Made by a program: the position numbers and the translations under genes. 64,000 nucleotides of DNA from IMG/VR virus record IMGVR_UViG_3300049043_000112, positions 172,017 through 236,016 of that record, one strand, 5' to 3'. This stretch comes from a virus. This document shows positions 1 through 64,000 of the stretch, piece after piece (positions within the stretch are counted from its first letter, which is position 1; the number at the start of each line of letters is the position of its first letter). The notes below the pieces were generated by a model. That model searched no databases and had not been told where the DNA came from. It saw only the letters and a program-made list of their open reading frames with translations.

Positions 1-1145
1 CTGCCTGCAGCATAACCACCAAAGAAATTATGACTTCCTGTAGTATTAAAACGTCCTGCATAAAAACCAAAGAAATTATTACAACTTCCCGTGGTATTTT
101 CTTGTCCAGCACGACCACCAATAAAGTTATTAAAACCTCCTGTAGTATTACAACATCCAGCATTAACACCAAAGAAATTATTATAGCAACCAGTAGTGTT
201 AAACCTTCCTGCACTAAGACCAAAGAAGTTATTAAAAAATCCAGTAGTATTACACCATCCAGCACCACATCCAAAGAAATTATTATGACATCCAAAAGTA
301 TTAGAATATCCAGCACATTGCCCTATGAAGTTGTTGTTGGAACCGGTGGTGTTATAATATCCCGTAAGTTCTCCAAAAAAGTTATTGTCTGTACCAATAG
401 TATTAAAATATCCAGCACATTTTCCTATAAAGTTGTTATCGTTTCCTGTGGTGTTGCAACGACCTGCATTAAATCCTAAGAAGTTGTTAAAAGACCCTGT
501 AGTATTTTCACGTCCTGCAGTATTTCCTAAAAAGTTATTATGACATCCTCCAGTATTGCACTGTCCAGCATTTAAACCAATAAAATTATTTCTAGAACCA
601 GAAACATTATTTTGTCCAGCATAAGCACCAATAAAGTTATTAAATATTCCTATTGTATTGCAACGTCCAGCATAAGCACCAATAAAGTTATTAAAACAAC
701 CAGTTGTAACATTTGCACCGGTGAAACTATTACCAATGCTGATATTCGTGTCATTAAACCCAATGGTTCCACCGACTTGTAACTTAACCAGTGGATTTGT
801 GGTTCCTATACCGACAGAACCAGAAACATAAGCACCACCAACAACCTGTAAGTCTTGATTGGCAGTATTAGTACTTGAACCCGTACCAATCAATACAGGT
901 CCATTCACGAATGTACCTACACCAGTAACTTGTAGGTCTGCAAAAGTATTAGGACCAACTGATATAACACTCTCTATGGTCGCTGCAGTAACGGCATCAA
1001 GAGAAGCAATGTTTTGAAGTTCTCTGGCACCTGAAACAACTTGTGTCGAACCAACACTTAACGCAGAGATTGTGGTAACACCTGATAAAGAAATACCAGT
1101 TGCTATACCAAGACTTGTAATCTGAGTGAGACCTTCAAGTGCCAT
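1..1145 (-). CDS. tail fibre with 17-residue repeats, S74-fibre paralogue (3' end outside window)
   Basis: The frame is open from an ATG at 1145 to the left edge with no stop, so the C-terminus is missing. The N-terminus (MALEGLTQITSLGIATG) is followed by a region nearly the same as in the next gene upstream (LQNIASLDAVTAATIES, GPNTFADLQVTGVGTF), then a head-type segment (VGIGTTNPLVKLQVGG) and at least 13 copies of a 17-residue repeat of the form NNFIGxxAGxxNTTGxx. Repeats of this kind form elongated trimeric fibre shafts, resembling YadA head repeats, and the paralogue ends in an S74 chaperone domain, so this gene probably does too beyond the window. Likely role: host-recognition fibre. A TATAAATA late promoter lies just upstream. 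It follows the paralogue with a 33-base gap, which suggests tandem duplication. Confidence 0.85.
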   Translation of the reverse strand, partial: MALEGLTQITSLGIATGISLSGVTTISALSVGSTQVVSGARELQNIASLDAVTAATIESVISVGPNTFADLQVTGVGTFVNGPVLIGTGSSTNTANQDLQVVGGAYVSGSVGIGTTNPLVKLQVGGTIGFNDTNISIGNSFTGANVTTGCFNNFIGAYAGRCNTIGIFNNFIGAYAGQNNVSGSRNNFIGLNAGQCNTGGCHNNFLGNTAGRENTTGSFNNFLGFNAGRCNTTGNDNNFIGKCAGYFNTIGTDNNFFGELTGYYNTTGSNNNFIGQCAGYSNTFGCHNNFFGCGAGWCNTTGFFNNFFGLSAGRFNTTGCYNNFFGVNAGCCNTTGGFNNFIGGRAGQENTTGSCNNFFGFYAGRFNTTGSHNFFGGYAAG

Positions 1146-1159
1146 TTTTGTTTTTTAAG

Positions 1160-1167
1160 TATTTATA
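1160..1167 (-). promoter_or_regulatory. T4-type late promoter TATAAATA
   Basis: Exact TATAAATA on the minus strand, 15 bases before the ATG of the partial fibre gene. It lies in the short gap after the stop codon of the preceding fibre gene, so the second fibre can be transcribed on its own late in infection. Confidence 0.65.
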
Positions 1168-1178
1168 GACGTGTTCTT

Positions 1179-4100
1179 TCAGTTTATTTTATTTTCTAAA
1201 GCTTCAATTCTGCTTCTTAAGTCTTGGTTTTCTTGTTTGACTTCTGTGAGTTCAGTGTCGAGTTCTTTGATTGCATTAATCAAGTACCAAGTTAGATTAG
1301 AAGTATCAACACTATAAACACCAGTGCTTTCTTGCTTAACAATTTCTGGTAATACTTCTAGTGCCTCTTGAGCGATTAGACCAATTTGTACTCCTTCTTT
1401 GTTGATTGCAGTGTGCTCTGGAAGTTCAGTAATTTCTTCTGGTTTTCTATATTCGAAATTACGAACTCGGAATGCATTAATGATTTCTAAACCAACAGTG
1501 TTATCTACAATGTTCTTTTTAATTCTTTCATCTGATGTAGTAGACCAAGTGGAACTATTATTACCTTGATAAATTCCACCACCACCAGCATTGATAAAAC
1601 CGGTTTGTGATCCCTTGCCCACTATCCAAGCGCCATTATGAGCAGCGATAACCATTTCACAATTCACACCTGTACCCGAAGCACAAGATGCATAACCTAT
1701 AAAAGTATTACCCTGTCCTGTTGAGGCAACCTGACCTGCTTGAAATCCTAAGAAAGTATTTTGAGCTCCAGTGGTAAGGTTTTGACCCGCTTGAGCACCT
1801 AAAAAGACATTATTACTTCCAGCGGTAAGGGAATATCCAGCATTACATCCTAAAGCTGTATTGCAAGTTCCAACTGTATTGTAACGTCCCGCATTACATC
1901 CTAAAAAGACATTATGAGATCCACATGTGTTTGTAACTCCTGCTTCTCTACCAATAAAAACGTTATGAGTTCCAACAGTATTGCTAAATCCTGCAGCATA
2001 ACCAATAAAGACATTGCAAGTACCTGTAGTATTTCTTTCTCCAGCAGAAGTTCCAAAAAATATATTATAAGATCCAGTGGTATTACAACGTCCAGCATTC
2101 TGTCCCATAAAGGCGTTGTTAGATCCTGTGGTGTTGTTAAGTCCAGCAAGAAAACCGAAGAAAGTGTTGTGGTTTCCTGTGGTATTTGCACATCCTGCAC
2201 GACATCCAAAGAAGTTATTGCTGTTTCCAGTGGTGTTGCAAAGCCCTGCAAGATATCCAAAGAAATTGTTGTAACATCCAGTGGTATTATAACGTCCTGC
2301 CTGAGAACCCATAAAGACATTATAGGAACCATAACTATTGCATTGACCTGCTCTTCTTCCTATAAAAGTATTATGACTTCCAGTGGAATTAAAGCATCCT
2401 GCATAGAAACCAAAGAAGTTGTTGTTGCCTCCTGTAGTGTTAGATTGTCCTGCACTCTGTCCAATAAAGTTATTATTTGCACCAAAAGTATTAGCGTATC
2501 CAGCACATTGCCCTATGAAGTTGTTGTTGTTTCCTGTGGTGTTTGAGTATCCAGTATAACGACCGAAGAAATTATTATTAGACCCTGTGGTATTTAATTG
2601 TCCTGCACGTACTCCAAAGAAGTTATTGCAACCTCCTGTGGTCGTGAAATATCCAGCATATTTTCCAAAGTAATTATTATAAGCACCAGTGGTGTTAGCA
2701 AGACCAGCAGCTCTACCTAAGAAGTTATTATATGCACCAAAGGTATTGCATCTACCTGCACTACTTCCAATAAAGTTATTAAATGAACCAGTCGTATTAC
2801 ACCATCCTGTAAGAGGACCAATGAAATTATTATTATCACCAAAAGTATTAGCAAATCCAGAACATTGCCCTATGAAGGTGTTGTTGGACCCTGTGGTGTT
2901 TGAGTATCCAGTATTAAATCCAAAGAAGTTATTATTACTACCAAAAGTATTAGCGTATCCAGCAAAAACACCAATAAAATTATTACTATTTCCAGTAGTA
3001 TTGAGCCAACCTGTACCACGACCAAAGAAGGTATTATAAGAACCAGTGGTGTTACAGTATCCGGCAAAACATCCAAAAAAGTTATTAGCAATTCCAGTCA
3101 GATTATAACGACCTGCAGCATAACCTATAAATTGATTATATCTACCAAAACTATTTGTTGTTCCTGTTAAAGCTCCGATAAAAGTATTAAAACCTCCTGT
3201 AGTATTAGAACGTCCAGCAGCCCATCCTAAGAAAGTATTATAGTTTCCAAAAGTATTATTACATCCTGCCCTATCACCAATAAAAATATTTCCATTTCCA
3301 GTTGTATTTTTATACCCACCTAAACAACCAGCAAAGAAATTACACCCACCAAAAGTATTAAACTGACCGGCAGCGTATCCAATAAAAGTATTATGATTTC
3401 CAGTGGTGTTGCAATATCCACTAGTGTACCCAAAGAAGTTGTTATGACATCCTGTAGTATTATTAATTCCAGCAAGAGGACCAAAGAAGTTATTGCAATT
3501 TCCAGTAGTATTACATCTACCTGCGGAAGAACCAAAGAAATTATTGGAAGTCCCTGTAGTGTTACAATACCCAGCAAGAGGACCAAAGAAGTTATTGTTT
3601 CCACCAAAAGTATTAGAAAATCCAGCACATTGCCCTATAAAAATATTATCGCTTCCTGTTGTGTTTGAATATCCAGCATTAACACCAAAAAAGTTGTTAG
3701 TATATCCAGTAGTATTGCTATAACCTGCTTGATATCCAAAGAAGTTATTATTACTTCCCGATGTATTTGCAATTCCAGAAAAACGACCTAAGAAGTTATT
3801 ATAAGCACCAAAAGTATTAGAATATCCAGCACATTGCCCTATGAAGTTGTTGTTGTTTCCTGTGGTGTTACTTGCACCTGCTTGATATCCACCGAAGAAA
3901 TTAAAACTTCCAGTAGTATTACATACACCTGCAACACGACCAAAGAAGTTGTTATGACATCCAAAAGTATTAGCAAATCCAGCAGAAGAACCAATAAAAT
4001 TATTACAACCTCCAGTGGTGTTATTACATCCTGAACGTTCACCAATAAAAATATTGCAACAACCAAAAGTATTACAAAATCCAGAACATCTTCCTATAAA

Positions 4101-6862
4101 GACATTATCGTTTCCTGTAGTATTACTTCTACCAGAACTTATACCAAAGAAGTTATTATTTGACCCTGTAGTATTATAACGTCCTGCAGCAAGACCAAAG
4201 AAGTTATTATAATTTCCAGTGGTATTACAACGACCTGCAAAACGACCAATGAAGTTATTATAACCACCAAAAGTATTAGCAAATCCCGCACAGGTACCTA
4301 TAAATGTGTTGTAGTTTCCTGTAGTATTACAACGTCCTGCCTGGTTTCCAAAGAAATTATTGTTACAACCAGTTGTATTTTCTCTTCCAGCATTAACTCC
4401 TAAGAAATTATTAGAACTACCAGTAGTAGTTTTATAACCACCATAACGTCCAAAGAAGTTATTATAACACCCAGTGGTGCTAAAATACCCAGCAAATTGC
4501 CCTAAGAAATTATTACAAGAACCAAAAGTATTGCAATAACCAGCCCAGAACCAATAAAATTATTATTACTTCCTGTGGTATTATAACGTCCTGCACCAGA
4601 ACCAAAGAAGTTATTGTATCCTCCAAAAGTATTGCATAGTCCTGCAGATACTCCTATAAAGTTATTACGAACGCCTGTTGTATTGCAGAAACCAGCACGT
4701 AATCCTAAGAAATTATTATATTGTCCAAAAGTATTAGAAAATCCAGCACATTGCCCTATGAAGTTGTTGTTGTTTCCTGTGGTGTTGTTTCTACCAGCAG
4801 AAGAACCAAAGAAGTTATTGTTGCTTCCAGTGGTATTACAAAGTCCAGAATTAAGACCAAAGAAATTATTATATGAACCTGTAGTATTATACCTACCTGC
4901 ACTACGACCCATCAAATTATTAAAACATCCTGTAGTATTACGATATCCAGCAGAGCATCCTATAAAATTGTTACTACTACCAAAAGTGTTGATACATCCA
5001 GCACATTGCCCTATAAAAGTGTTGTAGTTTCCTGTGGTGTTGCAGAAACCTGCAAAGTATCCAAAGAAATTATTAGATTGTCCAAAAGTATTAAAATACC
5101 CAGCACATTGCCCTATGAAGGTGTTGTTGGACCCTGTGGTGTTTGAGTAACCACCAGCAAATCCAATAAAGTTATTATAATTACCAAAAGTATTTCTGTA
5201 TCCTGCAGATACACCTATAAAGTTATTAGCATTTCCAGTTGTATTTAATTGCCCTGCAAACGCTCCAAAGAAGTTGTTGTATTTTCCTGTCGTATTAGAA
5301 TATCCAGCACATTGCCCTATAAAAATATTATTGGTTCCTGTAGTATTTTGATTTCCTGCAGCACTTCCGATGAAATTATTATTACAACCAATAGTATTAA
5401 AACGTCCAGCACCTCTTCCTATAAAGTTGTTATTAGACCCTGTGGTGTTGTTTCTACCTGCATAGAAACCAAAGAAGTTATTATAGCAACCAGTAGTATT
5501 AGAACATCCAGCAAATATACCAAAGAAGTTGTTATAAGTACCAAAGGTATTAGAAAATCCAGCACATTGCCCTATGAAGGTGTTGTGGTTTCCTGTGGTG
5601 TTGCAAAATCCAGCACGTGATCCAAAGAAATTATTGCAACTTCCATAAACATTAGAAAAACCTGCATAACGACCTATAAAATTATTATCATTTCCAGTAG
5701 TATTTTGACATCCAGCACCACGCCCAAAGAAATTATTACCAAATCCAGTGGTATTAAGAACTCCTGTAGCAACACCAAAGAAGTTATTAAAACAACCTGT
5801 AGTATTACATAATCCTGAACTTTGTCCAAAAAAGTTATTATAAGAACCAAAAGTATTATTTGCTCCAGCATTGGAACCTATAAAGGTGTTGTGGTTTCCT
5901 GTGGTGTTACAACGACCTGCATTAAACCCGAAGAAGTTATTATTTCCACCAAAAGTATTAGAATATCCAGCACATCTTCCTATGAAGTTGTTGTTGTTTC
6001 CTGTGGTATTAAATCTTCCACTGTAAGCACCAAAGAAGTTATTATAAGAACCACTAATATTACATAAACCAGCAGTTGTACTTAAAAAGATATTTCCATT
6101 TCCAATGGAATTATTTTTCCCTGCGTTTAAACCTATAAAAATATTTCTAATTCCAATTGTATTATAATATCCAGCACAGGTTCCTATGAAGGTGTTATCA
6201 GTTCCTGTGGTGTTACAAAATCCTGCACTAAATCCAAAGAAGTTATTAAAACAACCAGAAGTATTAAAAGCACCAGCACTATTTCCTACAAAGAAATTAC
6301 TACATCCAAATGTATTACAAACTCCAGCGGTACGACCAATAAAAGTATTATTAGACCCAGTAGTATTTGCTTGTCCAGCACCACTTCCTATAAAGACATT
6401 ACGGGTTCCAGTGGTATTACATTGTCCAGCATTTTGTCCAATAAAAGTATTATAAACTCCAATTGTATTAGAATATCCAGCACATTGTCCTATAAAAATA
6501 TTATGATTACCAGTCGTTGTGGAACTACCAGCACCAACACCAGCAAAGAAGTTATTTTGCCCACCACTTAAACTACTTCCAGTTGTGGTATCACCAATTC
6601 TTATATTCGCTGTAGAACCAAAAGATACCTGAGTAAACGTAGAAACACCAGTGATATTCAGGTCTGCAAACGTGTTAGGACCAGTTGATATAGCACTTTC
6701 AATTGTTGCCGCTGTTGTAGCGTCTAGCGACGTAATGTTTTGAAGTTGTCTTGCAGAACTGATAACTTGTGTTGAACCAATGGATAAGGTTCTTACGCTT
6801 GTAATACCAACACTAAAATTATCGTCTTGTACGTTATCTCCGCTAATTCTAGTTAGTGGCAT
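1179..6862 (-). CDS. giant tail fibre, about 95 repeats of 17 residues with C-terminal S74 chaperone; one frameshift
   Basis: Reads MPLTRISGDNVQDDNFSVG from 6862, then roughly 95 copies of FIGxxAGxxNTTGxxN (variants NTFG, FFG), ending in an S74 intramolecular chaperone (SDERIKKNIVDNTVGLEIIN..., GLIAQEALEVLPEIV) and a coiled-coil tail (KELDTELTEVKQENQDLRSR). S74 domains trimerise the fibre and then cleave themselves off. The ORF is interrupted near 4543: the upstream frame runs into a non-repeat tail and stops at 4502, while the repeat continues in the other frame to 1179 without a stop. One missing base (GGTTCTGGGCTGG where GGTTCTGGTGCTGG is expected) restores about 1894 residues. Either the gene is truly broken or this is a sequencing error; the intact S74 domain favours error. 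Confidence 0.85.
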
Positions 6863-6863
6863 A

Positions 6864-7190
6864 TCAGGTCATCTCCAGAATTGATAAACTTGCGTCTAAA
6901 CTTGAATTTGTATCACTAATTGCAGTAATGCTATCATTCGCTTCCATAATAATTTTGTTCCCCTGCATTACTTCTAATGAGGAACCTTGTGGAATTGGAA
7001 CATTCTTAACTAAACTTACACTATCAGAACTCGTTCTTGAAATTCCAACCGTGACATTAATACTTCCACCAGAAATATTTGCTAATGTCAGACCAATCAC
7101 TGTGGTCATAGTAGCAGATGGAACTGTATAAATTCCAACGGTCGTAACACCGATGTTTGTTTTTGTGCGTAGCTTGAAAACGTTCGCCAT
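6864..7190 (-). CDS. small virion structural protein, fibre-associated
   Basis: A 108-residue protein (MANVFKLRTKTNIGVTTVG...) rich in Thr, Val and Ile with predicted beta character. It is a paralogue of the 113-residue gene at 15029-15370: both have the order MAxxxxVFKxxTKxxxTTxxVGIYTxP near the start and a similar C-terminus ending in a short SILE motif. The stop is one base from the start of the giant fibre, and the large fibre gene lies just upstream, so it belongs to the tail-fibre operon. Probably a decoration or connector protein of the tail; exact role unknown. Confidence 0.7.
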   Translation of the reverse strand: MANVFKLRTKTNIGVTTVGIYTVPSATMTTVIGLTLANISGGSINVTVGISRTSSDSVSLVKNVPIPQGSSLEVMQGNKIIMEANDSITAISDTNSSLDASLSILEMT

Positions 7191-7197
7191 TTATAGT

Positions 7198-10100
7198 TTA
7201 TCCAAATGCTATTGAGAGACGTAGTGCTTCATCAAGAATATTAACTCCACCCACTTTAAGCGCGGTTGAACTATTTATATCACCCACCACATCCAGTTTA
7301 TAATTTGGTACTGAGGTTCCTATACCGACGCTGCGAGTTTGAGTATCAAATACAAACGGGTCAGTGGATGTTGAAATACCGATAATGGAGGTTGTAGCAC
7401 TTCCAACAAACGCAATACTCTGATAACGTGGATTGGTGACTGTGGAGATACTTAAGGCACCAGCGGCAGCAGAGAGTTGTGTGAAATCAACAACAACTGT
7501 GCTTCCGTATCCAGCGATTGTAATTCCACTTCCAACAATATTAATGTCAGTGAACCCAACACCAATTCTGCGGTTGATAACACCAGATTGTGGATTAACA
7601 CTTGTGGAACCAATACCAATTCCAGAAGTGAATAACTGACCACTTTGATACAATGCACCACTGAAGTTAATGTTTCCACCAACGTCTAAGGTGTATCCAG
7701 GAGCAGTGGAATTAATACCAACTCTTGGTCCGTTGGTTGTGGTAAGAATTGTTCCACCAACACCAACGTTTAGAAGTCCCGTTGTTGTAGCAGCACTGAC
7801 ACTGAGATTGGTTGCGTTCAGTGCTGCAATTGTTCCAACACCAGTGTAGTTAAGATAAGTTCCAGAAATATATGGAAGTGATGCAGTTCCACTGACTGTT
7901 AGATTATTCAGTGTTCCAACAGAAGTCAGTGAAGAGTTTGTTACACCAGTCCCAAGTGATGTTGAAGATAAGACATCTATACCATTAATCTTATAAGTCT
8001 TACCTGTCGGAATATTTAAATTTTCACTAGATTTTAGTGAATTATTAACATAATCATAAGTGAAAGTCTTACGAATATTCGTAGAACCAATTCCAATTCC
8101 AGCACCATCAAGAAGAACATTGCTTGCAACACTTGTAGCAATACCAACAATAAAGTCCCCAAGAGCAATGGCAGTTGAATTAACTACAACCTGACTACCA
8201 TCAACATAAAGGTCACCCTTAATTCGAACTGCTCCACTATTGTCTCCAATGGCAGCAGGGTCGATAACAATACTTGAAGGTCCAGTGATTGTATCAGTGG
8301 TAATATTAATTCCAGTACCAATTGCACCCGTTGAAAGGCGAGTTGCAGTTACAATTCCCGTTAAGTTTAGATTTGTAATTGAAGCTGCAGTGCTATTGAA
8401 GTTGGTGATTGTACCAACTCCAGTGTAGTTCAGATTAGTACCACTGATTGTTGTAACGACACCAGTTACAAGATTGCCTCTATTTGCGTTAAGAGTAGAA
8501 GCATCTATGTTCGTATAATTTGCAGTTGTACCAGTGATTGAAGTTACAACACCAGAAGTAATATAAGCATTATCAAAGTCTGCAAATGTATAAGTAAGAT
8601 TTGTACCGCTTAAAGTATCAACCGTACCAATACCAGTGTAATTTAAGAAAATACCTGTTGCACTGGTTATAATACCAGTAACGATATTTGCACGATTAAA
8701 GTTACCAGTTGCATATGTTAAATTAGTTCCACTGAGAGTTGTAATTGAACCAGTAGTGCTATTCAGTGTTGCAATTGTACCAACACCAGTATAGTTAAGG
8801 TTTGTACCAGTTAAGTTGGTTGCGACACCAGTAACAATGTTTGCAGTTCCAAAGTTTCCAGTACCATACGTTAAGTTAGTACCACTAAGAGTTGCAATTG
8901 TACCGATACCAGTGTAATTCAGTGTTGTACCAGTGATTGAAGTTACAACACCAGTGACTACATTTGCGGTCCCAAAATTACCAGTGGTATAGGTTGCACT
9001 TGTACCACTAATCGTTGAGATACTTCCAGTGGTACTATTAAGTGTTGTAATCGTACCAACACCAGTGTAGTTAAGATTTGTACCACTAATGGTCGTAACT
9101 ACACCAGCAACAACGTTTGCTGTACCAAAATTACCAGTGGTGTATGTGGCATTAGTACCAGAAATCGTGGTAACAACACCAGTTACAATATTGCCAGTTG
9201 TAAGATTGCCAGTACCATAAGTCAGATTAGTACCACTAAGTGTCGTAACAACACCTGTTACAATATTACCAGTTCCTAAGTTACCTGTGGTATAAGTTAA
9301 GTTGGTTCCACTGAGAGTTGTAATTGAACCCGTAGTACTGTTAAGCGTTGTAATTGTACCAACACCAGTATAATTTAAATTACTACCTGAAATCGTGGTA
9401 ACAACGCCAGTAACGATATTACCAGTTGTAATGTTTGCAGTTCCAAGATTACCTGTGGTATAAGTAAGATTAGTACCACTAATTGTTGTGACGACACCAG
9501 TAACGATATTACCAGTTGTAAGATTACCAGTACCATAAGTCAGATTAGTACCACTAAGTGTCGTAACAACACCTGTAACTACATTAGCAGTGCCTAAGTT
9601 ACCTGTAGTATAGGTAAGATTAGTACCACTTAAAGTTACGATACTACCTGTAGTGCTATTCAGTGTTGCAATCGTACCAATACCACTATAAGTTAAGTTA
9701 GTACCACTAAGTGTCGTAACTACACCAGTAACAATATTACCAGTAGTAATATTTGCAGTTCCTAAGTTACCAGTCGTATAAGTTAAGTCAGTACCTGAAA
9801 TCGTGGTAACAACACCAGTAACGATATTTCCAGTTGTGAAGTTACCGTTACCATACGTTAAGTTAGTGCCACTAAGAGTAGTAACAACACCAGTTACAAT
9901 ATTTCCTGTAGCAGCATTGAGTGTTGTAAGAGTTCCTGTTGTACCAGTTAGATTGGTAATTGTACCAACACCAGTGTAATTCAGATAAGTACCACTGATA
10001 TTGGTAACAATACCAGTTACAACATTTGCATTTGTAATGTTTGCAGTTGTAATAATAGCAGTTGGTGCCGTGATAATACCAGAAGCATTGATATTTCTAA

Positions 10101-12207
10101 CAACTGCTAAATCTCTTTCAGTGAATTGAACACTTCCAGCAGCAAGTCTTGTACCAACTGGAAACTGAGTTGAACCAATACCAACAGCATAGTTTGTTAA
10201 CCAAGCATCAGTTCCTAAACCAGAGAAGGAACCTGCCTTAAACCACATAATTTTCTTATATGTGGCAGGAGTGGTTTCAATTCCAGCAATGAATAGTTGA
10301 GTTAATGGTGTTCCTTCTGTCGATGCAACTGCAATACCACCATGATTTGCTGTTGTATCTGTAGAAACATCATTATTATAAGCATCTGTAGTGAAACCAA
10401 GAACAATATCTGCGTCTTTAACTCTAAAGTCTTGTGCAACAATATAAGCACTTGTACCACCAATCGTGATATTGCCAGTTACATTCAGATTGTTATTAAC
10501 CTGTAAGTCATTTGCAATCGTGACATTTCCAGGTAACGTTGGATTGTTTGCAATTGCAACAACTGGTGTTGAGCTCTCTCCAGTTCCACCAGTAATTGTA
10601 ATTTGATTTGTAGTTCCAGAAATATTCTGAACATAATCACCAGTTGTATCAGAACCAAGTGCAACAGAGTTAGGTTGAATTGTTGCAGCAAGAGAAACAT
10701 TACCCGTTCCATCAAAGAAGATTGGTGAAGCAACAACATCACCAGTAATTTCAAATGTTCTTCTAGTTACAAGTTGAGTTGCAGATGCTGCAATACCTGT
10801 AAGAGCACCTACAAATCCACCAGTTGAAGTTGTAACACCAGATATTAATAGATTGCTTCCACTGATATTTCCTGCAACTGTTAGATTTCCAGTACCACCA
10901 AGTCGCATAACTTGAGTGGTGTTTCCATACCATTTAAATCCAACAGCATCAATATTATCATCAACTCCAAACCAAACATTATTTCCTTCAACACCAATTG
11001 CATAATTGGTTTTGGTGTTATTAGTAAAGTCATATAAACGAAGTCTTTCACCACTATAGTTACCAGCAGTTGGTGCTAAGAGTGATGTACTGGTCGAAAT
11101 AAAAGCGTTCCGAGTTGTTACAAACCCAAGAGCATTTAAATTATTTTGAACTGTAACTGTTGGAGTTGTGCTTCCAGTAAATTCAAGTGCCTTATATCCC
11201 CCAGCACTATTAATCTGCCCAACACCAATCGTTCCTTGGAAAGCAACGTTTCCAGTACCGCTATAAATGTAGAATGAATTAGTTCCGTCTGCTGCTTGAA
11301 TATATCCTGTGCTTGGACGGAATGTGGAACCAGTTACAATACCTGATGAATTAATACTCTGAGCAGTCAGGTGTGTTACAGAAGTAACTCCAAGAGTGCT
11401 AATTCCAGTATAATTTAAATATGTACCAGTTAAATTAGTTGCGATACCAGTTACAATGTTCGCAGTACCAAAATTACCAGTTGTGTAAGTTAAGTTACTA
11501 CCAGAAATCGTGGTAACGACACCTGTTACAGCGTTAGCGGTCGTGAAGTTACCATTACCATACGTCAGGTTAGTACCAGAAATCGTGGTAACAACTCCAG
11601 TAACGACATTTGCTGTTCCTAAGTTACCAGTAGTATAAGTGAGATTAGTACCACTTAGAGTTGCAATAGTACCAATGCCACTGTAATTCAGAGTGGTACC
11701 AGAAATCGTGGTGACGATACCTGCGACTACATTAGCAGTACCTAAGTTACCCGTAGTATAAGTGAGATTAGTACCACTTAATGTGTTAATCGTACCAATG
11801 CCACTATAATTTAAAGTAGTACCAGAAATTGTGGTTACAATACCACTAACAATGTTCGCGTTTGTATAATTAACTGTTGTACCATTGAGTGTTGCAATTG
11901 TACCAACACCAGTATAATTTAAGTTGGTACCTGAGATTGTGGTAACAACACCAGTTACAATATTCCCTGTTCCTAAATTACCAGTTGTATAGGTTAAATT
12001 GGTACCACTTAATGTTGCAACGGTACCAATGCCTGTGACATTTAAATTTGTGCCGGTAATATTTGTAAGAGTTGCAATACCAGCATTAATATTTCCGTTA
12101 AAAGTAGTGGCTGTAACTACACCAGTAACTAATACATCTCCAATTACGTGTAGAGCAGAAGTTGGATTTGTTGTCCCTATTCCAGTATTAGTCTTAAGTA
12201 GAGCCAT
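7198..12207 (-). CDS. long tail fibre, GTNLxYTTGNxGTANIVTGVVTT repeats
   Basis: A 1669-residue protein. The N-terminus (MALLKTNTGIGTTNPTSALH) has the phage-fibre motif IGTTxPTSxLHVxGD. Two long blocks follow, made of an imperfect repeat of GTNLTYTTGNLGTANIVTG followed by VVTTISG and VGTI. They flank a non-repeat middle domain (about residues 330-720; FRPSTGYIQAADGTNSFYIY and beyond) that looks like a fibre-knob segment. Near residues 1370-1480 a second unique domain (RIKGDLYVDGSQVVVNST) is shared with the 639-residue gene at 13107-15026. The C-terminus again has IGTSVPNYKLDVVGD. Probably a trimeric beta-helical tail fibre. The strong DNA repeats make it prone to recombination or assembly collapse. 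Confidence 0.8.
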   Translation of the reverse strand: MALLKTNTGIGTTNPTSALHVIGDVLVTGVVTATTFNGNINAGIATLTNITGTNLNVTGIGTVATLSGTNLTYTTGNLGTGNIVTGVVTTISGTNLNYTGVGTIATLNGTTVNYTNANIVSGIVTTISGTTLNYSGIGTINTLSGTNLTYTTGNLGTANVVAGIVTTISGTTLNYSGIGTIATLSGTNLTYTTGNLGTANVVTGVVTTISGTNLTYGNGNFTTANAVTGVVTTISGSNLTYTTGNFGTANIVTGIATNLTGTYLNYTGISTLGVTSVTHLTAQSINSSGIVTGSTFRPSTGYIQAADGTNSFYIYSGTGNVAFQGTIGVGQINSAGGYKALEFTGSTTPTVTVQNNLNALGFVTTRNAFISTSTSLLAPTAGNYSGERLRLYDFTNNTKTNYAIGVEGNNVWFGVDDNIDAVGFKWYGNTTQVMRLGGTGNLTVAGNISGSNLLISGVTTSTGGFVGALTGIAASATQLVTRRTFEITGDVVASPIFFDGTGNVSLAATIQPNSVALGSDTTGDYVQNISGTTNQITITGGTGESSTPVVAIANNPTLPGNVTIANDLQVNNNLNVTGNITIGGTSAYIVAQDFRVKDADIVLGFTTDAYNNDVSTDTTANHGGIAVASTEGTPLTQLFIAGIETTPATYKKIMWFKAGSFSGLGTDAWLTNYAVGIGSTQFPVGTRLAAGSVQFTERDLAVVRNINASGIITAPTAIITTANITNANVVTGIVTNISGTYLNYTGVGTITNLTGTTGTLTTLNAATGNIVTGVVTTLSGTNLTYGNGNFTTGNIVTGVVTTISGTDLTYTTGNLGTANITTGNIVTGVVTTLSGTNLTYSGIGTIATLNSTTGSIVTLSGTNLTYTTGNLGTANVVTGVVTTLSGTNLTYGTGNLTTGNIVTGVVTTISGTNLTYTTGNLGTANITTGNIVTGVVTTISGSNLNYTGVGTITTLNSTTGSITTLSGTNLTYTTGNLGTGNIVTGVVTTLSGTNLTYGTGNLTTGNIVTGVVTTISGTNATYTTGNFGTANVVAGVVTTISGTNLNYTGVGTITTLNSTTGSISTISGTSATYTTGNFGTANVVTGVVTSITGTTLNYTGIGTIATLSGTNLTYGTGNFGTANIVTGVATNLTGTNLNYTGVGTIATLNSTTGSITTLSGTNLTYATGNFNRANIVTGIITSATGIFLNYTGIGTVDTLSGTNLTYTFADFDNAYITSGVVTSITGTTANYTNIDASTLNANRGNLVTGVVTTISGTNLNYTGVGTITNFNSTAASITNLNLTGIVTATRLSTGAIGTGINITTDTITGPSSIVIDPAAIGDNSGAVRIKGDLYVDGSQVVVNSTAIALGDFIVGIATSVASNVLLDGAGIGIGSTNIRKTFTYDYVNNSLKSSENLNIPTGKTYKINGIDVLSSTSLGTGVTNSSLTSVGTLNNLTVSGTASLPYISGTYLNYTGVGTIAALNATNLSVSAATTTGLLNVGVGGTILTTTNGPRVGINSTAPGYTLDVGGNINFSGALYQSGQLFTSGIGIGSTSVNPQSGVINRRIGVGFTDINIVGSGITIAGYGSTVVVDFTQLSAAAGALSISTVTNPRYQSIAFVGSATTSIIGISTSTDPFVFDTQTRSVGIGTSVPNYKLDVVGDINSSTALKVGGVNILDEALRLSIAFG

Positions 12208-12237
12208 CTTCTTCCTTTATATAAGGTTATTTATTTC

Positions 12238-13107
12238 CTAGTAATTAACATTATATCCAGTATAAATCGTCCAACTCGTACCATCACTATTTCCTTCAAA
12301 AACATAACTTTGATTTTGCGATAATGTATAAGTTGCATATTGTGTTGTAGCACTTGCAACCATTCTTGCACCAGTAATCCTAGAATGATTACCAACTAAT
12401 AATTCCAAGACATTTTTTCCACCCATAATGCTTGGATTGAATAATGTAATCTCCAGAACAATGTTAGGAGACCCAACAGTTCCTGAAGTCGCTGCAGTTC
12501 CTTCATAACGAATTCTCTGATAATTCGTTCCACTTGCAAATCTAGAAACTCTTTGGTATGAGTTATCAGCAGAACCAAAATGGAACTTAGGAACTGGTGG
12601 ACGAGTTGCACCCAGTGCTCCAAGATTTCCATATTCACTTGCACCTGCACTAAAAGTTAGATACGTATTAGAACCCATATAGGTTGTTGTATATCCACTT
12701 CCAGCAATATAGAATGTAAATGGAAGAGTAATCGTTAAGAAACTATCATCGACAGAAGCATTTTGAATACTTGTCCACCCAGAAGGTGGATGTGGAGATG
12801 CCGCTCCAGCACCATAAGTAGGTGCTTTTGTTCCTGATACAATCGAATAAGAACCAGCAGGTGGTGGAGGTGTTACATCACTTACACCAGTCAATTCATC
12901 AAAATAATTATAAACTCTTAAGTCCTTATTACTTACAATTCGCATTGGAACACTGCTGGTTAAGTCAGAAAACGTTCCTTCTTGCATTGTATTGGAGTAA
13001 AAAACTCCATACTGGTCTACACTTACATTTCTACTTGGTGCAGAAAATTCATCAAACAAGTTTGTAAATAAAACTCCATCTGAACGTAATCTTGCTACAG
13101 TATTCAT
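12238..13107 (-). CDS. virion structural protein (fibre-associated)
   Basis: 289 residues, starting MNTVARLRSDGVLFTNLFDE. The sequence is rich in Gly, Ser, Thr and aromatics and has no signal peptide or transmembrane segment. A proline stretch (VTPPPPAGSYSI) near residue 80 separates a short N-terminal part from a larger C-terminal domain that looks like a beta-sandwich or lectin-like fold. The start overlaps the stop of the fibre gene 13107-15026 by one base (TAATG), which suggests translational coupling. Its place between two fibre genes makes a tail role likely; a carbohydrate-binding role is only a guess. Confidence 0.65.
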   Translation of the reverse strand: MNTVARLRSDGVLFTNLFDEFSAPSRNVSVDQYGVFYSNTMQEGTFSDLTSSVPMRIVSNKDLRVYNYFDELTGVSDVTPPPPAGSYSIVSGTKAPTYGAGAASPHPPSGWTSIQNASVDDSFLTITLPFTFYIAGSGYTTTYMGSNTYLTFSAGASEYGNLGALGATRPPVPKFHFGSADNSYQRVSRFASGTNYQRIRYEGTAATSGTVGSPNIVLEITLFNPSIMGGKNVLELLVGNHSRITGARMVASATTQYATYTLSQNQSYVFEGNSDGTSWTIYTGYNVNY

Positions 13108-15026
13108 TAGATAAAGATAAAGTCTAAGGAATTTAATGTAGAATTATGTTGAATTTCAAAACGATTTGTTGAACCACTTGCCTGAACACCAACAGTACCA
13201 ATCACGTCCAAGGTTTCTCTTGGTACTGCTGTTCCAATTCCAACTTCACCACTTACGTAAGCACCACCAGTAACTTGCAATCTTTGACTTGCAGTTCCAG
13301 TGCTTGTACCACTACCAATGAGTACTGGTCCATTGGTGAATGTCGAAACACCAGTAACACGAAGTTGTGTAAGTGTTCCAACAGAAGTCAGTGAAGAGTT
13401 AACAACTCCAGCACCTAAAGTTGTTGCAGATAATACATCAGTACCATTAATCTTATAGGTCTTTCCGGAAGGAAGATTGAAGTTTTCACTAGACTTCAGA
13501 GCATCATTTGTGAAATCATAAGTGAAGGTCTTACGAATATTCGTAGAACCAATTCCAATTCCAGCACCATCAAGAAGAGTATTTGATGCAACTGTGGTCG
13601 CAATACCAACATTGAAGTCAGCAAGTTCAATTGTTGATGAATTAACAATAAACTGAGTACCGTCTACATAAAGGTCTCCCTTAATTCTAACTGCCCCAGT
13701 ATTATCACCAACTCCAGCAGGGTCGATGGTAATCGTTGATGGTCCAGTAATTGAACCACTTGTAATATTAATTCCAGTACCAGAAGCGCCAGTTGAAAAC
13801 TGAGTTGCAGTAATAATTCCTGATGAATTAATATAAGTAGCATTCAGATTGGTAATCGTACCGACACCAGTATAATTTAAGTTGGTACCACTGATTGTCG
13901 TAACAACACCAGTAACAATATTACCAGTTGTAAAATTGCCTGTTGTGTATGATACATTTACACCATTGAGAGTAGTGATACTTCCAAGAGTGCTATTCAG
14001 TGTTGCAATTGTACCAACACCAGTATAGTTTAAGTTAGTACCACTGATTGTGGTAACAACACCAGTGACGACATTTGCAGTTCCTAAGTTACCAGTCGTG
14101 TATGTTAAGTTAGTACCACTTAATGTGGCAATCGTACCAATACCACTGTAGTTCAGAGTGGTACCAGAAATTGTGGTAACAATACCAGTAACAATATTTG
14201 CAGTTCCTAAGTTACCAGTTGTATAAGTGAGATTGGTACCACTTAAAGTTGCGACAGTACCAATGCCACTATAACTAATATCAGTTCCTCTTAAGGTGGT
14301 AACAACACCAACTACAACGTTTGCTGTTCCTAAGTTGCCAGTTGTATACGTTAAGTTAGTACCACTTAATGTAGCAATCGTACCAATGCCACTATAATTT
14401 AAAGTAGTACCAGTAATACTTGTTACTAGACCACTAACAATATTAGCAGTGCCCAAGTTACCAGTGGTGTATGTTAAGTTAGTACCACCTACCGTAGCAA
14501 TCGTACCAATACCACTGTAGTTTAGATTAGTACCAGTAATACTTGTAACAACACCAGTTACAATATTTCCAGTTGTAAAATTACCATTGTTAAAGGTAAG
14601 ATTTGTACCACTGGCAGTAATCAGTACACTATTAACACTATTGAAGTTGGTAATACTACCAGTTCCAGTGTAGTTTAAATTAACACCTCTTACGGTGTCA
14701 ATCGTACCATCAGCATAAAAGAGTTCTGAACCATATAGAATTGCAATCGTACCAACACCAGAACTGACCTGTCCACTGAATGTTCTAGCAGTTACAACTC
14801 CAGTAAAAAGTCCATCACCAACAACAGACAATTTTGAAGTTGGAATTGTTGTACCAATTCCAAGATTGCGATCAATATAAACGTCACCAAAAACATCTAA
14901 AGAAGTGCTTGCATTTGTTGTTGCAATACCAACTCTTCCAGTTACATCAAGTACTGTCTGATTTTCGGTATAAGAACTAATACCAACTTTAATTTTTTGT
15001 TGTCTGCCGCTGGTATATTTTGCCAT
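13107..15026 (-). CDS. tail fibre, GTNLTYTTGNLGTANIV repeats
   Basis: 639 residues. The N-terminus (MAKYTSGRQQKIKVGISSYT) is followed by VTGRVGIATTNASTSLDVFG and LGIGTTIPTSKLSVVGDG, typical of phage fibre attachment regions. The middle contains repeats of about 26 residues (SGTNLTYTTGNLGTANIVTG followed by VVTTISG). A conserved domain (VRIKGDLYVDGTQFIVNSS through VASNTLLDGAGIGIGSTNIR) is shared with the 1669-residue fibre. The C-terminal part has QRLQVTGGAYVSGEVGIGTA, also seen in the partial fibre at 1-1145, and ends at LNSLDFIFI. Probably a tail-fibre subunit and a domain-level paralogue of its neighbours. Confidence 0.8.
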   Translation of the reverse strand: MAKYTSGRQQKIKVGISSYTENQTVLDVTGRVGIATTNASTSLDVFGDVYIDRNLGIGTTIPTSKLSVVGDGLFTGVVTARTFSGQVSSGVGTIAILYGSELFYADGTIDTVRGVNLNYTGTGSITNFNSVNSVLITASGTNLTFNNGNFTTGNIVTGVVTSITGTNLNYSGIGTIATVGGTNLTYTTGNLGTANIVSGLVTSITGTTLNYSGIGTIATLSGTNLTYTTGNLGTANVVVGVVTTLRGTDISYSGIGTVATLSGTNLTYTTGNLGTANIVTGIVTTISGTTLNYSGIGTIATLSGTNLTYTTGNLGTANVVTGVVTTISGTNLNYTGVGTIATLNSTLGSITTLNGVNVSYTTGNFTTGNIVTGVVTTISGTNLNYTGVGTITNLNATYINSSGIITATQFSTGASGTGINITSGSITGPSTITIDPAGVGDNTGAVRIKGDLYVDGTQFIVNSSTIELADFNVGIATTVASNTLLDGAGIGIGSTNIRKTFTYDFTNDALKSSENFNLPSGKTYKINGTDVLSATTLGAGVVNSSLTSVGTLTQLRVTGVSTFTNGPVLIGSGTSTGTASQRLQVTGGAYVSGEVGIGTAVPRETLDVIGTVGVQASGSTNRFEIQHNSTLNSLDFIFI

Positions 15027-15028
15027 TG

Positions 15029-15370
15029 TTAGTTAAGAGTTTCTAGAATACTTCCTAAGAACTTAATGTCTGTTGCGTTACTTGCAGAAAGAACAAGCAC
15101 GTCACCGGATTCAAGAACAAGTTTTCCTGCAAGAAGATTTGCAGTGTCACTTGAAGAAATTGGAAAGTTCTTTAAGATTTCTGTTGTAACTGCAATTCCA
15201 GAGGTTGTTCTCTTATGAGAAAATGAAATTGTTTGAGTATTGCTTCCAATGTTTGCTGCTTGTGCTAAAAGAACAACACCCGTGTATCCAACGGGTGCTG
15301 TATAAATTCCTACTGCACTTGTTGTTGCAACTTTTGTAACCGTCTTAAATACATTTAATGGTAATGCCAT
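15029..15370 (-). CDS. small virion structural protein, paralogue of 6864-7190
   Basis: 113 residues (MALPLNVFKTVTKVATTSAV...). It contains VGIYTAP and an alternating beta pattern, and ends ATDIKFLGSILETLN, matching the ending of the 108-residue paralogue near 7 kb. It lies two bases from the following fibre gene and four from the preceding one. That the same small-gene plus fibre arrangement occurs twice suggests duplication of a two-gene module. Function unknown beyond probable virion structure. Confidence 0.7.
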   Translation of the reverse strand: MALPLNVFKTVTKVATTSAVGIYTAPVGYTGVVLLAQAANIGSNTQTISFSHKRTTSGIAVTTEILKNFPISSSDTANLLAGKLVLESGDVLVLSASNATDIKFLGSILETLN

Positions 15371-15374
15371 TCTA

Positions 15375-17229
15375 TTAATCTCCTCCTAATGCTAGAATGA
15401 ATGGTGTCATTGTGGCGAACAAACTCTTCGAATAGAATGTTCCAGATATGGTTCCAGTGTTTTGATTAACTATGACACCATCACCAATTCTAAAGTTACC
15501 AGACTGGTCAGTACTTGTGAAAACAACAAGACCACCATTACGAGCATCAGTTTCATTATCTTGAATTGGAACTCCACCTTGAGCAGGAAGAGCAGAACCA
15601 ATGTTTGTTCCAGAACCAATGTATTCAAACGAATGCCCAGAAGCTAAAACTCTACTTTGCTTATAAAATGGAACTGTCGAACCAACACCAACTGCATAAG
15701 GTACATTTTCAGAAACTGTAATTGTAGAAATTCCAGCAGAAATTGGAGTTGCTTGAGTGATTGAATAATATGTTGGAAGTAATTCTAAAGTCGCTGTTGC
15801 TGTATTTATTCCAACATCAGGACCAGCGATTGTGATTGTTGGAGTTGTTGTATATCCTCTTCCACTTGAAACAATATCAATTGCAATCACACTTCCATTT
15901 CTAATTTCTGCGACTGCGGTTGCTTGAACACCCCAATCAGTACTTGGTGCTGAAGATTGTAACAGTTGGAGTTGAAGTATATCCAGTCCCTCCAGCACCA
16001 ACTGTAATCTTATTTACAGTACTATACAAACTATCAAAATAAACAACCTGCCCATCAAATGGACGAGTAACATTAATCTTAACTGTTCCTCCAGAAGAAT
16101 AAGTATGTGATAATGTTGAAGGACCTACATTGACCACCAATTGATTTGCTGCAGGAACTGATTTAACTTCAAAGATATAACCATAATTACCGCTTGGATA
16201 CGTTACAATTCCTGGACCAGAGGAACAAGTAAATCCAAGTCCAGCAAGTGTTACTCCCATTCCAACAGCAAAATTATGATTAGAGGAAGTTGTAATCGTT
16301 GCAACTCCGCTTACATTATCATACAGTGCGTTGGATACATTATACGTTGGAACATTTAAATCTAAAACAAAAGTATCACTATTTACTGCTGCTGCTTCTG
16401 TAATAATTCCAGTGTACTTTCTAGGTCCTACACCATCTGCAATCAATCCATAATTACCAAAAGAAGAGTTGCTGTTTGTTAGGTCGCAAGCAGCACCAGT
16501 TCCACAGTAAACAGCAGTATCAGGGCAAATTGTAAATAAAGAAACTAACTGTGCATATCCTTCATTTGTAATCGATACCCCAACACCAGAAGCATTGTAT
16601 TGTGTATAACTATCCAGAACCATCGACTTTGTAGGTCCAATTGAGTGCCTACCATCAATTTTCATTCCAATACTATTTGGAATAAAGTTGGTGCAATTCT
16701 GAATATAAGGTGATTGATTATTATAAACTGCTTTGTTTGGATTGAACGCTACAATTGCTCCAGTGTTTGCAGAACCAACAAAAGACATTTCTGCAATGTA
16801 GTTTCCATTCCCAACATAAAAGAGGTCTCCTTGATTTTGTGGAGATACAGAAACCTCTCTTAAACTTGAACCAACAATACTTACTTGGTCTGGTACTGCA
16901 ATTGGATTATTTTCTAGATAAGTCCCAGCACTAACTTTAATAACAGTTCCTGCTGTTGCTGTTGTGACTGCTGCTCCGATTGTTCTTTTTGCGTCTCCGA
17001 GTTTAAGTCCTGTATTGGTGTCTTTTCCATCTGGTGTTACGTAAATAATATTGGTAACTGTTGCACCTGCAGCAACACGTACCACTTCTGAACCGATACC
17101 CGCTCTATTTCTAACTGCATAGAGTTCAGCATCATTAAGGTTATAAGCTAATTCGCCGTATTGTAACGCTCCTTGTGCTGGAATTTTTCCAGGTACGGCA
17201 GAACGTTTGATCCGAATAGGAGTTGCCAT
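15375..17229 (-). CDS. tail fibre / virion structural protein, one frameshift
   Basis: Starts MATPIRIKRSAVPGKIPAQG, typical of phage baseplate or fibre proteins, then a parallel beta-helix-like region (VYVTPDGK-type: IIYVTPDGKDTNTGLKLGDA; VPDQVSIVGSS). The first frame ends just after GAGGTGYTSTPTVTI. The same kind of repeat (GRGYTTTPTITIAGPD) appears in the next frame, open from about 16001 to 15375. The two parts meet at ACAATCTTCAGC near 15955; removing one T gives VTISAPSTDWGVQATAV and one protein of about 617 residues. The C-terminal domain ends in RIGDGVIVNQNTGTISGTFY. Treated as a single gene with a +1 error or mutation. Confidence 0.75.
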
Positions 17230-17285
17230 TTATAATATTCGGTATGTACCAGAAGAACAGTATATACTGCCTTTCATCTATTTAT

Positions 17286-17657
17286 TCAAGTACAATTATT
17301 CCTTCTAGGACGATAAGCAAATAGATTGGTTGGAGGGTCTGGTTTCATCCATTCTTCTATCTTATCAAATCGTTCTTCACTATAAAAATCTTGTTGAACG
17401 TACCATAACTTCCAGTGCTCGTGCCCCTTTGACTGGTTACAATCATGGCAGCAGCAGACTACGTTCTTTGTAAAGTCTGTTCCACCTTTTGCTTGAGGAA
17501 TAATATGGTCAATTGTAAGGTTCTCTTCTGACCCACAATAAGCACATTGATGTCCCCATTCTTCTTTTATATTTTGTCTCCACATTCGTTTCGCTTCTCC
17601 TGGACTTGTTGTTCGTAGATTGAACAAGTACTCTGAAGGCGAACGGAGGAGATCCAT
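17286..17657 (-). CDS. HNH endonuclease
   Basis: 123 residues. The HNH core is clear: CAYCGSEENLTIDHIIPQAK at about residues 38-57, then GGTDFTKNVVCCCHDCNQSKG. This gives the CxxC...DHxxP...GG...N...CxxCNxxK pattern, with paired cysteines for structural zinc and DH for the beta-beta-alpha metal site. Such small HNH proteins nick or cut DNA and in phages are often mobile (homing) endonucleases; some act in packaging. It lies downstream of a run of small cyanophage genes and upstream of the fibre block. Confidence 0.8.
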   Translation of the reverse strand: MDLLRSPSEYLFNLRTTSPGEAKRMWRQNIKEEWGHQCAYCGSEENLTIDHIIPQAKGGTDFTKNVVCCCHDCNQSKGHEHWKLWYVQQDFYSEERFDKIEEWMKPDPPTNLFAYRPRRNNCT

Positions 17658-17675
17658 AAGCGACTGCGATTTGAA

Positions 17676-17867
17676 TTATTTAGTGTGTTTTACCTTACAA
17701 GCACCTCTCCCCCAAGCACGACTTAAACTATTGATATAGGAACAAATCTTTCCACTCTCCCCACAATAAGGACACTTAGCATCTGGTGGATCATTTGCAT
17801 AAGGATTATAAACTTCCTTCTTTGGTCTTCTGGCGTTTTCTGCTTGTTTGTGTTTACGGTGGTTCAT
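17676..17867 (-). CDS. small zinc-ribbon-like protein
   Basis: 63 residues, basic, with a CPYC pair (DAKCPYCGESGKICSYINSL) and a further C near the end (RGACKVKHTK). A small zinc-binding fold is plausible. The start overlaps the stop of the next gene upstream by four bases (ATGA), so the two are translated together. No family recognised. Confidence 0.55.
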   Translation of the reverse strand: MNHRKHKQAENARRPKKEVYNPYANDPPDAKCPYCGESGKICSYINSLSRAWGRGACKVKHTK

Positions 17868-18175
17868 ACAATCACAGGTTCCCCTTGACCTTGTGGAAGT
17901 TTTTCCAGTTCACGAACTTCCCAAGAACCACCGACTCCACCATCCATATTCACAACGATTTCATTGGTCGGCAGTGCCTTTGGCATTTCAATATCAATCA
18001 CAGGACTCATCAGAAACTTATTACGAGTGATGGTCCTGTTATTGGAATCAAAGGAAACCAGATGAAGAGCATCAAGTTCATCACCACAGTCAGCAATCTT
18101 TCTTCCAGTTCTTTTATCAATCACCGAAAAATATTCATCTTGATACTTCTTCATCTTCTGATTTCTTTTCTTCAT
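17864..18175 (-). CDS. hypothetical protein
   Basis: 103 residues (MKKRNQKMKKYQDEYFSVID...). No signal peptide or transmembrane segment. A second Met at residue 8 (MKKYQDEYF) would shorten the overlap with the small gene upstream and may be the true start. Part of the operon petE - small genes - HNH. Not recognised. Confidence 0.55.
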   Translation of the reverse strand: MKKRNQKMKKYQDEYFSVIDKRTGRKIADCGDELDALHLVSFDSNNRTITRNKFLMSPVIDIEMPKALPTNEIVVNMDGGVGGSWEVRELEKLPQGQGEPVIV

Positions 18176-18263
18176 TATAAGACACTTGTGGTTTCCTGTA
18201 AAGACCAGGCCAAGTGTCTCTAATGATTTCTGCGAGTTTATAAGGTGTTTCCGAACTAATCAC
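18135..18263 (-). CDS. small hypothetical protein, GTG start
   Basis: A 42-residue ORF (MISSETPYKLAEIIRDTWPG...) with a GTG start that overlaps the stop of the preceding small gene (GTGA), a common coupling in this genome. It overlaps the next gene by about 40 bases out of frame. The aromatic and charged composition looks protein-like, but the support is only the overlap and the reading frame. Confidence 0.4.
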   Translation of the reverse strand: MISSETPYKLAEIIRDTWPGLYRKPQVSYNEEKKSEDEEVSR

Positions 18264-18394
18264 GGATTATGATTCTTATTTTCTTTAATTTTAGTATAAC
18301 CCCAGACTGCTAGGGTTCCGATTCCAATTCCAGCAAGGCAACAGAGAAACATATGAATTAAGTGAATACAAGTGTTATGGTCGTGAGAGTGCAT
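18260..18394 (-). CDS. small membrane protein, His-rich N-terminus
   Basis: 44 residues: MHSHDHNTCIHLIHMFLCCL then GIGIGTLAVWGYTKIKENKN. One hydrophobic helix with a His/Cys-rich N-terminus. It starts one base past the stop of plastocyanin, so it is co-transcribed with petE. The His/Cys content next to a copper protein may hint at metal binding, but this is speculation. Confidence 0.5.
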   Translation of the reverse strand: MHSHDHNTCIHLIHMFLCCLAGIGIGTLAVWGYTKIKENKNHNP

Positions 18395-18395
18395 A

Positions 18396-18719
18396 CTATG
18401 AAACGTGAATGTGTCCAATCATTCCTGCCCCTTTATGAGGAGCACACCAGAAAGTATAGTCCCCTGGTTCTGGAAAGGCGATATCAAAATTTTCTCCTGG
18501 AGCAAATGCAAGACCTTCGTGTGAGAGTTCTGGATGGTCTTCTACAACAACGTTATGTGGAGGTAACATATTGTTGACAAAGTGAACTGATTCACCAGCA
18601 GCAATACTAATGTCTGATGGTTCAAATACTAGGTTGCCATTGGAACCCATTTGAACATCTACTGCCCATGCAGGAAGGGCAAAGAAAAGTGTAGCAAAAA
18701 GTGCGAGAAGAAACTTCAT
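18396..18719 (-). CDS. petE: plastocyanin
   Basis: 107 residues. A Sec signal peptide (MKFLLALFATLFFALPAWA) targets the thylakoid lumen. The mature cupredoxin has the type-1 copper ligands: His in PPHNVVVED and Cys, His, Met in FWCAPHKGAGMIG. Plastocyanin carries electrons from cytochrome b6f to photosystem I; phage copies are thought to keep photosynthetic electron flow going during infection. The mature protein is at the normal length (about 88 residues). A sigma-70 promoter with TATAAT is directly upstream, its -35 box inside the terminator of the preceding gene, so expression is probably early and host-driven. Confidence 0.95.
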   Translation of the reverse strand: MKFLLALFATLFFALPAWAVDVQMGSNGNLVFEPSDISIAAGESVHFVNNMLPPHNVVVEDHPELSHEGLAFAPGENFDIAFPEPGDYTFWCAPHKGAGMIGHIHVS

Positions 18720-18737
18720 ATAAGTTTACGCAACTTC

Positions 18738-18766
18738 ATTATATATCTAAAAAAAGAAGGGGTCAA
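18738..18766 (-). promoter_or_regulatory. sigma-70 promoter for petE
   Basis: Minus strand TTGACC, 17-base spacer, TATAAT; the -10 is about 19 bases from the petE ATG. The -35 box lies in the GGGGCTTGACCCC hairpin of the upstream terminator. Confidence 0.75.
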
Positions 18767-18776
18767 GCCCCTCCTT
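18750..18776 (-). terminator. rho-independent terminator (overlaps petE promoter)
   Basis: On the minus strand GGGGCTTGACCCC forms a hairpin followed by TTCTTTTTTT, right after the stop of the 44-residue membrane protein. The loop carries the -35 of the petE promoter. Confidence 0.7.
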
Positions 18777-18897
18777 GTGAATATACAGGTTGTAAGATTC
18801 CTCCATCTTGGTCATCATCGTCATCGTGATCTTCAGTGAAAATAACGATAAGTGCGAATGCGAAGATAACCAAGTATAGAAGATACTGTGCGGTCAT
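18763..18897 (-). CDS. small acidic membrane protein
   Basis: 44 residues: MTAQYLLYLVIFAFALIVIF is one membrane helix, followed by an acidic run (TEDHDDDDDQDGG). It ends in the terminator that precedes petE. Size and layout resemble small thylakoid or cyanophage membrane proteins but match none of the small photosystem subunits known to me. Too short for the usual ORF cut-off. Confidence 0.55.
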   Translation of the reverse strand: MTAQYLLYLVIFAFALIVIFTEDHDDDDDQDGGILQPVYSQGGA

Positions 18898-18911
18898 AAT
18901 GGATTGCCTCT

Positions 18912-19478
18912 TTATGAATAAGATTTAAGATTTTCTACCAGTGTTTGGAGTTCTTGTAGGGATGCGTCACACTTTAACCAGTTTGCTCTTGATGATACTA
19001 CCCATATATTATCAGGAGTATATCCCTTTCCAGGTTCCTTTTGATCTAAACTTGGATTTCTTGCATCTCTTTTATTATTTGTAGATACAAGAGGTATTCC
19101 AAGCAAAGGACAAGTTTCTGGAATAACAATATCATCTATAGTTATAGTAAAAGGTATTCCCTTTCTTTTTGCTCTATGTTGAGCATTATGAAACATTTTA
19201 TATCTTCTATCGTCTTCTTTGCGAGTTCCTTTCGGTTTTCTTTTAGTTTTGTTAAAAGCAATAGTAGTTTCTTTTCTAACACATCCGCAACTTGTAGTTT
19301 TTCCAGATACAAGACCATATCTTTCACAAATTTTTTGACCTCCACACTCACATTTATTAGTTGTATACACTCTACTTTTACCACTTTTAAAAATAATTTC
19401 TTCTTTTAAGACAGTAAGTTTTCCAAATTTTTGCCCAACCAAAGCACCACAAGGTTTTGATTTACTATTTAATCCCAT
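18912..19478 (-). CDS. Endo VII/HNH-like homing endonuclease candidate next to psbD
   Basis: 188 residues. The N-terminal half has Cys pairs (KCECGGQKIC, TSCGCV), probably a zinc-binding DNA-recognition part. The C-terminal half (CPLLGIPLVS..., SLDQKEPGKGYTPDNIWVVS, RANWLKCDAS) has the layout of the Endo VII beta-beta-alpha-metal fold with D and N residues in the catalytic positions. A free-standing endonuclease of this type, F-CphI, is known beside psbA in cyanophage S-PM2; assignment to that family here is inference from layout and motif. The gene has its own late promoter and sits directly downstream of the psbD terminator. Confidence 0.65.
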   Translation of the reverse strand: MGLNSKSKPCGALVGQKFGKLTVLKEEIIFKSGKSRVYTTNKCECGGQKICERYGLVSGKTTSCGCVRKETTIAFNKTKRKPKGTRKEDDRRYKMFHNAQHRAKRKGIPFTITIDDIVIPETCPLLGIPLVSTNNKRDARNPSLDQKEPGKGYTPDNIWVVSSRANWLKCDASLQELQTLVENLKSYS

Positions 19479-19503
19479 TACCCCAAGTTTGAATACCTAT
19501 TAT

Positions 19504-19511
19504 TATTTATA
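19504..19511 (-). promoter_or_regulatory. T4-type late promoter TATAAATA
   Basis: Exact TATAAATA on the minus strand, 26 bases before the ATG of the Endo VII-like gene. A sigma-70-like TTTACA-17-TAAAAT pair overlaps it. Confidence 0.7.
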
Positions 19512-19540
19512 TTTTATCATACTTTGGGTCTTATGTAAAT

Positions 19541-19567
19541 AAAAAAGACCCCAATAATGAGGTCTTT
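19541..19567 (-). terminator. terminator of psbD
   Basis: Minus strand AAAGACC - TCATTATTG - GGTCTTTTTT: a seven-pair stem and a run of six T, directly after the psbD stop. Confidence 0.75.
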
Positions 19568-19571
19568 ATAA

Positions 19572-20633
19572 TCAAAGAGCATTTCCACGAGGCAATACCT
19601 CTTCTGGAAAAACGAAATTTTCGTGTGGTTGATCTACTGTCGCCATCCACGCTCTTATGCCCTCATTAAGAAGAACATTTTTCGTTGTGAATGTTTCGTA
19701 TTCAGGATCTTCAGCGGCACGAATTTCTTGAGATACAAACTCATAAGCCCTCAAGTTCAAACCCAAACCAATAATGCCAATAGAACTAGTCCAGAGACCC
19801 ATAACGGGAACAAAAAGCATGAAAAAATGTAACCAACGCTTATTAGAAAAAGCAATTCCAAAAATCTGCGACCAGAAGCGGTTTGCAGTAACCATCGAAT
19901 AGGTTTCTTCTTCCTGAGTCGGTTCAAATGCTTTGAACGTATTTGCTTGATCACTGTCTTCAAATAGTGTGTTTTCTACAGTTGCTCCGTGAATCGCACA
20001 GAGCAGTGCTCCTCCCAGTATACCAGCAACTCCCATCATATGGAAGGGGTTGAGTGTCCAGTTGTGGAAACCCTGAAGAAACAGAAGGAACCTGAAGATA
20101 GCAGCAACACCAAACGATGGTGCGAAGAACCAACTGGACTGACCCAGTGGATACATCAGGAACACAGATACAAATACTGCAATAGGACCAGAGAATGCGA
20201 TTGCGTTATAGGGTCTGATACCTACAAGACGAGCAATCTCAAACTGACGAAGCATAAATCCAATCAGACTAAAGGCGCCGTGGAGCGCCACAAAAGTCCA
20301 GAGTCCCCCAAGTTGGAACCACCTGACGATATCCCCTTGAGCCTCAGGACCCCAGAGCAGAAGAAGAGAATGACCCATAGCGTCTGCTGGGGTACTCACC
20401 GCAGATGTTAAAAAATTACAACCTTCCAAATAACTGGAAGCAATACCGTGTGTATACCAACTTGTAACAAATGTCGTTCCAGTCAACCATCCACCAAGAG
20501 CAAGATAAGCAGTTGGAAAAAGCAGCAACCCACTCCATCCAACAAACACAAACCTATCCCTTTTCAACCAATCATCTAATAAATCAAACCAACCTTTTTG
20601 TTGATTTGGTAGTGAAAGTGTAGAAGAAGTCAT
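19572..20633 (-). CDS. psbD: photosystem II D2 protein
   Basis: 353 residues, full length for D2, starting [20 protein letters not shown]. It forms the PSII reaction-centre heterodimer with D1 and holds the QA site. Familiar D2 segments are intact ([40 protein letters not shown]; ending [15 protein letters not shown]), including the five transmembrane helices and His in NPFHMMG. A strong AGGAGGT ribosome site precedes the ATG, and a TTGACC-17-TAAACT promoter is 26-54 bases upstream, so it has its own early-type promoter. It is flanked on both sides by putative homing endonuclease genes. No frameshift seen. Confidence 0.97.
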
Positions 20634-20658
20634 AACCTCCTATGTATTTCTCATATTT

Positions 20659-20687
20659 AGTTTACAATACTTTACAAAATAGGTCAA
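20659..20687 (-). promoter_or_regulatory. sigma-70 promoter and strong RBS for psbD
   Basis: Minus strand TTGACC, 17-base spacer, TAAACT, then AGGAGG five bases before the psbD ATG. Located in the gap after the HNH gene, so psbD can be transcribed without it. Confidence 0.7.
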
Positions 20688-20696
20688 TAGGGATTT

Positions 20697-21275
20697 CTAC
20701 TTATTGAACCTTTTATCAATAGGTTTATCTGGATCAAGTCCTTTTGCTTCTCTATATTTTCTCCATCTTTCTTTTGTTGCTTCACTTCTCCTCTTTCTTT
20801 CTTCCTTACTAACATTAGGATTTGAAGACCACCTTTTATTTCCTTCAAGTGATTTACTTATTTTTTTCTTTGTATCCTCACTTAACTTTTTACCAACCAT
20901 ATAAGTGTTACCTTCCAAACTTTTTGATATTTTTGCTTTATGTTCCTCACTTAACTTCATACCAGTTCTAAACTGTCTCAACTTCTCCTTACTCTCTTCT
21001 GTATGTTTTGATTTACCTTTATGAGATTGACTGATTTTCTGTTTGGTTTCTTCTGTATGAATTCTTCCAGTTGGGTCCATCAACAACTTTACAATCTCTT
21101 CTTTACCAATAGTTCCTTCTAAACCTTTCCAAGCACAGTAATCTTTGATATTACCATATTCCTCCCACAACTTTCTGTGTGCCTCTGCGTGTTCTTCCAC
21201 AGTCAGTTCAATAAGATTTGATGGGTCATCACTACCACCCATATGTCTTGGAATAATATGATGTTTATGTTTCAT
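20697..21275 (-). CDS. HNH homing endonuclease with NUMOD3 repeats, between psbA and psbD
   Basis: 192 residues. The N-terminus is an HNH core without zinc cysteines (HHIIPRHMGGSDDPSNLIEL, then EEHAEAHRKLWEEYG). It is followed by several copies of the NUMOD3 DNA-binding motif (THTEETKQKISQSHKGKSK-like; LSEEHKAKISKSLEGN; LSEDTKKKISKSLEGN) and a basic C-terminus. This is the normal domain order of phage HNH homing enzymes, which cut a specific gene and spread by repair. The position between psbA and psbD makes a photosystem gene, or its intron-less allele, the likely target. It has an exact late promoter. Confidence 0.85.
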   Translation of the reverse strand: MKHKHHIIPRHMGGSDDPSNLIELTVEEHAEAHRKLWEEYGNIKDYCAWKGLEGTIGKEEIVKLLMDPTGRIHTEETKQKISQSHKGKSKHTEESKEKLRQFRTGMKLSEEHKAKISKSLEGNTYMVGKKLSEDTKKKISKSLEGNKRWSSNPNVSKEERKRRSEATKERWRKYREAKGLDPDKPIDKRFNK

Positions 21276-21301
21276 TCTTACTGCTGCTGTGTCTACTACA
21301 T

Positions 21302-21309
21302 TATTTATA
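21302..21309 (-). promoter_or_regulatory. T4-type late promoter TATAAATA
   Basis: Exact TATAAATA on the minus strand, 26 bases upstream of the HNH/NUMOD3 start, between that gene and the psbA terminator. A TATAAT box lies a few bases further upstream. Confidence 0.7.
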
Positions 21310-21320
21310 CATTATAGCAT

Positions 21321-21347
21321 AAAAAAAGAGACCCGAAGGTCTCTTTT
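21321..21347 (-). terminator. terminator of psbA
   Basis: GAGACC-CGAA-GGTCTC with a T7 run on the minus strand and T4 on the plus strand: a strong, possibly two-way terminator between psbA and the HNH gene. Confidence 0.85.
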
Positions 21348-21371
21348 AAACAATATTCAGTTTTTACTTTA

Positions 21372-22451
21372 TCAACCGATGGCAGGAGCAGTGAGAGCAA
21401 CAGGAGTGCTTTCAGCGGCAGCAAGGTCCAACGGAAAGTTGTGGGCGTTACGTTCATGCATAACTTCCATCCCCAGTCCAGCACGGTTCAGGACATCAGC
21501 CCAGGTATTGATTACCTTGCCCTGACTATCAACAATAGACTGGTTGAAATTAAAACCATTGAGATTAAAAGCCATGGTGCTCACACCAAGAGCGGTGAAC
21601 CAAATACCGACAACGGGCCACGCCGCTAAAAAGAAGTGCAGCGAACGTGAGTTATTGAAGGAAGCGTATTGAAAAATAAGGCGTCCAAAGTAACCGTGTG
21701 CAGCAACAATGTTGTAGGTCTCTTCTTCTTGACCGAACTTGTAACCATAGTTCTGGGACTCGGACTCAGTGGTTTCACGAACCAGTGAGGAAGTAACCAG
21801 AGAACCGTGCATAGCACTGAACAGAGAACCACCGAAGACACCAGCAACTCCAAGCATGTGGAAGGGGTGCATCAGGATGTTGTGCTCTGCCTGGAACACA
21901 AGCATGTAGTTAAAAGTACCAGAGATACCCAGAGGCATCGCATCAGAGAAAGAACCTTGACCGAAAGGATAGACCAGGAACACTGCACTCGCAGCAGCAA
22001 CAGGTGCGCTATAAGCAACACAGATCCAAGGGCGCATACCCAGACGATAAGAGAGTTCCCACTCACGACCCATGTAGGCGTAGATACCAATCAGGAAGTG
22101 GAACACAACCAGTTGGAAAGGACCACCGTTGTATAGCCACTCATCTAGGGAAGCAGCTTCCCAGATGGGGTAAAAGTGCAGTCCAATAGCATTGGACGAA
22201 GGAATCACAGCACCAGAGATGATGTTGTTTCCGTACATGAGTGAACCAGCAACGGGTTCACGGATGCCATCGATGTCCACAGGAGGAGCAGCGATAAAGG
22301 CAACGATGAAGCAGATGGTAGCAGCAAGCAGGCAGGGAATCATCAGAACGCCGAACCAACCCACATAAAGGCGGTTATCGGTGCTGGTGACCCACTGGCA
22401 AAACTGTTCCCAAGTATTCGATTGTTTTTGACGTGAAAGTGTAGCAGTCAT
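21372..22451 (-). CDS. psbA: photosystem II D1 protein, high-light type (Glu130)
   Basis: 359 residues, full length, with the C-terminal extension removed by CtpA (mature end DLAAAE | [12 protein letters not shown]). Conserved segments include [20 protein letters not shown], holding the non-haem iron and P680 region, and the manganese-cluster ligands in [12 protein letters not shown]. The residue after the conserved Arg in [10 protein letters not shown] is Glu rather than Gln, as in high-light D1 forms of cyanobacteria. Phage D1 replaces fast-turning host D1 and keeps PSII working until lysis. It has its own promoter, a long leader with a hairpin, and a strong terminator, so it is a separate transcription unit. 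No intron is seen. Confidence 0.98.
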
Positions 22452-22502
22452 TTTGATTAAAAGAGTAGTAAGACCATCAGGGAAATGGTGGAGTTACTAT
22501 GC

Positions 22503-22523
22503 TCCCCGCACCCTTAGCGGGGA
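22503..22523 (-). promoter_or_regulatory. hairpin in the psbA 5' leader
   Basis: Minus strand TCCCCGC-TAAGGGT-GCGGGGA: a seven-pair GC-rich stem in the roughly 160-base psbA leader, without a following T run, so not a terminator. Cyanophage psbA leaders are known to carry structured RNA (PhotoRC-type motifs). Membership here is not shown. Confidence 0.5.
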
Positions 22524-22618
22524 TATGAGAGACTGTGTTTAACCTCCCCATAGGTCTCGGTTAGGAAGAGGAACTCGTTACAGAAAGTTAACGTTCCGTA
22601 ACATTTGTTTACCTATTT

Positions 22619-22647
22619 ATCATACTACGGTCTGGTTCTGGTGTCAA
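22619..22647 (-). promoter_or_regulatory. sigma-70 promoter for psbA
   Basis: Minus strand TTGACA, 17-base spacer, TATGAT. GATAAATA, one base off the late consensus, overlaps the -10, so early and late transcription are both possible. The predicted start lies about 160 bases before the ATG. Confidence 0.75.
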
Positions 22648-22808
22648 GCCCTGTATTCTTCTATTTTATCCAAAACTTTATTAAGATACTGATGCGCCAA
22701 CCATTTTGGATTATACCCAGACTTATTCATCCACTCTTTGTCTAGGTCTGCCTTAATTCTAAGAACTTCATACTTCATAATATCTTTAGTCAATTGATTG
22801 CGTGGCAT
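22644..22808 (-). CDS. small hypothetical protein
   Basis: 54 residues starting MPRNQLTKDIMKYEVLRIKA. A longer frame opens at 22883, but its N-terminus would run through the terminator hairpin of the peroxiredoxin gene, so the inner ATG is chosen. Charged and helical (ADLDKEWMNKSGYNPKWLAH), with no membrane segment. Its end lies within the psbA -35 region. Not recognised. Confidence 0.6.
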   Translation of the reverse strand: MPRNQLTKDIMKYEVLRIKADLDKEWMNKSGYNPKWLAHQYLNKVLDKIEEYRA

Positions 22809-22813
22809 AATAC

Positions 22814-22846
22814 AAAAAAACTCTGCCCTATATTTAGAGCAGAGTT
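22814..22846 (-). terminator. terminator of the peroxiredoxin transcript
   Basis: Minus strand AAACTCTGC - TCTAAATATAGG loop - GCAGAGTTTTTTT: a long stem with a T7 run, about 20 bases after the peroxiredoxin stop. Confidence 0.75.
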
Positions 22847-22866
22847 TCATATTATGTCTTATTACT

Positions 22867-23394
22867 TCAAACAGTAGAACCAACTTTTACATTTGCTGAC
22901 ACATACTCTAGAACATTCTCAGGTGTCGATACTTCATATGGGTCTGTGTCCGCATTGTCACGCAAACCCTCTTCCAAGAAGAGTTTCTCGATGACTCCGT
23001 TATCCACGACCGCAGCATAACGCCAAGACCGATCACCGAAACCAAGGTTAGACTTGCTGACAAGCATTCCCATAGAACGTGTGAAGTAAGCATTTCCGTC
23101 TGGAATAAGTTTTACGTTCTCAATGTTCTGGTCCTGTGCCCAGGCATTCATAACAAAACCGTCATTAACAGAGATACAATAAATGTCATCAATACCAAGT
23201 CCAATAAAATCTTGATACTTCTCTTCAAATCCAGGCAACTGATAAGCACTGCAAGTAGGAGTGAATGCACCAGGCAGACTGAAAATAACCACACGCTTAC
23301 CATCAAAGAGATCGGCAACCGTGCGAGTAACAAACTCTCCATTCTCTCTAAAGGTAAATTGAACCTGTGGAACTTGATATCCTTCTCTACGCAT
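22867..23394 (-). CDS. peroxiredoxin (Prx5-like)
   Basis: 175 residues from MRREGYQVPQ. This start is chosen because GGAGGT lies five bases before it, and the longer frame (to 23472) would overlap the hli gene. The peroxidatic site is PGAFTPTCSAYQLPGFEEKY (Cys at about residue 48), the thioredoxin-fold signature of the Prx5/AhpE-like group, which reduces peroxides using glutaredoxin or thioredoxin. Further blocks (DIYCISVNDGFVMNAWAQDQ; RSWRYAAVVDNGVIEKLFLE) fit the family. It probably guards against peroxide from photosynthesis kept running during infection; it sits with hli and ferredoxin. Confidence 0.9.
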   Translation of the reverse strand: MRREGYQVPQVQFTFRENGEFVTRTVADLFDGKRVVIFSLPGAFTPTCSAYQLPGFEEKYQDFIGLGIDDIYCISVNDGFVMNAWAQDQNIENVKLIPDGNAYFTRSMGMLVSKSNLGFGDRSWRYAAVVDNGVIEKLFLEEGLRDNADTDPYEVSTPENVLEYVSANVKVGSTV

Positions 23395-23407
23395 ACTTAC
23401 CTCCATC

Positions 23408-23516
23408 TCACCATACTCCAGGAATGATTTGTCCGGTGGCGGCATAGGAACCCATTGCTGCAATAATCCCAATCATTGCAGACCGAACCGTTAATACGTT
23501 CTGCTCTTTCGTTCAT
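23408..23516 (-). CDS. hli: high-light-inducible protein, frameshifted by one base
   Basis: The frame from 23516 starts [10 protein letters not shown] and then loses sense. Deleting one T in AACGGTTCGGTCTGC (near 23487) gives RSAMIGIIAAMGSYAATGQI followed by IPGVW and a stop at 23408: a 35-residue protein with the chlorophyll-binding helix of HLIPs (motif ExxNGRxAMIGxxA). HLIPs bind chlorophyll and carotenoid and protect photosystems. As written the gene is broken; the clean family match in two frames makes a single-base sequence error the simplest reading. The peroxiredoxin start follows directly. Confidence 0.75.
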
Positions 23517-23788
23517 TGTTTTTCTCCTTGATAAGGGTGTTGTTGTTTAAGTTCGGGGTTTGGTTGTGAGAAAACCATAGGACTTCTGGTTTTATTTTTG
23601 ATCACAATGAAAGCATCATTCTGATAAGTTACTGTTCCAAATGGTTTTGCCCACTTTGGATTTGCATCTGGATGAGTTGCAGTTCCAGTTACTGCTACAC
23701 CACCAATCTCAACAGAGAGTTCATCGTTGGTGTCCCATCCTAGTTTTTCAAGGGCAAGTGCAAACTGCCCAAGCATCCCAGCGGTCAC
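23513..23788 (-). CDS. hypothetical protein downstream of ferredoxin, GTG start
   Basis: About 91 residues ([20 protein letters not shown]...; VSVEIGG-type: [20 protein letters not shown]). The GTG start at 23788 overlaps the ferredoxin stop (GTGA) and has AGAGGA upstream; ATG at 23776 is the alternative. The C-terminus is polar and Gln-rich ([16 protein letters not shown]). No domain recognised. The end overlaps the hli start by four bases (ATGA), so it is part of a tightly coupled ferredoxin-X-hli-peroxiredoxin set. Confidence 0.6.
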
Positions 23789-24078
23789 AGATTTTCCTCT
23801 TGTTCGGTGAGGATTACACAGTCGCTGGTAGGGTATGCCACACAGGTAAGCACCCAACCCTCAGCAAGTTGGTCATCATCAAGGAACGATTGCTCCTCGT
23901 TATCTACAGTGCCGCTGATCAATTTACCAGCGCAAGCGGAGCAAGCACCAGCTTTGCACGACGAAGGAAGGTCAACACCTGCCTCTTCTGCTGCTTCAAG
24001 AATGTATTGATCATCAGGACACTGAATAGTAGTCTCAGTACCATCAGGGGATTGAAGGGTAACGCTATAAACAGTCAT
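23785..24078 (-). CDS. petF: plant-type [2Fe-2S] ferredoxin
   Basis: 97 residues, [20 protein letters not shown]. The cluster ligands are [13 protein letters not shown] and the fourth Cys in [13 protein letters not shown], the normal spacing of photosynthetic ferredoxins. It accepts electrons from photosystem I and could feed phage ribonucleotide reductase, bilin reductases or thioredoxin systems. The acidic surface ([19 protein letters not shown]) is typical. The ATG overlaps the stop of the small membrane gene before it (TAATG). Confidence 0.95.
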
Positions 24079-24164
24079 TAGTAAGTTTCGGAAAGTTGAT
24101 TTACGGAGTGTGCCAGTAAAACGAAAAAGGCAACACTAGTAATTGTAAAGATAATTGAAGTCAT
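24078..24164 (-). CDS. tiny membrane protein (28 residues)
   Basis: [20 protein letters not shown] then VNQLSETY: one hydrophobic helix with a short polar tail, the size class of small thylakoid subunits, although it matches none of PsbM, PsbT, PsbI, PetG, PetL or PetN as I know them. Its stop overlaps the ferredoxin ATG, which argues for a real translated gene. It lies nine bases past the hli stop. Confidence 0.5.
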
Positions 24165-24173
24165 TGTCAAGTA

Positions 24174-24383
24174 TCAGAAGAGTCCGAAGAAGAGTTTTCC
24201 TGTTGCTGCGTAAGAGATAAAACCAGCCACAATCCCAAGCATAGCCCAGCGACCATTAGCGGATTCGGCGCGTTCAGCATAACTCTTCATCCCATACTTT
24301 TTTGCGTCTTCATCGGAAATATAAACGGGGGGTTCAATTGCCCACATATTCTGTTGTCCACGATCATTAGTCGTAACAGTCAT
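24174..24383 (-). CDS. hli: high-light-inducible protein
   Basis: 69 residues, MTVTTNDRGQQNMWAIEPPV, ending in the HLIP helix (SYAERAESANGRWAMLGIVA, then GFISYAATGKLFFGLF). The ExxNGRxAMxG chlorophyll-binding motif is intact. An open frame joins it to the upstream glycosyltransferase, but a complete sigma-70 promoter lies just before this ATG, so it is annotated as a separate gene. Likely role: photoprotection of photosystems during infection. Confidence 0.9.
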   Translation of the reverse strand: MTVTTNDRGQQNMWAIEPPVYISDEDAKKYGMKSYAERAESANGRWAMLGIVAGFISYAATGKLFFGLF

Positions 24384-24410
24384 TGTAGTTTTGTTAAGAA
24401 ACGTTACATA

Positions 24411-24439
24411 ATTATATAGGAAATATAAAGAGGCGTCAA
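24411..24439 (-). promoter_or_regulatory. sigma-70 promoter for the hli-ferredoxin-peroxiredoxin operon
   Basis: Minus strand TTGACG, 17-base spacer, TATAAT. The -35 lies in the loop of a hairpin (TAAAGGGC-TTGAC-GCCTCTTTA) that may end the sugar operon. The predicted start is about 20 bases before the hli ATG. Confidence 0.8.
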
Positions 24440-24478
24440 GCCCTTTATTGTAAGCATTTATACTTATTTTGTTAGGAT

Positions 24479-25274
24479 TTACTGACTTGGTTGCTGAGAT
24501 GCTTCGGTTACACGTCCCAAATAAGGATTCATAATTCATTAAATCATCAATCTTTATATCAGAACCCTGAAGTTCCCAAAACTGTAAAAGTCCATCGTGA
24601 TTGTTACGATGAAAAGCATCAATGTGTTCTGGGTGAATTGAAGACCCCAAGGCAATGCGATATAAGAATAATGGTATTGAAAAAGTATTACCAGAATTAT
24701 AGATTAAATCATCAGCAACTGCTCTTGGTTTTACGCCTTGATCCAACTTATACTTATCATCACGAATATGAAACTTCAACAACTTTTCTGCGTGATGGCG
24801 AGTAATCATATATGCAGCAGTAGAAAAATCATTTACAAATCTTTTATGAAGTTTTACGTGTAAATCTCCAGTACAAATGATTGCCATTTGAACTACATCA
24901 TAATCATATGGAACTTTTGCAACAAAATCCGCCCAAGTGAAATCCCAATACTTAACTAATTGCAAATCTACATCATCTTCCATAATGACCGCATAAGGAG
25001 AATCTGATGTCTCATACCAGTGCTTAATTGCTTTAAGGTGTGATGTGGTGCAACCTATTTCTCCAGAAGTCATCATTTCTGGATAACGTCCTTTGATAAT
25101 ATCACTCAAGTCATCTTCTCTACCATCATAAGCAGAAATGCGAGTATAGTTTTCAATTTCCCAGTACTTAAACTGCTCCTCCATATACTCACGCCTTTCG
25201 GGTTGCCCATCCAAATTAAGATAATAAATGGGACCAATTCCTTTCAGTTTATAAGCAGATTTATTTTTATCCAT
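24479..25274 (-). CDS. glycosyltransferase family 25-like, probable frameshift near the 3' end
   Basis: Starts MDKNKSAYKLKGIGPIYYLN. GT25 hallmarks: IYYLNLDGQPERREYMEEQF, then EIGCTTSHLKAIKHWYETSD and the acidic VIMEDDVDLQL (nucleotide-sugar and metal site). Such enzymes add sugars in LPS synthesis. The written frame continues through a promoter into hli (366 residues). In the +1 frame after about 24530 the sequence reads NPYLGRVTEASQQPSQ and stops at 24479, just before the terminator-like hairpin. I infer a one-base insertion and a true length near 264 residues. It overlaps the next gene upstream by one base. Confidence 0.75.
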
Positions 25275-26068
25275 TATTCAATAATAATCCAATTTTCGGG
25301 AAGTAAATCTTTTGTGTCTTTATCAGCATTATTTGGACCAAACCATTTAGATGGTGAAATTACCTTATCACTTTCAGATAACCAGGCTCCCCACCAACTA
25401 AATGAACTGTTTGCAATAATATGAGATTTGCAAAAGGTCATCAAACATAAATCAACCTTATTATCATTAGACTCTGATACTAAGAATCTATCATCAGAAA
25501 ATAATGGTTGTTCTTTACACCATTCTGAATCGTCAGAGAATATAATTACTTGACGGTCAGGAAAATGTTCTAATGCTTTTTCATAATAATCTAATTGTAG
25601 ATTAAAATGATTTTGATGATTTGTCAAGTAATCTGTTCTACGAACGTGAAGAGAAACTGGATTATCAAAGTTTTCTGCAATTTCTTTACAAGGTTCTAGA
25701 ATATGAGACTTAAATGTGAAATCTTCTTTGATGCTTTCTTCTATATGTTTAAAGTATTTTTCCGATTGAAAGAACCCCAATAATGAAATATCGTTAGGAC
25801 ATTGATCAAATAATAGTTGATCAAAATGAAAATGCTTTTCATTCGCAATAGGAGCATAACCAACATCAAGATAACGAATATTTTGTTTTGGTAAATTATA
25901 CAATTCAAAAACTTCAAATAGTTGATGACTTCTCCATTCATCATCAAATTTAGAAGGAGGAATACCAAAGTCATATCCCCTACGAGAAGCAATACCTCTT
26001 AAAGAAGCATACTGAAACATTTGATTTCCAAGTCTTCCTAATTGCCCTAAATGATTAAACGCTAGCAT
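25274..26068 (-). CDS. alpha-1,2-fucosyltransferase-like (GT11), copy 1
   Basis: 264 residues. GT11 motifs: GRLGNQMFQYASLRG at the N-terminus, LHVRRTDYL in the middle (donor site of the HxRRxDY type), and IIANSSFSWWGAWLSESDKV near the C-terminus. These enzymes move fucose from GDP-fucose to a glycan. It is one of three related copies in this operon, with clear divergence, so acceptor or donor may differ. The start overlaps the end of the glycosyltransferase at 26055-26870. Confidence 0.9.
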   Translation of the reverse strand: MLAFNHLGQLGRLGNQMFQYASLRGIASRRGYDFGIPPSKFDDEWRSHQLFEVFELYNLPKQNIRYLDVGYAPIANEKHFHFDQLLFDQCPNDISLLGFFQSEKYFKHIEESIKEDFTFKSHILEPCKEIAENFDNPVSLHVRRTDYLTNHQNHFNLQLDYYEKALEHFPDRQVIIFSDDSEWCKEQPLFSDDRFLVSESNDNKVDLCLMTFCKSHIIANSSFSWWGAWLSESDKVISPSKWFGPNNADKDTKDLLPENWIIIE

Positions 26069-26870
26069 CTTGGAACCTCTCTTTCAAATACTCTTGGATA
26101 TTCATATATTTTACTATATTTTCTTTCGGTTGATTGCGAATCCATTGCCATAAGTTATGATTATCCATAAACTTTGGATTATGATAATGAGAGTTATGAG
26201 TTCTTGAATGTTCAAAGTGCCATATCCAATCATTCACACGACCGACACGATATCCAAGAACATTAAATCGAAAATAAAACTCACAGTCTTCTGCACCCCA
26301 AGACAAAAAGTTTTCATTCCACATTCCACCTTTAATGACCTTTTCCCTATCGTAAAACTGAGTCCATCCAATTGTTGATGATTCAGTTCTACATCGTGGT
26401 TGTATGATACTCATATCAAATCCACTTTGAAGAAATGATTGAAAAACTTCTGCAGGATAATCAACTTGATATTGATAAACACCACACCCATAAGGATAAA
26501 TGACATCAAACTGATTTTCTTTAATTAACTGATAAGCGTATTGATGACTTGTAACAGGATAAATGACATCAACATCGTGACTACAAATAACCTTAGTTTT
26601 TGCCATCAAAATAAGGTCATTTAAAATTCTTGTTTTATGAAATAATTGGTCTGTGCTTTCTTCAAAAAAATACTGAAGATTATTGGTACTTACATACTTT
26701 TGAATTTCAGGAAGTGCTCTAAATTTAAAAGTCGCTCTTTCACTGACTTCTTTTATCAGAACTTTTGCTTCTGGAAAATTTTTAAGGAGATAAGTAACTG
26801 AAGTAATAATATTTTTTAATCTATCTTCAGATTCAATTCGCGTAGGAAGAATATAAGTTAAATCATTCAT
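26055..26870 (-). CDS. glycosyltransferase (GT2/GT7C-like)
   Basis: 271 residues, MNDLTYILPTRIESEDRLKN. GT-A fold signs: an N-terminal TYILPTRIESEDRL segment, an acidic triplet SHDVDVIYP (DxD-like), and GGMWNENFLSWGAEDCEFYF, matching the galactosyltransferase C-terminal motif in which a donor sugar is bound. Transfers a sugar to phage- or host-surface glycan; substrate unknown. It overlaps both neighbours (ATGA-type on its upstream side), so it lies inside the operon between two GT11 copies. Confidence 0.8.
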   Translation of the reverse strand: MNDLTYILPTRIESEDRLKNIITSVTYLLKNFPEAKVLIKEVSERATFKFRALPEIQKYVSTNNLQYFFEESTDQLFHKTRILNDLILMAKTKVICSHDVDVIYPVTSHQYAYQLIKENQFDVIYPYGCGVYQYQVDYPAEVFQSFLQSGFDMSIIQPRCRTESSTIGWTQFYDREKVIKGGMWNENFLSWGAEDCEFYFRFNVLGYRVGRVNDWIWHFEHSRTHNSHYHNPKFMDNHNLWQWIRNQPKENIVKYMNIQEYLKERFQDASV

Positions 26871-27724
26871 AGTTCAATCCACCCTTCAGGAATTAAATCG
26901 GACATAATATAATGATTGAACTGAGGACCAAACCAGTTCTTAGGTGCAACAACAGTTTTATCTGGATTGTTAATTAACCAAGCACCCCACCAACTAAATG
27001 AACTATTTGCGATAATTGCATCAGTGCATAAAGACATTAAACACAAATCTGTCCAGGGAACACGTTGTCCATCAGAAAACTCATCTTTTGTTTCTGAAAG
27101 AATAAATCGATCTGGTTTGAAAAAATCTTGCTCTTTACACCATTCAATCACGTCAGAAAACACAATCACAGGAACATCATCAGGAAAATGTTTTAATGCT
27201 GCCTCATAATATTCCCAAGTTTGAACGGGATGAGCGTTTTGCAGATTAACATATGCCCAAGGAAGTTTTGGATCTCCTCTGCGAATATGCAAAAATATTT
27301 TTCTACCTTCACCTAAACTATCAACCATTTCTTTACAAGGTTGATAAACATCATCTTGAAACTGAAAGTCTTCACGAATTTCTTTTTCAATATTTTTAAA
27401 ATATTTTTCAGTCTGAAAATATCCATCAAGATTTACGTTGTCTGGACAATTATTAAAAAGTTCTTCGTTGAAATGAAACTCTTTCCAAATCGCCCAAGGA
27501 AATTCCATTGAAACTCCTTGATGCTCTTTTGTTGCATAAGGAAGTTTAAATGTATCAAACATACAATAGTTGTTCTCACATCCAAACTCATCTACTCCTG
27601 AAGTTCCTGCAGGTGGTACAGCCCAATCAAAACCACGATTTGCAGAAATACCTCTTAGTGCAGCATACTGAAACATTTGATTTCCAAGTCTTCCAGACTT
27701 ACCAAGTTTATTAAATGTCAGCAT
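26867..27724 (-). CDS. alpha-1,2-fucosyltransferase-like (GT11), copy 2
   Basis: 285 residues from MLTFNKLGKSGRLGNQMFQY. The ATG at 27724 is preferred over an earlier in-frame start at 27739 because GGGAGAAG precedes it, its stop-start overlap (TAATG) is typical here, and the N-terminus then lines up with copies 1 and 3. Motifs: FLHIRRGDPKLPWAY and IIANSSFSWWGAWLINNPDK. Function as for copy 1. Confidence 0.9.
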   Translation of the reverse strand: MLTFNKLGKSGRLGNQMFQYAALRGISANRGFDWAVPPAGTSGVDEFGCENNYCMFDTFKLPYATKEHQGVSMEFPWAIWKEFHFNEELFNNCPDNVNLDGYFQTEKYFKNIEKEIREDFQFQDDVYQPCKEMVDSLGEGRKIFLHIRRGDPKLPWAYVNLQNAHPVQTWEYYEAALKHFPDDVPVIVFSDVIEWCKEQDFFKPDRFILSETKDEFSDGQRVPWTDLCLMSLCTDAIIANSSFSWWGAWLINNPDKTVVAPKNWFGPQFNHYIMSDLIPEGWIEL

Positions 27725-28572
27725 TAAATCTTCTCCCAAGTTTCAGGAATTAAATCATCCATAATATAATGTGAATATGCGCTGCCAAACCAAAGATTAG
27801 GAGCAATGACTTTTCCTGCTCCATTCTGTAACCAGGCACCCCACCAACTCATACTACTGTTAGCAATTATAGCACCTTTGCACATACTCATCAAGCACAA
27901 ATCCCAATAAGGAACCAGAGACTGCTGAATCAATCCATCACCAAGTTTAATTCTATTTGGATACTTGACGTGATTTTCAGAGATCAAAAATCTATCATCG
28001 TCAAATAACTTCTGTTCCTTTACCCAATCAAGAGAATCGGAAAATACTAAAATAGGAAAACTAGGATCAAACTTTGTAAGTGCCTGCTCATAGTATTCAA
28101 TAGGCAACGTAGGGTGATAATCTGGTGTTGCTACATAATCTCCACGGCGAATATGAATAAAAATAGCATCTCCCACCTCATTCATAATTTCCTTACAAGA
28201 CTCTATAATTTCATCATTAAAACTAAAATCTTCTCTGATTTGATTTTCAATATGTTTGAAATATTTCTCTGTCTGAAAATAAGAATTAAGATTTATATTA
28301 TCGGGACAGTTGGAAAATAACTCTCCATCAAAATGAAAGATTTTGCTATCAATTGTTTTCCAGTTAGAAAGTCCAAATCCTTTATTATGCTCTTTTACGT
28401 GAGTCATTTTAAAGCATTCAAATAATCCATAATTGCAGGTTGATTCAGCATCCTCTGGAGGAATCAACCATTCATATCCGCGATTTTCTGCAATACCACG
28501 AAAACCAGCATATTGAAACATCTGATTTCCAAGTCTACCATTTGAACCTAAACGATTATAAGAGATTGTCAT
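27724..28572 (-). CDS. alpha-1,2-fucosyltransferase-like (GT11), copy 3
   Basis: 282 residues, MTISYNRLGSNGRLGNQMFQ. The motifs HIRRGDYVATPDYHP and IIANSSMSWWGAWLQNGAGK are intact. The first 17 bases overlap the end of the epimerase gene upstream. Three GT11 genes in a row, separated by one GT2-like gene, suggest that several deoxy-hexose linkages are made, or that the copies serve recognition switching. Confidence 0.9.
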   Translation of the reverse strand: MTISYNRLGSNGRLGNQMFQYAGFRGIAENRGYEWLIPPEDAESTCNYGLFECFKMTHVKEHNKGFGLSNWKTIDSKIFHFDGELFSNCPDNINLNSYFQTEKYFKHIENQIREDFSFNDEIIESCKEIMNEVGDAIFIHIRRGDYVATPDYHPTLPIEYYEQALTKFDPSFPILVFSDSLDWVKEQKLFDDDRFLISENHVKYPNRIKLGDGLIQQSLVPYWDLCLMSMCKGAIIANSSMSWWGAWLQNGAGKVIAPNLWFGSAYSHYIMDDLIPETWEKI

Positions 28573-29413
28573 AATACTCTTTCATGTCATTGAAAACTTT
28601 TTTAATACCAACTTCAATAGTTGTTTTTGGTTGCCACCATTTTAGCAAATATGAATCTGCTTTATTTCTTTTATCCATTTGAACTGTATCTTTTTGTTCT
28701 GATGGAATTACTTTTACATCCTTACCAAGAATATTAAACTGCCCTAAAATAATGGAAGCAATATCTATAACCTTAGTTGAATTAAAACTTGTAATATGGA
28801 GATTGTCCTCTGGAGTGAAATCATTAAAGTTTTCCATAATCATTTCAAGTGCTTCACAACAATCTTCAGCATATAAGAATTCACGTTCTTCTTGACCATC
28901 TGTAAGCATATCAATGACACCTGTTTCAAATCCTTTACGAATAAAGTCAGTGATTACGTGTGCCTTATCATAATCCTTTTCAATCCCATAGACATTCCAA
29001 AACTTGACGATTAATCCATTCAATGACTTAGTATAAAGTTCTCCAACATTCTTAAGAACACCATATGGAGAATAACTCATATTACTCATCTGTGAAGATG
29101 CAAATATAAATCTCTTATTATACTTTTTAAGTAGTCCAAAAGCATTAGCCATCAAACGAGTATTGTTGTCAATGAATTGAAATGTATGTTGGTATTTTTT
29201 CAGATACCTTGAACCACCAACATCAAATGCAAGAAAATATACAAAATCTGACTCAGATATAACCCATTCCAATTTAGAATTTGGAATTGTAGTCATATCT
29301 TCATCGGGTCCATTTACAATATCAAATTGATATACAGTATGACCCCCTACACTGAGATACTCAGTAAGATAAGCACCAATCTGCCCGCTTGAACCAAGAA
29401 TTGCAATTTTCAT
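28556..29413 (-). CDS. NAD-dependent epimerase/dehydratase
   Basis: 285 residues, extended SDR fold. The N-terminal Rossmann motif is GSSGQIGAYL; the catalytic Tyr/Lys are in SPYGVLKNVGE (YxxxK), preceded by SSQMSNMS. It acts on a nucleotide sugar; substrate not clear. REFLYAEDCCEALEMIM is the usual late SDR block. The start touches the stop of the cupin gene by one base. Confidence 0.85.
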   Translation of the reverse strand: MKIAILGSSGQIGAYLTEYLSVGGHTVYQFDIVNGPDEDMTTIPNSKLEWVISESDFVYFLAFDVGGSRYLKKYQHTFQFIDNNTRLMANAFGLLKKYNKRFIFASSQMSNMSYSPYGVLKNVGELYTKSLNGLIVKFWNVYGIEKDYDKAHVITDFIRKGFETGVIDMLTDGQEEREFLYAEDCCEALEMIMENFNDFTPEDNLHITSFNSTKVIDIASIILGQFNILGKDVKVIPSEQKDTVQMDKRNKADSYLLKWWQPKTTIEVGIKKVFNDMKEYYDNLL

Positions 29414-29769
29414 TAGTCGCCTCTAATAATCCTATAACTATCTTCATCAAAATGCTGAGTAGAAAATTCAAATAATTCAGTATCTTCCAGTGCAATCATT
29501 TGATGTCTTAATCCTGTGTAGATATGAAACTTATCCCCCCGAGATAAAATAACTTCTAAGGCATTAGCAATGTCATCTTCATCACTGTAAAGAAGTTTTA
29601 TTTTTCCAGATTGAATATAAAAAGTTTCATCTTTAAGTTTATGATAATGCCAGGAACATTTTCTGCCTTTTACAAAGTAAAGAAGTTTTCCACAGTATTC
29701 TTTACAATTTACAATCCACTTTTCAAATCCCCATCCTTTAGGAACAAACTTAATTTCCGAAGAATTCAT
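29413..29769 (-). CDS. cupin-domain protein (sugar isomerase/epimerase-like)
   Basis: 118 residues from MNSSEIKFVPKGWGFEKWIV. The cupin core is CSWHYHKLKDETFYIQSGKI (HxHxxxxE metal site), then GDKFHIYTGLRHQMIA (second His). It resembles the cupin half of mannose-6-phosphate isomerase / GDP-mannose enzymes and dTDP-sugar epimerases. It probably works on a phospho- or nucleotide sugar for this operon. An upstream start exists at 29820, but it would overlap the HAD gene more deeply. Confidence 0.75.
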   Translation of the reverse strand: MNSSEIKFVPKGWGFEKWIVNCKEYCGKLLYFVKGRKCSWHYHKLKDETFYIQSGKIKLLYSDEDDIANALEVILSRGDKFHIYTGLRHQMIALEDTELFEFSTQHFDEDSYRIIRGD

Positions 29770-30073
29770 TTGAATTAATTCCTTTGTCGTCAATGTAGTA
29801 ATCACCAGATGGTTTTCCAAGCATTAATTTATGATACTTACATCCCCAACGATCTAATTGATGACGTGTAAGTTCATAAAACATTCTTGTTGCTAGATCC
29901 GAGTTATCTCCCGACCTACCCATACCTCTGGCGGTAAGATAAATGATTTGGTTTCCTTCATCATACAACTTATTTATTTTCTCTATGCGAGAGGCAATTG
30001 GAGTCGCATTCTCATACTTTCCATCAGAAACTGAATCACAGATTGTACCGTCAATGTCAATAACATATTTCAT
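29750..30073 (-). CDS. HAD-family phosphatase
   Basis: 107 residues from MKYVIDIDGTICDSVSDGKY. The DxDGT nucleophile motif, IIYLTARGM (motif II Thr) and GKPSGDYYIDDKGI (Lys and Asp of motifs III/IV) are all seen. Small HAD phosphatases of this type occur in capsule and heptose pathways (like GmhB). Since HldE halves lie in the same operon, a heptose-bisphosphate phosphatase role is possible but not shown. The start overlaps the preceding stop (ATGA). Confidence 0.8.
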   Translation of the reverse strand: MKYVIDIDGTICDSVSDGKYENATPIASRIEKINKLYDEGNQIIYLTARGMGRSGDNSDLATRMFYELTRHQLDRWGCKYHKLMLGKPSGDYYIDDKGINSNEFFGN

Positions 30074-30982
30074 TCGAAACACCTCCGATAAGCATTCCAA
30101 TAATCAACAGTCTCCTTAGGAACAATCTCTTGCCATTCGGAAAGACCACGAATTAGATCAGTCGTGTATCGATATCCAATAATTTCTTTTTCAAGATTGG
30201 TCACAAGGTCCTGAACGTTCCTATCTTGAAACACAGATGCTTTATTATAAACAAGACTGTTTGGAAAATAATGTTGAAGAACATATCCACCCCAAATGTC
30301 ATCCATACGACCAACGTGTGGAAATACAGAATAATATGGAATCACTTCCCGAGCAAGAAATGTATTCTGACTATTAAATGGTGAAATAGATGTAGAACCA
30401 TAAGGACCTTGGATCTTATCATACTTAACAATAGGACGAATAGAAAGTCGTGCCATTGCGTCAATATCAGGATCACCATCCCAAAGATCTGCCTGTACCA
30501 GAACTCTACGTTTTAATTTTCCACCATAAAAAACTCTATCTCTATAAGGAACTAAGATCAATTGGATATCCACGGTGCCATACTTGATTGTGTTCTGTAA
30601 CTGAAAGAGGATCAAATACCCCAAGATCAGTATTATAAAAATCAATCTCTACAGTTTCACCAACAACAACATTTGTTCCCCAACTATCATACGGTATATT
30701 GTCATCATCAACAGTCGCTACAATATCAGCACCACGATTATATGCCTCAACAAACCCAATATTACGACGTTGAATAGATTTCCATCCAATCGTCTCACTC
30801 AATTCTGGGTACGTCTTTTCCTGATATTCTGGAGAAAGATAAATGCAGTTTAAATTTTCATAGTCGTAGTGTGGTGTTTTGGTATCACCAACCACGATCA
30901 AAGTCCAATCTTCCTTTCTTGAATACTTAATTGTAGCAAGAGTAGGGTGATTAATTGTTGTCGTTACAATATACTTATTCAC
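30070..30982 (-). CDS. STELLO-like glycosyltransferase, one frameshift
   Basis: The first frame, MNKYIVTTTINHPTLATIKY from 30982, holds SIQRRNIGFVEAYNRGADIV and ATVDDDNIPYDSW (acidic metal site) and stops at 30542 after WHRGYPIDLSSL. The next frame carries the rest (YRDRVFYGGKLKRRVLVQAD, then LWDGDPDIDAMARL) to 30070. Removing one A in GATCTTAGTTCC near 30553 gives PIDLVPYRDRVF and one protein of about 303 residues. The family contains plant STELLO domains and phage or bacterial GT-A enzymes; the substrate is unknown. Confidence 0.75.
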
Positions 30983-31857
30983 ATCAAATACTTTTCAACG
31001 AAATGTTTAGTAGTGTAGTTGTTCACTGCCTTATTATAAGCGTTTTTTCTCATATAGTCAAATTCATTATAATGACTGATGATATGCGATAATTTTTTGT
31101 CCAAATCTGCCTCATCATCAAAATACATAAAATCTTTATTTGGTTCAAAGAAATACTCAATTGGATTCCAAGGATCTCTCTGACAAAGAATTACACATTT
31201 GGCAAAAGCTGCTTCAAACATTCTCGATTTGACTTGTGGCGCCATTCCTCTATCAAGATGTGTAAATGCGTTATTTTCTCTCCCTTTTGGAAAATTATAA
31301 TAGTTTTCAGCAGTAGGTGGGTCTATATTACAAAGACCGTGAACAACAGCAACCTTAGTCTCTGATAACATTTTTATTTTATCAGCATAGGAGCATCTAG
31401 GAACATTACCCATACTATAGTGACCAAATCTAAAGTTATATTTGGTAAACACATGTTCAATATAACTTTGCCAGGGAACTAATCTTGGAAGACTTCCAAA
31501 ATAAGAAACATCAATTGTCTTTTCTCTTTCTTCTGGAATCCAATCCTCACTGAAAGGAAAAAATACAAGAGTTCGATTATCAAACAATTCTGCAGTGTAA
31601 GGACAAAGTGTTAAGATTGTATCTGCCTTTTCGTGAAGAATTGATTTAGGACCTTGAACAACACAAAAGTTTGGTTCTTCTAATGTTAAAGCAACCTTTT
31701 CTTTATCATCATAATTTCCAGAATAAAGGTCATTATAAAAATCTGCCATAAAAAGATAACAATCCCTAGCAGTATTTTCATACTTTTCAAAATTCATGTA
31801 ATATAATGGATCTTCAGTAAGACCATTTTCTGGTCTTAAAAAATTTAAAACTTTCAT
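30979..31857 (-). CDS. glycosyltransferase (GT-B, Glyco_trans_1_2 type)
   Basis: 292 residues, MKVLNFLRPENGLTEDPLYY. The C-terminal half has the nucleotide-sugar site (KSRMFEAAFAKCVILCQRDP, then FEPNKDFMYFDDEADLDKKL), as in retaining GT-B enzymes with the E(x7)E pattern. It overlaps both neighbours by four bases. Adds a sugar in the surface-glycan pathway; donor unknown. Confidence 0.75.
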   Translation of the reverse strand: MKVLNFLRPENGLTEDPLYYMNFEKYENTARDCYLFMADFYNDLYSGNYDDKEKVALTLEEPNFCVVQGPKSILHEKADTILTLCPYTAELFDNRTLVFFPFSEDWIPEEREKTIDVSYFGSLPRLVPWQSYIEHVFTKYNFRFGHYSMGNVPRCSYADKIKMLSETKVAVVHGLCNIDPPTAENYYNFPKGRENNAFTHLDRGMAPQVKSRMFEAAFAKCVILCQRDPWNPIEYFFEPNKDFMYFDDEADLDKKLSHIISHYNEFDYMRKNAYNKAVNNYTTKHFVEKYLM

Positions 31858-32657
31858 AGAACCTCATTAATGTCTTCTTGGGTAAGAATATAAACCCCCA
31901 TATGTTGAACCGATTTGGAAGCAAGATAAACTGCTTTTGGAATCGCAATATTTAAATCTCTAGTATGTAGATAAAAATAACAAAGAGTTGCTAGAAAAAC
32001 ATCTCCAGCGCCAGTTACATCAAATACATCAACCTGAGGAGACCGATAAACATTATCTCTCCACTTTGCCCCCATTTTACCCAGCGTAACAACTAATTCA
32101 CAATCATCTGGTAAACTTTTCATCTTATTCTCTTCATCATTATTAATTTTGATGATGGAGTTATTAAAATATTTTAGATCTGGATTTTTACTATCAACAA
32201 AAACTGGACCTCCAAACTTATTACATAACTCAGAAATTTTTTCAAAGTCAACTATTCCCTTACAATAATCAGATATGACTACAGCATCATATCGTTTACA
32301 ATCTGGGATTTCTACAGCATCAACTTGATGTCCAAGATCTTCTCTTAGAAGAAGCTGATTTGATTTGGTATCAACAAATCTTCTTTTAATTAACTGATCT
32401 GGATCATTGGTAATAAAATCAACATCCAACCCATAAGCAAGTAAGTTTTCTCTTACGTTTGCTGCCATTCCTGGACGGACTTCTTCTGCCCTGTAATCAA
32501 ATACAGGAACGGGTGCCTCCGCACATAACCTGTCGCAGACACCATAATGATAAATGTCTTTACAAGACTCACCGATAAGCAATACCTTGAATTGTTCTTG
32601 TTGTTGAATATTCTCCAATTCTGTTAAAGAACTGAACTGATTTAGCATAATGCCCAC
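31854..32657 (-). CDS. PfkB-family sugar kinase, HldE domain I-like
   Basis: 267 residues. Ribokinase-fold blocks: KVLLIGESCKDIYHYGVCDR at the N-terminus, RPGMAANVRENLLAYGLDVD, and the catalytic DVFDVTGAGDVFLATLCYFY (GAGD with Asp base). It resembles the kinase half of HldE/RfaE, which makes D-glycero-D-manno-heptose 1,7-bisphosphate. It is encoded apart from, and after, the nucleotidyltransferase half, with which it overlaps by 89 bases in another frame. Confidence 0.85.
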   Translation of the reverse strand: MGIMLNQFSSLTELENIQQQEQFKVLLIGESCKDIYHYGVCDRLCAEAPVPVFDYRAEEVRPGMAANVRENLLAYGLDVDFITNDPDQLIKRRFVDTKSNQLLLREDLGHQVDAVEIPDCKRYDAVVISDYCKGIVDFEKISELCNKFGGPVFVDSKNPDLKYFNNSIIKINNDEENKMKSLPDDCELVVTLGKMGAKWRDNVYRSPQVDVFDVTGAGDVFLATLCYFYLHTRDLNIAIPKAVYLASKSVQHMGVYILTQEDINEVL

Positions 32658-32967
32658 CTACAACCTCTTTACCTTTCCAATCAGAACCAACAATCATTAT
32701 ATCAGGATTAATTGTTTTTATCAATTCTTCAAGTTCTTCTTTAGTATTAAAGATATGAACAACATCAATATAACGAATTGATTCTAAAACTGAAGAACGA
32801 TCTTTCTGATTAAAAATAGGTCTATCTGGACCTTTCATTCCTGCAACTTTTTCGTCAGAATCAATTGCAACAATTAGATAATCACCAAGAGACCTAGCAT
32901 ATTTAAATAATTCAATATGCCCAGGGTGAAGAACATCAAAACAACCATTTACAAAAATTACTTTCAT
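32569..32967 (-). CDS. nucleotidyltransferase, HldE domain II-like
   Basis: 132 residues, MKVIFVNGCFDVLHPGHIEL. The HxGH (LHPGHIELF) and late EYSTTRTI motifs (ISSTxxR-like) define the cytidylyltransferase-like fold; in HldE this domain joins heptose-1-phosphate to ATP to give ADP-heptose. DVLHPGH and NPDIMIVGSDWKGKEVVGGH are intact, so the protein is complete. In bacteria both halves are usually one kinase-first protein; here they are two overlapping genes in reverse order. Confidence 0.85.
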   Translation of the reverse strand: MKVIFVNGCFDVLHPGHIELFKYARSLGDYLIVAIDSDEKVAGMKGPDRPIFNQKDRSSVLESIRYIDVVHIFNTKEELEELIKTINPDIMIVGSDWKGKEVVGGHYAKSVQFFNRIGEYSTTRTIQGIAYR

Positions 32968-33467
32968 TTTTCCCCCATTGCCATAAAAGAATTGTTTAGA
33001 TCAATACCAGAAACAAATAGATTTTTATATCCACGATCGCTCATATAAGTACTAATTATTTCTGGAGTGAAAGAATGTTTATGCTTTCTGTTATTCCAGG
33101 GTCTCCAATACTTTTGACTAAAATCTGGAAGATACAAAAACAACACCCCACCATCCACAAGACAATCATACCAATAATTCATCGTATCAACCCAATCATC
33201 AACGTGTTCTAAACAATGACTGGAAAAAATATAATCTGGATCTTTTTCTGGAAGATGATTAGCATCCCAAGGATCATCAAAACTTAAATCAATTGGAGTT
33301 GAACCTGGTAAAGACCATTCTTGTTTCATACACCCAATATCATACCCAAAACCAAAACACACTTTCTTAGCAAAAGGAATAGCAAACTGAGATGCGTTTC
33401 CGATTGTTTGAAAGTGTGGATATTTAGTTCCTTGATAATGAATTGTTTTAATCATTGATAATTCCAA
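32964..33467 (-). CDS. SAM-dependent methyltransferase-like
   Basis: 167 residues; the likely start is the inner Met of MIKTIHYQGTKYPHFQ (33455). GFGYDIGCMKQEW is a weak SAM-site glycine region, and IFSSHCLEHVDDWVDTMNYW followed by LVDGGVLFLYLPDF is the Methyltransferase_11 motif IV-V block. Probably methylates a sugar or sugar intermediate of the operon. Confidence 0.7.
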   Translation of the reverse strand: MELSMIKTIHYQGTKYPHFQTIGNASQFAIPFAKKVCFGFGYDIGCMKQEWSLPGSTPIDLSFDDPWDANHLPEKDPDYIFSSHCLEHVDDWVDTMNYWYDCLVDGGVLFLYLPDFSQKYWRPWNNRKHKHSFTPEIISTYMSDRGYKNLFVSGIDLNNSFMAMGEK

Positions 33468-34203
33468 GGTAAATTAAATAAGTATCTTGTTTGTGACCAA
33501 TCACCCCAACGATGATGAAGGAACATTGGTTTATCTTTTACTTTATCAAATAACTCAGAACTTTCAAAAAGATAATTCCAAGAAGTCTCTATAAAATTAT
33601 ATGCAGATGCATTTTCAATAACTTTACACCAATCAAATAATGAGTACCCTTCAATATGACTCACTTCAACAACTTTTGCTCCACCATAATCTGCAGGATT
33701 TACAGATATTCTATCACATATTTCAATTTGTGGTCTTGTACACCAATAGCGATTTACAAGAACATAAGTATCATCGTCTGTTAATCCAAGTACATCATAA
33801 AAAAGTTTATGCTCTTTTTCTTGATTACGAACAAACTTAATATAATCTCTCCAGTCTCTCCAATCTAGACCAATACTATCATACTTTCCTGCCATAATAG
33901 GATTTACTGATATGAATCCTTGAAAATAAAATAGTTTATCAGTAATTTCAGTTTGTTTTTCTGGAAGATAATACTCCACACCAGGGAAATTAACATGCTC
34001 TGGTAATGGTGGACGAGTTAATTTTGCTTGTTTATCATCCCAAGAAACAAAATTAAAATCTGGGATGTAATCATTTAACCATTCAAATTCATAAACAACT
34101 GGCAGTAAACTTCATAACCAAGATTTTTGATATGATATGCTAGTTTTTGAAGAAATAAAATATCTCCAAGACCACAAGGTTGATAAATTAATCCTGTTTT
34201 CAT
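33452..34203 (-). CDS. GT9/heptosyltransferase-like protein, one frameshift
   Basis: From 34203 the sequence reads MKTGLIYQPCGLGDILFLQK, a GxGD N-terminus like GT9 heptosyltransferases, then fails at a stop after 42 residues. The next frame reads LPVVYEFEWLNDYIPDFNFV and continues to 33452 (GYSLFDWCKVIENASAYNFI). Adding one T at TACTGCCAG near 34105 restores about 250 residues. The same build occurs in 34200-34922 and 35904-36602, so this is one of three paralogues. Role: probable heptosyl- or other sugar transfer, consistent with the HldE genes nearby. Confidence 0.65.
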
Positions 34204-34922
34204 TCTCCCTCCATTGGAGTCATTTCTTTCCATTCATCTCTAGTATATTGTATCCACTGCCAGGGTTTTTTCAAAATTCCATCATAAACTCTTTCAGCGT
34301 ATTTGTAATGTCTTGGATGAATTGTAAGTCTAGTTGCTTTAAGATTTAAAGTTTCTATTATATAATGTATTGAAGTATCTACTGAATGAATTTCTTCAGC
34401 ATTTTCAAATATCCAACACCAATCAAATACTTTACCATCTGGAACATTTGCATCCATTACAATAACTTTACCATCATATCCTTCTGGAACCTGTTTAAAG
34501 ACTCCATTCATTGGTTTATAAACACTATAGTAAGGATTGATAAAAATAAAAGGTTCTCCTTTTTCAATTCCCAGACTCTTTCTTAAATTTTCTTCTCTCT
34601 CTACATTTCTATTATACTTAAAATAATCTTGCCAGTCATCATAAGAAATTCCTAATCCCTCATATTTTGTTCCCATTACATCCCAATGTCCTCTAGGTTT
34701 AGGAAAGTTTGAAAGATTTACAACTCCAACATCATTAAAGGGAATTTGGAGATGACCTTGAGGACCAATGTAAGAATCAGTAATCATTTGATCAACTCCA
34801 GAAGTCCAACAAGAATAATTTACTGGATGATAAACTGTATGTTGCTAAGATAAAACTGAAACTATCTTTTGAATAAAAAAGATATCTCCCAATCCACCTG
34901 CTTGCTCAATGATAATATTCAT
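34200..34922 (-). CDS. GT9-like protein with an in-frame TAG at codon 26
   Basis: ATG at 34922, overlapping the previous stop, opens MNIIIEQAGGLGDIFFIQKI and reaches TAG at 34845-34847. The same frame then continues QHTVYHPVNYSCWTSGVDQM and on to the ORF that starts at 34787 (MITDSYIGPQGHLQIPFNDV) and ends at 34200. The GGLGD N-terminus and the DWCWIFENAEEIHSVDTSIH block match the two paralogues, so the whole stretch is one gene of about 240 codons with an amber codon. Either inactivated, or an error. Confidence 0.6.
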
Positions 34923-35902
34923 CAGTTAATCTTATCGTACCAATACTTAATAAGGTCATTCAGAGTGGTTTCAATATCATACTCTTCTTTAAATCCAGTC
35001 AGTTCTACAAGGTTTGTAGAATCTCCGTGTTGATAATAAATTTCGTGTGGACGCCAGAAAGGTTCGTGAATTTTCTGTTCAACATGATTCAATCCAGAAA
35101 GTTCAATCAATTTATCAGTGAAAAACTGCATCTTACGAGGAGTATCTCCACAGATATTAAAGATATGATTAGTCACTTCAGGATGAATCATTGCAAGATA
35201 ATATGCTCTTACAGTGTCACGAACATCCATTACAACACGAGTCGTACTTAGATTACCAACAAGAAGAACAGGATCTTGAAGACCTTTCATCATCCGTGCA
35301 ATCTGATAAGCATCCGATGAGATTGAAAAGATTTTACCTCTACGAGGTCCAGTGTGTGAAAAAGCACGAGTGATGAATCCTTTTACGAATCCATTTTGCA
35401 TACGTTCCTGAAGGTAAACATCAGTTGCTGCTTTAGAGGCGCCATAAGGATTTGCAGGAAGAATTATATCTTCCCAATGAATCTTACGACCATCCTGTCC
35501 TACGTTCCCATAAACTTCAGATGTGGAACAGAACATTAACTTACAATCTGACTGGTGATCTACAATCACTTGAATCAGATTTGCACTTCCCATCACATTT
35601 GTTTCCATTGTTCCAATTGGATCAATGAAACTAGAAGGTGGGTGAGACTGTGCTGCTAGATGAAAAACACCATCAAACTGATACTTTTCAAATACATTTC
35701 TCAGTGACCGATAATTGCAAAGATTTGCATAGAGAAAGGTAATTGAATTATAAACTTCATCAGGAACTACGTCACGAATATCGGTCTCCATTCCATTGGT
35801 ACGACGAATCAAACCATAAACTTCATGCCCTTCGGAATGAAGAAGATTTGCTAGGTGAGGACCAGCAAATCCAGTAATACCAGTAATTAAAAACTTTGCC
35901 AT
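34922..35902 (-). CDS. GDP-sugar dehydratase/reductase (GMD/RMD-type SDR)
   Basis: 326 residues, MAKFLITGITGFAGPHLANL with the GxxGFxG Rossmann motif. Active site: CSTSEVYGNVG and NPYGASKAATD (YxxxK). RAFSHTGPRRGKIF is the substrate loop of the GDP-mannose 4,6-dehydratase / GDP-4-keto-6-deoxymannose reductase group. It likely makes a GDP-6-deoxyhexose (for example GDP-rhamnose or a fucose precursor), which suits the fucosyltransferase-like genes in the operon. Exact step not settled. Confidence 0.85.
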   Translation of the reverse strand: MAKFLITGITGFAGPHLANLLHSEGHEVYGLIRRTNGMETDIRDVVPDEVYNSITFLYANLCNYRSLRNVFEKYQFDGVFHLAAQSHPPSSFIDPIGTMETNVMGSANLIQVIVDHQSDCKLMFCSTSEVYGNVGQDGRKIHWEDIILPANPYGASKAATDVYLQERMQNGFVKGFITRAFSHTGPRRGKIFSISSDAYQIARMMKGLQDPVLLVGNLSTTRVVMDVRDTVRAYYLAMIHPEVTNHIFNICGDTPRKMQFFTDKLIELSGLNHVEQKIHEPFWRPHEIYYQHGDSTNLVELTGFKEEYDIETTLNDLIKYWYDKIN

Positions 35903-35903
35903 A

Positions 35904-36602
35904 TCAGTTTGGAATAAATTTTGGATTTTTAGAGAAAGGTATGTATTGAACGTCTGAATGATGTAGACCTTGATACATATAATATTTTGTTGCTTTTAAA
36001 TTTAACTTATCAAGTATGTAATTAATGCCAGTATGTACTGTATGAATTTCTCTGGCATTTTCAAAAACTTTGCACCAATCAAATAATGTGAATCCTTCAA
36101 TAATTTTTAATTCAACTATAGAAGAATCAAAAGTAAGATTATCTAAAACATTAGAATATTTTGGGTCTACACTAGCCATTTTGTTAATAAAAACAAAATC
36201 AGTATTATCAGTTAATCCTAGTACATTATAATAAAGTTCATTCTCTTTGTCAATGTTTCTTTCGAAACAAAAATAATCGAACCAATCACTATCGCTACTA
36301 TCAATTAAAAGATACTTAGATTCCATAATTCTTTTTCCAGGAAGTTGAAATCCATCTGGAGATAAAAATAAAAAATTATCTTTTTCCATTGCAAACTGTC
36401 CACTATAATAATATTCTTTTCCAGGAAAATCATCACTTAATTTGCAAAAGGAAACACCCTTTACATAGTCACTTATCCAAAAAACATCATCGCGTAGTGG
36501 CAGAATAACTTGATATCCATTTTCTTTTAGAATGGAAGCAAACTTTTGGAGGTAAAAAACATCACCCAATCCTACAGGTTGTTTTATAAGTGCGGTCTTC
36601 AT
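35904..36602 (-). CDS. GT9/heptosyltransferase-like protein
   Basis: 232 residues from MKTALIKQPVGLGDVFYLQK; this ATG overlaps the FkbM stop (ATGA), so the earlier in-frame start at 36632 is rejected. It is the intact member of a three-gene family (with 33452-34203 and 34200-34922). The GLGD N-terminus resembles heptosyltransferases, and FTLFDWCKVFENAREIHTVH is a conserved late block. Given HldE in the operon, ADP-heptose is a possible donor. Medium certainty on the family. Confidence 0.65.
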   Translation of the reverse strand: MKTALIKQPVGLGDVFYLQKFASILKENGYQVILPLRDDVFWISDYVKGVSFCKLSDDFPGKEYYYSGQFAMEKDNFLFLSPDGFQLPGKRIMESKYLLIDSSDSDWFDYFCFERNIDKENELYYNVLGLTDNTDFVFINKMASVDPKYSNVLDNLTFDSSIVELKIIEGFTLFDWCKVFENAREIHTVHTGINYILDKLNLKATKYYMYQGLHHSDVQYIPFSKNPKFIPN

Positions 36603-37255
36603 TGTTCTTTTACAAAAACCGCATCTCCCCAATTTTTATCACCACTTAATTCAGTTTCAATATGTACAAAACTAAATGGTTTTAAATAATCATAAATCTC
36701 ATCAAATAGAGGATTATTATGATAAGGAGCATTGTATAAAGTTACTTCAGAATTAATGTACGAAACAGATTTGAGCAACTTAGACGCACCTTTGCAAATC
36801 ATAAGTTCCGCACCCTGAGTGTCCATATTCAAAAGATCAAAACCATATCCTAATTGATTTCTTTCAAGAAAAGTATCTAAAGTAAGTGAATTTAGTTTGA
36901 TTGTTCCACGATAACATTCAGAACCCCACCAAGAATTTTTAGCTTTAAGAATAGATGACATTCCTTTATTGCCAATAAGATGCCCAGCATCCCACCCATA
37001 ATAAAGATGAAAGTCTGTTTCAACATCATCTTTATCTGATACCAAACAATTAAATGGTAAACTCTTTACTTGATTGATATTCATAATTTTAAGATTCTCC
37101 AAAAGTTCTTCATAAACTTCTGGATTTGCTTCAACCCAAACAACTTCTTCTACACCCATTTCAAGATATTGTGGAAGTTCTCCACCTCTATCTGCACCAA
37201 CGTGAAGTACTTTTTTAATTGATTTAGATTTAAAATATTCAGATTTAAATGACAT
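36599..37255 (-). CDS. FkbM-family methyltransferase
   Basis: 218 residues. VLHVGADRGGELPQYLEMGV is the SAM-binding site, VEANPEVYEELLEN follows, and FDLLNMDTQGAELMICKGAS is the FkbM signature. These enzymes O-methylate sugars. It ends in the start of the GT9-like gene and is preceded by another methyltransferase-like gene, suggesting a methylated surface glycan. Confidence 0.85.
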   Translation of the reverse strand: MSFKSEYFKSKSIKKVLHVGADRGGELPQYLEMGVEEVVWVEANPEVYEELLENLKIMNINQVKSLPFNCLVSDKDDVETDFHLYYGWDAGHLIGNKGMSSILKAKNSWWGSECYRGTIKLNSLTLDTFLERNQLGYGFDLLNMDTQGAELMICKGASKLLKSVSYINSEVTLYNAPYHNNPLFDEIYDYLKPFSFVHIETELSGDKNWGDAVFVKEQ

Positions 37256-37265
37256 TCAAAACTCC

Positions 37266-37895
37266 TTATTCGCCTATAATTGTAGAACGAATTTTAGATT
37301 CTTCGGAATCTATTGGATACGCAAGCATATAACCTTGGTCCGCATAATGTTCTACAAGAACGTGAGTTTTTCCAATTAATTCTTCAATGAAATCGCAGTT
37401 TTTTGCACCTGCAGTTGCTCTAAATTCCCAAGAACCAGCTTCATATGGACCATCTTTATAAACACGAAGATCGTCTATAACAAATACATCTTTAGATATA
37501 TCTCTATTCTCAGAAAGAATTTTTAATTCAACTTCTAAAGGAATTCTTTTAGAGTCATCTTTTTCTGCATCATATTTTTGCCCTTTGTAATCTGCTCCGG
37601 GAAAGTGAGCATCTAACCAGTATAAAGTAGGATGATTATTTAATTCATCAACTACTTTAAACATTTCATCTTTCGAATATCCATTATAAAATTTTACTTT
37701 ATTATCTAAAAATAGTTTTAAAAGTCGATTATAAAGTTCTTCATCTAATTCTATACCATACAGATCTTCAAACAAATTAGAATCAAGAGCAATTTTCATA
37801 CTCGATCCGTCACCTGTTCCAGTTTCAACAAAGTTTTTAATTTCATATTCTTGTACAAGAATATCTAATTTGATTGGATGATTAATGATTCCCAT
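37266..37895 (-). CDS. class I methyltransferase-like protein
   Basis: 209 residues. FVETGTGDGSSMKIALDSN resembles a SAM-site glycine loop and LYWLDAHFPGADYKGQKYDA a family-specific block with DAH; FVIDDLRVYKDGPYEAGSWE follows. Similar proteins occur in phage and bacterial glycan clusters. The catalytic role is inferred from fold only. Confidence 0.65.
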   Translation of the reverse strand: MGIINHPIKLDILVQEYEIKNFVETGTGDGSSMKIALDSNLFEDLYGIELDEELYNRLLKLFLDNKVKFYNGYSKDEMFKVVDELNNHPTLYWLDAHFPGADYKGQKYDAEKDDSKRIPLEVELKILSENRDISKDVFVIDDLRVYKDGPYEAGSWEFRATAGAKNCDFIEELIGKTHVLVEHYADQGYMLAYPIDSEESKIRSTIIGE

Positions 37896-37896
37896 T

Positions 37897-38697
37897 TTAG
37901 TTAAAATAGTTAAGGTAAATAAAGTCTTCTAGGATTTCCATCTCCTTTGCTTTTTCAAGATTTTCTTGAATAGCATTCATTTTCGAATAATAAATTTTTT
38001 CAGAAACTTCAAATTCTTCCGATAAGTCTATTATACCATCTTTATTGAAGAGTTTACCAATATCAGGTGCTCCAAGATAAACTGGTATAGTTCCTGTAGC
38101 AAAACAATCTAAAAGTTTTTCAGTGAAGTAAGTTTCATACTGACCGTTTTCAATTGCAACTGAAAACATATAATCGCAGAGTCCTTCTTCCTTTAAATCA
38201 ATTTCTTTGAATCCACGACCATAAAGATCTACTTGGTCTCCAATTCTTTCAATCCATTCAAGTCTTTTGAGATGCCCCTCACACATTCTTTTGTTTGAAG
38301 AAATCATAGAAATCATTTTTGATTTCTCATAAATTTTTGGTTCTTGAATCCAAAATCCCTGTGCAGGTACCCACTTAAACTTATCACCCAAAGAAAGAAG
38401 TCTTTGGTCGTGAGTGAAAATAATTTCATAAGTATTTTCAACTAACTCACGATTTTCAATAATACTCTCAACAAGACCCTGTTTAATAAATTTTGATTCT
38501 AATAACCAAAGATATTTGGTTCCTGTTCTGGTATCATTGATTCCTTCTGCGATTGTATTATCAATATAGAAGGTGGCATCACCACCCCGCTTTACCCACT
38601 CTATGTACTTTGATACTTTTCCGTGAACAGAATAACCTTTGTTACCACCAGTTAAATGTGTGAAAGTATCTCCAACCAGATTAAACTTTTTTCGCAT
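37897..38697 (-). CDS. glycosyltransferase family 10-like (alpha-1,3-fucosyltransferase fold)
   Basis: 266 residues from MRKKFNLVGDTFTHLTGGNK; this inner ATG is preferred over the longer frame to 38769 because it overlaps the epimerase stop only slightly. The GT10 C-terminal signature is clear: CDYMFSVAIENGQYETYFTE, KLLDCFATGTIPVYLGAPDI, GKLFNKDGIIDL (NDP-sugar site with YFTEKLLDC). GT10 enzymes use GDP-fucose; a different GDP-sugar is possible here. Confidence 0.85.
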   Translation of the reverse strand: MRKKFNLVGDTFTHLTGGNKGYSVHGKVSKYIEWVKRGGDATFYIDNTIAEGINDTRTGTKYLWLLESKFIKQGLVESIIENRELVENTYEIIFTHDQRLLSLGDKFKWVPAQGFWIQEPKIYEKSKMISMISSNKRMCEGHLKRLEWIERIGDQVDLYGRGFKEIDLKEEGLCDYMFSVAIENGQYETYFTEKLLDCFATGTIPVYLGAPDIGKLFNKDGIIDLSEEFEVSEKIYYSKMNAIQENLEKAKEMEILEDFIYLNYFN

Positions 38698-39736
38698 TGA
38701 TTTGCTCACTAATCCATGCATAAGTCTTGGCAATTCCTTCTTCAAGAGTTTGCGAATAATCCCAACCAAGTTCTCTACGAACTACATCATTATTAGAGTT
38801 ACGTCCACGAACTCCAAGAGGAGCATCAAGTTTATATTGTTTCTGTACTTCTTTACCTGCAACCTTAGCAGCGGTATCCACCAGTTGATTAATGGTTACC
38901 ATTTCTTCTGAACCAATATTTACTGGTCCGATAAACTCAGAATCCATCATACGACGGGTTGCTTCAATACACTCATCAATATAAAGGAATGAACGAGTCT
39001 GTTTTCCATCACCCCAAACTTCTATGGTCCCACCCTCTACGGGCAAATAGGCAACCTTACGGCAGATTGCTGCAGGGGCTTTCTCACGTCCCCCTTGCCA
39101 GGTTCCCTCAGGTCCAAAAATATTGTGATACCGAGCAACCCTAACAGGGATGCCATAATTACGGTGGTAAGCAAAGTATAGACGTTCAGAGAAGAGTTTT
39201 TCCCATCCATATTCAGAATCTGGGTTAGCAGGATAAGCGGATTCTTCACGACAATCAGGATTATCAGGATCTAGTTGATTATGCTCTGGATACATACAGG
39301 CAGAACCAGAATAGAAAATCTTGGTAGTGTTTTTACCATACTGTTCATTCATTTTATGCTGCATCTCAAGAACATTAAGATTGATGGTTGCAGAATTATG
39401 CATAATATCTGCATCATTTTCACCAGTAAAGACAAATCCTGCACCACCCATATCAGCGGCAAACTGATAGATTTCATCAAAGGTTTGAATATAACGATAG
39501 GGAACTGATTGATAGAAGTTACCTCTGTCACCCTTATATTCAAGGACACGACGAACGAAATTTACATCTCGAAGATCTCCAAGAATAAATTCATTTGCTT
39601 CGTGTTGAGAAAATTCTGGATACTTAAGGTCTACACCACGAACCCAATATCCTTCGGATCGTAATCTACGAACCATATGACTTCCAATGAAACCACCAGC
39701 ACCAAGTACAAGTGCTTTCTTAATATACTGACTCAT
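38681..39736 (-). CDS. GDP-mannose 3,5-epimerase
   Basis: 351 residues. The Rossmann motif GAGGFIGSHMVRRLRSEGYW is followed by hallmarks of GME: AADMGGAGFVFTGEN, YSGSACMYPEHNQ (catalytic loop), YGWEKLFSERLYFAYHRNYG (YxxxK) and RYHNIFGPEGTWQGGREKAP, then GDGKQTRSFLYIDECIEATR. It turns GDP-mannose into GDP-L-galactose (and GDP-L-gulose). The match in motif and length (about 350) is close. First gene of the sugar operon, with its own promoter. Confidence 0.92.
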   Translation of the reverse strand: MSQYIKKALVLGAGGFIGSHMVRRLRSEGYWVRGVDLKYPEFSQHEANEFILGDLRDVNFVRRVLEYKGDRGNFYQSVPYRYIQTFDEIYQFAADMGGAGFVFTGENDADIMHNSATINLNVLEMQHKMNEQYGKNTTKIFYSGSACMYPEHNQLDPDNPDCREESAYPANPDSEYGWEKLFSERLYFAYHRNYGIPVRVARYHNIFGPEGTWQGGREKAPAAICRKVAYLPVEGGTIEVWGDGKQTRSFLYIDECIEATRRMMDSEFIGPVNIGSEEMVTINQLVDTAAKVAGKEVQKQYKLDAPLGVRGRNSNNDVVRRELGWDYSQTLEEGIAKTYAWISEQINAKKV

Positions 39737-39760
39737 AAAATCATAAACTCTATAGTATGT

Positions 39761-39789
39761 ATTATACTAAAAAAGGTGGGTTTATGCAA
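39761..39789 (-). promoter_or_regulatory. sigma-70 promoter for the sugar operon
   Basis: Minus strand TTGCAT, 17-base spacer, TATAAT, about 25 bases before the epimerase ATG. The -35 sits in the loop of the upstream terminator hairpin (GGTGGGTTGCATAAACCCACC). Confidence 0.75.
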
Positions 39790-39798
39790 CCCACCTTC
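39774..39798 (-). terminator. terminator ahead of the sugar operon
   Basis: Minus strand GGTGGGTT-GCAT-AACCCACC then TTTTTT, directly after the stop of the 45-residue ORF. Confidence 0.85.
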
Positions 39799-39919
39799 CG
39801 TATTTTAGGTTCGCCATGCACGCCACCAATTCTTTAACTGGAAATTGGAAACCAGGCGGGAGAGAGTCCCATCCGCACCACTTGCTTTTAAGGGAAAGCA
39901 AGAAACCAAATAGGGTCAT
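39782..39919 (-). CDS. small hypothetical protein (45 residues)
   Basis: MTLFGFLLSLKSKWCGWDSL ... ends KYGRWVA. GGTGGAG precedes the ATG by seven bases, and the stop falls inside the terminator hairpin. Partly hydrophobic N-terminus. No family known; included because of the ribosome site and its fit between neighbours. Confidence 0.4.
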   Translation of the reverse strand: MTLFGFLLSLKSKWCGWDSLPPGFQFPVKELVACMANLKYGRWVA

Positions 39920-39942
39920 ATTTGACTCCACCAGTATAAGTT

Positions 39943-40179
39943 TTAAGTCATTCCAGGACTAATATAAAGTTGGATTAACTTTGATATTTCGGTAATACCA
40001 AAGAACGCACATAAAATTAGCACGTCCCAAAGTTTAAGTTTGATAGCAAAGGGAACTGTAAGTAGTCCACCAATAAGTTTTATTATCAAACCATATTTAA
40101 AATCTCCCCATAACATAGTTTGATAACCAATTATAAGGAGAAGGTTCCCAAGATATCTTAGGATACTTATTTTAGACAT
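39943..40179 (-). CDS. small membrane protein
   Basis: 78 residues (MSKISILRYLGNLLLIIGYQ...). Two hydrophobic helices: LGNLLLIIGYQTMLW and KLWDVLILCAFFGITEISKL, with GLIIKLIGGLLTVPFAIKLK between them. No recognised family. It follows the 83-residue gene and precedes the terminator. Confidence 0.6.
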   Translation of the reverse strand: MSKISILRYLGNLLLIIGYQTMLWGDFKYGLIIKLIGGLLTVPFAIKLKLWDVLILCAFFGITEISKLIQLYISPGMT

Positions 40180-40205
40180 AAGGGGTTTGCTCCCGACCAG
40201 TGCTG

Positions 40206-40457
40206 TTATAGACCATCCGTGTCTTCTTCATCATCTCTTACGTAACAAGGAACTCGATCTGGATCTAACCATCTGCAATACTGATGATCTTCCATTGCAG
40301 TAGAACATTGTAGCACATTATCAAAAAGATAAATGTCATTCCAGCGTTTAGTATAGTAATTCTGCTTTTGTAGGCGGTAATCAGGTTTACCGTTAATTTC
40401 AAGAATACCTGCTTCAACAAAGCGATATCCCTCACGTTCCAGAAGAACCTTTGTCAC
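40206..40457 (-). CDS. hypothetical protein, GTG start
   Basis: 83 residues (MTKVLLEREGYRFVEAGILE...). The GTG start overlaps the stop of the upstream gene in its restored frame (GTGA). The acidic C-terminus ends DDEEDTDGL. Soluble; not recognised. Confidence 0.6.
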   Translation of the reverse strand: MTKVLLEREGYRFVEAGILEINGKPDYRLQKQNYYTKRWNDIYLFDNVLQCSTAMEDHQYCRWLDPDRVPCYVRDDEEDTDGL

Positions 40458-40665
40458 GCTTCAACAACCTCAAGATCACTGGCGATATACTCCATAAGCA
40501 TTTCGTAATCGTCAAGGGGTCACCAGAAAATACGACGCCTTCATTTTCATAGAAGCGGCGAACCTTTTTATAAAGTTTCGGACTCTTTACATCAAGGTAG
40601 ATTTCCCCGTTAGCAGCAAGACGAAGAGTGCTAACATCTTTCTTGAATTTTTGGATCAGAGACAT
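40454..40665 (-). CDS. hypothetical protein, one frameshift
   Basis: Starts MSLIQKFKKDVSTLRLAANG; after VFSGDP the written frame runs on into other sequence. Adding one C to the run of four (near 40517) gives PLDDYEMLMEYIASDLEVVE and a stop at 40454, overlapping the GTG of the next gene, so a 70-residue protein is restored. The coupling with the next gene is strong support for the corrected frame. Confidence 0.6.
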
Positions 40666-40687
40666 TGTTTTGTTTGTTGACCTAGTT

Positions 40688-40716
40688 ATTATAAGTGGTT
40701 TAGACTTGTGTGTCAA
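40688..40716 (-). promoter_or_regulatory. sigma-70 promoter downstream of tRNA-Pro
   Basis: Minus strand TTGACA,17-base spacer, TATAAT, starting a few bases after a TGCCAGT-ACTGGCA hairpin (40722-40741) that follows tRNA-Pro. Drives the 70-, 83- and 78-residue genes. Confidence 0.75.
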
Positions 40717-40742
40717 GTGTGCCAGTGAAGTAACTGGCAATC

Positions 40743-40815
40743 GGAGTACCCGGATTTGAACCGAGATTATTCCTGCTCCCAAAGCAGGTGCCATGACCAA
40801 GTTAGGCGATACTCC
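40743..40815 (-). tRNA. tRNA-Pro(UGG)
   Basis: 73 bases. Acceptor GGAGTAT/GTACTCC, anticodon arm CCTGC-TTTGGGA-GCAGG with anticodon TGG, T-loop TTCAAAT. No encoded CCA. Confidence 0.9.
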
Positions 40816-40818
40816 GTT

Positions 40819-40875
40819 GAAGGCAGGTGCGGTATCCCCTTTCGGTTCCCATGCTCCTTTTGCTTTCCTTACCTT
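40819..40875 (-). ncRNA. structured RNA element, copy 1 (next to tRNA-Pro)
   Basis: Minus strand 57 bases. Closing stem AAGGTAAGG / CCTGCCTT, core with AAAGGAGCATGGGAACC and GATACCGCACC, and a small CC-GAAA-GG hairpin between them. The same core occurs at 47471-47552 with a long hairpin in place of the short one. It begins at the predicted start of a sigma-70 promoter and ends three bases before tRNA-Pro, so it is made as the leader of the tRNA transcript. Family not identified; compare with cyanophage RNA motifs such as manA and wcaG. Confidence 0.6.
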
Positions 40876-40883
40876 ACCTACTA

Positions 40884-40912
40884 ATTATACTACTTCTTGT
40901 GCCCCCTGTCAA
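40884..40912 (-). promoter_or_regulatory. sigma-70 promoter for structured RNA and tRNA-Pro
   Basis: Minus strand TTGACA, 17-base spacer, TATAAT, overlapping the end of the 53-residue membrane protein gene. Confidence 0.75.
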
Positions 40913-41051
40913 ACGGCGCCCAGTGTTGCCAGTTGTATTTGTGAATTGCCCAGATACCCATAATAGGCAGAACAATCAGAATGTATCCAAGAAACCCAAG
41001 TGTAACTGGATTTTCCAATATCCAGCGTGAAAAATGTGATAGTTGTTGCAT
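40890..41051 (-). CDS. small membrane protein (53 residues)
   Basis: MQQLSHFSRWILENPVTLGF then LGYILIVLPIMGIWAIHKYN, ending WAPFDRGHKK. One membrane helix flanked by aromatic residues. GGAGAGGATATTG precedes the ATG. A longer out-of-frame ORF here is a shadow. Not recognised. Confidence 0.6.
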   Translation of the reverse strand: MQQLSHFSRWILENPVTLGFLGYILIVLPIMGIWAIHKYNWQHWAPFDRGHKK

Positions 41052-41106
41052 CAATATCCTCTCCAAGTCTTAAACTCATAGTAAAAGTATTGATCCACAT
41101 CACCAC

Positions 41107-41268
41107 TCAAGGGGCATTATCTTCTCTATGTGCCCACACCTCACAAAACTCTACAATACGATAATCGTGTAATGAACTGTGCCCCCACATTCTTACAAAT
41201 GCTGATGCGACAAAATGATACCGCTGTCTAATGTGCGGTTCCGTTGCCTTTGTAATCTTCTGAATCAT
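41107..41268 (-). CDS. small hypothetical protein (53 residues)
   Basis: MIQKITKATEPHIRQRYHFV ... ends CEVWAHREDNAP. A very good ribosome site (GAGGAGGATACT) precedes the ATG. It overlaps the end of the 40-residue gene upstream. Soluble, His- and aromatic-rich. Not recognised. Confidence 0.6.
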   Translation of the reverse strand: MIQKITKATEPHIRQRYHFVASAFVRMWGHSSLHDYRIVEFCEVWAHREDNAP

Positions 41269-41350
41269 AGTATCCTCCTCTTGTACCGAAATATAAGGTT
41301 GTTAATACGAAAGGAACTGAAACAAATAAAAGTGCTTTTGCTAATAACAT
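41228..41350 (-). CDS. small membrane protein (40 residues)
   Basis: MLLAKALLFVSVPFVLTTLY then FGTRGGYYDSEDYKGNGTAH. One membrane helix followed by a polar Gly/Tyr tail. It overlaps the gene after it by 41 bases in another frame. The tail looks conserved in style, but no family name is known to me. Confidence 0.55.
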   Translation of the reverse strand: MLLAKALLFVSVPFVLTTLYFGTRGGYYDSEDYKGNGTAH

Positions 41351-41355
41351 AAGGT

Positions 41356-41445
41356 TTATTGTGGATAGGCATTGTGAAGTCCCCAATAAACAAAGGACCC
41401 AATAGAACTAAAAAGTAAAAGTGAGGATATAAGTGTTCTAGTCAT
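41356..41445 (-). CDS. tiny membrane protein (29 residues)
   Basis: MTRTLISSLLLFSSIGSFVY then WGLHNAYPQ. One hydrophobic helix. The start overlaps the stop of the 36-residue gene, the coupling used through this run of small genes. Confidence 0.45.
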   Translation of the reverse strand: MTRTLISSLLLFSSIGSFVYWGLHNAYPQ

Positions 41446-41548
41446 TTTCATCCTCATAAGTAGATGGTTCTTCAAATAACTCATTCATCTTTTGTCTTAA
41501 AACTATTTCTTGTAGTTCTTGTAAGTCTTCTTCTGTGATTGTTATCAT
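41438..41548 (-). CDS. small acidic protein (36 residues)
   Basis: MITITEEDLQELQEIVLRQK then MNELFEEPSTYEDEND. Acidic, probably one helix. The ATG overlaps the stop (ATGA) of the preceding ORF. Not recognised. Confidence 0.45.
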   Translation of the reverse strand: MITITEEDLQELQEIVLRQKMNELFEEPSTYEDEND

Positions 41549-41734
41549 TTGTCCTTAAGTAGGTCTTCTATTCGTTTACGCATATTTGAACTGTCTTGTT
41601 TCATGTAGTCACATGTAGTCACGTAAAGAATAACCACGTTGATTTCTCATAATACAAGTGCCTTGATAAAACATTGTTGCGGCAAATACCAACAACAATG
41701 CAATCCCAATTATTTCAGGGTAATGTTGAGCCAC
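41545..41734 (-). CDS. small membrane protein disrupted by a 10-base tandem duplication
   Basis: GTG start at 41734: MAQHYPEIIGIALLLVFAAT, MFYQGTCIMRNQRGYSLRDY, M, then stop. The sequence TGACTACATG is present twice (41602-41611 and 41612-41621 on the plus strand as catgtagtca). With one copy, the frame continues KQDSSNMRKRIEDLLKDK and ends at 41545 in an ATGA overlap with the next gene, giving 59 residues. Either a true duplication that truncates the protein or an error. Confidence 0.5.
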
Positions 41735-41910
41735 GGTAATACTGGTGGAATAACGCCTATTAATCGGAGGAGTCCTTCAGCAAATAAAGCCAGAACCACC
41801 CAACCGACGCACATACTAATGATAGAAGCATTACGGTTGTGTTGTCGTATTGCTGCATCAATCATCTCCTGAACTTCGGAACGGGTAATAAACTCGTCTT
41901 GTGGTTCCAT
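41710..41910 (-). CDS. small membrane protein (66 residues)
   Basis: Starts MEPQDEFITRSEVQEMIDAA; its ATG overlaps the preceding stop (TGATG). One helix at SIISMCVGWVVLALFAEGLL. The charged N-terminal part is probably cytoplasmic. Not recognised. Confidence 0.6.
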   Translation of the reverse strand: MEPQDEFITRSEVQEMIDAAIRQHNRNASIISMCVGWVVLALFAEGLLRLIGVIPPVLPWLNITLK

Positions 41911-42059
41911 CACTTTTCATCTCCAAGAAACTTCGCCAAAGGATCTTTGCGGGTTTTAGATATTTCAACTGCTCTCTTATAGAACATATTATCTGTGTTC
42001 CCAGAGGCTTCAAACGTTTCCTTAATCTTCACCCAGTTTTCGTAGGTGTGTTGATCCAT
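41910..42059 (-). CDS. small hypothetical protein (49 residues)
   Basis: MDQHTYENWVKIKETFEASG, then NTDNMFYKRAVEISKTRKDP and LAKFLGDEK. Soluble and helical, like small regulatory or host-takeover proteins, but no family is known. First gene of the run of small genes. Confidence 0.55.
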   Translation of the reverse strand: MDQHTYENWVKIKETFEASGNTDNMFYKRAVEISKTRKDPLAKFLGDEK

Positions 42060-42083
42060 AAGGTTTTAGGTTGAATACTACTA

Positions 42084-42114
42084 ATTATATTAATCAGTAT
42101 TTTAAAAACGTCAA
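42084..42114 (-). promoter_or_regulatory. possible sigma-70 promoter for the small-gene run
   Basis: Minus strand TTGACG and TATAAT with a 19-base spacer, longer than the 17 seen elsewhere in this genome, so less certain. About 25 bases before the 49-residue gene. Confidence 0.4.
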
Positions 42115-42173
42115 GTTTGTGTTGATACACAAATATAGATTAAGACAATCTTAAATTTTGCAATTTATGTAAA

Positions 42174-42260
42174 CGGAAGCGACTGGATTCGAACCAGTGG
42201 AGGTCTTACCCTCATTTGTTTTCAAGACAAACGCAATAAACCGGACTCTGCCACGCTTCC
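42174..42260 (-). tRNA. tRNA-Ser(UGA)
   Basis: 87 bases with a long variable arm. Acceptor GGAAGCG/CGCTTCC, anticodon arm TTTGT-CTTGAAA-ACAAA with anticodon TGA, T-loop TTCGAAT. Confidence 0.92.
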
Positions 42261-42270
42261 AAATAAGTCC

Positions 42271-42528
42271 TCAACGGACTTCAAAGTCTAAACGTCTAAC
42301 TTTACGCTGACGCCTTGCTTCCTGAAAAGCAAGATCTTCATTCGTAAGAACACCAGACTTTGATTTATTATGATAAGAGTTTAACATAATAATAGAGGAT
42401 AAGTCAACTGCCGAAATCTTATCCCCACGAATAGTCGCCATATTTGGACAACCACACGTCACCATTTTACTTTGATGCCCCTCTAACTCCTTACCACAGG
42501 AGCGGCATCTGATTCTTAAATTTTCCAT
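42271..42528 (-). CDS. zinc-ribbon protein
   Basis: 85 residues, MENLRIRCRSCGKELEGHQS then KMVTCGCPNMATI: four Cys in CxxC...CxC spacing form a likely zinc site. The C-terminal part is basic (EARRQRKVRRLDFEVR). May bind nucleic acid; function unknown. It follows the Dps-like gene and precedes tRNA-Ser. Confidence 0.65.
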   Translation of the reverse strand: MENLRIRCRSCGKELEGHQSKMVTCGCPNMATIRGDKISAVDLSSIIMLNSYHNKSKSGVLTNEDLAFQEARRQRKVRRLDFEVR

Positions 42529-42542
42529 TTCTCATTACCAGT

Positions 42543-42986
42543 TTATTCTAATACAGAACGAAGCATCCAATGGAACTTACCATGTGTTTCCATTATAGTT
42601 TGAACAAGATTTGAAGTTGCAAATTGTTTTTGTGCATCTGCTTCTTCAGAAACATCAGCAAATAGTTCAACGATTTTTTTATTATCGTCTCTTAACTGTT
42701 TAACCATCTCTTTTGCATCAATATCTTGTGCGCTATTGGATGCCTGGTCAATGTGTGATACTTCTGTGATTCTTGAAAGAGTACTTACGGGTTTCATATC
42801 CAAGTATCTCATATGTTCAGTCAGAGTATCAATCTCTTCAAACATTGTTTCATACTGCCCACCAAAAAGAGTATGCAGTTGCTGAAAATCAGGACCAACT
42901 ACATCCCAGTGATAAATCCAAGTTTTTTGGAATAGAACAAAAAGTGACGCCTGGGCATCACTCAATAGTTTAAAGAGCTTTTCCAT
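42543..42986 (-). CDS. dps: Dps-like ferritin-family protein
   Basis: 147 residues. The Dps ferroxidase layout is present: KTWIYHWDVVGPDFQQLHTL (His and Asp), then FGGQYETMFEEIDTLTEHMR (Glu and Asp), and EDAQKQ-type: SEEADAQKQFATSNLVQTIM with ETHGKFHWMLRSVLE at the end. Dps dodecamers oxidise iron with peroxide and shield DNA. In a phage it may protect phage DNA or limit iron/peroxide damage while photosynthesis runs. It has a TATAAATA late promoter, unlike the photosystem genes. Confidence 0.88.
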   Translation of the reverse strand: MEKLFKLLSDAQASLFVLFQKTWIYHWDVVGPDFQQLHTLFGGQYETMFEEIDTLTEHMRYLDMKPVSTLSRITEVSHIDQASNSAQDIDAKEMVKQLRDDNKKIVELFADVSEEADAQKQFATSNLVQTIMETHGKFHWMLRSVLE

Positions 42987-43003
42987 TATACCAGTTTTTT
43001 AGG

Positions 43004-43011
43004 TATTTATA
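43004..43011 (-). promoter_or_regulatory. T4-type late promoter TATAAATA
   Basis: Exact TATAAATA on the minus strand, 18 bases before the dps ATG and directly after tRNA-Val. Confidence 0.7.
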
Positions 43012-43012
43012 A

Positions 43013-43084
43013 TGGGCAATATCGGATTCGAACCAATGACCGTCTGCGTGTAAAGCAGCTGCGCTACCGCTGCGCCAATCGCCC
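43013..43084 (-). tRNA. tRNA-Val(UAC)
   Basis: 72 bases. Acceptor GGGCGAT/ATTGCCC, anticodon loop TTTACAC with anticodon TAC, T-loop TTCGAAT. The outermost anticodon pair is G-A. Confidence 0.88.
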
Positions 43085-43091
43085 GTTCAAT

Positions 43092-43256
43092 TTAATGTTT
43101 TTCCATTAAATATTCTACGGTATTTGCTACATCATTCATAGCATCTCGCAAATAAGTTTGTTGTCCAGATTCTTGACGAACAATCGGGCGATGGTCATCG
43201 GTAAGTGTCCACCGCCAAAGGTTCATATCTTTACAATACCAAAGATTAATTTTCAT
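43092..43256 (-). CDS. small hypothetical protein (54 residues)
   Basis: MKINLWYCKDMNLWRWTLTD, ends DVANTVEYLMEKH. Trp-rich N-terminus; soluble. The start lies inside the end of the preceding gene. Not recognised. Confidence 0.55.
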   Translation of the reverse strand: MKINLWYCKDMNLWRWTLTDDHRPIVRQESGQQTYLRDAMNDVANTVEYLMEKH

Positions 43257-43457
43257 TCTTATACTGCTCCAAACGTACCCAGTTGATAAGTGTATTCAGT
43301 TCATACAACTCTTGTTTGTATGTAGCATATCTGGATAGTTCGGGTCATCAACTAGTTGCGAATCTTCAATAAAAGAAATTTCACTTTTCAGAAAATCAGC
43401 ATAATGCTCAAAGGCAGTAATGGCAAGTTGCCTGTCTAGTTGGGAAAGAAGGGACAT
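43246..43457 (-). CDS. hypothetical protein, one frameshift
   Basis: MSLLSQLDRQLAITAFEHYA ... DDPNYPDMLH, after which the frame fails. In the next frame the text continues YKQELYELNTLINWVRLEQY, KNEN and stops at 43246. One missing base near 43320 restores about 70 residues. Helical, soluble; not recognised. Confidence 0.55.
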
Positions 43458-43478
43458 AAAACCTTTAACTCGTTACCT

Positions 43479-43507
43479 AGTATAGACTAAAAAGGGGGTT
43501 GTGTCAA
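43479..43507 (-). promoter_or_regulatory. sigma-70 promoter downstream of pstS
   Basis: Minus strand TTGACA, 17-base spacer, TATACT. The -35 is part of the pstS terminator stem-loop. Confidence 0.75.
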
Positions 43508-43512
43508 CCCCC
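43489..43512 (-). terminator. terminator of pstS
   Basis: Minus strand GGGGGTTG-ACA-CAACCCCC then TTTTT, seven bases after the pstS stop. Confidence 0.85.
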
Positions 43513-43518
43513 TGTATA

Positions 43519-44497
43519 TCAATTCTCTCCTAGACCAACTTGCTTGACCTTCAGGCGGGCACGGTTCAGAACTGAACCAGCAAGAGGAACATAACCCAGG
43601 TCATCAGCGATAGACTGCGCTTTGCCACTCAGAGCATAGTTCAGAGCATCACGGACTGCCTGTGCCTTACCAGGAGCATAACCACTCTTATAGGCAATAA
43701 TCCAGGTCAGAGTGGAGATAGGATATGCCTGAAGCACCTGCGGGGTTAGGGTCTTCACCAGCAAGAGTTACGGGATCCAGTTTGATTCCGTTCAGAGCAG
43801 CGGCACCAGTCACGGCAGAAGGTCCAACGAACTTACCTGCCTTGTTCTGAATAACTGCTGCTTGGAGTTTGTTGGCACGGACAAATCCAGTGTTCACATA
43901 ACCAATACCACCAACAGTGTTCTTAATGGTTCCAGCAACACCTTCATTGCCCTTAGAACCAACACCAGTAGGCCAGTTGATAGACTTACCTACACCAGGA
44001 GCCCAACCACCAAAAGCATCCAGAGAGTTGGTGAAGGCAAAGGTGGTTCCAGAACCATCAGAACGATGAACAACCATCATCTTACCAGCAGCACAACCAA
44101 CTTGCTTGTAATCGTTAATGCGACCAGAGAAAATATCAACAACTTGTTTCTGCGTCAGTTTCAGTTTGCAACCAGGCTTGTTATAAGCAATCGCAATCGT
44201 TCCACCGACCATAGGAATCTGAACGACACCACGCTTTACCTTTGCCGCTTCCTTTGCCTTGATAGGTTCATCAGAAGCACCGAAGTCAACGGTTCCAGCA
44301 ACGAACTGACGGATACCAGCACCAGAACCAACGGACTGATAGTTTACACGGTCACCAGAAGACACAGAGTAGTCTTGGAACCAGCGTTGGTAGATAGGTG
44401 CGGGGAAGGTGGCACCAGCACCATTAATGACAGGTCCAGCAAGTGCGGTAGTGGGAGCAAGGGCAAGACCGATTGTAGCAATGTGTTTAAGTTTCAT
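43519..44497 (-). CDS. pstS: phosphate ABC transporter substrate-binding protein, one frameshift
   Basis: Signal peptide MKLKHIATIGLALAPTTALA, then the PstS mature start (GPVINGAGATFPAPIYQRWF). Phosphate-site residues are in YQSVGSGAGIRQFVAGTVDF and VVHRSDGSGTTFAFTNSLDA. The first frame reads EDPNPAGASGISYL and ends; the other frame carries AYPISTLTWIIAYKSGYAPG to the C-terminus at 43519. Removing one G from TCAGGCAT near 43728 restores AGASAYPIST and about 325 residues. Binds phosphate outside the inner membrane for the host PstCAB transporter. A Pho-box-like repeat lies upstream. Confidence 0.92.
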
Positions 44498-44533
44498 AAA
44501 AATTAAAAACTTCGTAGTAATTTTACTTGATTT

Positions 44534-44552
44534 AGATTAAGAGAAGGTTAAA
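44534..44552 (-). promoter_or_regulatory. Pho-box-like direct repeat upstream of pstS
   Basis: Minus strand TTTAACCT-TCT-CTTAATCT, two 8-base repeats with 11-base spacing, close to the cyanobacterial Pho-box consensus (C/T)TTAA(C/T)CT bound by PhoB. It ends 37 bases before the pstS ATG. Suggests control by the host phosphate-stress regulator. Confidence 0.6.
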
Positions 44553-44566
44553 TATGTCCAAACACC

Positions 44567-44591
44567 AAAAAACCTCCCCGAAAGGAGGTTT
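44567..44591 (-). terminator. terminator of the porin gene
   Basis: Minus strand AACCTCC-TTTCG-GGAGGTT then TTTT, 20 bases after the porin stop. Confidence 0.8.
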
Positions 44592-44610
44592 AGAGGTATC
44601 TAAGATATTA

Positions 44611-46098
44611 TCAGAAACGGAAGGTAGTCTGAATCACACCACCATAGTTAGAAGAAGCATTCTTCAGACCTTGGTTGTTGGACACATAGAACACCGCAGG
44701 GGTGATGCTGATGTTATCGCTAACCTTGTAACGATAGAAGGTTTCCCACATAATAGCATCCTTACACAGAGTCTCTGCGTTACCAGGAGCACCGATGGCA
44801 AAACCAGCAGCATTACCCTTAGCAAAAACATCGCTCCACTGAACACCGGCCATCCAAGTCTGCGAATTGGTAGCAGCATTAGGAGTTGCGGGACCACTTA
44901 CATAGTTCCAACCGTAAGCAGCACTCACAGAAGGAATGATACCAGAGGTCTTAGGCTGCCAGTAAGCATTCAGAGCATAACCGTTAGAGGTTTGGTTAGC
45001 AGCAAGAGTACCAGCATTACCAGCAACACCGTTAAAGGTGCGAATACGGGTTCCTTCAGTACCATTACGATAACCGAAAGCAATGCCATACTGAGGAGCA
45101 CGATAACCAAATTGTGCCAGAGTATTCAGAGCACCAGAGGCATCAAATTCACCTTTGGTTGAATCGTTACCATTCTGAGCAACATAGTTGATACCAGCAA
45201 CGAATCCACCCTTACCTTTCTTGGTAGGTTGTGACCATTGAGCACCGAAACCAGCACCAGTTGCCTTGTTATAGACACCAGGAGCACCAGCAACTTGGAA
45301 GAAGTCAAGAATATCCGACTTATATGCAGAAGGAATCCAAGCGATTTCAGTGTTACGAACCTGAGCACCGGCGGTAAGCATTACACCCTTTGCAAGTCCA
45401 GGGAAGGTGTAATACAAACGATCCAGAGTCATCGTGTTCGCATAGGTTTCTGCCTTGTCCAGTTTGAACAGGGAAGAAGAGGAACCGAATGGTTGACTGG
45501 AGAAGTTACCAGAACGCAAACGGGTCTTGAGCAAATCCTTACCTGTGAAGGAAGTATCAAAACTCAGGCGGAGGTCATAGTTGAAAGCGGTATTTCCGAC
45601 ATTGCTGCTGTTAGCAAGACGAGCACCGTCTACACCACCAAGAACGAAAGTTGCTTCACCCTTAAGTTTGGTAGTCGTGGAGAACTGTTGTGCTTGAAGA
45701 GTACCAACTTGAGTTTCAAGTTTAGCAACACGACCTTTGATGACTGCAAGTTCCTTAGCAAACTCATTCGCAAGACGATTGAGTTCATCGGTAACTTCAG
45801 TCACGCGATCTAGACAAGCATTCAGAAGTGCAGCTGCTTCAAAACGGGTCATTGCCTGACCACCACGGAAGGTTCCGTTTTCATAACCAGCAACACAACC
45901 ATAACGCTCAACAAGATTGCTGAGTGCCTGATAAGCCCAGTCAGTGGGTTTTACATCAGACAGTTGGTTGATGCTCGTGACTTGTTCCGTGCTGGCATAT
46001 TGGTTGACTGCTGCCATATTAAGATCTGCGGCATTCGCAGCAACAGGAGCAACCATTCCCAGAGCAACAGGTGCAAGCATCAGTTGTTTGAGTTTCAT
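44611..46098 (-). CDS. cyanobacterial-type outer-membrane porin with SLH domain
   Basis: 495 residues from MKLKQLMLAPVALGMVAPVA (signal peptide to AANAADLN); the longer frame to 46128 is rejected because this Met begins the signal sequence. The SLH domain (NQLSDVKPTDWAYQALSNLV, RYGCVAGYENGTFRGGQAMT) and coiled linker (ELAVIKGRVAKLETQVGTLQ) anchor to peptidoglycan. A beta-barrel follows, ending QTTFRF with the usual terminal Phe. This is the build of Synechococcus SomA/SomB and OprB-like porins. In a phage it may raise outer-membrane uptake of phosphate or other ions, matching pstS next door. Confidence 0.92.
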   Translation of the reverse strand: MKLKQLMLAPVALGMVAPVAANAADLNMAAVNQYASTEQVTSINQLSDVKPTDWAYQALSNLVERYGCVAGYENGTFRGGQAMTRFEAAALLNACLDRVTEVTDELNRLANEFAKELAVIKGRVAKLETQVGTLQAQQFSTTTKLKGEATFVLGGVDGARLANSSNVGNTAFNYDLRLSFDTSFTGKDLLKTRLRSGNFSSQPFGSSSSLFKLDKAETYANTMTLDRLYYTFPGLAKGVMLTAGAQVRNTEIAWIPSAYKSDILDFFQVAGAPGVYNKATGAGFGAQWSQPTKKGKGGFVAGINYVAQNGNDSTKGEFDASGALNTLAQFGYRAPQYGIAFGYRNGTEGTRIRTFNGVAGNAGTLAANQTSNGYALNAYWQPKTSGIIPSVSAAYGWNYVSGPATPNAATNSQTWMAGVQWSDVFAKGNAAGFAIGAPGNAETLCKDAIMWETFYRYKVSDNISITPAVFYVSNNQGLKNASSNYGGVIQTTFRF

Positions 46099-46202
46099 AA
46101 AAAGTTTTTTGTATGTACTAAACGACAAATAAAGGGTTTTAAAGAAAACCGCAATATTTAGAGCGACTTAACCAATTCTTAAAAGAATATTAAGTCAACG
46201 GT

Positions 46203-46232
46203 ATCATAGCATAACCGTATCTGTTGTGTCAA
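46203..46232 (-). promoter_or_regulatory. sigma-70 promoter for the porin gene
   Basis: Minus strand TTGACA, 18-base spacer, TATGAT, about 105 bases before the porin ATG. An AT-rich palindromic stretch with CTTAA repeats (46168-46200) lies between and may hold a second, weaker Pho-box. Confidence 0.65.
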
Positions 46233-46249
46233 TTAAGACTAGGTTAAGA

Positions 46250-46321
46250 AGCGGAGTATCGGATTCGAACCGACGACATCTAACTTGGAAGGATAGCGTT
46301 CTACCACTGAACTAACTCCGC
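46250..46321 (-). tRNA. tRNA-Gly(UCC)
   Basis: 72 bases. Acceptor GCGGAGT/ACTCCGC, anticodon arm CTATC-CTTCCAA-GTTAG (anticodon TCC), T-loop TTCGAAT. Confidence 0.9.
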
Positions 46322-46325
46322 AATG

Positions 46326-46375
46326 GTGGGGATTTACCCGACCTCAGGTTTCCCTTCATAGGCACGGAACCCCAC
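46326..46375 (-). ncRNA. possible structured RNA before tRNA-Gly
   Basis: Minus strand, closed by GTGGGG/CCCCAC, with internal GGGAAACCTGAGG-type GC-rich segments. It lies between a promoter and tRNA-Gly. No family recognised; secondary structure only judged by eye. Confidence 0.35.
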
Positions 46376-46401
46376 GCACTTCACTTCACACGGACATATG
46401 A

Positions 46402-46431
46402 AGTATAAGACATAATCGAGTATTATGTCAA
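46402..46431 (-). promoter_or_regulatory. sigma-70 promoter before tRNA-Gly
   Basis: Minus strand TTGACA, 18-base spacer, TATACT, starting two bases after tRNA-Thr. Confidence 0.65.
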
Positions 46432-46432
46432 G

Positions 46433-46503
46433 AGCCCCGACAAGATTCGAACTTGCGACCAGCGGTTTACAAAACCGCTGCTCTACCACTGAGCTACAGA
46501 GGC
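46433..46503 (-). tRNA. tRNA-Thr(UGU), imperfect acceptor stem
   Basis: Anticodon arm GCGGT-TTTGTAA-ACCGC with anticodon TGT; T-loop TTCGAAT. The acceptor GCCTCTG does not pair cleanly with the 3' CGGGGCT; one missing base in the 3' strand would fix it, similar to indels in nearby genes. Confidence 0.75.
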
Positions 46504-46550
46504 GAAACAGGGAGGCCATCCCCCTGACCTAAAAATATTCTAGGTTTTAG

Positions 46551-46593
46551 TTGGAAGGAGTGCTCTTGAAGGTTATCGCAGGATCACTTCCAA
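46551..46593 (-). ncRNA. possible structured RNA after tRNA-Asn
   Basis: Minus strand, closed by TTGGAAG/CTTCCAA with an inner GTG/CAC helix; two short hairpins follow (ACCTA-TAGGT at 46527-46545, CAGGG-CCCTG at 46508-46526) before tRNA-Thr. May be a processing spacer. No family recognised. Confidence 0.35.
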
Positions 46594-46667
46594 CTCCCCC
46601 ACCTGGACTCGAACCAGGAACCCCAGAGTTAACAGCTCCGTGCTCTGCCAATTAAGACTATAAGGGA
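46594..46667 (-). tRNA. tRNA-Asn(GUU)
   Basis: 74 bases. Acceptor TCCCTTA/TGGGGGA, anticodon arm CGGAG-CTGTTAA-CTCTG (anticodon GTT), T-loop TTCGAGT. Confidence 0.88.
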
Positions 46668-46673
46668 ATGATG

Positions 46674-46754
46674 GTAGGAGGGATTTCTATGTGCAGACAG
46701 AATCACCTTTCACATCATCCAGTCTAAACCAGCGAGAGGTGTTGCACTTCCTAC
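46674..46754 (-). ncRNA. possible structured RNA before tRNA-Asn
   Basis: 81 bases between a promoter and tRNA-Asn. Closing helix GTAGGA/TCCTAC and several inner pairings. It has no TTCRANY T-loop, so it is not a decayed tRNA. No family recognised. Confidence 0.35.
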
Positions 46755-46819
46755 ATTTGATGGATTAAGTGTGATATACCTCAGAGAGTATAACAGGGAC
46801 TTAACCTCCAACAATTTAT

Positions 46820-46848
46820 ATAGTAACAAACTTTTGTAAGTTTGTCAA
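46820..46848 (-). promoter_or_regulatory. sigma-70 promoter inside the tRNA cluster
   Basis: Minus strand TTGACA, 17-base spacer, TACTAT, directly after tRNA-Arg(ACG). The -35 touches an ACAAACTT/AAGTTTGT hairpin. Transcribes the RNA at 46674-46754 and tRNA-Asn. Confidence 0.7.
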
Positions 46849-46849
46849 G

Positions 46850-46923
46850 CGTCCTCTGAGAGATTCGAACTCCCGACACATAGGTTCGTAACCTACTGCT
46901 CTGTTCCGCTGAGCTAAAAGGAC
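46850..46923 (-). tRNA. tRNA-Arg(ACG)
   Basis: 74 bases. Acceptor GTCCTTT/AGAGGAC, anticodon arm GTAGG-TTACGAA-CCTAT (anticodon ACG), T-loop TTCGAAT. Confidence 0.9.
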
Positions 46924-46927
46924 AAGG

Positions 46928-46999
46928 CGAAGGGCAAGAGACTTGAACTCTGAACTTTGGTTTTGGAGACCAAGATGTTACCAATTACACCAACCCGAC
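46928..46999 (-). tRNA. tRNA-Trp(CCA), imperfect acceptor stem
   Basis: Anticodon arm TTGGT-CTCCAAA-ACCAA with anticodon CCA. Acceptor GTCGGGT pairs only in part with GCCCTTC (two mismatches). May be degenerate or carry base errors. Confidence 0.7.
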
Positions 47000-47003
47000 A
47001 TGG

Positions 47004-47075
47004 TTCTGAGAGTAGGATTCGAACCCACGAATGGCGGGACCAAAACCCGCTGCCTTACCGCTTGGCGACCTCAGA
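47004..47075 (-). tRNA. tRNA-Gln(UUG)
   Basis: 72 bases. Acceptor TCTGAGG/TCTCAGA, anticodon arm GCGGG-TTTTGGT-CCCGC (anticodon TTG), T-loop TTCGAAT. Confidence 0.9.
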
Positions 47076-47079
47076 GTGG

Positions 47080-47150
47080 GGTGACGTATGGGAATTGAAC
47101 CCATCTAGGTGGTTCCACAAACCACTGCCTTACCACTAGGCTAACGTCAC
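47080..47150 (-). tRNA. tRNA-His(GUG)
   Basis: 71 bases. Acceptor GTGACGT/ACGTCAC with C discriminator, anticodon arm GTGGT-TTGTGGA-ACCAC (anticodon GTG). Confidence 0.9.
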
Positions 47151-47151
47151 A

Positions 47152-47225
47152 TAGCAGTAGGTAGATTTGAACTACCGACCATAGGCGTATGAAACCCGTG
47201 CTCTGCCAGACTGAGCTATACTGCT
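47152..47225 (-). tRNA. tRNA-Met(CAU), mismatched anticodon stem
   Basis: 74 bases. Acceptor AGCAGTA/TACTGCT and T-arm GGTAG-TTCAAAT-CTACC are perfect. The anticodon arm ACGGG-TTTCATA-CGCCT has two mismatches; AGGCG on the 5' side would pair fully. Confidence 0.75.
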
Positions 47226-47229
47226 AAGG

Positions 47230-47312
47230 CGGAAGATGTTGGGATCGAACCAACGGAGGTGTTACCCTCACGGTTTAGCAAACCGCTGCATTAACCACTC
47301 TGCCAATCTTCC
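47230..47312 (-). tRNA. tRNA-Ser(GCU)
   Basis: 83 bases with a long variable arm. Acceptor GGAAGAT/ATCTTCC, anticodon arm GCGGT-TTGCTAA-ACCGT (anticodon GCT; closing G-T pair). Confidence 0.9.
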
Positions 47313-47315
47313 AAA

Positions 47316-47388
47316 TGGAAACAACTGGACTTGAACCAGTGGTCTTTCGATTATCAGTCGAATGCTTTACCAACTAAGCTATGTTTCC
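47316..47388 (-). tRNA. tRNA-Ile(GAU)
   Basis: 73 bases. Acceptor GGAAACA/TGTTTCC, anticodon arm TTCGA-CTGATAA-TCGAA (anticodon GAT). Confidence 0.92.
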
Positions 47389-47391
47389 AAA

Positions 47392-47463
47392 TAGTCTCAA
47401 CGGGACTTGAACCCGTGTCTACACTGTGAAAGAGTGTTGTCCTAACCACTAGACGATAAGACC
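47392..47463 (-). tRNA. tRNA-Glu(UUC)
   Basis: 72 bases. Acceptor GGTCTTA/TGAGACT (G-T at the end), anticodon arm ACACT-CTTTCAC-AGTGT (anticodon TTC). Confidence 0.9.
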
Positions 47464-47470
47464 ATAAGAT

Positions 47471-47552
47471 GAAGGCAGGTGCGGTATCTCCTCCCAATAG
47501 TACAAAACTAATATTGGAAGGTTCCCATGCTCCTTTTACTTTCCTTACCTTC
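47471..47552 (-). ncRNA. structured RNA element, copy 2 (between tRNA-Asp and tRNA-Glu)
   Basis: 82 bases. Closing stem GAAGGTAAGG/CCTGCCTTC, core AAAAGGAGCATGGGAACC and GATACCGCACC as in copy 1 (40819-40875). The inner hairpin is longer here: CCTTCCAATA pairs with TATTGGGAGG. Identical core with a compensating, variable-length hairpin is the pattern of a conserved RNA. It sits two bases after tRNA-Asp and seven before tRNA-Glu. T4 also has two stable RNAs of unknown role in its tRNA cluster. Confidence 0.6.
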
Positions 47553-47554
47553 AA

Positions 47555-47628
47555 CGACCCATACGGGATTTGAACCCGTGATCTCCACCGTGACAGGGTG
47601 GCGTGATAGACCGCTACACTAATGGGTC
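47555..47628 (-). tRNA. tRNA-Asp(GUC)
   Basis: 74 bases. Acceptor GACCCAT/ATGGGTC, anticodon arm CCACC-CTGTCAC-GGTGG (anticodon GTC). Confidence 0.92.
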
Positions 47629-47632
47629 AAGG

Positions 47633-47714
47633 TGGGAGGAACAGGATTCGAACCTGTGAAGGCAGAGCCGTCTGATTTACAGTCAGATTCCTTTAACCAC
47701 TCGGAAATCCTCCC
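47633..47714 (-). tRNA. tRNA-Tyr(GUA)
   Basis: 82 bases with a long variable arm. Acceptor GGGAGGA/TCCTCCC, anticodon arm TCTGA-CTGTAAA-TCAGA (anticodon GTA). Confidence 0.92.
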
Positions 47715-47717
47715 ACG

Positions 47718-47791
47718 ATGGGTCTGGTCGGGTTCGAACCGACGACTTACAGGTTAAAAGCCGCTACTCTACCAACTGAGTTACAGACCCA
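47718..47791 (-). tRNA. tRNA-Lys(UUU), mismatched anticodon stem
   Basis: 74 bases. Acceptor TGGGTCT/AGACCCA and T-arm are perfect. The anticodon arm AGCGG-CTTTTAA-CCTGT has two mismatches; ACAGG would pair fully. Same kind of defect as tRNA-Met. Confidence 0.75.
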
Positions 47792-47910
47792 CATAATATG
47801 GATAAATATTCGGTTGTCTAGGTTCTGGTCTCTCGACCACTTGATTAGAATACCACCGTTTGGTCTCTGGGGAGGGACTGGTGGACACTTAGGAAACCGT
47901 CACAGGCAAC

Positions 47911-47944
47911 AAAAAAGGGGAGGAAACTTTTGGTTTCTCTCCCC
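47911..47944 (-). terminator. strong terminator
   Basis: Minus strand GGGGAGAGAAACC-AAAA-GTTTCCTCCCC then TTTTTT. Ends the transcript of the 32-residue gene. The stretch 47792-47910 beyond it shows no gene, only a weak TAGACA-16-TATTAT pair before tRNA-Lys. Confidence 0.85.
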
Positions 47945-47969
47945 TTCTTTTGCTTTTATGGATTACATC

Positions 47970-48068
47970 TTACATATGTCTTTCCATATTTGCAAACAGG
48001 GGAGTACCCTCAATATGCCAATAACGGCAATCGAGAATACTAAACTGTTTGTTCATTTGGTTAGACAT
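47970..48068 (-). CDS. tiny hypothetical protein (32 residues) with early and late promoters
   Basis: MSNQMNKQFSILDCRYWHIE then GTPLFANMERHM. The frame is set between a TATAAATA box 22 bases upstream and a strong terminator 26 bases downstream, and TAGGTC lies before the ATG, so this is a complete one-gene unit. Soluble; no family known. Confidence 0.55.
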   Translation of the reverse strand: MSNQMNKQFSILDCRYWHIEGTPLFANMERHM

Positions 48069-48089
48069 TGTTTTCGACCTAAGTGTGTT

Positions 48090-48097
48090 TATTTATA
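48090..48097 (-). promoter_or_regulatory. T4-type late promoter TATAAATA
   Basis: Exact TATAAATA on the minus strand, 22 bases before the 32-residue gene and five bases after an early -10 box. Confidence 0.7.
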
Positions 48098-48102
48098 AAC
48101 GT

Positions 48103-48131
48103 AATATAGCATTTTTTATTTTAGTTGTCAA
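48103..48131 (-). promoter_or_regulatory. sigma-70 promoter for the 32-residue gene
   Basis: Minus strand TTGACA, 17-base spacer, TATATT, overlapping the stop of the HNH gene. Confidence 0.7.
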
Positions 48132-48586
48132 GTCCAAAGATTATGGTCATATTCCCAATGGCAGTTTGGACATAACGGCATTATATTTTCTTTTGAGTTT
48201 ATAATGCTAATCATAACATCTTCACTAAAAGAAGAAATAGGTTTTATATGTGCAACTTCGATATGTTTATCGTATCCGCATCTAACACATTCAATAAAAC
48301 CAAGTTTTTTAGCAACTACTCTTGCGCGAGTTCTTACTAAAGCAAAGGCGGAAGACTTATGATGTTTTTCGTAAATTGCTTCTTTAAGTGTCATATCACC
48401 TAAAAACCCAGAACAGTTTATACATCTTTTGCTTCTATAATCAATTTCTTTATCACATAATTCACAATTATTTGGAAAATTAATTTTTTTTCTTTTTGGG
48501 TGATGAGTATTAGTCCATTTAGCAGAGCAACTTCTACTACAAAATTTAGGATTATTATGTTGTTTTCCGCAGGTTACACATTCCAT
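48128..48586 (-). CDS. HNH endonuclease in the tRNA cluster
   Basis: 152 residues. N-terminal Cys pairs (MECVTCGKQHNNPKFCSRSC; CELCDKEIDYRSKRCINC) form one or two zinc modules. The C-terminal HNH core is ECVRCGYDKHIEVAHIKPIS and NIMPLCPNCHWEYDH, with AH in place of DH. Typical of mobile HNH genes in phage genomes. It has a late promoter, lies between two tRNA units and may target a nearby tRNA-cluster site. Confidence 0.85.
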   Translation of the reverse strand: MECVTCGKQHNNPKFCSRSCSAKWTNTHHPKRKKINFPNNCELCDKEIDYRSKRCINCSGFLGDMTLKEAIYEKHHKSSAFALVRTRARVVAKKLGFIECVRCGYDKHIEVAHIKPISSFSEDVMISIINSKENIMPLCPNCHWEYDHNLWT

Positions 48587-48609
48587 ATTATTAATGGATA
48601 TTACATTAC

Positions 48610-48617
48610 TATTTATA
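48610..48617 (-). promoter_or_regulatory. T4-type late promoter TATAAATA
   Basis: Exact TATAAATA on the minus strand, 24 bases before the HNH start. Confidence 0.7.
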
Positions 48618-48641
48618 TTTTTTAGTTGTTTTATTCGAAAA

Positions 48642-48714
48642 CACCCCGTGTAGGATTCGCACCCACGACCGATTCTTTAGAAGAGAATTGCTCTGTCTCC
48701 TGAGCTAACGGGGC
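48642..48714 (-). tRNA. tRNA-Arg(UCU)
   Basis: 73 bases. Acceptor GCCCCGT/ACGGGGT, anticodon arm ATTCT-CTTCTAA-AGAAT (anticodon TCT). The T-loop is TGCGAAT rather than TTCGAAT. Confidence 0.88.
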
Positions 48715-48715
48715 A

Positions 48716-48796
48716 TAAGGGACCTCCCATCTTTATCGACCCAGTGGGCAGGGAGGGGCAGGACTTACACAAGGTTTGGACCCCCGCTGCCTATGA
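48716..48796 (-). ncRNA. possible structured RNA before tRNA-Arg(UCU)
   Basis: Starts at the predicted transcription start. Two helices: GGCAG/CTGCC and CCTCCC/GGGAGG with inner CCCA-TGGG pairing. Leads into tRNA-Arg(UCU), as copy 1 leads into tRNA-Pro, but the sequence is not related. No family recognised. Confidence 0.4.
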
Positions 48797-48800
48797 GAGT

Positions 48801-48829
48801 ATTATACTACTCCTTAGGGCAGTCGTCAA
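48801..48829 (-). promoter_or_regulatory. sigma-70 promoter for tRNA-Arg(UCU)
   Basis: Minus strand TTGACG, 17-base spacer, TATAAT, within the 3' end of the membrane protein gene. Confidence 0.75.
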
Positions 48830-49211
48830 CCCACACAGCACAGATTCTCATTTCTCCACCAAGCAGTCTCTGCGCCTCACTACCGTCTGGTGCTTTCTCA
48901 ACATAACGTGGTTTGTATTTCTTATTAGATTCTTCAATGATGCGATTATACTCTGGAGTTACTTGGTCGATTGCACGACTTACATCACGCTTGACTCTAC
49001 GCTCTACTTTGTGAGGATCTTGAAGTATAACTTGCCCAGCAATAGTACCTGGGAAATACTTTCTCTGAATCTCATCAAATAAGTCCCAAAGTCCATCTTC
49101 TGATGCTCCAGTACATTGTGAGAGTGCTGCGATAATAGAAGATAATACAATACTGATTATTATGAGTTGTTTTTTATCTGGTTTTTTATTTCCAAAATTA
49201 AAGTTAATCAT
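48807..49211 (-). CDS. membrane-anchored or lipoprotein-like protein
   Basis: 134 residues. A short polar start (MINFNFGNKKPDKK) then one hydrophobic segment (QLIIISIVLSSIIAALSQC) ending in Cys, possibly a lipobox or a plain anchor. The rest is soluble and charged (HKVERRVKRDVSRAIDQVTP). No domain recognised. It follows the tail-lysozyme-domain gene, so a role in lysis is possible. Confidence 0.6.
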   Translation of the reverse strand: MINFNFGNKKPDKKQLIIISIVLSSIIAALSQCTGASEDGLWDLFDEIQRKYFPGTIAGQVILQDPHKVERRVKRDVSRAIDQVTPEYNRIIEESNKKYKPRYVEKAPDGSEAQRLLGGEMRICAVWVDDCPKE

Positions 49212-49214
49212 AAG

Positions 49215-49242
49215 AAAGGGGAGGTCTGCAGCACTCCCCTTA
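49215..49242 (-). terminator. hairpin after the tail-lysozyme gene
   Basis: Minus strand AAGGGGAG-TGCTGCAGAC-CTCCCCTT then TCTT: a stable stem with a weak T run. Confidence 0.55.
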
Positions 49243-49246
49243 TATA

Positions 49247-49864
49247 TTAAACTTCTACCGTGATCAGTTTGGAAGCATACTCATGTGCATAAGATGTACG
49301 AGCACCATGATGCCCCCATCCAATCCAATCATACGCATAGACCATATAACGTCCGATTGATTTACCAGGAGTTTTCATCTTCTCCTCAATCTTTTGCCAC
49401 TGGACCTCGTTTGTAAGATAACGAAGTTGCGTATCAAGTGATGATGGTGAACCACCATACTTTCTAGCAAAATCACCCAATCCATAATAACGGTTGGCAG
49501 ATGTCCACTGAATCAGTCCATACCCACCCCAACAGGATGAATAAGACCTTCTACTACCACCTTCACAAATGTTAGGAACAAAAGTTGATTCCTGACGAAT
49601 ATTACCCATGATGGTAGCAAGGGCGTTTCTGTCTTTAATACCAAGACCCTGAAAATATGCCAGGGTAGCATTTTCATTTTCATTACACCCTTTACAAATT
49701 AACCTTGTCTCTTTAGGTTTTACGGGAGCAACCTCTCTGGTCGCTGTCTCTTCAACTACGGGCGGAGGAGGACCGTCCATCGTGTAGTTTACGAATGGCA
49801 GTGTTGCCGTCGATGTTGTAACCGATGCCAGAAGAGGCAGGGCTACTGTAAAGAAATTTTGCAT
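49247..49864 (-). CDS. secreted tail-lysozyme-domain protein
   Basis: 205 residues. An N-terminal signal-like segment (MQNFFTVALPLLASVTTSTA) and a Pro-rich linker lead into a phage tail lysozyme domain: NALATIMGNIRQESTFVPNI (catalytic Glu in QES) and GGYGLIQWTSANRYYGLGDF. Cleaves peptidoglycan; in tails it helps DNA entry, but the signal-like start suggests a lysis role here. It has its own promoter and a structured leader. Confidence 0.8.
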   Translation of the reverse strand: MQNFFTVALPLLASVTTSTATLPFVNYTMDGPPPPVVEETATREVAPVKPKETRLICKGCNENENATLAYFQGLGIKDRNALATIMGNIRQESTFVPNICEGGSRRSYSSCWGGYGLIQWTSANRYYGLGDFARKYGGSPSSLDTQLRYLTNEVQWQKIEEKMKTPGKSIGRYMVYAYDWIGWGHHGARTSYAHEYASKLITVEV

Positions 49865-49886
49865 TAAATTTGATTGAACTCTACAT

Positions 49887-49935
49887 CCGTATAGGGAAAG
49901 CGCACTTCCCTCTTCTCAGAGGGCAGACCCCACGG
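49887..49935 (-). promoter_or_regulatory. three-way-junction-like leader RNA
   Basis: Minus strand: closing CCGT/ACGG, inner hairpins CCCTCT-GAGA-AGAGGG and GGGAAG-TGCG-CTTTCCC. Located 23 bases before the start of the tail-lysozyme-domain gene. Possible regulatory RNA; family unknown. Confidence 0.45.
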
Positions 49936-49972
49936 CTCTAATTTTCACATCAATGACTCATAGTGAAAAACC

Positions 49973-49991
49973 CATCTTTTGAATGGGTCTC
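49973..49991 (-). promoter_or_regulatory. hairpin with T run at the start of the leader
   Basis: Minus strand ACCCAT-TCAAAAG-ATGGGT then TTTTT right after the promoter below. Looks like a terminator but is positioned as an attenuator at the transcript start. Confidence 0.5.
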
Positions 49992-49994
49992 TTC

Positions 49995-50023
49995 ATAATA
50001 AGTTAATATTTATGATTTGTCAA
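49995..50023 (-). promoter_or_regulatory. sigma-70 promoter for the tail-lysozyme gene
   Basis: Minus strand TTGACA, 17-base spacer, TATTAT. CATAAATA (one off the late consensus) overlaps. Divergent from the plus-strand cassette at 50080. Confidence 0.7.
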
Positions 50024-50079
50024 GATGACAGTTGAAGAAGTGTCTCGCTAAATACAAATATAGTTCATCCACCAGAACA

Positions 50080-50541
50080 ATGAAAAGATTAGCATTTATC
50101 TTTTCGTTATTCCTTACTACCCCAACTTTTGCAGGTGAAATCACAAACAAAATCGTTGACTCCGTACAACTAGGTGTTCAGGGTGCAGCGGTACAATCAA
50201 CTAGAGTCGGGGGTCAATACTCCGTCTCAGGTACAAATATTAACGTTACAACTCTTGGAGGAGTTGGAACTGCTGGTTCTTATGATATCAATACGAATGG
50301 TGCAGCATTTAGTTTTTCTGAAACATCAGTCACTGCAGATACTGTTGTCACCAATCAGTCGGCAGCTTCTGGAACAATTGCTTCTCCCAACCTTTATAGC
50401 GACTCTACTACTCAATTAGGTGGTTCGGCAGGATCCCTTGCTGGTACACTTTCTCCAACTGGTGTTCCTACCATCACTGCTGGTGGTCCTGGAAGCACAG
50501 GAACCGCTCAAAGAACCGTTGAGTTAAGCGTATTCAAGTGA
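50080..50541 (+). CDS. secreted protein 1 of the plus-strand cassette
   Basis: 153 residues from MKRLAFIFSLFLTTPTFAGE (signal peptide, cleavage after TFA); the longer frame from 50032 adds residues before the signal peptide and is rejected. The mature part is Gly/Ser/Thr-rich with a GTNINVTTLGG motif shared with the next gene. No charge-rich or membrane regions. Exported, possibly a surface or fibre component. It belongs to the only plus-strand cluster in the window. Confidence 0.7.
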   Translation: MKRLAFIFSLFLTTPTFAGEITNKIVDSVQLGVQGAAVQSTRVGGQYSVSGTNINVTTLGGVGTAGSYDINTNGAAFSFSETSVTADTVVTNQSAASGTIASPNLYSDSTTQLGGSAGSLAGTLSPTGVPTITAGGPGSTGTAQRTVELSVFK

Positions 50542-50900
50542 AACACATAACTCCCGTTCTGCTAGCAGCAGCGGGACTTATATCTCCCTGCTATGCTGGC
50601 CCTGTCACTCCCAACTTCACAAGTGGCACAATTACTTCTGAAACTAAAACTAGAACTGAAGTGGTTGAAGTTATCAAACAAATAGAATATTCAACTGGGA
50701 CATCTTATACTGTCACTGGTACTAATATTAACATCCCTGCCAATCCAGGTCCAGGAGCGAACTATACAATTCAGACGCAAGGTGCTCCGTTCCAGTTTAG
50801 TGAGACCTATCTGACTCCTGGTATTGCGAAAGAAACATGGATAGATCGCAAAACGGTAGAAGAATCTACCACAAATTCATTATCGGTCTTTACACAATAA
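50538..50900 (+). CDS. secreted protein 2 of the plus-strand cassette
   Basis: 120 residues. GTG start overlapping the previous stop. Signal peptide MKHITPVLLAAAGLISPCYA, mature part with TVTGTNINIPANPGPGANYT and TQGAPFQFSETYL, which echo VSGTNINVTTLGG and NGAAFSFSET of gene 1, so the two are paralogues. Function unknown. Confidence 0.7.
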   Translation: MKHITPVLLAAAGLISPCYAGPVTPNFTSGTITSETKTRTEVVEVIKQIEYSTGTSYTVTGTNINIPANPGPGANYTIQTQGAPFQFSETYLTPGIAKETWIDRKTVEESTTNSLSVFTQ

Positions 50901-51430
50901 GTGCCGTACTTTGTGGATCCGCAGTCGCTCAAACTGCTCCGTCAAACACTAACATCGCTGGTCCTAGCGCCAGTGCTACTGGTAATGTTACAAACCAGGC
51001 TGTACAGGTATTACAAGGTCCTTTTGCCGTCAACACCTACGGTTCTGGAGTATCCTGCCAAGGTCCAACGCTGAACCTTCAGACCTTCGGATATAACAAC
51101 TTGAATTTAAATAAAGACCCAGAGAGTTATCAATCTGGTTCAATTAATGCAGGAGTCTCTGCAGGATTCTCTGTGCCTCTTGATGGTTCTTTTCAGGAAC
51201 TTTGTAAGGCAAGAGTTCGTACTGAAATCACAAGGCAACAGGCAGAGGCAGATAAGGCACGACTTGACTTTGAATTGGTAAGACTCTTGAAATGTGGTGA
51301 AGCACTGAAGAGTGGAATATCATTTCACCCAGAAAGTCCTTATGCAAAGATATGTGCTGATGTGGTTGTGAAGTATCCAAAAGTTCAGGATGTAGCAAAT
51401 GGAAATCAAACCAATTCAAATAAGAAGTGA
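50837..51430 (+). CDS. secreted protein 3 of the plus-strand cassette
   Basis: 197 residues. N-terminus MDRSQNGRRIYHKFIIGLYT then ISAVLCGSAVAQ, signal-like, cut after AVAQ. The first 64 bases overlap gene 2 out of frame. The mature part has AGVSAGFSVPLDGSFQELCK, an amphipathic helix (RVRTEITRQQAEADKARLDF) and a Cys-containing C-terminal half (CGEALKSGISFHPESPYAKI; four Cys). No family recognised. Confidence 0.7.
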   Translation: MDRSQNGRRIYHKFIIGLYTISAVLCGSAVAQTAPSNTNIAGPSASATGNVTNQAVQVLQGPFAVNTYGSGVSCQGPTLNLQTFGYNNLNLNKDPESYQSGSINAGVSAGFSVPLDGSFQELCKARVRTEITRQQAEADKARLDFELVRLLKCGEALKSGISFHPESPYAKICADVVVKYPKVQDVANGNQTNSNKK

Positions 51431-52070
51431 AGCACCGCCTATCATTCCAACGATAGAACCTCCTGTAACTCGTAGAGCAGAAAGAACTGCGGTTTATGGA
51501 TTGGAACTTCCGATTGTGAATATTCCTAACCCAACTCTGAACTATCCAGTCATTGATGTTCCAACTCAAGAAGAGTTTGATGCTGCAGTTAGAGCAGAAC
51601 AACAAAAGAAACAAGAAGAGAAAGAAGAAAAGACCAGAGGACTTCCAGATTCTCAACCAGTCTTACCACAAGTTCAGGTTCCTCAAGAGTCAGTTCAGGA
51701 CAAAATACTTAAGGAAACCAATCAACCAACAAACTTAGGAGTGCCCGTCATTGAAGTACCAATCGTCGGGGAGGTTCCAGTTCCTCCAAAAGAACAGGTT
51801 ATTCTTGCTGGGACTACTGCTACTGCCTCCGTTGCTGCGGCTCTTGTTGGCAAATCTCTGGTGGAATGGATGGTAGGTAAAATGAAACCTATCGTACAAC
51901 AGATATTTGTAAGGGGTAAGAAACTCTTGAGTAGAGATCTTACCCCATATGAACTTCAAATTTATTTTGCCTTTGAGAAAAGTCAGTCTCTTAAGAAAGT
52001 TAATAAGTTATTGAAGAAAGAACACAAAAACGAAAAGAAAGAACAATACAAGAAGTTTCACTCAAAGTGA
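51399..52070 (+). CDS. Pro-rich protein with one membrane helix, gene 4 of the plus-strand cassette
   Basis: 223 residues, no signal peptide. N-terminal half Pro/Ile-rich (PIIPTIEPPVTRRAERTAVY), a Gln/Glu/Lys-rich helix (RAEQQKKQEEKEEKTRG), then a hydrophobic segment (ILAGTTATASVAAALVGKSL) and a very basic C-terminus ending KKEQYKKFHSK. It looks like an inner-membrane anchor whose Pro-rich arm could span the periplasm, TonB-like in build though not by motif. It ends base-to-base against the nuclease gene (convergent). Confidence 0.7.
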   Translation: MEIKPIQIRSEAPPIIPTIEPPVTRRAERTAVYGLELPIVNIPNPTLNYPVIDVPTQEEFDAAVRAEQQKKQEEKEEKTRGLPDSQPVLPQVQVPQESVQDKILKETNQPTNLGVPVIEVPIVGEVPVPPKEQVILAGTTATASVAAALVGKSLVEWMVGKMKPIVQQIFVRGKKLLSRDLTPYELQIYFAFEKSQSLKKVNKLLKKEHKNEKKEQYKKFHSK

Positions 52071-52484
52071 TTACTTCTTACGCTTCGCATCCAGTTCAGC
52101 AAAGTTCTTAACTTTTGTGCCCCCTTGATACTCCCAAGCCATGCCTTCGGCAATCATCTGGTCATTCAATGAAGTTGCCTCACCATTAATAAACAGGTGC
52201 CCGATAATACGACCATACTTCTCTGTGCTGTCTGGAAGTTCGGTCTTGATTAGAATGTCTTTAGCACCTTCACAACGATGCTTTAACCATTCTTTTGATT
52301 CAAGTCCGTACTTCTTTTCATTCGCATCAGAAGTGCGACTTTCAGGAGTGTCCACCCCAGCAAGGCGAATGCGTTTAGTGAGACTAATATCAAACCCTAA
52401 ATCTATTGCCGCATCTATCGTATCACCATCAACTACTTTATAAATTTCTTTAATTCTATAAATGTATGGGTCTCTGTCCGCCAT
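52071..52484 (-). CDS. thermonuclease (staphylococcal-nuclease-like)
   Basis: 137 residues. The SNase fold is clear: VVDGDTIDAAIDLGFDISLT (Asp ligand), RIRLAGVDTPES (Arg-Asp), and EKYGRIIGHLFINGEATSLN (Glu, Arg). Cleaves DNA or RNA using calcium. No signal peptide, so it acts inside the cell. Possible roles: host genome breakdown or nucleotide scavenging. Confidence 0.9.
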   Translation of the reverse strand: MADRDPYIYRIKEIYKVVDGDTIDAAIDLGFDISLTKRIRLAGVDTPESRTSDANEKKYGLESKEWLKHRCEGAKDILIKTELPDSTEKYGRIIGHLFINGEATSLNDQMIAEGMAWEYQGGTKVKNFAELDAKRKK

Positions 52485-52494
52485 TTATTTAATT

Positions 52495-53079
52495 TTATAT
52501 ACTCTTACTATATATTCTTCCCAACACCCACTCTGGACTTAGAGTTTCTTGATTACCAAACAACTTTTCTTCTTTACCATTATTCCACCACTTTCTTCCA
52601 GTCATATATTCTCTTCTTTTTTCCTTAAAGTCTTGCGAACGAATTGCTCCTTTTTTATTTTGTGGTAAGTTCTCTATATGTTCTTTTGACTTTTTCTTTC
52701 CAGATAAAGCATTACTTATATTTTGTTTATGTGATTTGGAGGCAGGTTTTCCATAAAATGGGTGATTTTCTCCACTCATCTTTAAACTTTGAATTTCTTT
52801 TTGTTCTTCACTTACAATCCTACCAGAAGTTCCTTCACCACCATCGGTAAGATTTCTCAAAATTCCAGTTCCATTATCTTTTCTACCAAGAACAGCAATC
52901 ATATAAACTTCGTGCTTGATTGCTTCTTGTTCTGTTAAATTTCTTTTTAGATATATTATTCTATCTTTACTTGGTAAAGGAACAATTCTTTTCTTCACAT
53001 ACAATCTATATCCTTTACCTTTACCAATATAGTAGGGTGTTCCATCTTCACGCAAATATGCGTAGGTGTAGTATTCCAT
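52495..53079 (-). CDS. GIY-YIG homing endonuclease with NUMOD3 repeats
   Basis: 194 residues. The GIY-YIG module starts YYTYAYLREDGTPYYIGKGK (YxY...YIGKG), then Arg and Glu in EAIKHEVYMIAVLGR. NUMOD3 DNA-binding repeats follow (GENHPFYGKPASKSHKQNIS; NALSGKKKSKEHIENL). Typical I-TevI/Seg-like mobile enzyme. Late promoter upstream. Target not evident; the nuclease and beta-barrel genes are neighbours. Confidence 0.88.
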   Translation of the reverse strand: MEYYTYAYLREDGTPYYIGKGKGYRLYVKKRIVPLPSKDRIIYLKRNLTEQEAIKHEVYMIAVLGRKDNGTGILRNLTDGGEGTSGRIVSEEQKEIQSLKMSGENHPFYGKPASKSHKQNISNALSGKKKSKEHIENLPQNKKGAIRSQDFKEKRREYMTGRKWWNNGKEEKLFGNQETLSPEWVLGRIYSKSI

Positions 53080-53101
53080 CTGCTTTGTTTGTGGTTATAG
53101 T

Positions 53102-53109
53102 TATTTATA
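53102..53109 (-). promoter_or_regulatory. T4-type late promoter TATAAATA
   Basis: Exact TATAAATA on the minus strand, 23 bases before the GIY-YIG start. Confidence 0.7.
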
Positions 53110-53112
53110 CAA

Positions 53113-53133
53113 GAAAGGAGCATTTCTGCTCCC
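53113..53133 (-). terminator. possible terminator
   Basis: Minus strand GGGAGC-AGAAAT-GCTCC then TTTCTT, between the 68-residue gene and the GIY-YIG gene. Confidence 0.5.
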
Positions 53134-53180
53134 AATCTCTTTGCTTGAATAACCACAAACAAGCACTAATATTTAGTTAT

Positions 53181-53387
53181 TCAATAAGACAAATCACTTC
53201 TCTTTACTCTATCTTTCATAGCCCTTTGTCTTTGATCGTGTCTTGCTGCTGCATCAAAATCACCCTTTTTAGATGCTTCTTTTGATGACTTTTTAGCAGC
53301 AGTCATTTGTTTTTTGATACGACTTTCTTTCTCTTTACTGATTGCCTGATAAGACATTCCCTCAACAAACTCTTGAAAGGTTTTCAT
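53181..53387 (-). CDS. small basic protein
   Basis: 68 residues: MKTFQEFVEGMSYQAISKEK, then Lys/Ala-rich (KQMTAAKKSSKEASKKGDFD). The MKTF-type start is shared with the large protein at 61296-62520, also a likely head or DNA-bound protein. Possibly DNA-binding. Not recognised. Confidence 0.6.
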   Translation of the reverse strand: MKTFQEFVEGMSYQAISKEKESRIKKQMTAAKKSSKEASKKGDFDAAARHDQRQRAMKDRVKRSDLSY

Positions 53388-53389
53388 TT

Positions 53390-53602
53390 TTAAAATGGAA
53401 GTTTGAAGTTATTAGTATTTAGTTTCGGAATGGGTAATTTTTCAATAGCTTTGTTGACTTGATTCTCTACAACTCTACCAACAAACTCTTCTGGATTATC
53501 TAGAATCTTTTGTGCTTTTTGGTAAGTTACATAAGCACCATAACAAAGCACAGCACTAATGCTCAGACTTGCTGCTGACAGAATGATCGCTAGGTTCTTC
53601 AT
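53390..53602 (-). CDS. small membrane protein (70 residues)
   Basis: MKNLAIILSAASLSISAVLC then YGAYVTYQKAQKIL: one signal-anchor helix, followed by a soluble amphipathic part (VGRVVENQVNKAIEKLPIPK). It overlaps the 51-residue gene upstream by 47 bases. No family known. Confidence 0.6.
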   Translation of the reverse strand: MKNLAIILSAASLSISAVLCYGAYVTYQKAQKILDNPEEFVGRVVENQVNKAIEKLPIPKLNTNNFKLPF

Positions 53603-53711
53603 CTTTCATTTCCTCAAATGCTAACTTCATTATGTAGTAAATTACATAAGCAGTAAATGCAAGACCACAACCAAGAATTATTATTACACCCCAGGGAAAA
53701 TCTTGTGGCAT
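53556..53711 (-). CDS. small membrane protein (51 residues)
   Basis: MPQDFPWGVIIILGCGLAFT, AYVIYYIMKLAFEEMKDEEP: one membrane helix and an acidic tail. Its ATG overlaps the stop of the metallopeptidase-like gene (TGATG). Holin-sized, but one helix and no other evidence for that role. Confidence 0.5.
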   Translation of the reverse strand: MPQDFPWGVIIILGCGLAFTAYVIYYIMKLAFEEMKDEEPSDHSVSSKSEH

Positions 53712-54457
53712 CAGTATTTACCTTCTACACAATAATCTGCTTTCTTATTTGGATTATATTCTTTATATCCTTCCTGTGGTTTCATCCATCCACAACCAAT
53801 CAACCATTCCATTGTTAATGGTGTTGGACGAATCTGTTCCCATAAGGGTCCCTTTGCACACATTTCAAGTTTTTGTGCTGTTACATTAGATTGTTCTTCT
53901 GCCCAGTTAGCATCTGCCTCCCATGGTACAGCACGACCCTGACCCATACTCTCATAAGAAAGTTTAGTCATCTTCATTACCCAGGCAGGTATTTCTGAAT
54001 CCTGGTGGACTTGTGCCATGAAAGCAGTTTTTACTCCACCACCCATACAATCTTGAACAACATGCCAACCTTCATGACGCATCGTTCCTAGAAACTCTCT
54101 GGGATCTTTGAGTAGTTCTTCATTCACAAAAAAGCGATTATATTCTGGTTTGTATAAACCTACCGTTCTTGGTGTAAAGTATCTTGAAGGTCCAACATAA
54201 ACTGGTACATTGAGTTTGTTGAGACCTGTTAAAATAGATTTAATTTCTTCTCGAAATGCTTCAAACTCTTTACCAGATATTAGTATAGACTCTGGTGTAA
54301 GTTGTTCTACTCCTTCTGTACATTCTCTGAGTATCATACAACCCATTGCTGCTAAACTATAAGCAGGTACAGTGGGTTGTTTTTTCTCTATAGAATTGGC
54401 AATTGCTGGAAATACTAGTGTTAATGATAAACTAAATGCTGTAAGAAGTTTTTTCAT
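53711..54457 (-). CDS. secreted protein with an HExxH-type zinc motif
   Basis: 248 residues. Signal peptide MKKLLTAFSLSLTLVFPAIA. The segment LGTMRHEGWHVVQDCMGGGV has HEGWH, the zinc-metallopeptidase motif HExxH, and a possible third ligand in WEADANWAEEQSNV (Glu, as in WEADA-type proteins). Eight Cys are scattered. It may cleave a periplasmic or cell-wall protein; the enzymatic role is inferred from the motif alone. It is followed by small membrane proteins. Confidence 0.65.
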   Translation of the reverse strand: MKKLLTAFSLSLTLVFPAIANSIEKKQPTVPAYSLAAMGCMILRECTEGVEQLTPESILISGKEFEAFREEIKSILTGLNKLNVPVYVGPSRYFTPRTVGLYKPEYNRFFVNEELLKDPREFLGTMRHEGWHVVQDCMGGGVKTAFMAQVHQDSEIPAWVMKMTKLSYESMGQGRAVPWEADANWAEEQSNVTAQKLEMCAKGPLWEQIRPTPLTMEWLIGCGWMKPQEGYKEYNPNKKADYCVEGKY

Positions 54458-54648
54458 TCGCGTCCCTCTTGTTTATGAATCCAGGTTTTCAACGTTCTTA
54501 CATAATTTCTTAATATTTTTGCTTGTGTAGAATGCCACTCATCTCCTGTTTCAAGATACATTCGCGTGTGTAAATCCACCGCATTGAGACATTTTTTAAT
54601 TACAGGATTCCAAGGTTCCCTGATAGGAGTATTCCATTCGCGTGGCAT
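54454..54648 (-). CDS. small hypothetical protein (64 residues)
   Basis: MPREWNTPIREPWNPVIKKC ... ends TWIHKQEGRE. Basic, Trp-rich, helical; soluble. It overlaps the secreted protein's start by four bases. Not recognised. Confidence 0.55.
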   Translation of the reverse strand: MPREWNTPIREPWNPVIKKCLNAVDLHTRMYLETGDEWHSTQAKILRNYVRTLKTWIHKQEGRE

Positions 54649-54654
54649 AATGCC

Positions 54655-54762
54655 TCACTTTTTCTTACCGCCGTTCTTTGCTTTCTTAGCAGTTGCATTA
54701 CCTTGGTTTTGCTTTTTATTATTAGAAGAACCTTTTTTACCTTTGTTAGCAGACTTTGCCAT
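54655..54762 (-). CDS. tiny Lys-rich protein (35 residues)
   Basis: MAKSANKGKKGSSNNKKQNQ then GNATAKKAKNGGKKK. Very basic with almost no hydrophobic residues; a DNA-binding or head-internal protein is possible. It lies between the 107-residue membrane protein and the 64-residue gene with short gaps. Confidence 0.5.
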   Translation of the reverse strand: MAKSANKGKKGSSNNKKQNQGNATAKKAKNGGKKK

Positions 54763-54769
54763 TGTACCC

Positions 54770-55093
54770 TCAGGTGCGTGGTTGAACTTGACCTTCTAGA
54801 ACTTCAACTCTTGCCTCAAGAGAAGTTGCCTCTGCTTCAGGAGCAGGTGGTTCTGGTGGAGCCTCCACAACGACCTCTTCTCTCTTAGGTTCTTCCTTAT
54901 GCTCCTCGTCACCACCTTTTTTCATGGTATTAATCCCAAAAGTAGCAGCAGAGGCAGTAAAAACAGTAGCGATAAAGGTTGGGTCCATCTTAGCAAGCAT
55001 ACCAGCATATGATGCAGTCAGAAGAGCGGCAGACCAACTCAGAATAGCAATACGAATCACTTGTCCCATAGCTTTTTCCTTAGTGTTTCCCAT
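54770..55093 (-). CDS. membrane protein with acidic Pro-rich tail
   Basis: 107 residues. Two hydrophobic helices (VIRIAILSWSAALLTASYAG; PTFIATVFTASAATFGI), then a charged, Pro/Glu-rich tail (EEVVVEAPPEPPAPEAEATS) and a short coiled coil. The two-helix plus charged-tail layout is compatible with a class II holin, and lysis genes are within 4 kb, but this is only inference. Confidence 0.6.
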   Translation of the reverse strand: MGNTKEKAMGQVIRIAILSWSAALLTASYAGMLAKMDPTFIATVFTASAATFGINTMKKGGDEEHKEEPKREEVVVEAPPEPPAPEAEATSLEARVEVLEGQVQPRT

Positions 55094-55120
55094 CAGTCCG
55101 TGTGATGAAGTCTGTTATAT

Positions 55121-55636
55121 TTAGTTGAAGATATATTTTATTCCCATTCCAAAACGACCATTTGAAAAATCATCAGCAGCAGTAATATACTCACCAAATA
55201 CCTTTACATTTTTACCACCAGTCTCTCCACCCAATATAACAATTGGATTGTTCATTTTAGTTCTTGTAGAATCTAAATCTGGGTGATGCAAAGAAAGACC
55301 GGCATATAAATTACTTGTTTTATCTACGGGAAAAAGAAACTTAACTCCAGTGTGATTAAATCCAAGTCCATCATCTTTCTCAGGAATACTACTTTGATGT
55401 TCCACAAATAATCGCACATTTTTAGTCACATCATATTGGACACCAAAAACTCCAATAGGTTCTTTCAGATTAATTTGTTTTTTGGTCGTCTTTCTATTTT
55501 CACTTGCATTCCACATTGGATTATTAAAATTTGGATTTATACTAAATCCAACATATGACTGCAAAGGAGTTGTTATTCCTATTAAAGGAGTTATAAGAGA
55601 AACTGCAATCGCTGCTGGAGTAATGCCTATTTCCAC
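55121..55636 (-). CDS. probable outer-membrane beta-barrel-like protein, GTG start
   Basis: 171 residues starting MEIGITPAAIAVSLITPLIG. The later part alternates hydrophobic and polar residues (VGVQYDVTKNVRLFVEHQSS-like; NLYAGLSLHHPDL; FGMGIKYIFN), ending in aromatic-rich strands, as in small eight-stranded barrels. The GTG start lies just after the stop of the 538-residue protein. No family known. Confidence 0.55.
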   Translation of the reverse strand: MEIGITPAAIAVSLITPLIGITTPLQSYVGFSINPNFNNPMWNASENRKTTKKQINLKEPIGVFGVQYDVTKNVRLFVEHQSSIPEKDDGLGFNHTGVKFLFPVDKTSNLYAGLSLHHPDLDSTRTKMNNPIVILGGETGGKNVKVFGEYITAADDFSNGRFGMGIKYIFN

Positions 55637-55639
55637 TAG

Positions 55640-57256
55640 TTAGAATCTAAATTTTACTTTACCCGCAATAGAATTGTTGGTAACGCCACTATTTACACCG
55701 TGGGATGCTTCTACGATTAACATTTCTTTATAATCTAACGAACCCCCCACAGAATAAGAACCGTCAGTCCCATAAGAACCATCAACACTGATACCAAAGA
55801 TATCATGTTTCTTGCCTCCAAATCTAGTTTCTAACTTAAGTCCTGCTTCACCAACATGAGATGTTTTACTATATGCATCAACTGTTCTTATTGATTCCGA
55901 TGAACCGGTTTCGGTATATGCGTTTCTAGTTACGTTAGAAACAGTATAACCTAAAAATGGTTTAAACCATCCAGAGTTGTTGGCATATAATCTGTTGGAA
56001 ATCCACCACTGTTGCCCCTCAGTTTTACCCCAATTACCAAACTGATACTCAAGTGTTCTAGCATAATCATAATTATCTTGCGATGCACCAGCATTAGTTA
56101 CAAGTGCTAAATCTCTGCCATGGAAACTATTGAATACACCAACATGCTGTCTCTTTAGATGTGAAATACTATCTACACCTTTCATTTCAGTATAAAGATC
56201 ATTATAATGTGCTCCAGCGGTCCATCCTTTTGTCAAATCATATTCAAATCCACCGCCAAGTATTGTTGTAGAAGATTCATATCCATCAGCATTATAAGAA
56301 TGAGCAAATCTGGTATTTTCAAATACTCTAAATCTTTTCTTGTGATTAGTGATTGGTTCGTGATTAAGAAGACCATTAATACCATCACTAATACTATCAA
56401 AAACTTCTAGTTGGTCAATACGACCAGAATAATTTGCATATTCGTGTGAGACTGCATCTTGATTTGCAGAACTTGTAGTAATGACTGGTGTTCCGTTAGT
56501 TACAACAGTTGAGTTATCACTATAAGTATCAGTTGTGACTGGTGTAGTTGTGGTGGTTGTTACGGTTGTGGCAGTAACAGTTGTGGCAGAATCAAAGTTC
56601 AGAGTCTGCTTTCCACCACTCTCAGAAGTTGTATGAGTAACAACAGTATTTGAGGTGTAAGTAGGATTTGCGACACTTACACTTACATTGTTTACAGTGC
56701 TTGAACTTACCAGAGTTGGTGGTGGTGGAGTTCCGCCAGTTTCGTAAATATCAAGAATACCATTCTGGTTAGCATCACCAGAGAGTGCTGCAGCAGAAAG
56801 ACTCACTGTGCTGGAAAGGATAACACTATCCATAGGCATCCAGTTTACAGTTGGAGAACCAGCAGCATTATAGGTAAACTGATAATCACCAGCGGCAAGT
56901 CCAGTAAAGGTTACACCCTGCCAAGTGGATGATACCTGACTATTACTTCCATAAGGAACTAGTGTTGAACCATTAGAAGTAAAATAGTTTGTTCCATCAA
57001 TCAATCCATCAGGTTTAGTTGCTGAAAGTAAAGTCCAGTTGACAGTTGTTGCTGAAAAGTTAGTTCCGTTGATACCTTGTAGAGTTAAAGTACCTTCATT
57101 AAACGTAGTTCCAGGGTGCCAGTTACCATACCAGAATGTAACTGATCCACCCCCGCCACCAACATATCCAATAGAGTTGGTGTGAGATAATGCTGCTGTT
57201 GGCACTCCAAGAAGAAGCGCAGACGCTGCAGCCAGCGCCTTTTGCGTGTTAGACAT
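55640..57256 (-). CDS. autotransporter-like outer-membrane beta-barrel protein
   Basis: 538 residues. Signal peptide MSNTQKALAAASALLLGVPT then AALSHTN. Passenger part about residues 28-290, Gly/Ser/Thr-rich with an EF-like DANQNGILDIYETGG and a Thr/Val-rich low-complexity run. The C-terminal ~250 residues have alternating strands (FRVFENTRFAHSYNADGYES; GGFEYDLTKGWTAGAHYNDL) and end VKFRF, the C-terminal Phe used by the BAM machinery. Likely placed in the host outer membrane, where it could block superinfection or change the surface. A 14-base inverted repeat sits just before the ATG. Confidence 0.75.
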   Translation of the reverse strand: MSNTQKALAAASALLLGVPTAALSHTNSIGYVGGGGGSVTFWYGNWHPGTTFNEGTLTLQGINGTNFSATTVNWTLLSATKPDGLIDGTNYFTSNGSTLVPYGSNSQVSSTWQGVTFTGLAAGDYQFTYNAAGSPTVNWMPMDSVILSSTVSLSAAALSGDANQNGILDIYETGGTPPPPTLVSSSTVNNVSVSVANPTYTSNTVVTHTTSESGGKQTLNFDSATTVTATTVTTTTTTPVTTDTYSDNSTVVTNGTPVITTSSANQDAVSHEYANYSGRIDQLEVFDSISDGINGLLNHEPITNHKKRFRVFENTRFAHSYNADGYESSTTILGGGFEYDLTKGWTAGAHYNDLYTEMKGVDSISHLKRQHVGVFNSFHGRDLALVTNAGASQDNYDYARTLEYQFGNWGKTEGQQWWISNRLYANNSGWFKPFLGYTVSNVTRNAYTETGSSESIRTVDAYSKTSHVGEAGLKLETRFGGKKHDIFGISVDGSYGTDGSYSVGGSLDYKEMLIVEASHGVNSGVTNNSIAGKVKFRF

Positions 57257-57260
57257 AAAA

Positions 57261-57317
57261 ATAAGGTGAGTTGGTGGTGTAAGATTCTCTAGAACCTACA
57301 AAACCAACTCACCTTAT
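57261..57317 (-). promoter_or_regulatory. 14-base perfect inverted repeat ahead of the beta-barrel gene
   Basis: Arms ATAAGGTGAGTTGG (57261-57274) and CCAACTCACCTTAT (57304-57317) with a 29-base loop, followed on the minus strand by TTTTT and then the ATG at 57256. No Shine-Dalgarno sequence is visible. It may act as terminator of the lysozyme transcript, as an attenuator, or as an operator. Confidence 0.6.
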
Positions 57318-57355
57318 AGTGAAGTTGCGTCAACTCAATGGTTGAAACTATTTAG

Positions 57356-58023
57356 TTATCCTTTCTTCCACGCTTCGCCTTCTGCCTTACGGCGTCTAGC
57401 GAGTCCTGCTTCTACATTTGAACCAGGATTACGATAAAGGAATAAAGCATCGGGCACCAAGTCCCACTCCTTATTCTTTAGGCGTTTAGTAATAGTATTA
57501 AAGTTATCACCACCGTAAAAACCGGCACCAAGATTATAAGCAAAGCTGAGCAGAGCTCCTCTTTTTCCATCTGACATTTCACTCCAATGTGGGATTTTGC
57601 GTAGTGCTGGAAGGAACATATGTTTGCACTCTTCAATCAGAAGTTCATCTGCTTCTGCTTGAGTGATCTTATCACCCATCTTAAATGGTGATCCATCTTT
57701 CTTACGGGTGCATCCCCAACCGATTGTGATTGGAAGATTGCCAGAAAGAGGGTCAGGATAAGCATTCAATCTGCATCCTTCAAACTCTTTAATTAACTTG
57801 ATGCCCATCATTGGAACATCATCACCACTTGTTACAGGAGCTGCAGCAGCGGCAGGGCTGGTGCAGCACTAGTCTTTTTTCCTCTGAAAATCTCCGCCCA
57901 ATCAACATTATCTTCTAGATACTTGACTGGTAAATTATCTTCTAACCACTGAACTGCCTTAACGTGATTGGGATTTCTTTCATCATAAAACTGAAAGAAA
58001 TTATGAAGGTCGATTTTTGCCAT
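57356..58023 (-). CDS. lysozyme (GH24, T4-type) with N-terminal DLHNFF domain, one frameshift
   Basis: The first frame, MAKIDLHNFFQFYDERNPNH from 58023, holds a 45-residue domain shared with the C39-like gene, then ends after KKTSAAPALPL. The other frame gives AAAAPVTSGDDVPMMGIKLI, KEFEGCRLNAYPDPLSGNLP and the rest of a GH24 lysozyme (catalytic Glu in EFEG; TIGWGCTR; LLSFAYNLGAGFYGGDNF). Adding one C to a CCC run near 57856 restores 222 residues. Cuts peptidoglycan for lysis; no signal peptide, so it needs a holin. Confidence 0.85.
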
Positions 58024-58150
58024 TGTTGTCTCCGAAATAAACTTGATAAAGTTGTTGTGCTTCTACATGCTTACCATGATTTGTCAAATCTTTAATTCTT
58101 TGTAAGATTTTTCTCTTAAAATTAATCGAAGATTCTTCCCCATCCATCAT
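58001..58150 (-). CDS. small hypothetical protein (49 residues)
   Basis: MMDGEESSINFKRKILQRIK ... ends YFGDNNGKNRPS. AGGAGG lies three bases before the ATG pair, within the end of the C39-like gene, so the short start is chosen over the frame to 58210. Helical, soluble. Lies between two lysis-type genes. Confidence 0.55.
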   Translation of the reverse strand: MMDGEESSINFKRKILQRIKDLTNHGKHVEAQQLYQVYFGDNNGKNRPS

Positions 58151-58793
58151 TTCCTCCTGGACACCAGCGGTGCTTAAGCATTGCTTTGGTATAAATGGTC
58201 TTATTACCATTTGTTACTGGTCCAGTGTAGTTATCATTACATGAGCCATATGGATCATTGCAATAATATCCCTTACCATCTGGAGTCTTACCAATCACTA
58301 CAACCATGTGCCCACCAGTAGGAGCAGATAAAGGGCCACGGTGCAGGATACCAATAACGACAGGCTTCCCAGCATCAAGACTTTTATCAACATCAGCAAA
58401 AGAAAGATTGTAACTAAAGTGTGACTTAACTCCATAACCTGCCAGAACTTTTGTCTGAACTGCGTGGTCGGTTGTGTCGCCAATTGCAAATACTTTCTTA
58501 ACATACTCATCATCACCTTTAATACTTCCTGGCTTGAGGAAAGCAAGACACATAGCACACGATGAAGAGTTACAAGTTCTATGTGCATCTCTGTAGTTAT
58601 CTACTTGGTTAAAGTATGGAACTGCAAGAACTTCTGGAGTTGGTGGTTTTGTTCTAAAGATACCAATCCAGTCGGTCTCTGCGTCATCTAGAAAATTAGC
58701 AGGAAGGTTGTCTTCTAACCATTGAACTGCTGCTACGTGATTTGAATTCTTTTCGTCGTAAAACTTGAAAAAGTTGTGTAGATCAAGTGTCAT
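58122..58793 (-). CDS. peptidase C39-like protein with N-terminal DLHNFF domain
   Basis: 223 residues. N-terminal domain MTLDLHNFFKFYDEKNSNHV then AVQWLEDNLPANFLDD, about 50 residues, as in the lysozyme downstream. The C-terminal part is a papain-like C39_2 fold: VPYFNQVDNYRDAHRTCNSS (Cys), GGHMVVVIGKTP (His) and YYCNDPYGSC (Asp). May cleave peptides in peptidoglycan or process a phage protein. The shared N-terminal domain suggests both enzymes are targeted to the same partner. Confidence 0.75.
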   Translation of the reverse strand: MTLDLHNFFKFYDEKNSNHVAAVQWLEDNLPANFLDDAETDWIGIFRTKPPTPEVLAVPYFNQVDNYRDAHRTCNSSSCAMCLAFLKPGSIKGDDEYVKKVFAIGDTTDHAVQTKVLAGYGVKSHFSYNLSFADVDKSLDAGKPVVIGILHRGPLSAPTGGHMVVVIGKTPDGKGYYCNDPYGSCNDNYTGPVTNGNKTIYTKAMLKHRWCPGGNDGWGRIFD

Positions 58794-58974
58794 CTTCTTC
58801 TCCTATGAACTCTAATGAAAATACATCATGCTCTAGAATATCTGGATTCAACCATTCACCAAATTCGGATTGAATCGCATGGGCATTTTCAATACATTCT
58901 TTCTCACATAGGATATGAATACGATCAACTGCCCAGTCATGTGAGTGTTTTAAGGTCTTTTCCAAAGTTTCCAT
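58783..58974 (-). CDS. small acidic hypothetical protein (63 residues)
   Basis: METLEKTLKHSHDWAVDRIH ... ends LEFIGEEDDT. Helical with two Cys (HILCEKECIE). It overlaps both neighbours by a few bases. Not recognised. Confidence 0.55.
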   Translation of the reverse strand: METLEKTLKHSHDWAVDRIHILCEKECIENAHAIQSEFGEWLNPDILEHDVFSLEFIGEEDDT

Positions 58975-59386
58975 AATCTTTTCGCATATAACGTCCTAAG
59001 ATATTACTATTGTAATATGCTGGACTTCCATCGTCAAGTGACTCTATCAACACATTATTTAGAAAAAGTTGTTTCGTTTCTTCATAATTACACTCACCTT
59101 TGGTCTTATGAAGACTTAAAATTACTCTACTAAATCTTTCCTTCCCCCAAAGGTTAACGTCCCGTTTAAGTTCTGGGCATGATCCGTAGTACTTTTTCCA
59201 GTCAGATTCCATCTTAGTTCGTCTACTCTTTCCTCCTTGCTTGCGGAAAGACCAGAAATATTTTCTACCAATATAACTGCGATTAGTTTCGTTGCAGTGA
59301 ATATGATAAACAAAACCAAAATAATCTTGAATATCAGAAGACTTAAAAATTTCCCCATTGAATCTCCAAGGGTTTTCATAACTCAT
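58937..59386 (-). CDS. SegE-like GIY-YIG endonuclease
   Basis: 149 residues. YFGFVYHIHCNETNRSYIGR then KYFWSFRKQGGKSRRTKMES and DWKKYYGSCPELKRDVNLWG, followed by ERFSRVILSLHKTKGECNYE. The V-Y-x-I...YIG core, basic loop and Glu (YEETKQLFLNNVL) fit the SegE-like GIY-YIG group of T4-related phages. DNA-cutting is likely; homing or housekeeping role unclear. A terminator-embedded promoter is upstream. Confidence 0.7.
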   Translation of the reverse strand: MSYENPWRFNGEIFKSSDIQDYFGFVYHIHCNETNRSYIGRKYFWSFRKQGGKSRRTKMESDWKKYYGSCPELKRDVNLWGKERFSRVILSLHKTKGECNYEETKQLFLNNVLIESLDDGSPAYYNSNILGRYMRKDYGNFGKDLKTLT

Positions 59387-59434
59387 ACTAAGAATCTTTA
59401 TGAGCTATTATTTATCTTCAACCCTAGCAAAGCG

Positions 59435-59463
59435 ATTCTAGCAATAAAAAGGGGGTTTGTCAA
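59435..59463 (-). promoter_or_regulatory. sigma-70 promoter for the SegE-like to lysozyme operon
   Basis: Minus strand TTGACA, 17-base spacer, TAGAAT. TTGACA is part of the terminator hairpin below. Confidence 0.75.
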
Positions 59464-59468
59464 CCCCC
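59446..59468 (-). terminator. terminator (overlaps promoter)
   Basis: Minus strand GGGGGTT-GACA-AACCCCC then TTTTT, about 20 bases after the stop at 59490. Confidence 0.8.
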
Positions 59469-59489
59469 GAGTGTTATGTTAAACTGTTA

Positions 59490-61252
59490 TCAACCAGAAT
59501 AATCTCCTTTATTCATTCTCCCCTGTCTTTCAACTTGTCCAACGCTTATTCCAGTTTTTAATTTTGCCTTTCCACCACCAGCACCAAAATCAGTTAGTTT
59601 TCCACTATCATCTTTTGAAGGAGGAACAGCAGGTGGTCTATTAGGTCCTGTTTGTCTTGTTGGAACGTTTACTCTACCTGTAGGAAGATTTCCACTGAAC
59701 ACTGCACGTGCGGCGCCAGCAAGAGGTCCTACTGTGCGACCGTCGCCAACAGCAGTGCGTCCAGATTCACCCTCAACAATACTTTGTACACATTCAACAT
59801 TCATCTCCATCATTACATAAAGAGCCTCTTCTAAGGTATCTACGTGCCCCTAGAGAGGAGATACTCAAGAACGATATCATATGCCTCTTTTCTTGTACCT
59901 AAAATGTTTCTAGTTCTTTGTGACATTTGAGCGGTTGCAGCGGGAGAATAATCACCACCAGGAAGTTTTGAAATTGCTTGAGGACCAGTTCCTGGTGACA
60001 TATCTGTTTTTAATTTTTGCCCCAACTGTCTCAATTCGTCAGATTGTTTCGCCATAGTGCTCTGACCAGTGCCTTTCTGTGTACCTGCCGAAGTTACTCT
60101 AGCAGCAAGTTGTGGGTTTGCTTTTGCCCACGTTGCCATATCTGCTGCCTTATTACCAGTTTGTGCTGCTGGTACTGGGCGTGCAGGTGCTGGTTTTGTA
60201 GTAGCAGGTGGTCTTGTATCAGGAGTTCTTGTTGGAGGAGTAGGAGGTCTATAAAATTCAGGATCTTTACCAGGTGGAGTTGTTGCAATTTGTCTGTTCA
60301 TAGCAGCAACGTCTTTGTTTAACTGAATATCAGTCTTAATTTGTTCAGCACCTCTTGTTGTTTTGTATCTCTGTACCTCTGCTTGAGTCCAAGCTCTTGG
60401 TTTAAATCCTTTACCAACACCTGTTCCAGTTCTACCACCAGATACAGTTAATGCAGGTTGTGCTTTTTCATAAAGTTTTGATGTTGTCGATGCATCTGGG
60501 GTTGCTGGTGAAGGTGTTTGTTTATCTTTAACTTGCTGAGTTAGTTTTTTTGCGAGTGCTTGAGACTTCTCCCATTTTGCCGTTCTTGCCTGAAGTGCTT
60601 GAGCAGTTTCTCCTGTTTGTGCAGTTGGTTTTGGCATTTTGGAAACAAAACCTGCTTGACCACCTTGTACAACTTGAAGATCTTTTCTTTCTTGTGTTGG
60701 ATTATATGGTTTTGGTGTAGATGGTGCATTTGTAGCAGTTGCTGGTTTTTGTTGAGAAGAATTATTGCCATATGCAGTTTGAATTGCTTTTTGTCCTTGT
60801 TGAGCAATCCAAGAAGTACCTTGACGAACTTTTGACTTTTCTCCAGCAAGACCTGCCTCTAATCCAGCAAGAGTTGCTACAGTAGCTCCAGCTTTTGTCC
60901 TTAAAGGTGCTAATGCACCCTTAACAATTGTCTTTGCTCCCGTAACTGGAATTTCACCAACTGCTTTAAGACCTTTTTTACCAAGTTCAAGTGCTTTTCC
61001 ACCATATTTTGTTGCAGTCTTAAGTGCATATTGTCCTAATTTTTCTTTCCAACCTTCATTTACATAATACTCATAAAGATCTTCATAAGTACATTCGCTT
61101 AAGTCATAACCTTCATCAATTAAAAAATTGATGAAGTTATTAAACTCATTTATTTCTTTTTCTTCTTCCAGTTTAGTTCTAATGTCAGTATCATAAACAG
61201 CATTATATGCTTCGATTAAAGATTTACACATACTTCCTGTAAGTTTTTCCAT
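59490..61252 (-). CDS. large Pro/Ala/Gln-rich protein, probable virion or prohead protein; one frameshift
   Basis: From 61252: MEKLTGSMCKSLIEAYNAVY; an acidic helical N-terminus then long low-complexity Pro/Ala/Gln/Lys stretches (PTAQTGETAQALQARTAKWE; TPPTRTPDTRPPATTKPAPA). The frame stops at 59840 after VLEYLLSRGT. In the next frame the text continues HVDTLEEALYVMMEMNVECV to 59490. One missing base at AGGGGC near 59850 restores about 587 residues. The SLIEAYNAVY start and the DTLEEALYVMM block recur in the gene at 62551-63056 (NLMEAYNAVY; DTEEAALVIM), so they form a family. Confidence 0.7.
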
Positions 61253-61295
61253 TTTAATTTTTTTTATTTTAGATACTAAACTAATCTTATATTAT

Positions 61296-62520
61296 TTATC
61301 TGCCTGGAAGTTTTTGTGCGGTCGCTTGTTTTGAAGTAATTCCAAGTTGTTTTTGATATGTTTGAGTATTCTTAAGGGCAGTTCTATATTCTTGTTTTGC
61401 TGCTTGTTGCTTAGACCCCTTAGAATATCTACCAATATTAAGTGCTCTTCCAAGTCTTGCTGCAAGACTTGTATCTCTTGATGCTACTGAAGGTCTTGCA
61501 AGATAAACTGCTTTACCACCCTTATAAGCAAGATCTCCAACTCTTTGTTGACCAGATTTAGGGTCACGAACCAATTGAGTTGAGGCAAGATTTGCAGTTC
61601 TTCCTTGCGAAGTTACAGTTGCTGCTTTTTGATTAAAAGATGTTCTAGGTCCAATACCAGTAATTGCAGATCCCTGTCTAGCACCATAGGTTCCAGATTG
61701 TGCTGCAACTTGTCTTCCACCTCTTGTATCAACGGTCTGTTGCGCTCTTCTAATTCCAGATAATCCAGAACCAGGTTTAATTAATACATTTTTCTGTTGA
61801 AACTTATCAAATCCAGTCGCTTTAGAAACTGCCTGTCTTGCTGGACGACTTTTATCCGCTGCATAATCGTATACTTGCTGCGCTTTCTGCGCTCCTAACA
61901 TACCTCCTCCAAGTGCAGCAACTCCTTTAACAATAGGTGGTCCAGGAACCATAGCACCAAATTTTGCTCCAGCAGCAAATCCGGCAAGAGAACTTGCAGC
62001 ACCACCTGCTGCCCTTGGTCTAGATTGACCCGCTGCTCTTCTTTCTTTATAATCCATAGCAGCACTAGCAACATTTGCTGCTGGACCCAAAACTCTCCCC
62101 AAACCACTACGAAGACCAGAACCTTTTGGTGCAGGTGGTTTTACTGATGTTGAAGGAACATTTCTTGACGGTGTACTTGGGGGTGGTGGAGTAGAAGCAG
62201 AAGGTGGTTTCGGTGCTGCTGGCGATGTTTGTCCAGGTGGAGTTTGAGTTCTTACTGAAGATTGTTTAGGTTTAGGTGCTTGTGCAGATGTTTTTGCACT
62301 TTCAACGTCTTTTGTAAATTGTGCCCATTCTGGAGGTTTTCCAGTTTTCATATAAGTTTTCATAAACTCTTTAGAGGCTTGGGCTGTTTTTAAGCTGCCT
62401 CCTCTCTCATAAAATTTTCCACCTTTAGAAAATTCTTTCAGGATTGGCATTCATCCAATCTTGCCACGCTTTTTGTGCTTTTACTGCGTCTTCATTAAGA
62501 AATTCTCTAAAGGTTTTCAT
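61296..62520 (-). CDS. large basic Ala/Gly-rich protein, one frameshift
   Basis: The true start is likely 62520: MKTFREFLNEDAVKAQKAWQ, DWMNANPER, after which one extra A in AGAATTTTC (near 62432) shifts into the frame FSKGGKFYERGGSLKTAQAS that runs to 61296. The total is about 407 residues. It has a Pro-rich middle, a Gly/Ala-rich helix that could insert in or cross membranes (AGGAASSLAGFAAGAKFGAM), and a basic C-terminus. Head-internal or tail tape-like roles are possible; none is shown. Confidence 0.65.
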
Positions 62521-62550
62521 TATCTACAAATTCTTTTTAGATATTTATGA

Positions 62551-63056
62551 TTACAAAGGCATTCTTGATCCAGGCTTCCCTTTTTGTTTCCGGCAGGTTG
62601 ACTACGGGCAGGAGGAAGTGGAGTAGTTCTCTTCATGCCATATTTAAGTTCATCTGCTCTTCTTTGTTCTGGTGTAACAAGAGTATTAGATTGTTCAATA
62701 ATACTTTTCTTCCAATCTTCACTCATATTTGCCATAATGACAAGAGCTGCTTCTTCGGTGTCAGCATAACCCTCACCAATAAGATGACCTTTTACAAGAT
62801 CAAATAAATCTACACTTTGATTTTGTTGAATTCTCTTTTCCTGTTCTGCCTTGGTTACAGTTCCACGACCCTTACCAACAGGAGCAATAACACTACCAAT
62901 TGCTTTGATAACTGGATTTTTGGCGGCAGCATCAAGTGCTTGACCTACTTTTTGCTGAAGATCTTCTGAAATAACTTCTTCTTCTTGTTGAGGAGCATAA
63001 ACAGCATTATATGCTTCCATCAAATTCGCAGCATCAGTGCCTGTAAGTCTAAACAT
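62551..63056 (-). CDS. protein of the xxLxEAYNAVY family, probable frameshift at the 3' end
   Basis: MFRLTGTDAANLMEAYNAVY ..., with YADTEEAALVIMANMSEDWK near residues 95-115 matching its larger neighbour. The written frame ends at 62520 (SLDQECLCNHKYLKRICR) and passes through a late-promoter-like CATAAATA. With one more A in the AAAAA run near 62583 it reads KPGSRMPL and stops at 62551, before the promoter. I prefer that end (168 residues), with moderate confidence. Confidence 0.6.
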
Positions 63057-63083
63057 TTTTTACTTTTCGTTTCTTTATAATTT

Positions 63084-63091
63084 TATTTATA
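63084..63091 (-). promoter_or_regulatory. T4-type late promoter TATAAATA
   Basis: Exact TATAAATA on the minus strand, directly after the terminator of the nrdB unit and 28 bases before the gene at 63056. Confidence 0.75.
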
Positions 63092-63115
63092 AAAAAAGGG
63101 TCCGAAGACCCTCAC
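63091..63115 (-). terminator. terminator after the nrdB unit
   Basis: Minus strand GAGGGTC-TTCG-GACCC then TTTTTTT, overlapping the stop at 63112. Confidence 0.85.
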
Positions 63116-63273
63116 TTTACATCGTCATTACATTTACCTAACCACTCTTTTGAATAGTCATAGTCTCCAAAGAGAAACTCATCACACTCTGCAGCATCTT
63201 GATATGCGTTCAGGATTTCCTGTTCGCACCATTCATCATAGTTGGAATCCTGAGAAAGTATCTTTGGTAACAT
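63112..63273 (-). CDS. small acidic hypothetical protein (53 residues)
   Basis: MLPKILSQDSNYDEWCEQEI ... ends DYDYSKEWLGKCNDDVK. GGAGGA lies upstream of this ATG, which is inside the 3' end of nrdB in another frame. Acidic with three Cys; could be linked to ribonucleotide reductase, but no family is known. Confidence 0.55.
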   Translation of the reverse strand: MLPKILSQDSNYDEWCEQEILNAYQDAAECDEFLFGDYDYSKEWLGKCNDDVK

Positions 63274-64000
63274 CTTGTTTGATTCCTCCAACAATGTACG
63301 ATTCTACTTCGGTTTCTTGTGGGGCAACTTGAAGACCCTTAGAACTAATCCAATGCTCAGTCCAAGGAAGTGGATTATTCTTTGCAGAAATATCATAAAG
63401 TGGTTTGAGACCAATCGCTTTCATTCTACGGTTTGCAATCCATTCGACATACTGCTGTAATAGTTTGTCATTCAGACCAATCATCGAACCATCCTTGAAC
63501 AAATACTCTGCCCAAAGTTTTTCCTGATTCACAGCGTTCTCAAAGGTCTTGTAGAACCATTGTTCTTCTTCTTTAGAGATACGTGCCATATCAGGATCAT
63601 CACCTTCTTTCCATTTGTTCAAGATATTTTGAGTAATTACAAGATGCTGATTCTCATCACGAGCAATTAGAGAGATGATTTTTGCACTTCCTTCCATAAG
63701 TTTGAGCTCGCCAAATGCAAAACTACAAGCGAAGCTGACGTAAAAGCGAATACCTTCAAGAATATTAACGTTTGCAACTGCTCTGAATAGTTTTCTCTTA
63801 AGTTCATACCTTGCCTCTTGTGCGTATGGTACTTGTTCTAATGCATGAATCCATTCATTAGTTGAACCATAATGCTAAGCACTATTGATGAAGTCATTGT
63901 ATGCCTCAGTCACACTGACAGCACGTTCCATAATACGATCCTCTTTCAGAATCGTATCAAAAATCTCAGATGGGTCCGAATAAACATTTTTGATAATATA
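63236..64000 (-). CDS. nrdB: ribonucleotide reductase small subunit (5' end outside window), in-frame TAG
   Basis: The open text runs from the right edge: NVYSDPSEIFDTILKEDRIM, ERAVSVTEAYNDFINSA, TAG at 63875-63877, then HYGSTNEWIHALEQVPYAQE and on. Class I small-subunit features follow: ILEGIRFYVSFACSFAFGE (radical-site region) and ARDENQHLVITQNILNKWKE (iron ligands Glu/His). NrdB holds the di-iron tyrosyl radical for dNTP synthesis. The amber codon replaces one residue in an otherwise conserved stretch, so it is either an error or a true nonsense mutation. Confidence 0.88.

Follow-up and report, generated by a model that had tools for sequence, protein, structure and literature searches.

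What is the function of four overlapping genes that run together on the plus strand of a cyanophage genome? The stretch of DNA analysed here (the window, 64,000 nucleotides long) is contained in a 236-kb IMG/VR virus record, and the virus is a T4-like cyanophage, as judged by its many tRNAs, its two photosynthetic reaction-centre genes (PF00124) and its nearest relatives. The cassette comprises g1 (50080..50541, 153 aa), g2 (50538..50900, 120 aa), g3 (50837..51430, 197 aa) and g4 (51399..52070), all of which translate cleanly, with successive overlaps of 4, 64 and 32 bases, just as a preliminary description had it. That description also called the cassette the only set on the plus strand, which is fair, since eight other plus-strand ORFs of 140–214 aa in the window match no PHROG. 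Homologues of all four genes are numerous and keep this order, which argues against a chance arrangement, and their families are listed in PHROGs and Pfam as unknowns (phrog_564 for g1, phrog_650 and DUF6322 for g2, phrog_848/1755 for g3 and phrog_570/9426 for g4). On the minus strand, a secreted-looking PF18013 lysozyme (49247..49864), a candidate endolysin, adjoins the cassette in divergent orientation, and a DUF6450 gene (54770..55093) encodes a small protein with two hydrophobic segments and a putatively holin-like topology. Of 124 distinct loci, just 27 have the PF18013 lysozyme no more than 2.5 kb upstream, and the idea that an endolysin always adjoins the cassette was dropped.

The suggestion that this is an undescribed system had to be abandoned. 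In 2010, Sullivan et al. reported an unnamed 'cluster of five hypothetical proteins', T4-GC 218/219/234/235/237, in marine T4-like cyanophages (PMC3037559), and g1, g3 and the g4 family are part of it. The P-SSM2 and S-SM1 records label g1, g2 and g3 as T4-GC 237, 236 and 235, and the DUF6450 gene is the T4-GC 218 homologue of the window (E 8e-33). An iterative profile search linked g4 to T4-GC 234 in 353 loci; independently built profiles of the two align at 96% in hhalign (E 5e-9), and g4 aligns with its podovirus forms at 97% (E 1.5e-10). As in the reported cluster, g1-g2-g3 keep their order on the strand opposite their neighbours: the homologues of 235 and 237 lie close together on one strand, that of 234 sits beside 235 and that of 218 is nearby. 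The orientation of g4 differs, however, as it runs with g1–g3 and not against them. T4-GC 219 and the plasmid-stability gene, which occur in 62 and 93 of 367 loci, respectively, gave no window match at E 1e-4, and the window cassette was therefore filed as a variant of the cluster. An ORF at 53390-53602 looked by eye like the plasmid-stability protein, but it gave no match and was dropped. The cassette was thus known before, but unnamed and unexplained. New here are its presence also in T7-like cyanophages and S-TIM5, its placement in the former in the tail fibre/TerS slot beside DUF6450, the late-promoter motif near g1, the flip of the g4 strand in both phage types and the copies in Synechococcaceae chromosomes.

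By tblastn against 50,697 phage records, g1 was found in 205 records, g2 in 389 and g3 in 460, all of them cyanophages or unnamed marine or uncultured viruses; g4 is too divergent for this search (4 records). DUF6450 is present in 441 records, again only of such viruses. A search for the gene set in other phages and in hosts showed that its members stay with one another in three lineages of phages, the T4-like Kyanoviridae, the T7-like Autographiviridae and S-TIM5, rather than occurring separately beside unrelated genes. Arrangements were counted in 367 loci, several of which overlap on the same contig, so that the counts are not independent. The common orders are g1-g2-g3-g4 all forward, as in the window and DSL-LC02 (g3 and g4 on one strand in 192 of 367 loci), and g1-g2-g3 forward with g4 facing them, as in P-SSM2, S-SM1, S-SM2 and DSL-LC03 (157 of 367). 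Across these loci g4 mostly adjoins g3, and T4-GC 218 often lies slightly further along. In T4-like phages the DUF6450 gene is kilobases from the cassette on the opposite strand. S-TIM5 represents a myovirus lineage of its own; it carries g1, g2 and g3, with g4 convergent to them and the DUF6450 gene far away. The T7-like cyanophages examined carry g4, DUF6450 (T4-GC 218), g2 and g3, without g1; in S-RIP1, P-SSP7 and S-TIP37 the genes run from the tail fibre through g4, DUF6450, g2 and g3 to TerS, and in P-SCSP1u DUF6450-g2-g3 are accompanied by a convergent g4 (genes 30-33). The g4 strand thus flips in both myoviruses and podoviruses, while the gene stays close to g3. Two podovirus-like contigs hold the same set before the large terminase. 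Genome matches G071 and G283 proved to be podovirus-like contigs rather than chromosomes.

Among the complete phages checked, co-occurrence of g2 and g4 is all-or-none, and g3 follows where tested. All three genes are present in S-TIM5, P-SSP7 and S-TIP37; g2 and g4 are absent from Syn5, P60, S-SZBM1 and S-CREM2, and g3 is absent by profile from S-CREM2, S-SZBM1 and Syn5. S-PM2 has no g4 and, for g2, only a weak partial profile match inside a 3,048-residue reading frame; its lack of g3 follows the earlier report (PMC3037559). A weak DUF6450 match in S-CREM2 comes without the other cassette genes. In the cassette-free Syn5, the tail-fibre/terminase interval encodes gp47 (L368, 11393-11653), a protein with a TM segment and a coiled-coil-like part. 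Some contigs assigned to genomes of Bacteroidetes, Euryarchaeota and Gammaproteobacteria also hold cyanophage-type cassettes (L379, from Nonlabens xiamenensis, 188 kb; L374-L378; L381). As their gene order is phage-type, these and similar MAG matches were treated as binned phage contigs, and they are probably wrongly binned or contaminating.

The cassette appears, from its upstream sequence, to be switched on late. A CTAAATA motif, read in the sequence at 50048..50054 (+), ends 25 bases before the g1 start, and another, at 55124 (-), lies about 30 bases upstream of the DUF6450 gene; the late promoter published for cyanophages is NATAAATA (PMC2984593). Around the g1 start, the form NTAAATA was found in 142 of 170 distinct loci (84%), as against 10.7% for random stretches, and its positions peak sharply some 40 bases upstream of where the ORF begins.

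By eye and by hydropathy, the N-termini of g1, g2 and g3 consist of a hydrophobic stretch followed by an A-x-A-type end (TFA|GE, CYA|GP and AVA|QT, respectively), consistent with the three signal peptides proposed earlier. Together with the constant partners, these N-termini support the idea of an exported, linked and probably envelope-directed set. The proposed paralogy of g1 and g2 was borne out as well: an iterative HMM search seeded with one of the two brings in its counterpart, whichever is taken as the seed, and hhalign aligns their separately built profiles at 95% (E 3e-8), making them one family of Thr/Ser/Asn-rich beta proteins. The single-chain model of g2 (mean pLDDT 83) has a long hairpin with strands 29-51 and 96-119. 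A Foldseek search of this model against the PDB gave nothing at E < 0.001 (best E 1.6e-3, TM-score 0.1-0.3). Its top list, below significance, consists mostly of long-hairpin subunits of tubes and pores, namely phage lower collar proteins, anthrax protective antigen, aerolysin and lysenin; the weak likeness is confined to the hairpin, with no domain in common. Since its strands are polar, the modelled g2 hairpin does not look membrane-spanning, and it would be as compatible with a fibre as with a tube.

The model of g3 is poor (pLDDT 59) and comprises a hairpin and a 42-residue helix, for which Foldseek found nothing better than E 1; TolC-type channels appeared among this noise and were discarded as evidence. 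The second strand alternates hydrophobic and polar residues across the alignment, with none of 5,000 permutations as strong, and would in this amphipathic pattern resemble outer-membrane strands. Four cysteines (C74, C123, C153 and C173 in window numbering) are invariant, which would fit an oxidising compartment. Marine forms of g3 have a middle insert that the window g3 lacks. For g4, the Pro-rich arm (P 10%) and the basic C-tail (net +12) described earlier stand, whereas the membrane helix is only weak in the window copy (maximal 19-residue Kyte-Doolittle mean 1.49, residues 133-151) and somewhat stronger in marine homologues (1.6-1.7). The arm would lie outside the cytoplasm, since the marine forms counted have four cysteines each. 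A sequence search of solved structures with three profiles gave no match at E up to 1.

Copies of the cassette are also present in cellular genomes. Three Synechococcaceae MAGs carry g1-g2-g3, and in two of them g4 faces g3 before the contig end. The flanks are chromosomal: Pfam identifies genes for NAD kinase, CYTH and LuxR-type proteins, and reading frames for ndhI, ndhA, citrate synthase and trpB were recognised by eye. Within the genus, 3 of 42 genomes have the cassette, and one more gives a weak match. In the g3 tree, the host copies sit on a long branch inside the freshwater phage branch (support 95/94), and this nesting makes transfer from phage to host likelier than the reverse. A distant g3-like exported protein is encoded in a Synechococcaceae genome (L403, 6360-7064), with FhaC-type and CHASE2-looking frames, by eye, upstream; it may be a cellular relative of the g3 family.

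Taken together, these observations lead us to favour, tentatively and at somewhat less than an even chance, a late host-envelope module, putatively for lysis or outer-membrane breaching. A lysis role is preferred because the cassette has a late promoter motif, appears to be exported, does not depend on the type of virion and does not figure in the P-SCSP1u virion model, and because of its place in the holin slot and its partnership with DUF6450. Also in favour of this reading are the restriction of the set to cyanophage or unnamed marine and uncultured records, the all-or-none pattern of g2 and g4, the closeness of g4 to g3 despite its strand flips, the TM and coiled-coil-like protein in the corresponding interval of Syn5, and the weak tube- and pore-subunit neighbours of the g2 model. 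In phage T7, the interval between genes 17 and 19 holds lysis genes, with the holin (17.5) located between the tail fibre and the terminase small subunit and 18.5/18.7 encoding Rz/Rz1. The cassette and DUF6450 lie in the tail fibre/terminase small subunit interval of T7-like cyanophages and so, by analogy, may occupy a slot equivalent to that of the T7 holin. In such a module, g1–g3 would leave the cytoplasm by the Sec route and reach the periplasm or outer membrane. There g1 and g2 could assemble through their long polar beta-hairpins, and g3 would combine a strand of outer-membrane type with a long helix in the periplasm. The inner membrane would hold g4, whose Pro-rich arm would face the exported proteins. 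DUF6450, which has two hydrophobic segments in P-SSP7_043 and no match to a holin family, could serve as holin or membrane trigger.

Several findings count against a lysis module. DUF6450 is far from the cassette in T4-like phages and S-TIM5 and matches weakly in S-CREM2 without the other genes, the g2 strands are polar and not membrane-like, the g3 model is poor, and a set kept in three cyanobacterial chromosomes is odd for lysis genes. The cassette gave no sequence match and no significant fold match to a holin, spanin or lysis protein. A literature search on cyanophage lysis genes and DUF6322 yielded nothing useful.

The main rival, which we consider unlikely, is late surface remodelling or superinfection exclusion, in which the outer membrane of the host would be coated or changed by the exported proteins; the infected cell would then no longer adsorb phage, or its debris would not titrate the progeny. 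Export without any enzyme domain in the exported proteins would suit such a role, as would their absence from the P-SCSP1u virion model, and three host chromosomes keep the set, with copies that group among freshwater phage sequences, as might be expected if an exclusion gene had been captured. Other envelope proteins encoded by the window phage fit it too: an outer-membrane porin with SLH and OprB domains (44611-46128, -) and an autotransporter beta-domain protein (55640-57256, -). Yet exclusion is at odds with the late promoter motif, with the place in the holin slot and the link to DUF6450 seen in T7-like phages, and with the lack of any match to PADLOC models. The porin shares 76% identity with a 'porin' that Synechococcus phage S-SRM01 encodes, and it is seldom present in other phages. 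The autotransporter gene, near that of DUF6450, has relatives among phage records only in DSL-LC02 and DSL-LC03. A putative exported metallopeptidase (53711-54457, -; phrog_591), with an HEGWH motif by eye, has related genes in 118 fetched loci.

The late promoter motif would equally suit minor virion components whose N-termini merely resemble signal peptides, a reading that we regard as improbable. The set is common to unrelated virion architectures, and the S-TIM5 record, which does name virion proteins among its other genes, labels the cassette hypothetical. In the virion model published for P-SCSP1u, the proteins are gp16, 19, 22, 23 and 28; the products of genes 30-33 are not among them, so that in this one model the cassette proteins do not appear as the ordinary virion parts that the preliminary description had considered. 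The virion tables of S-CREM2 and S-SZBM1 were set aside, as both phages lack the cassette genes. That description itself preferred an envelope-spanning assembly or a surface fibre, of which the envelope direction stands and the fibre is without direct support. That g1 and g2 build a fibre or other assembly, at the surface or in the periplasm, and are anchored via g3 and g4 is distinctly improbable: two paralogous beta proteins, exported by hydropathy and one of them modelled as a long hairpin, would be suitable building blocks, but the cassette has no match to a fibre family and no pilus or usher machinery, and the lack of g1 in the T7-like phages examined means that two paralogues are not essential.

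Returning to the late envelope module, a more specific form of it, possible though on balance doubtful, is a distinct, lipoprotein-free outer-membrane breaching system of most marine cyanophages. Exported beta-hairpin proteins would oligomerise at the outer membrane, and the g4 arm would couple them to DUF6450 as a trigger in the inner membrane. The module would also have passed among phages of the T4-like, T7-like and S-TIM5-like kinds and entered host chromosomes. Lysis of Synechococcus and Prochlorococcus by cyanophages, major killers in the ocean, is barely described, and a cyanophage review makes no mention of holin or endolysin (PMC2984593). For an envelope function, a late exported set that cyanophages share despite their lack of relationship is a prime candidate. 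The genetically tractable S-TIP37, for which a recombination-enrichment-PCR method has been published (PMC8776855), carries the cassette at about 39025-40288 of NC_048026, which makes the question directly testable.

Compared with known systems, the cassette resembles the lysis genes of T7 in its interval position in T7-like cyanophages and in the succession of a small TM protein and overlapping exported proteins; it differs in that no sequence kinship was found, no lipobox protein is included and its members exceed a holin and spanin pair. A two-component spanin (Rz/Rz1) needs an outer-membrane lipoprotein with a lipobox and an inner-membrane coiled-coil partner, whereas a reading of the translations found no lipobox in g1–g4. 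With its long arm and C-terminal membrane segment, g4 recalls a U-spanin of the phage T1 gp11 type, but it has neither an N-terminal lipobox nor a signal peptide, and its weak TM segment lies towards the C-terminus only. For want of a lipobox, the cassette is not a spanin by membership, though it may still work like one: at lysis, its members would open up or weaken the outer membrane and so fill the role of spanins, although they are not spanins themselves.
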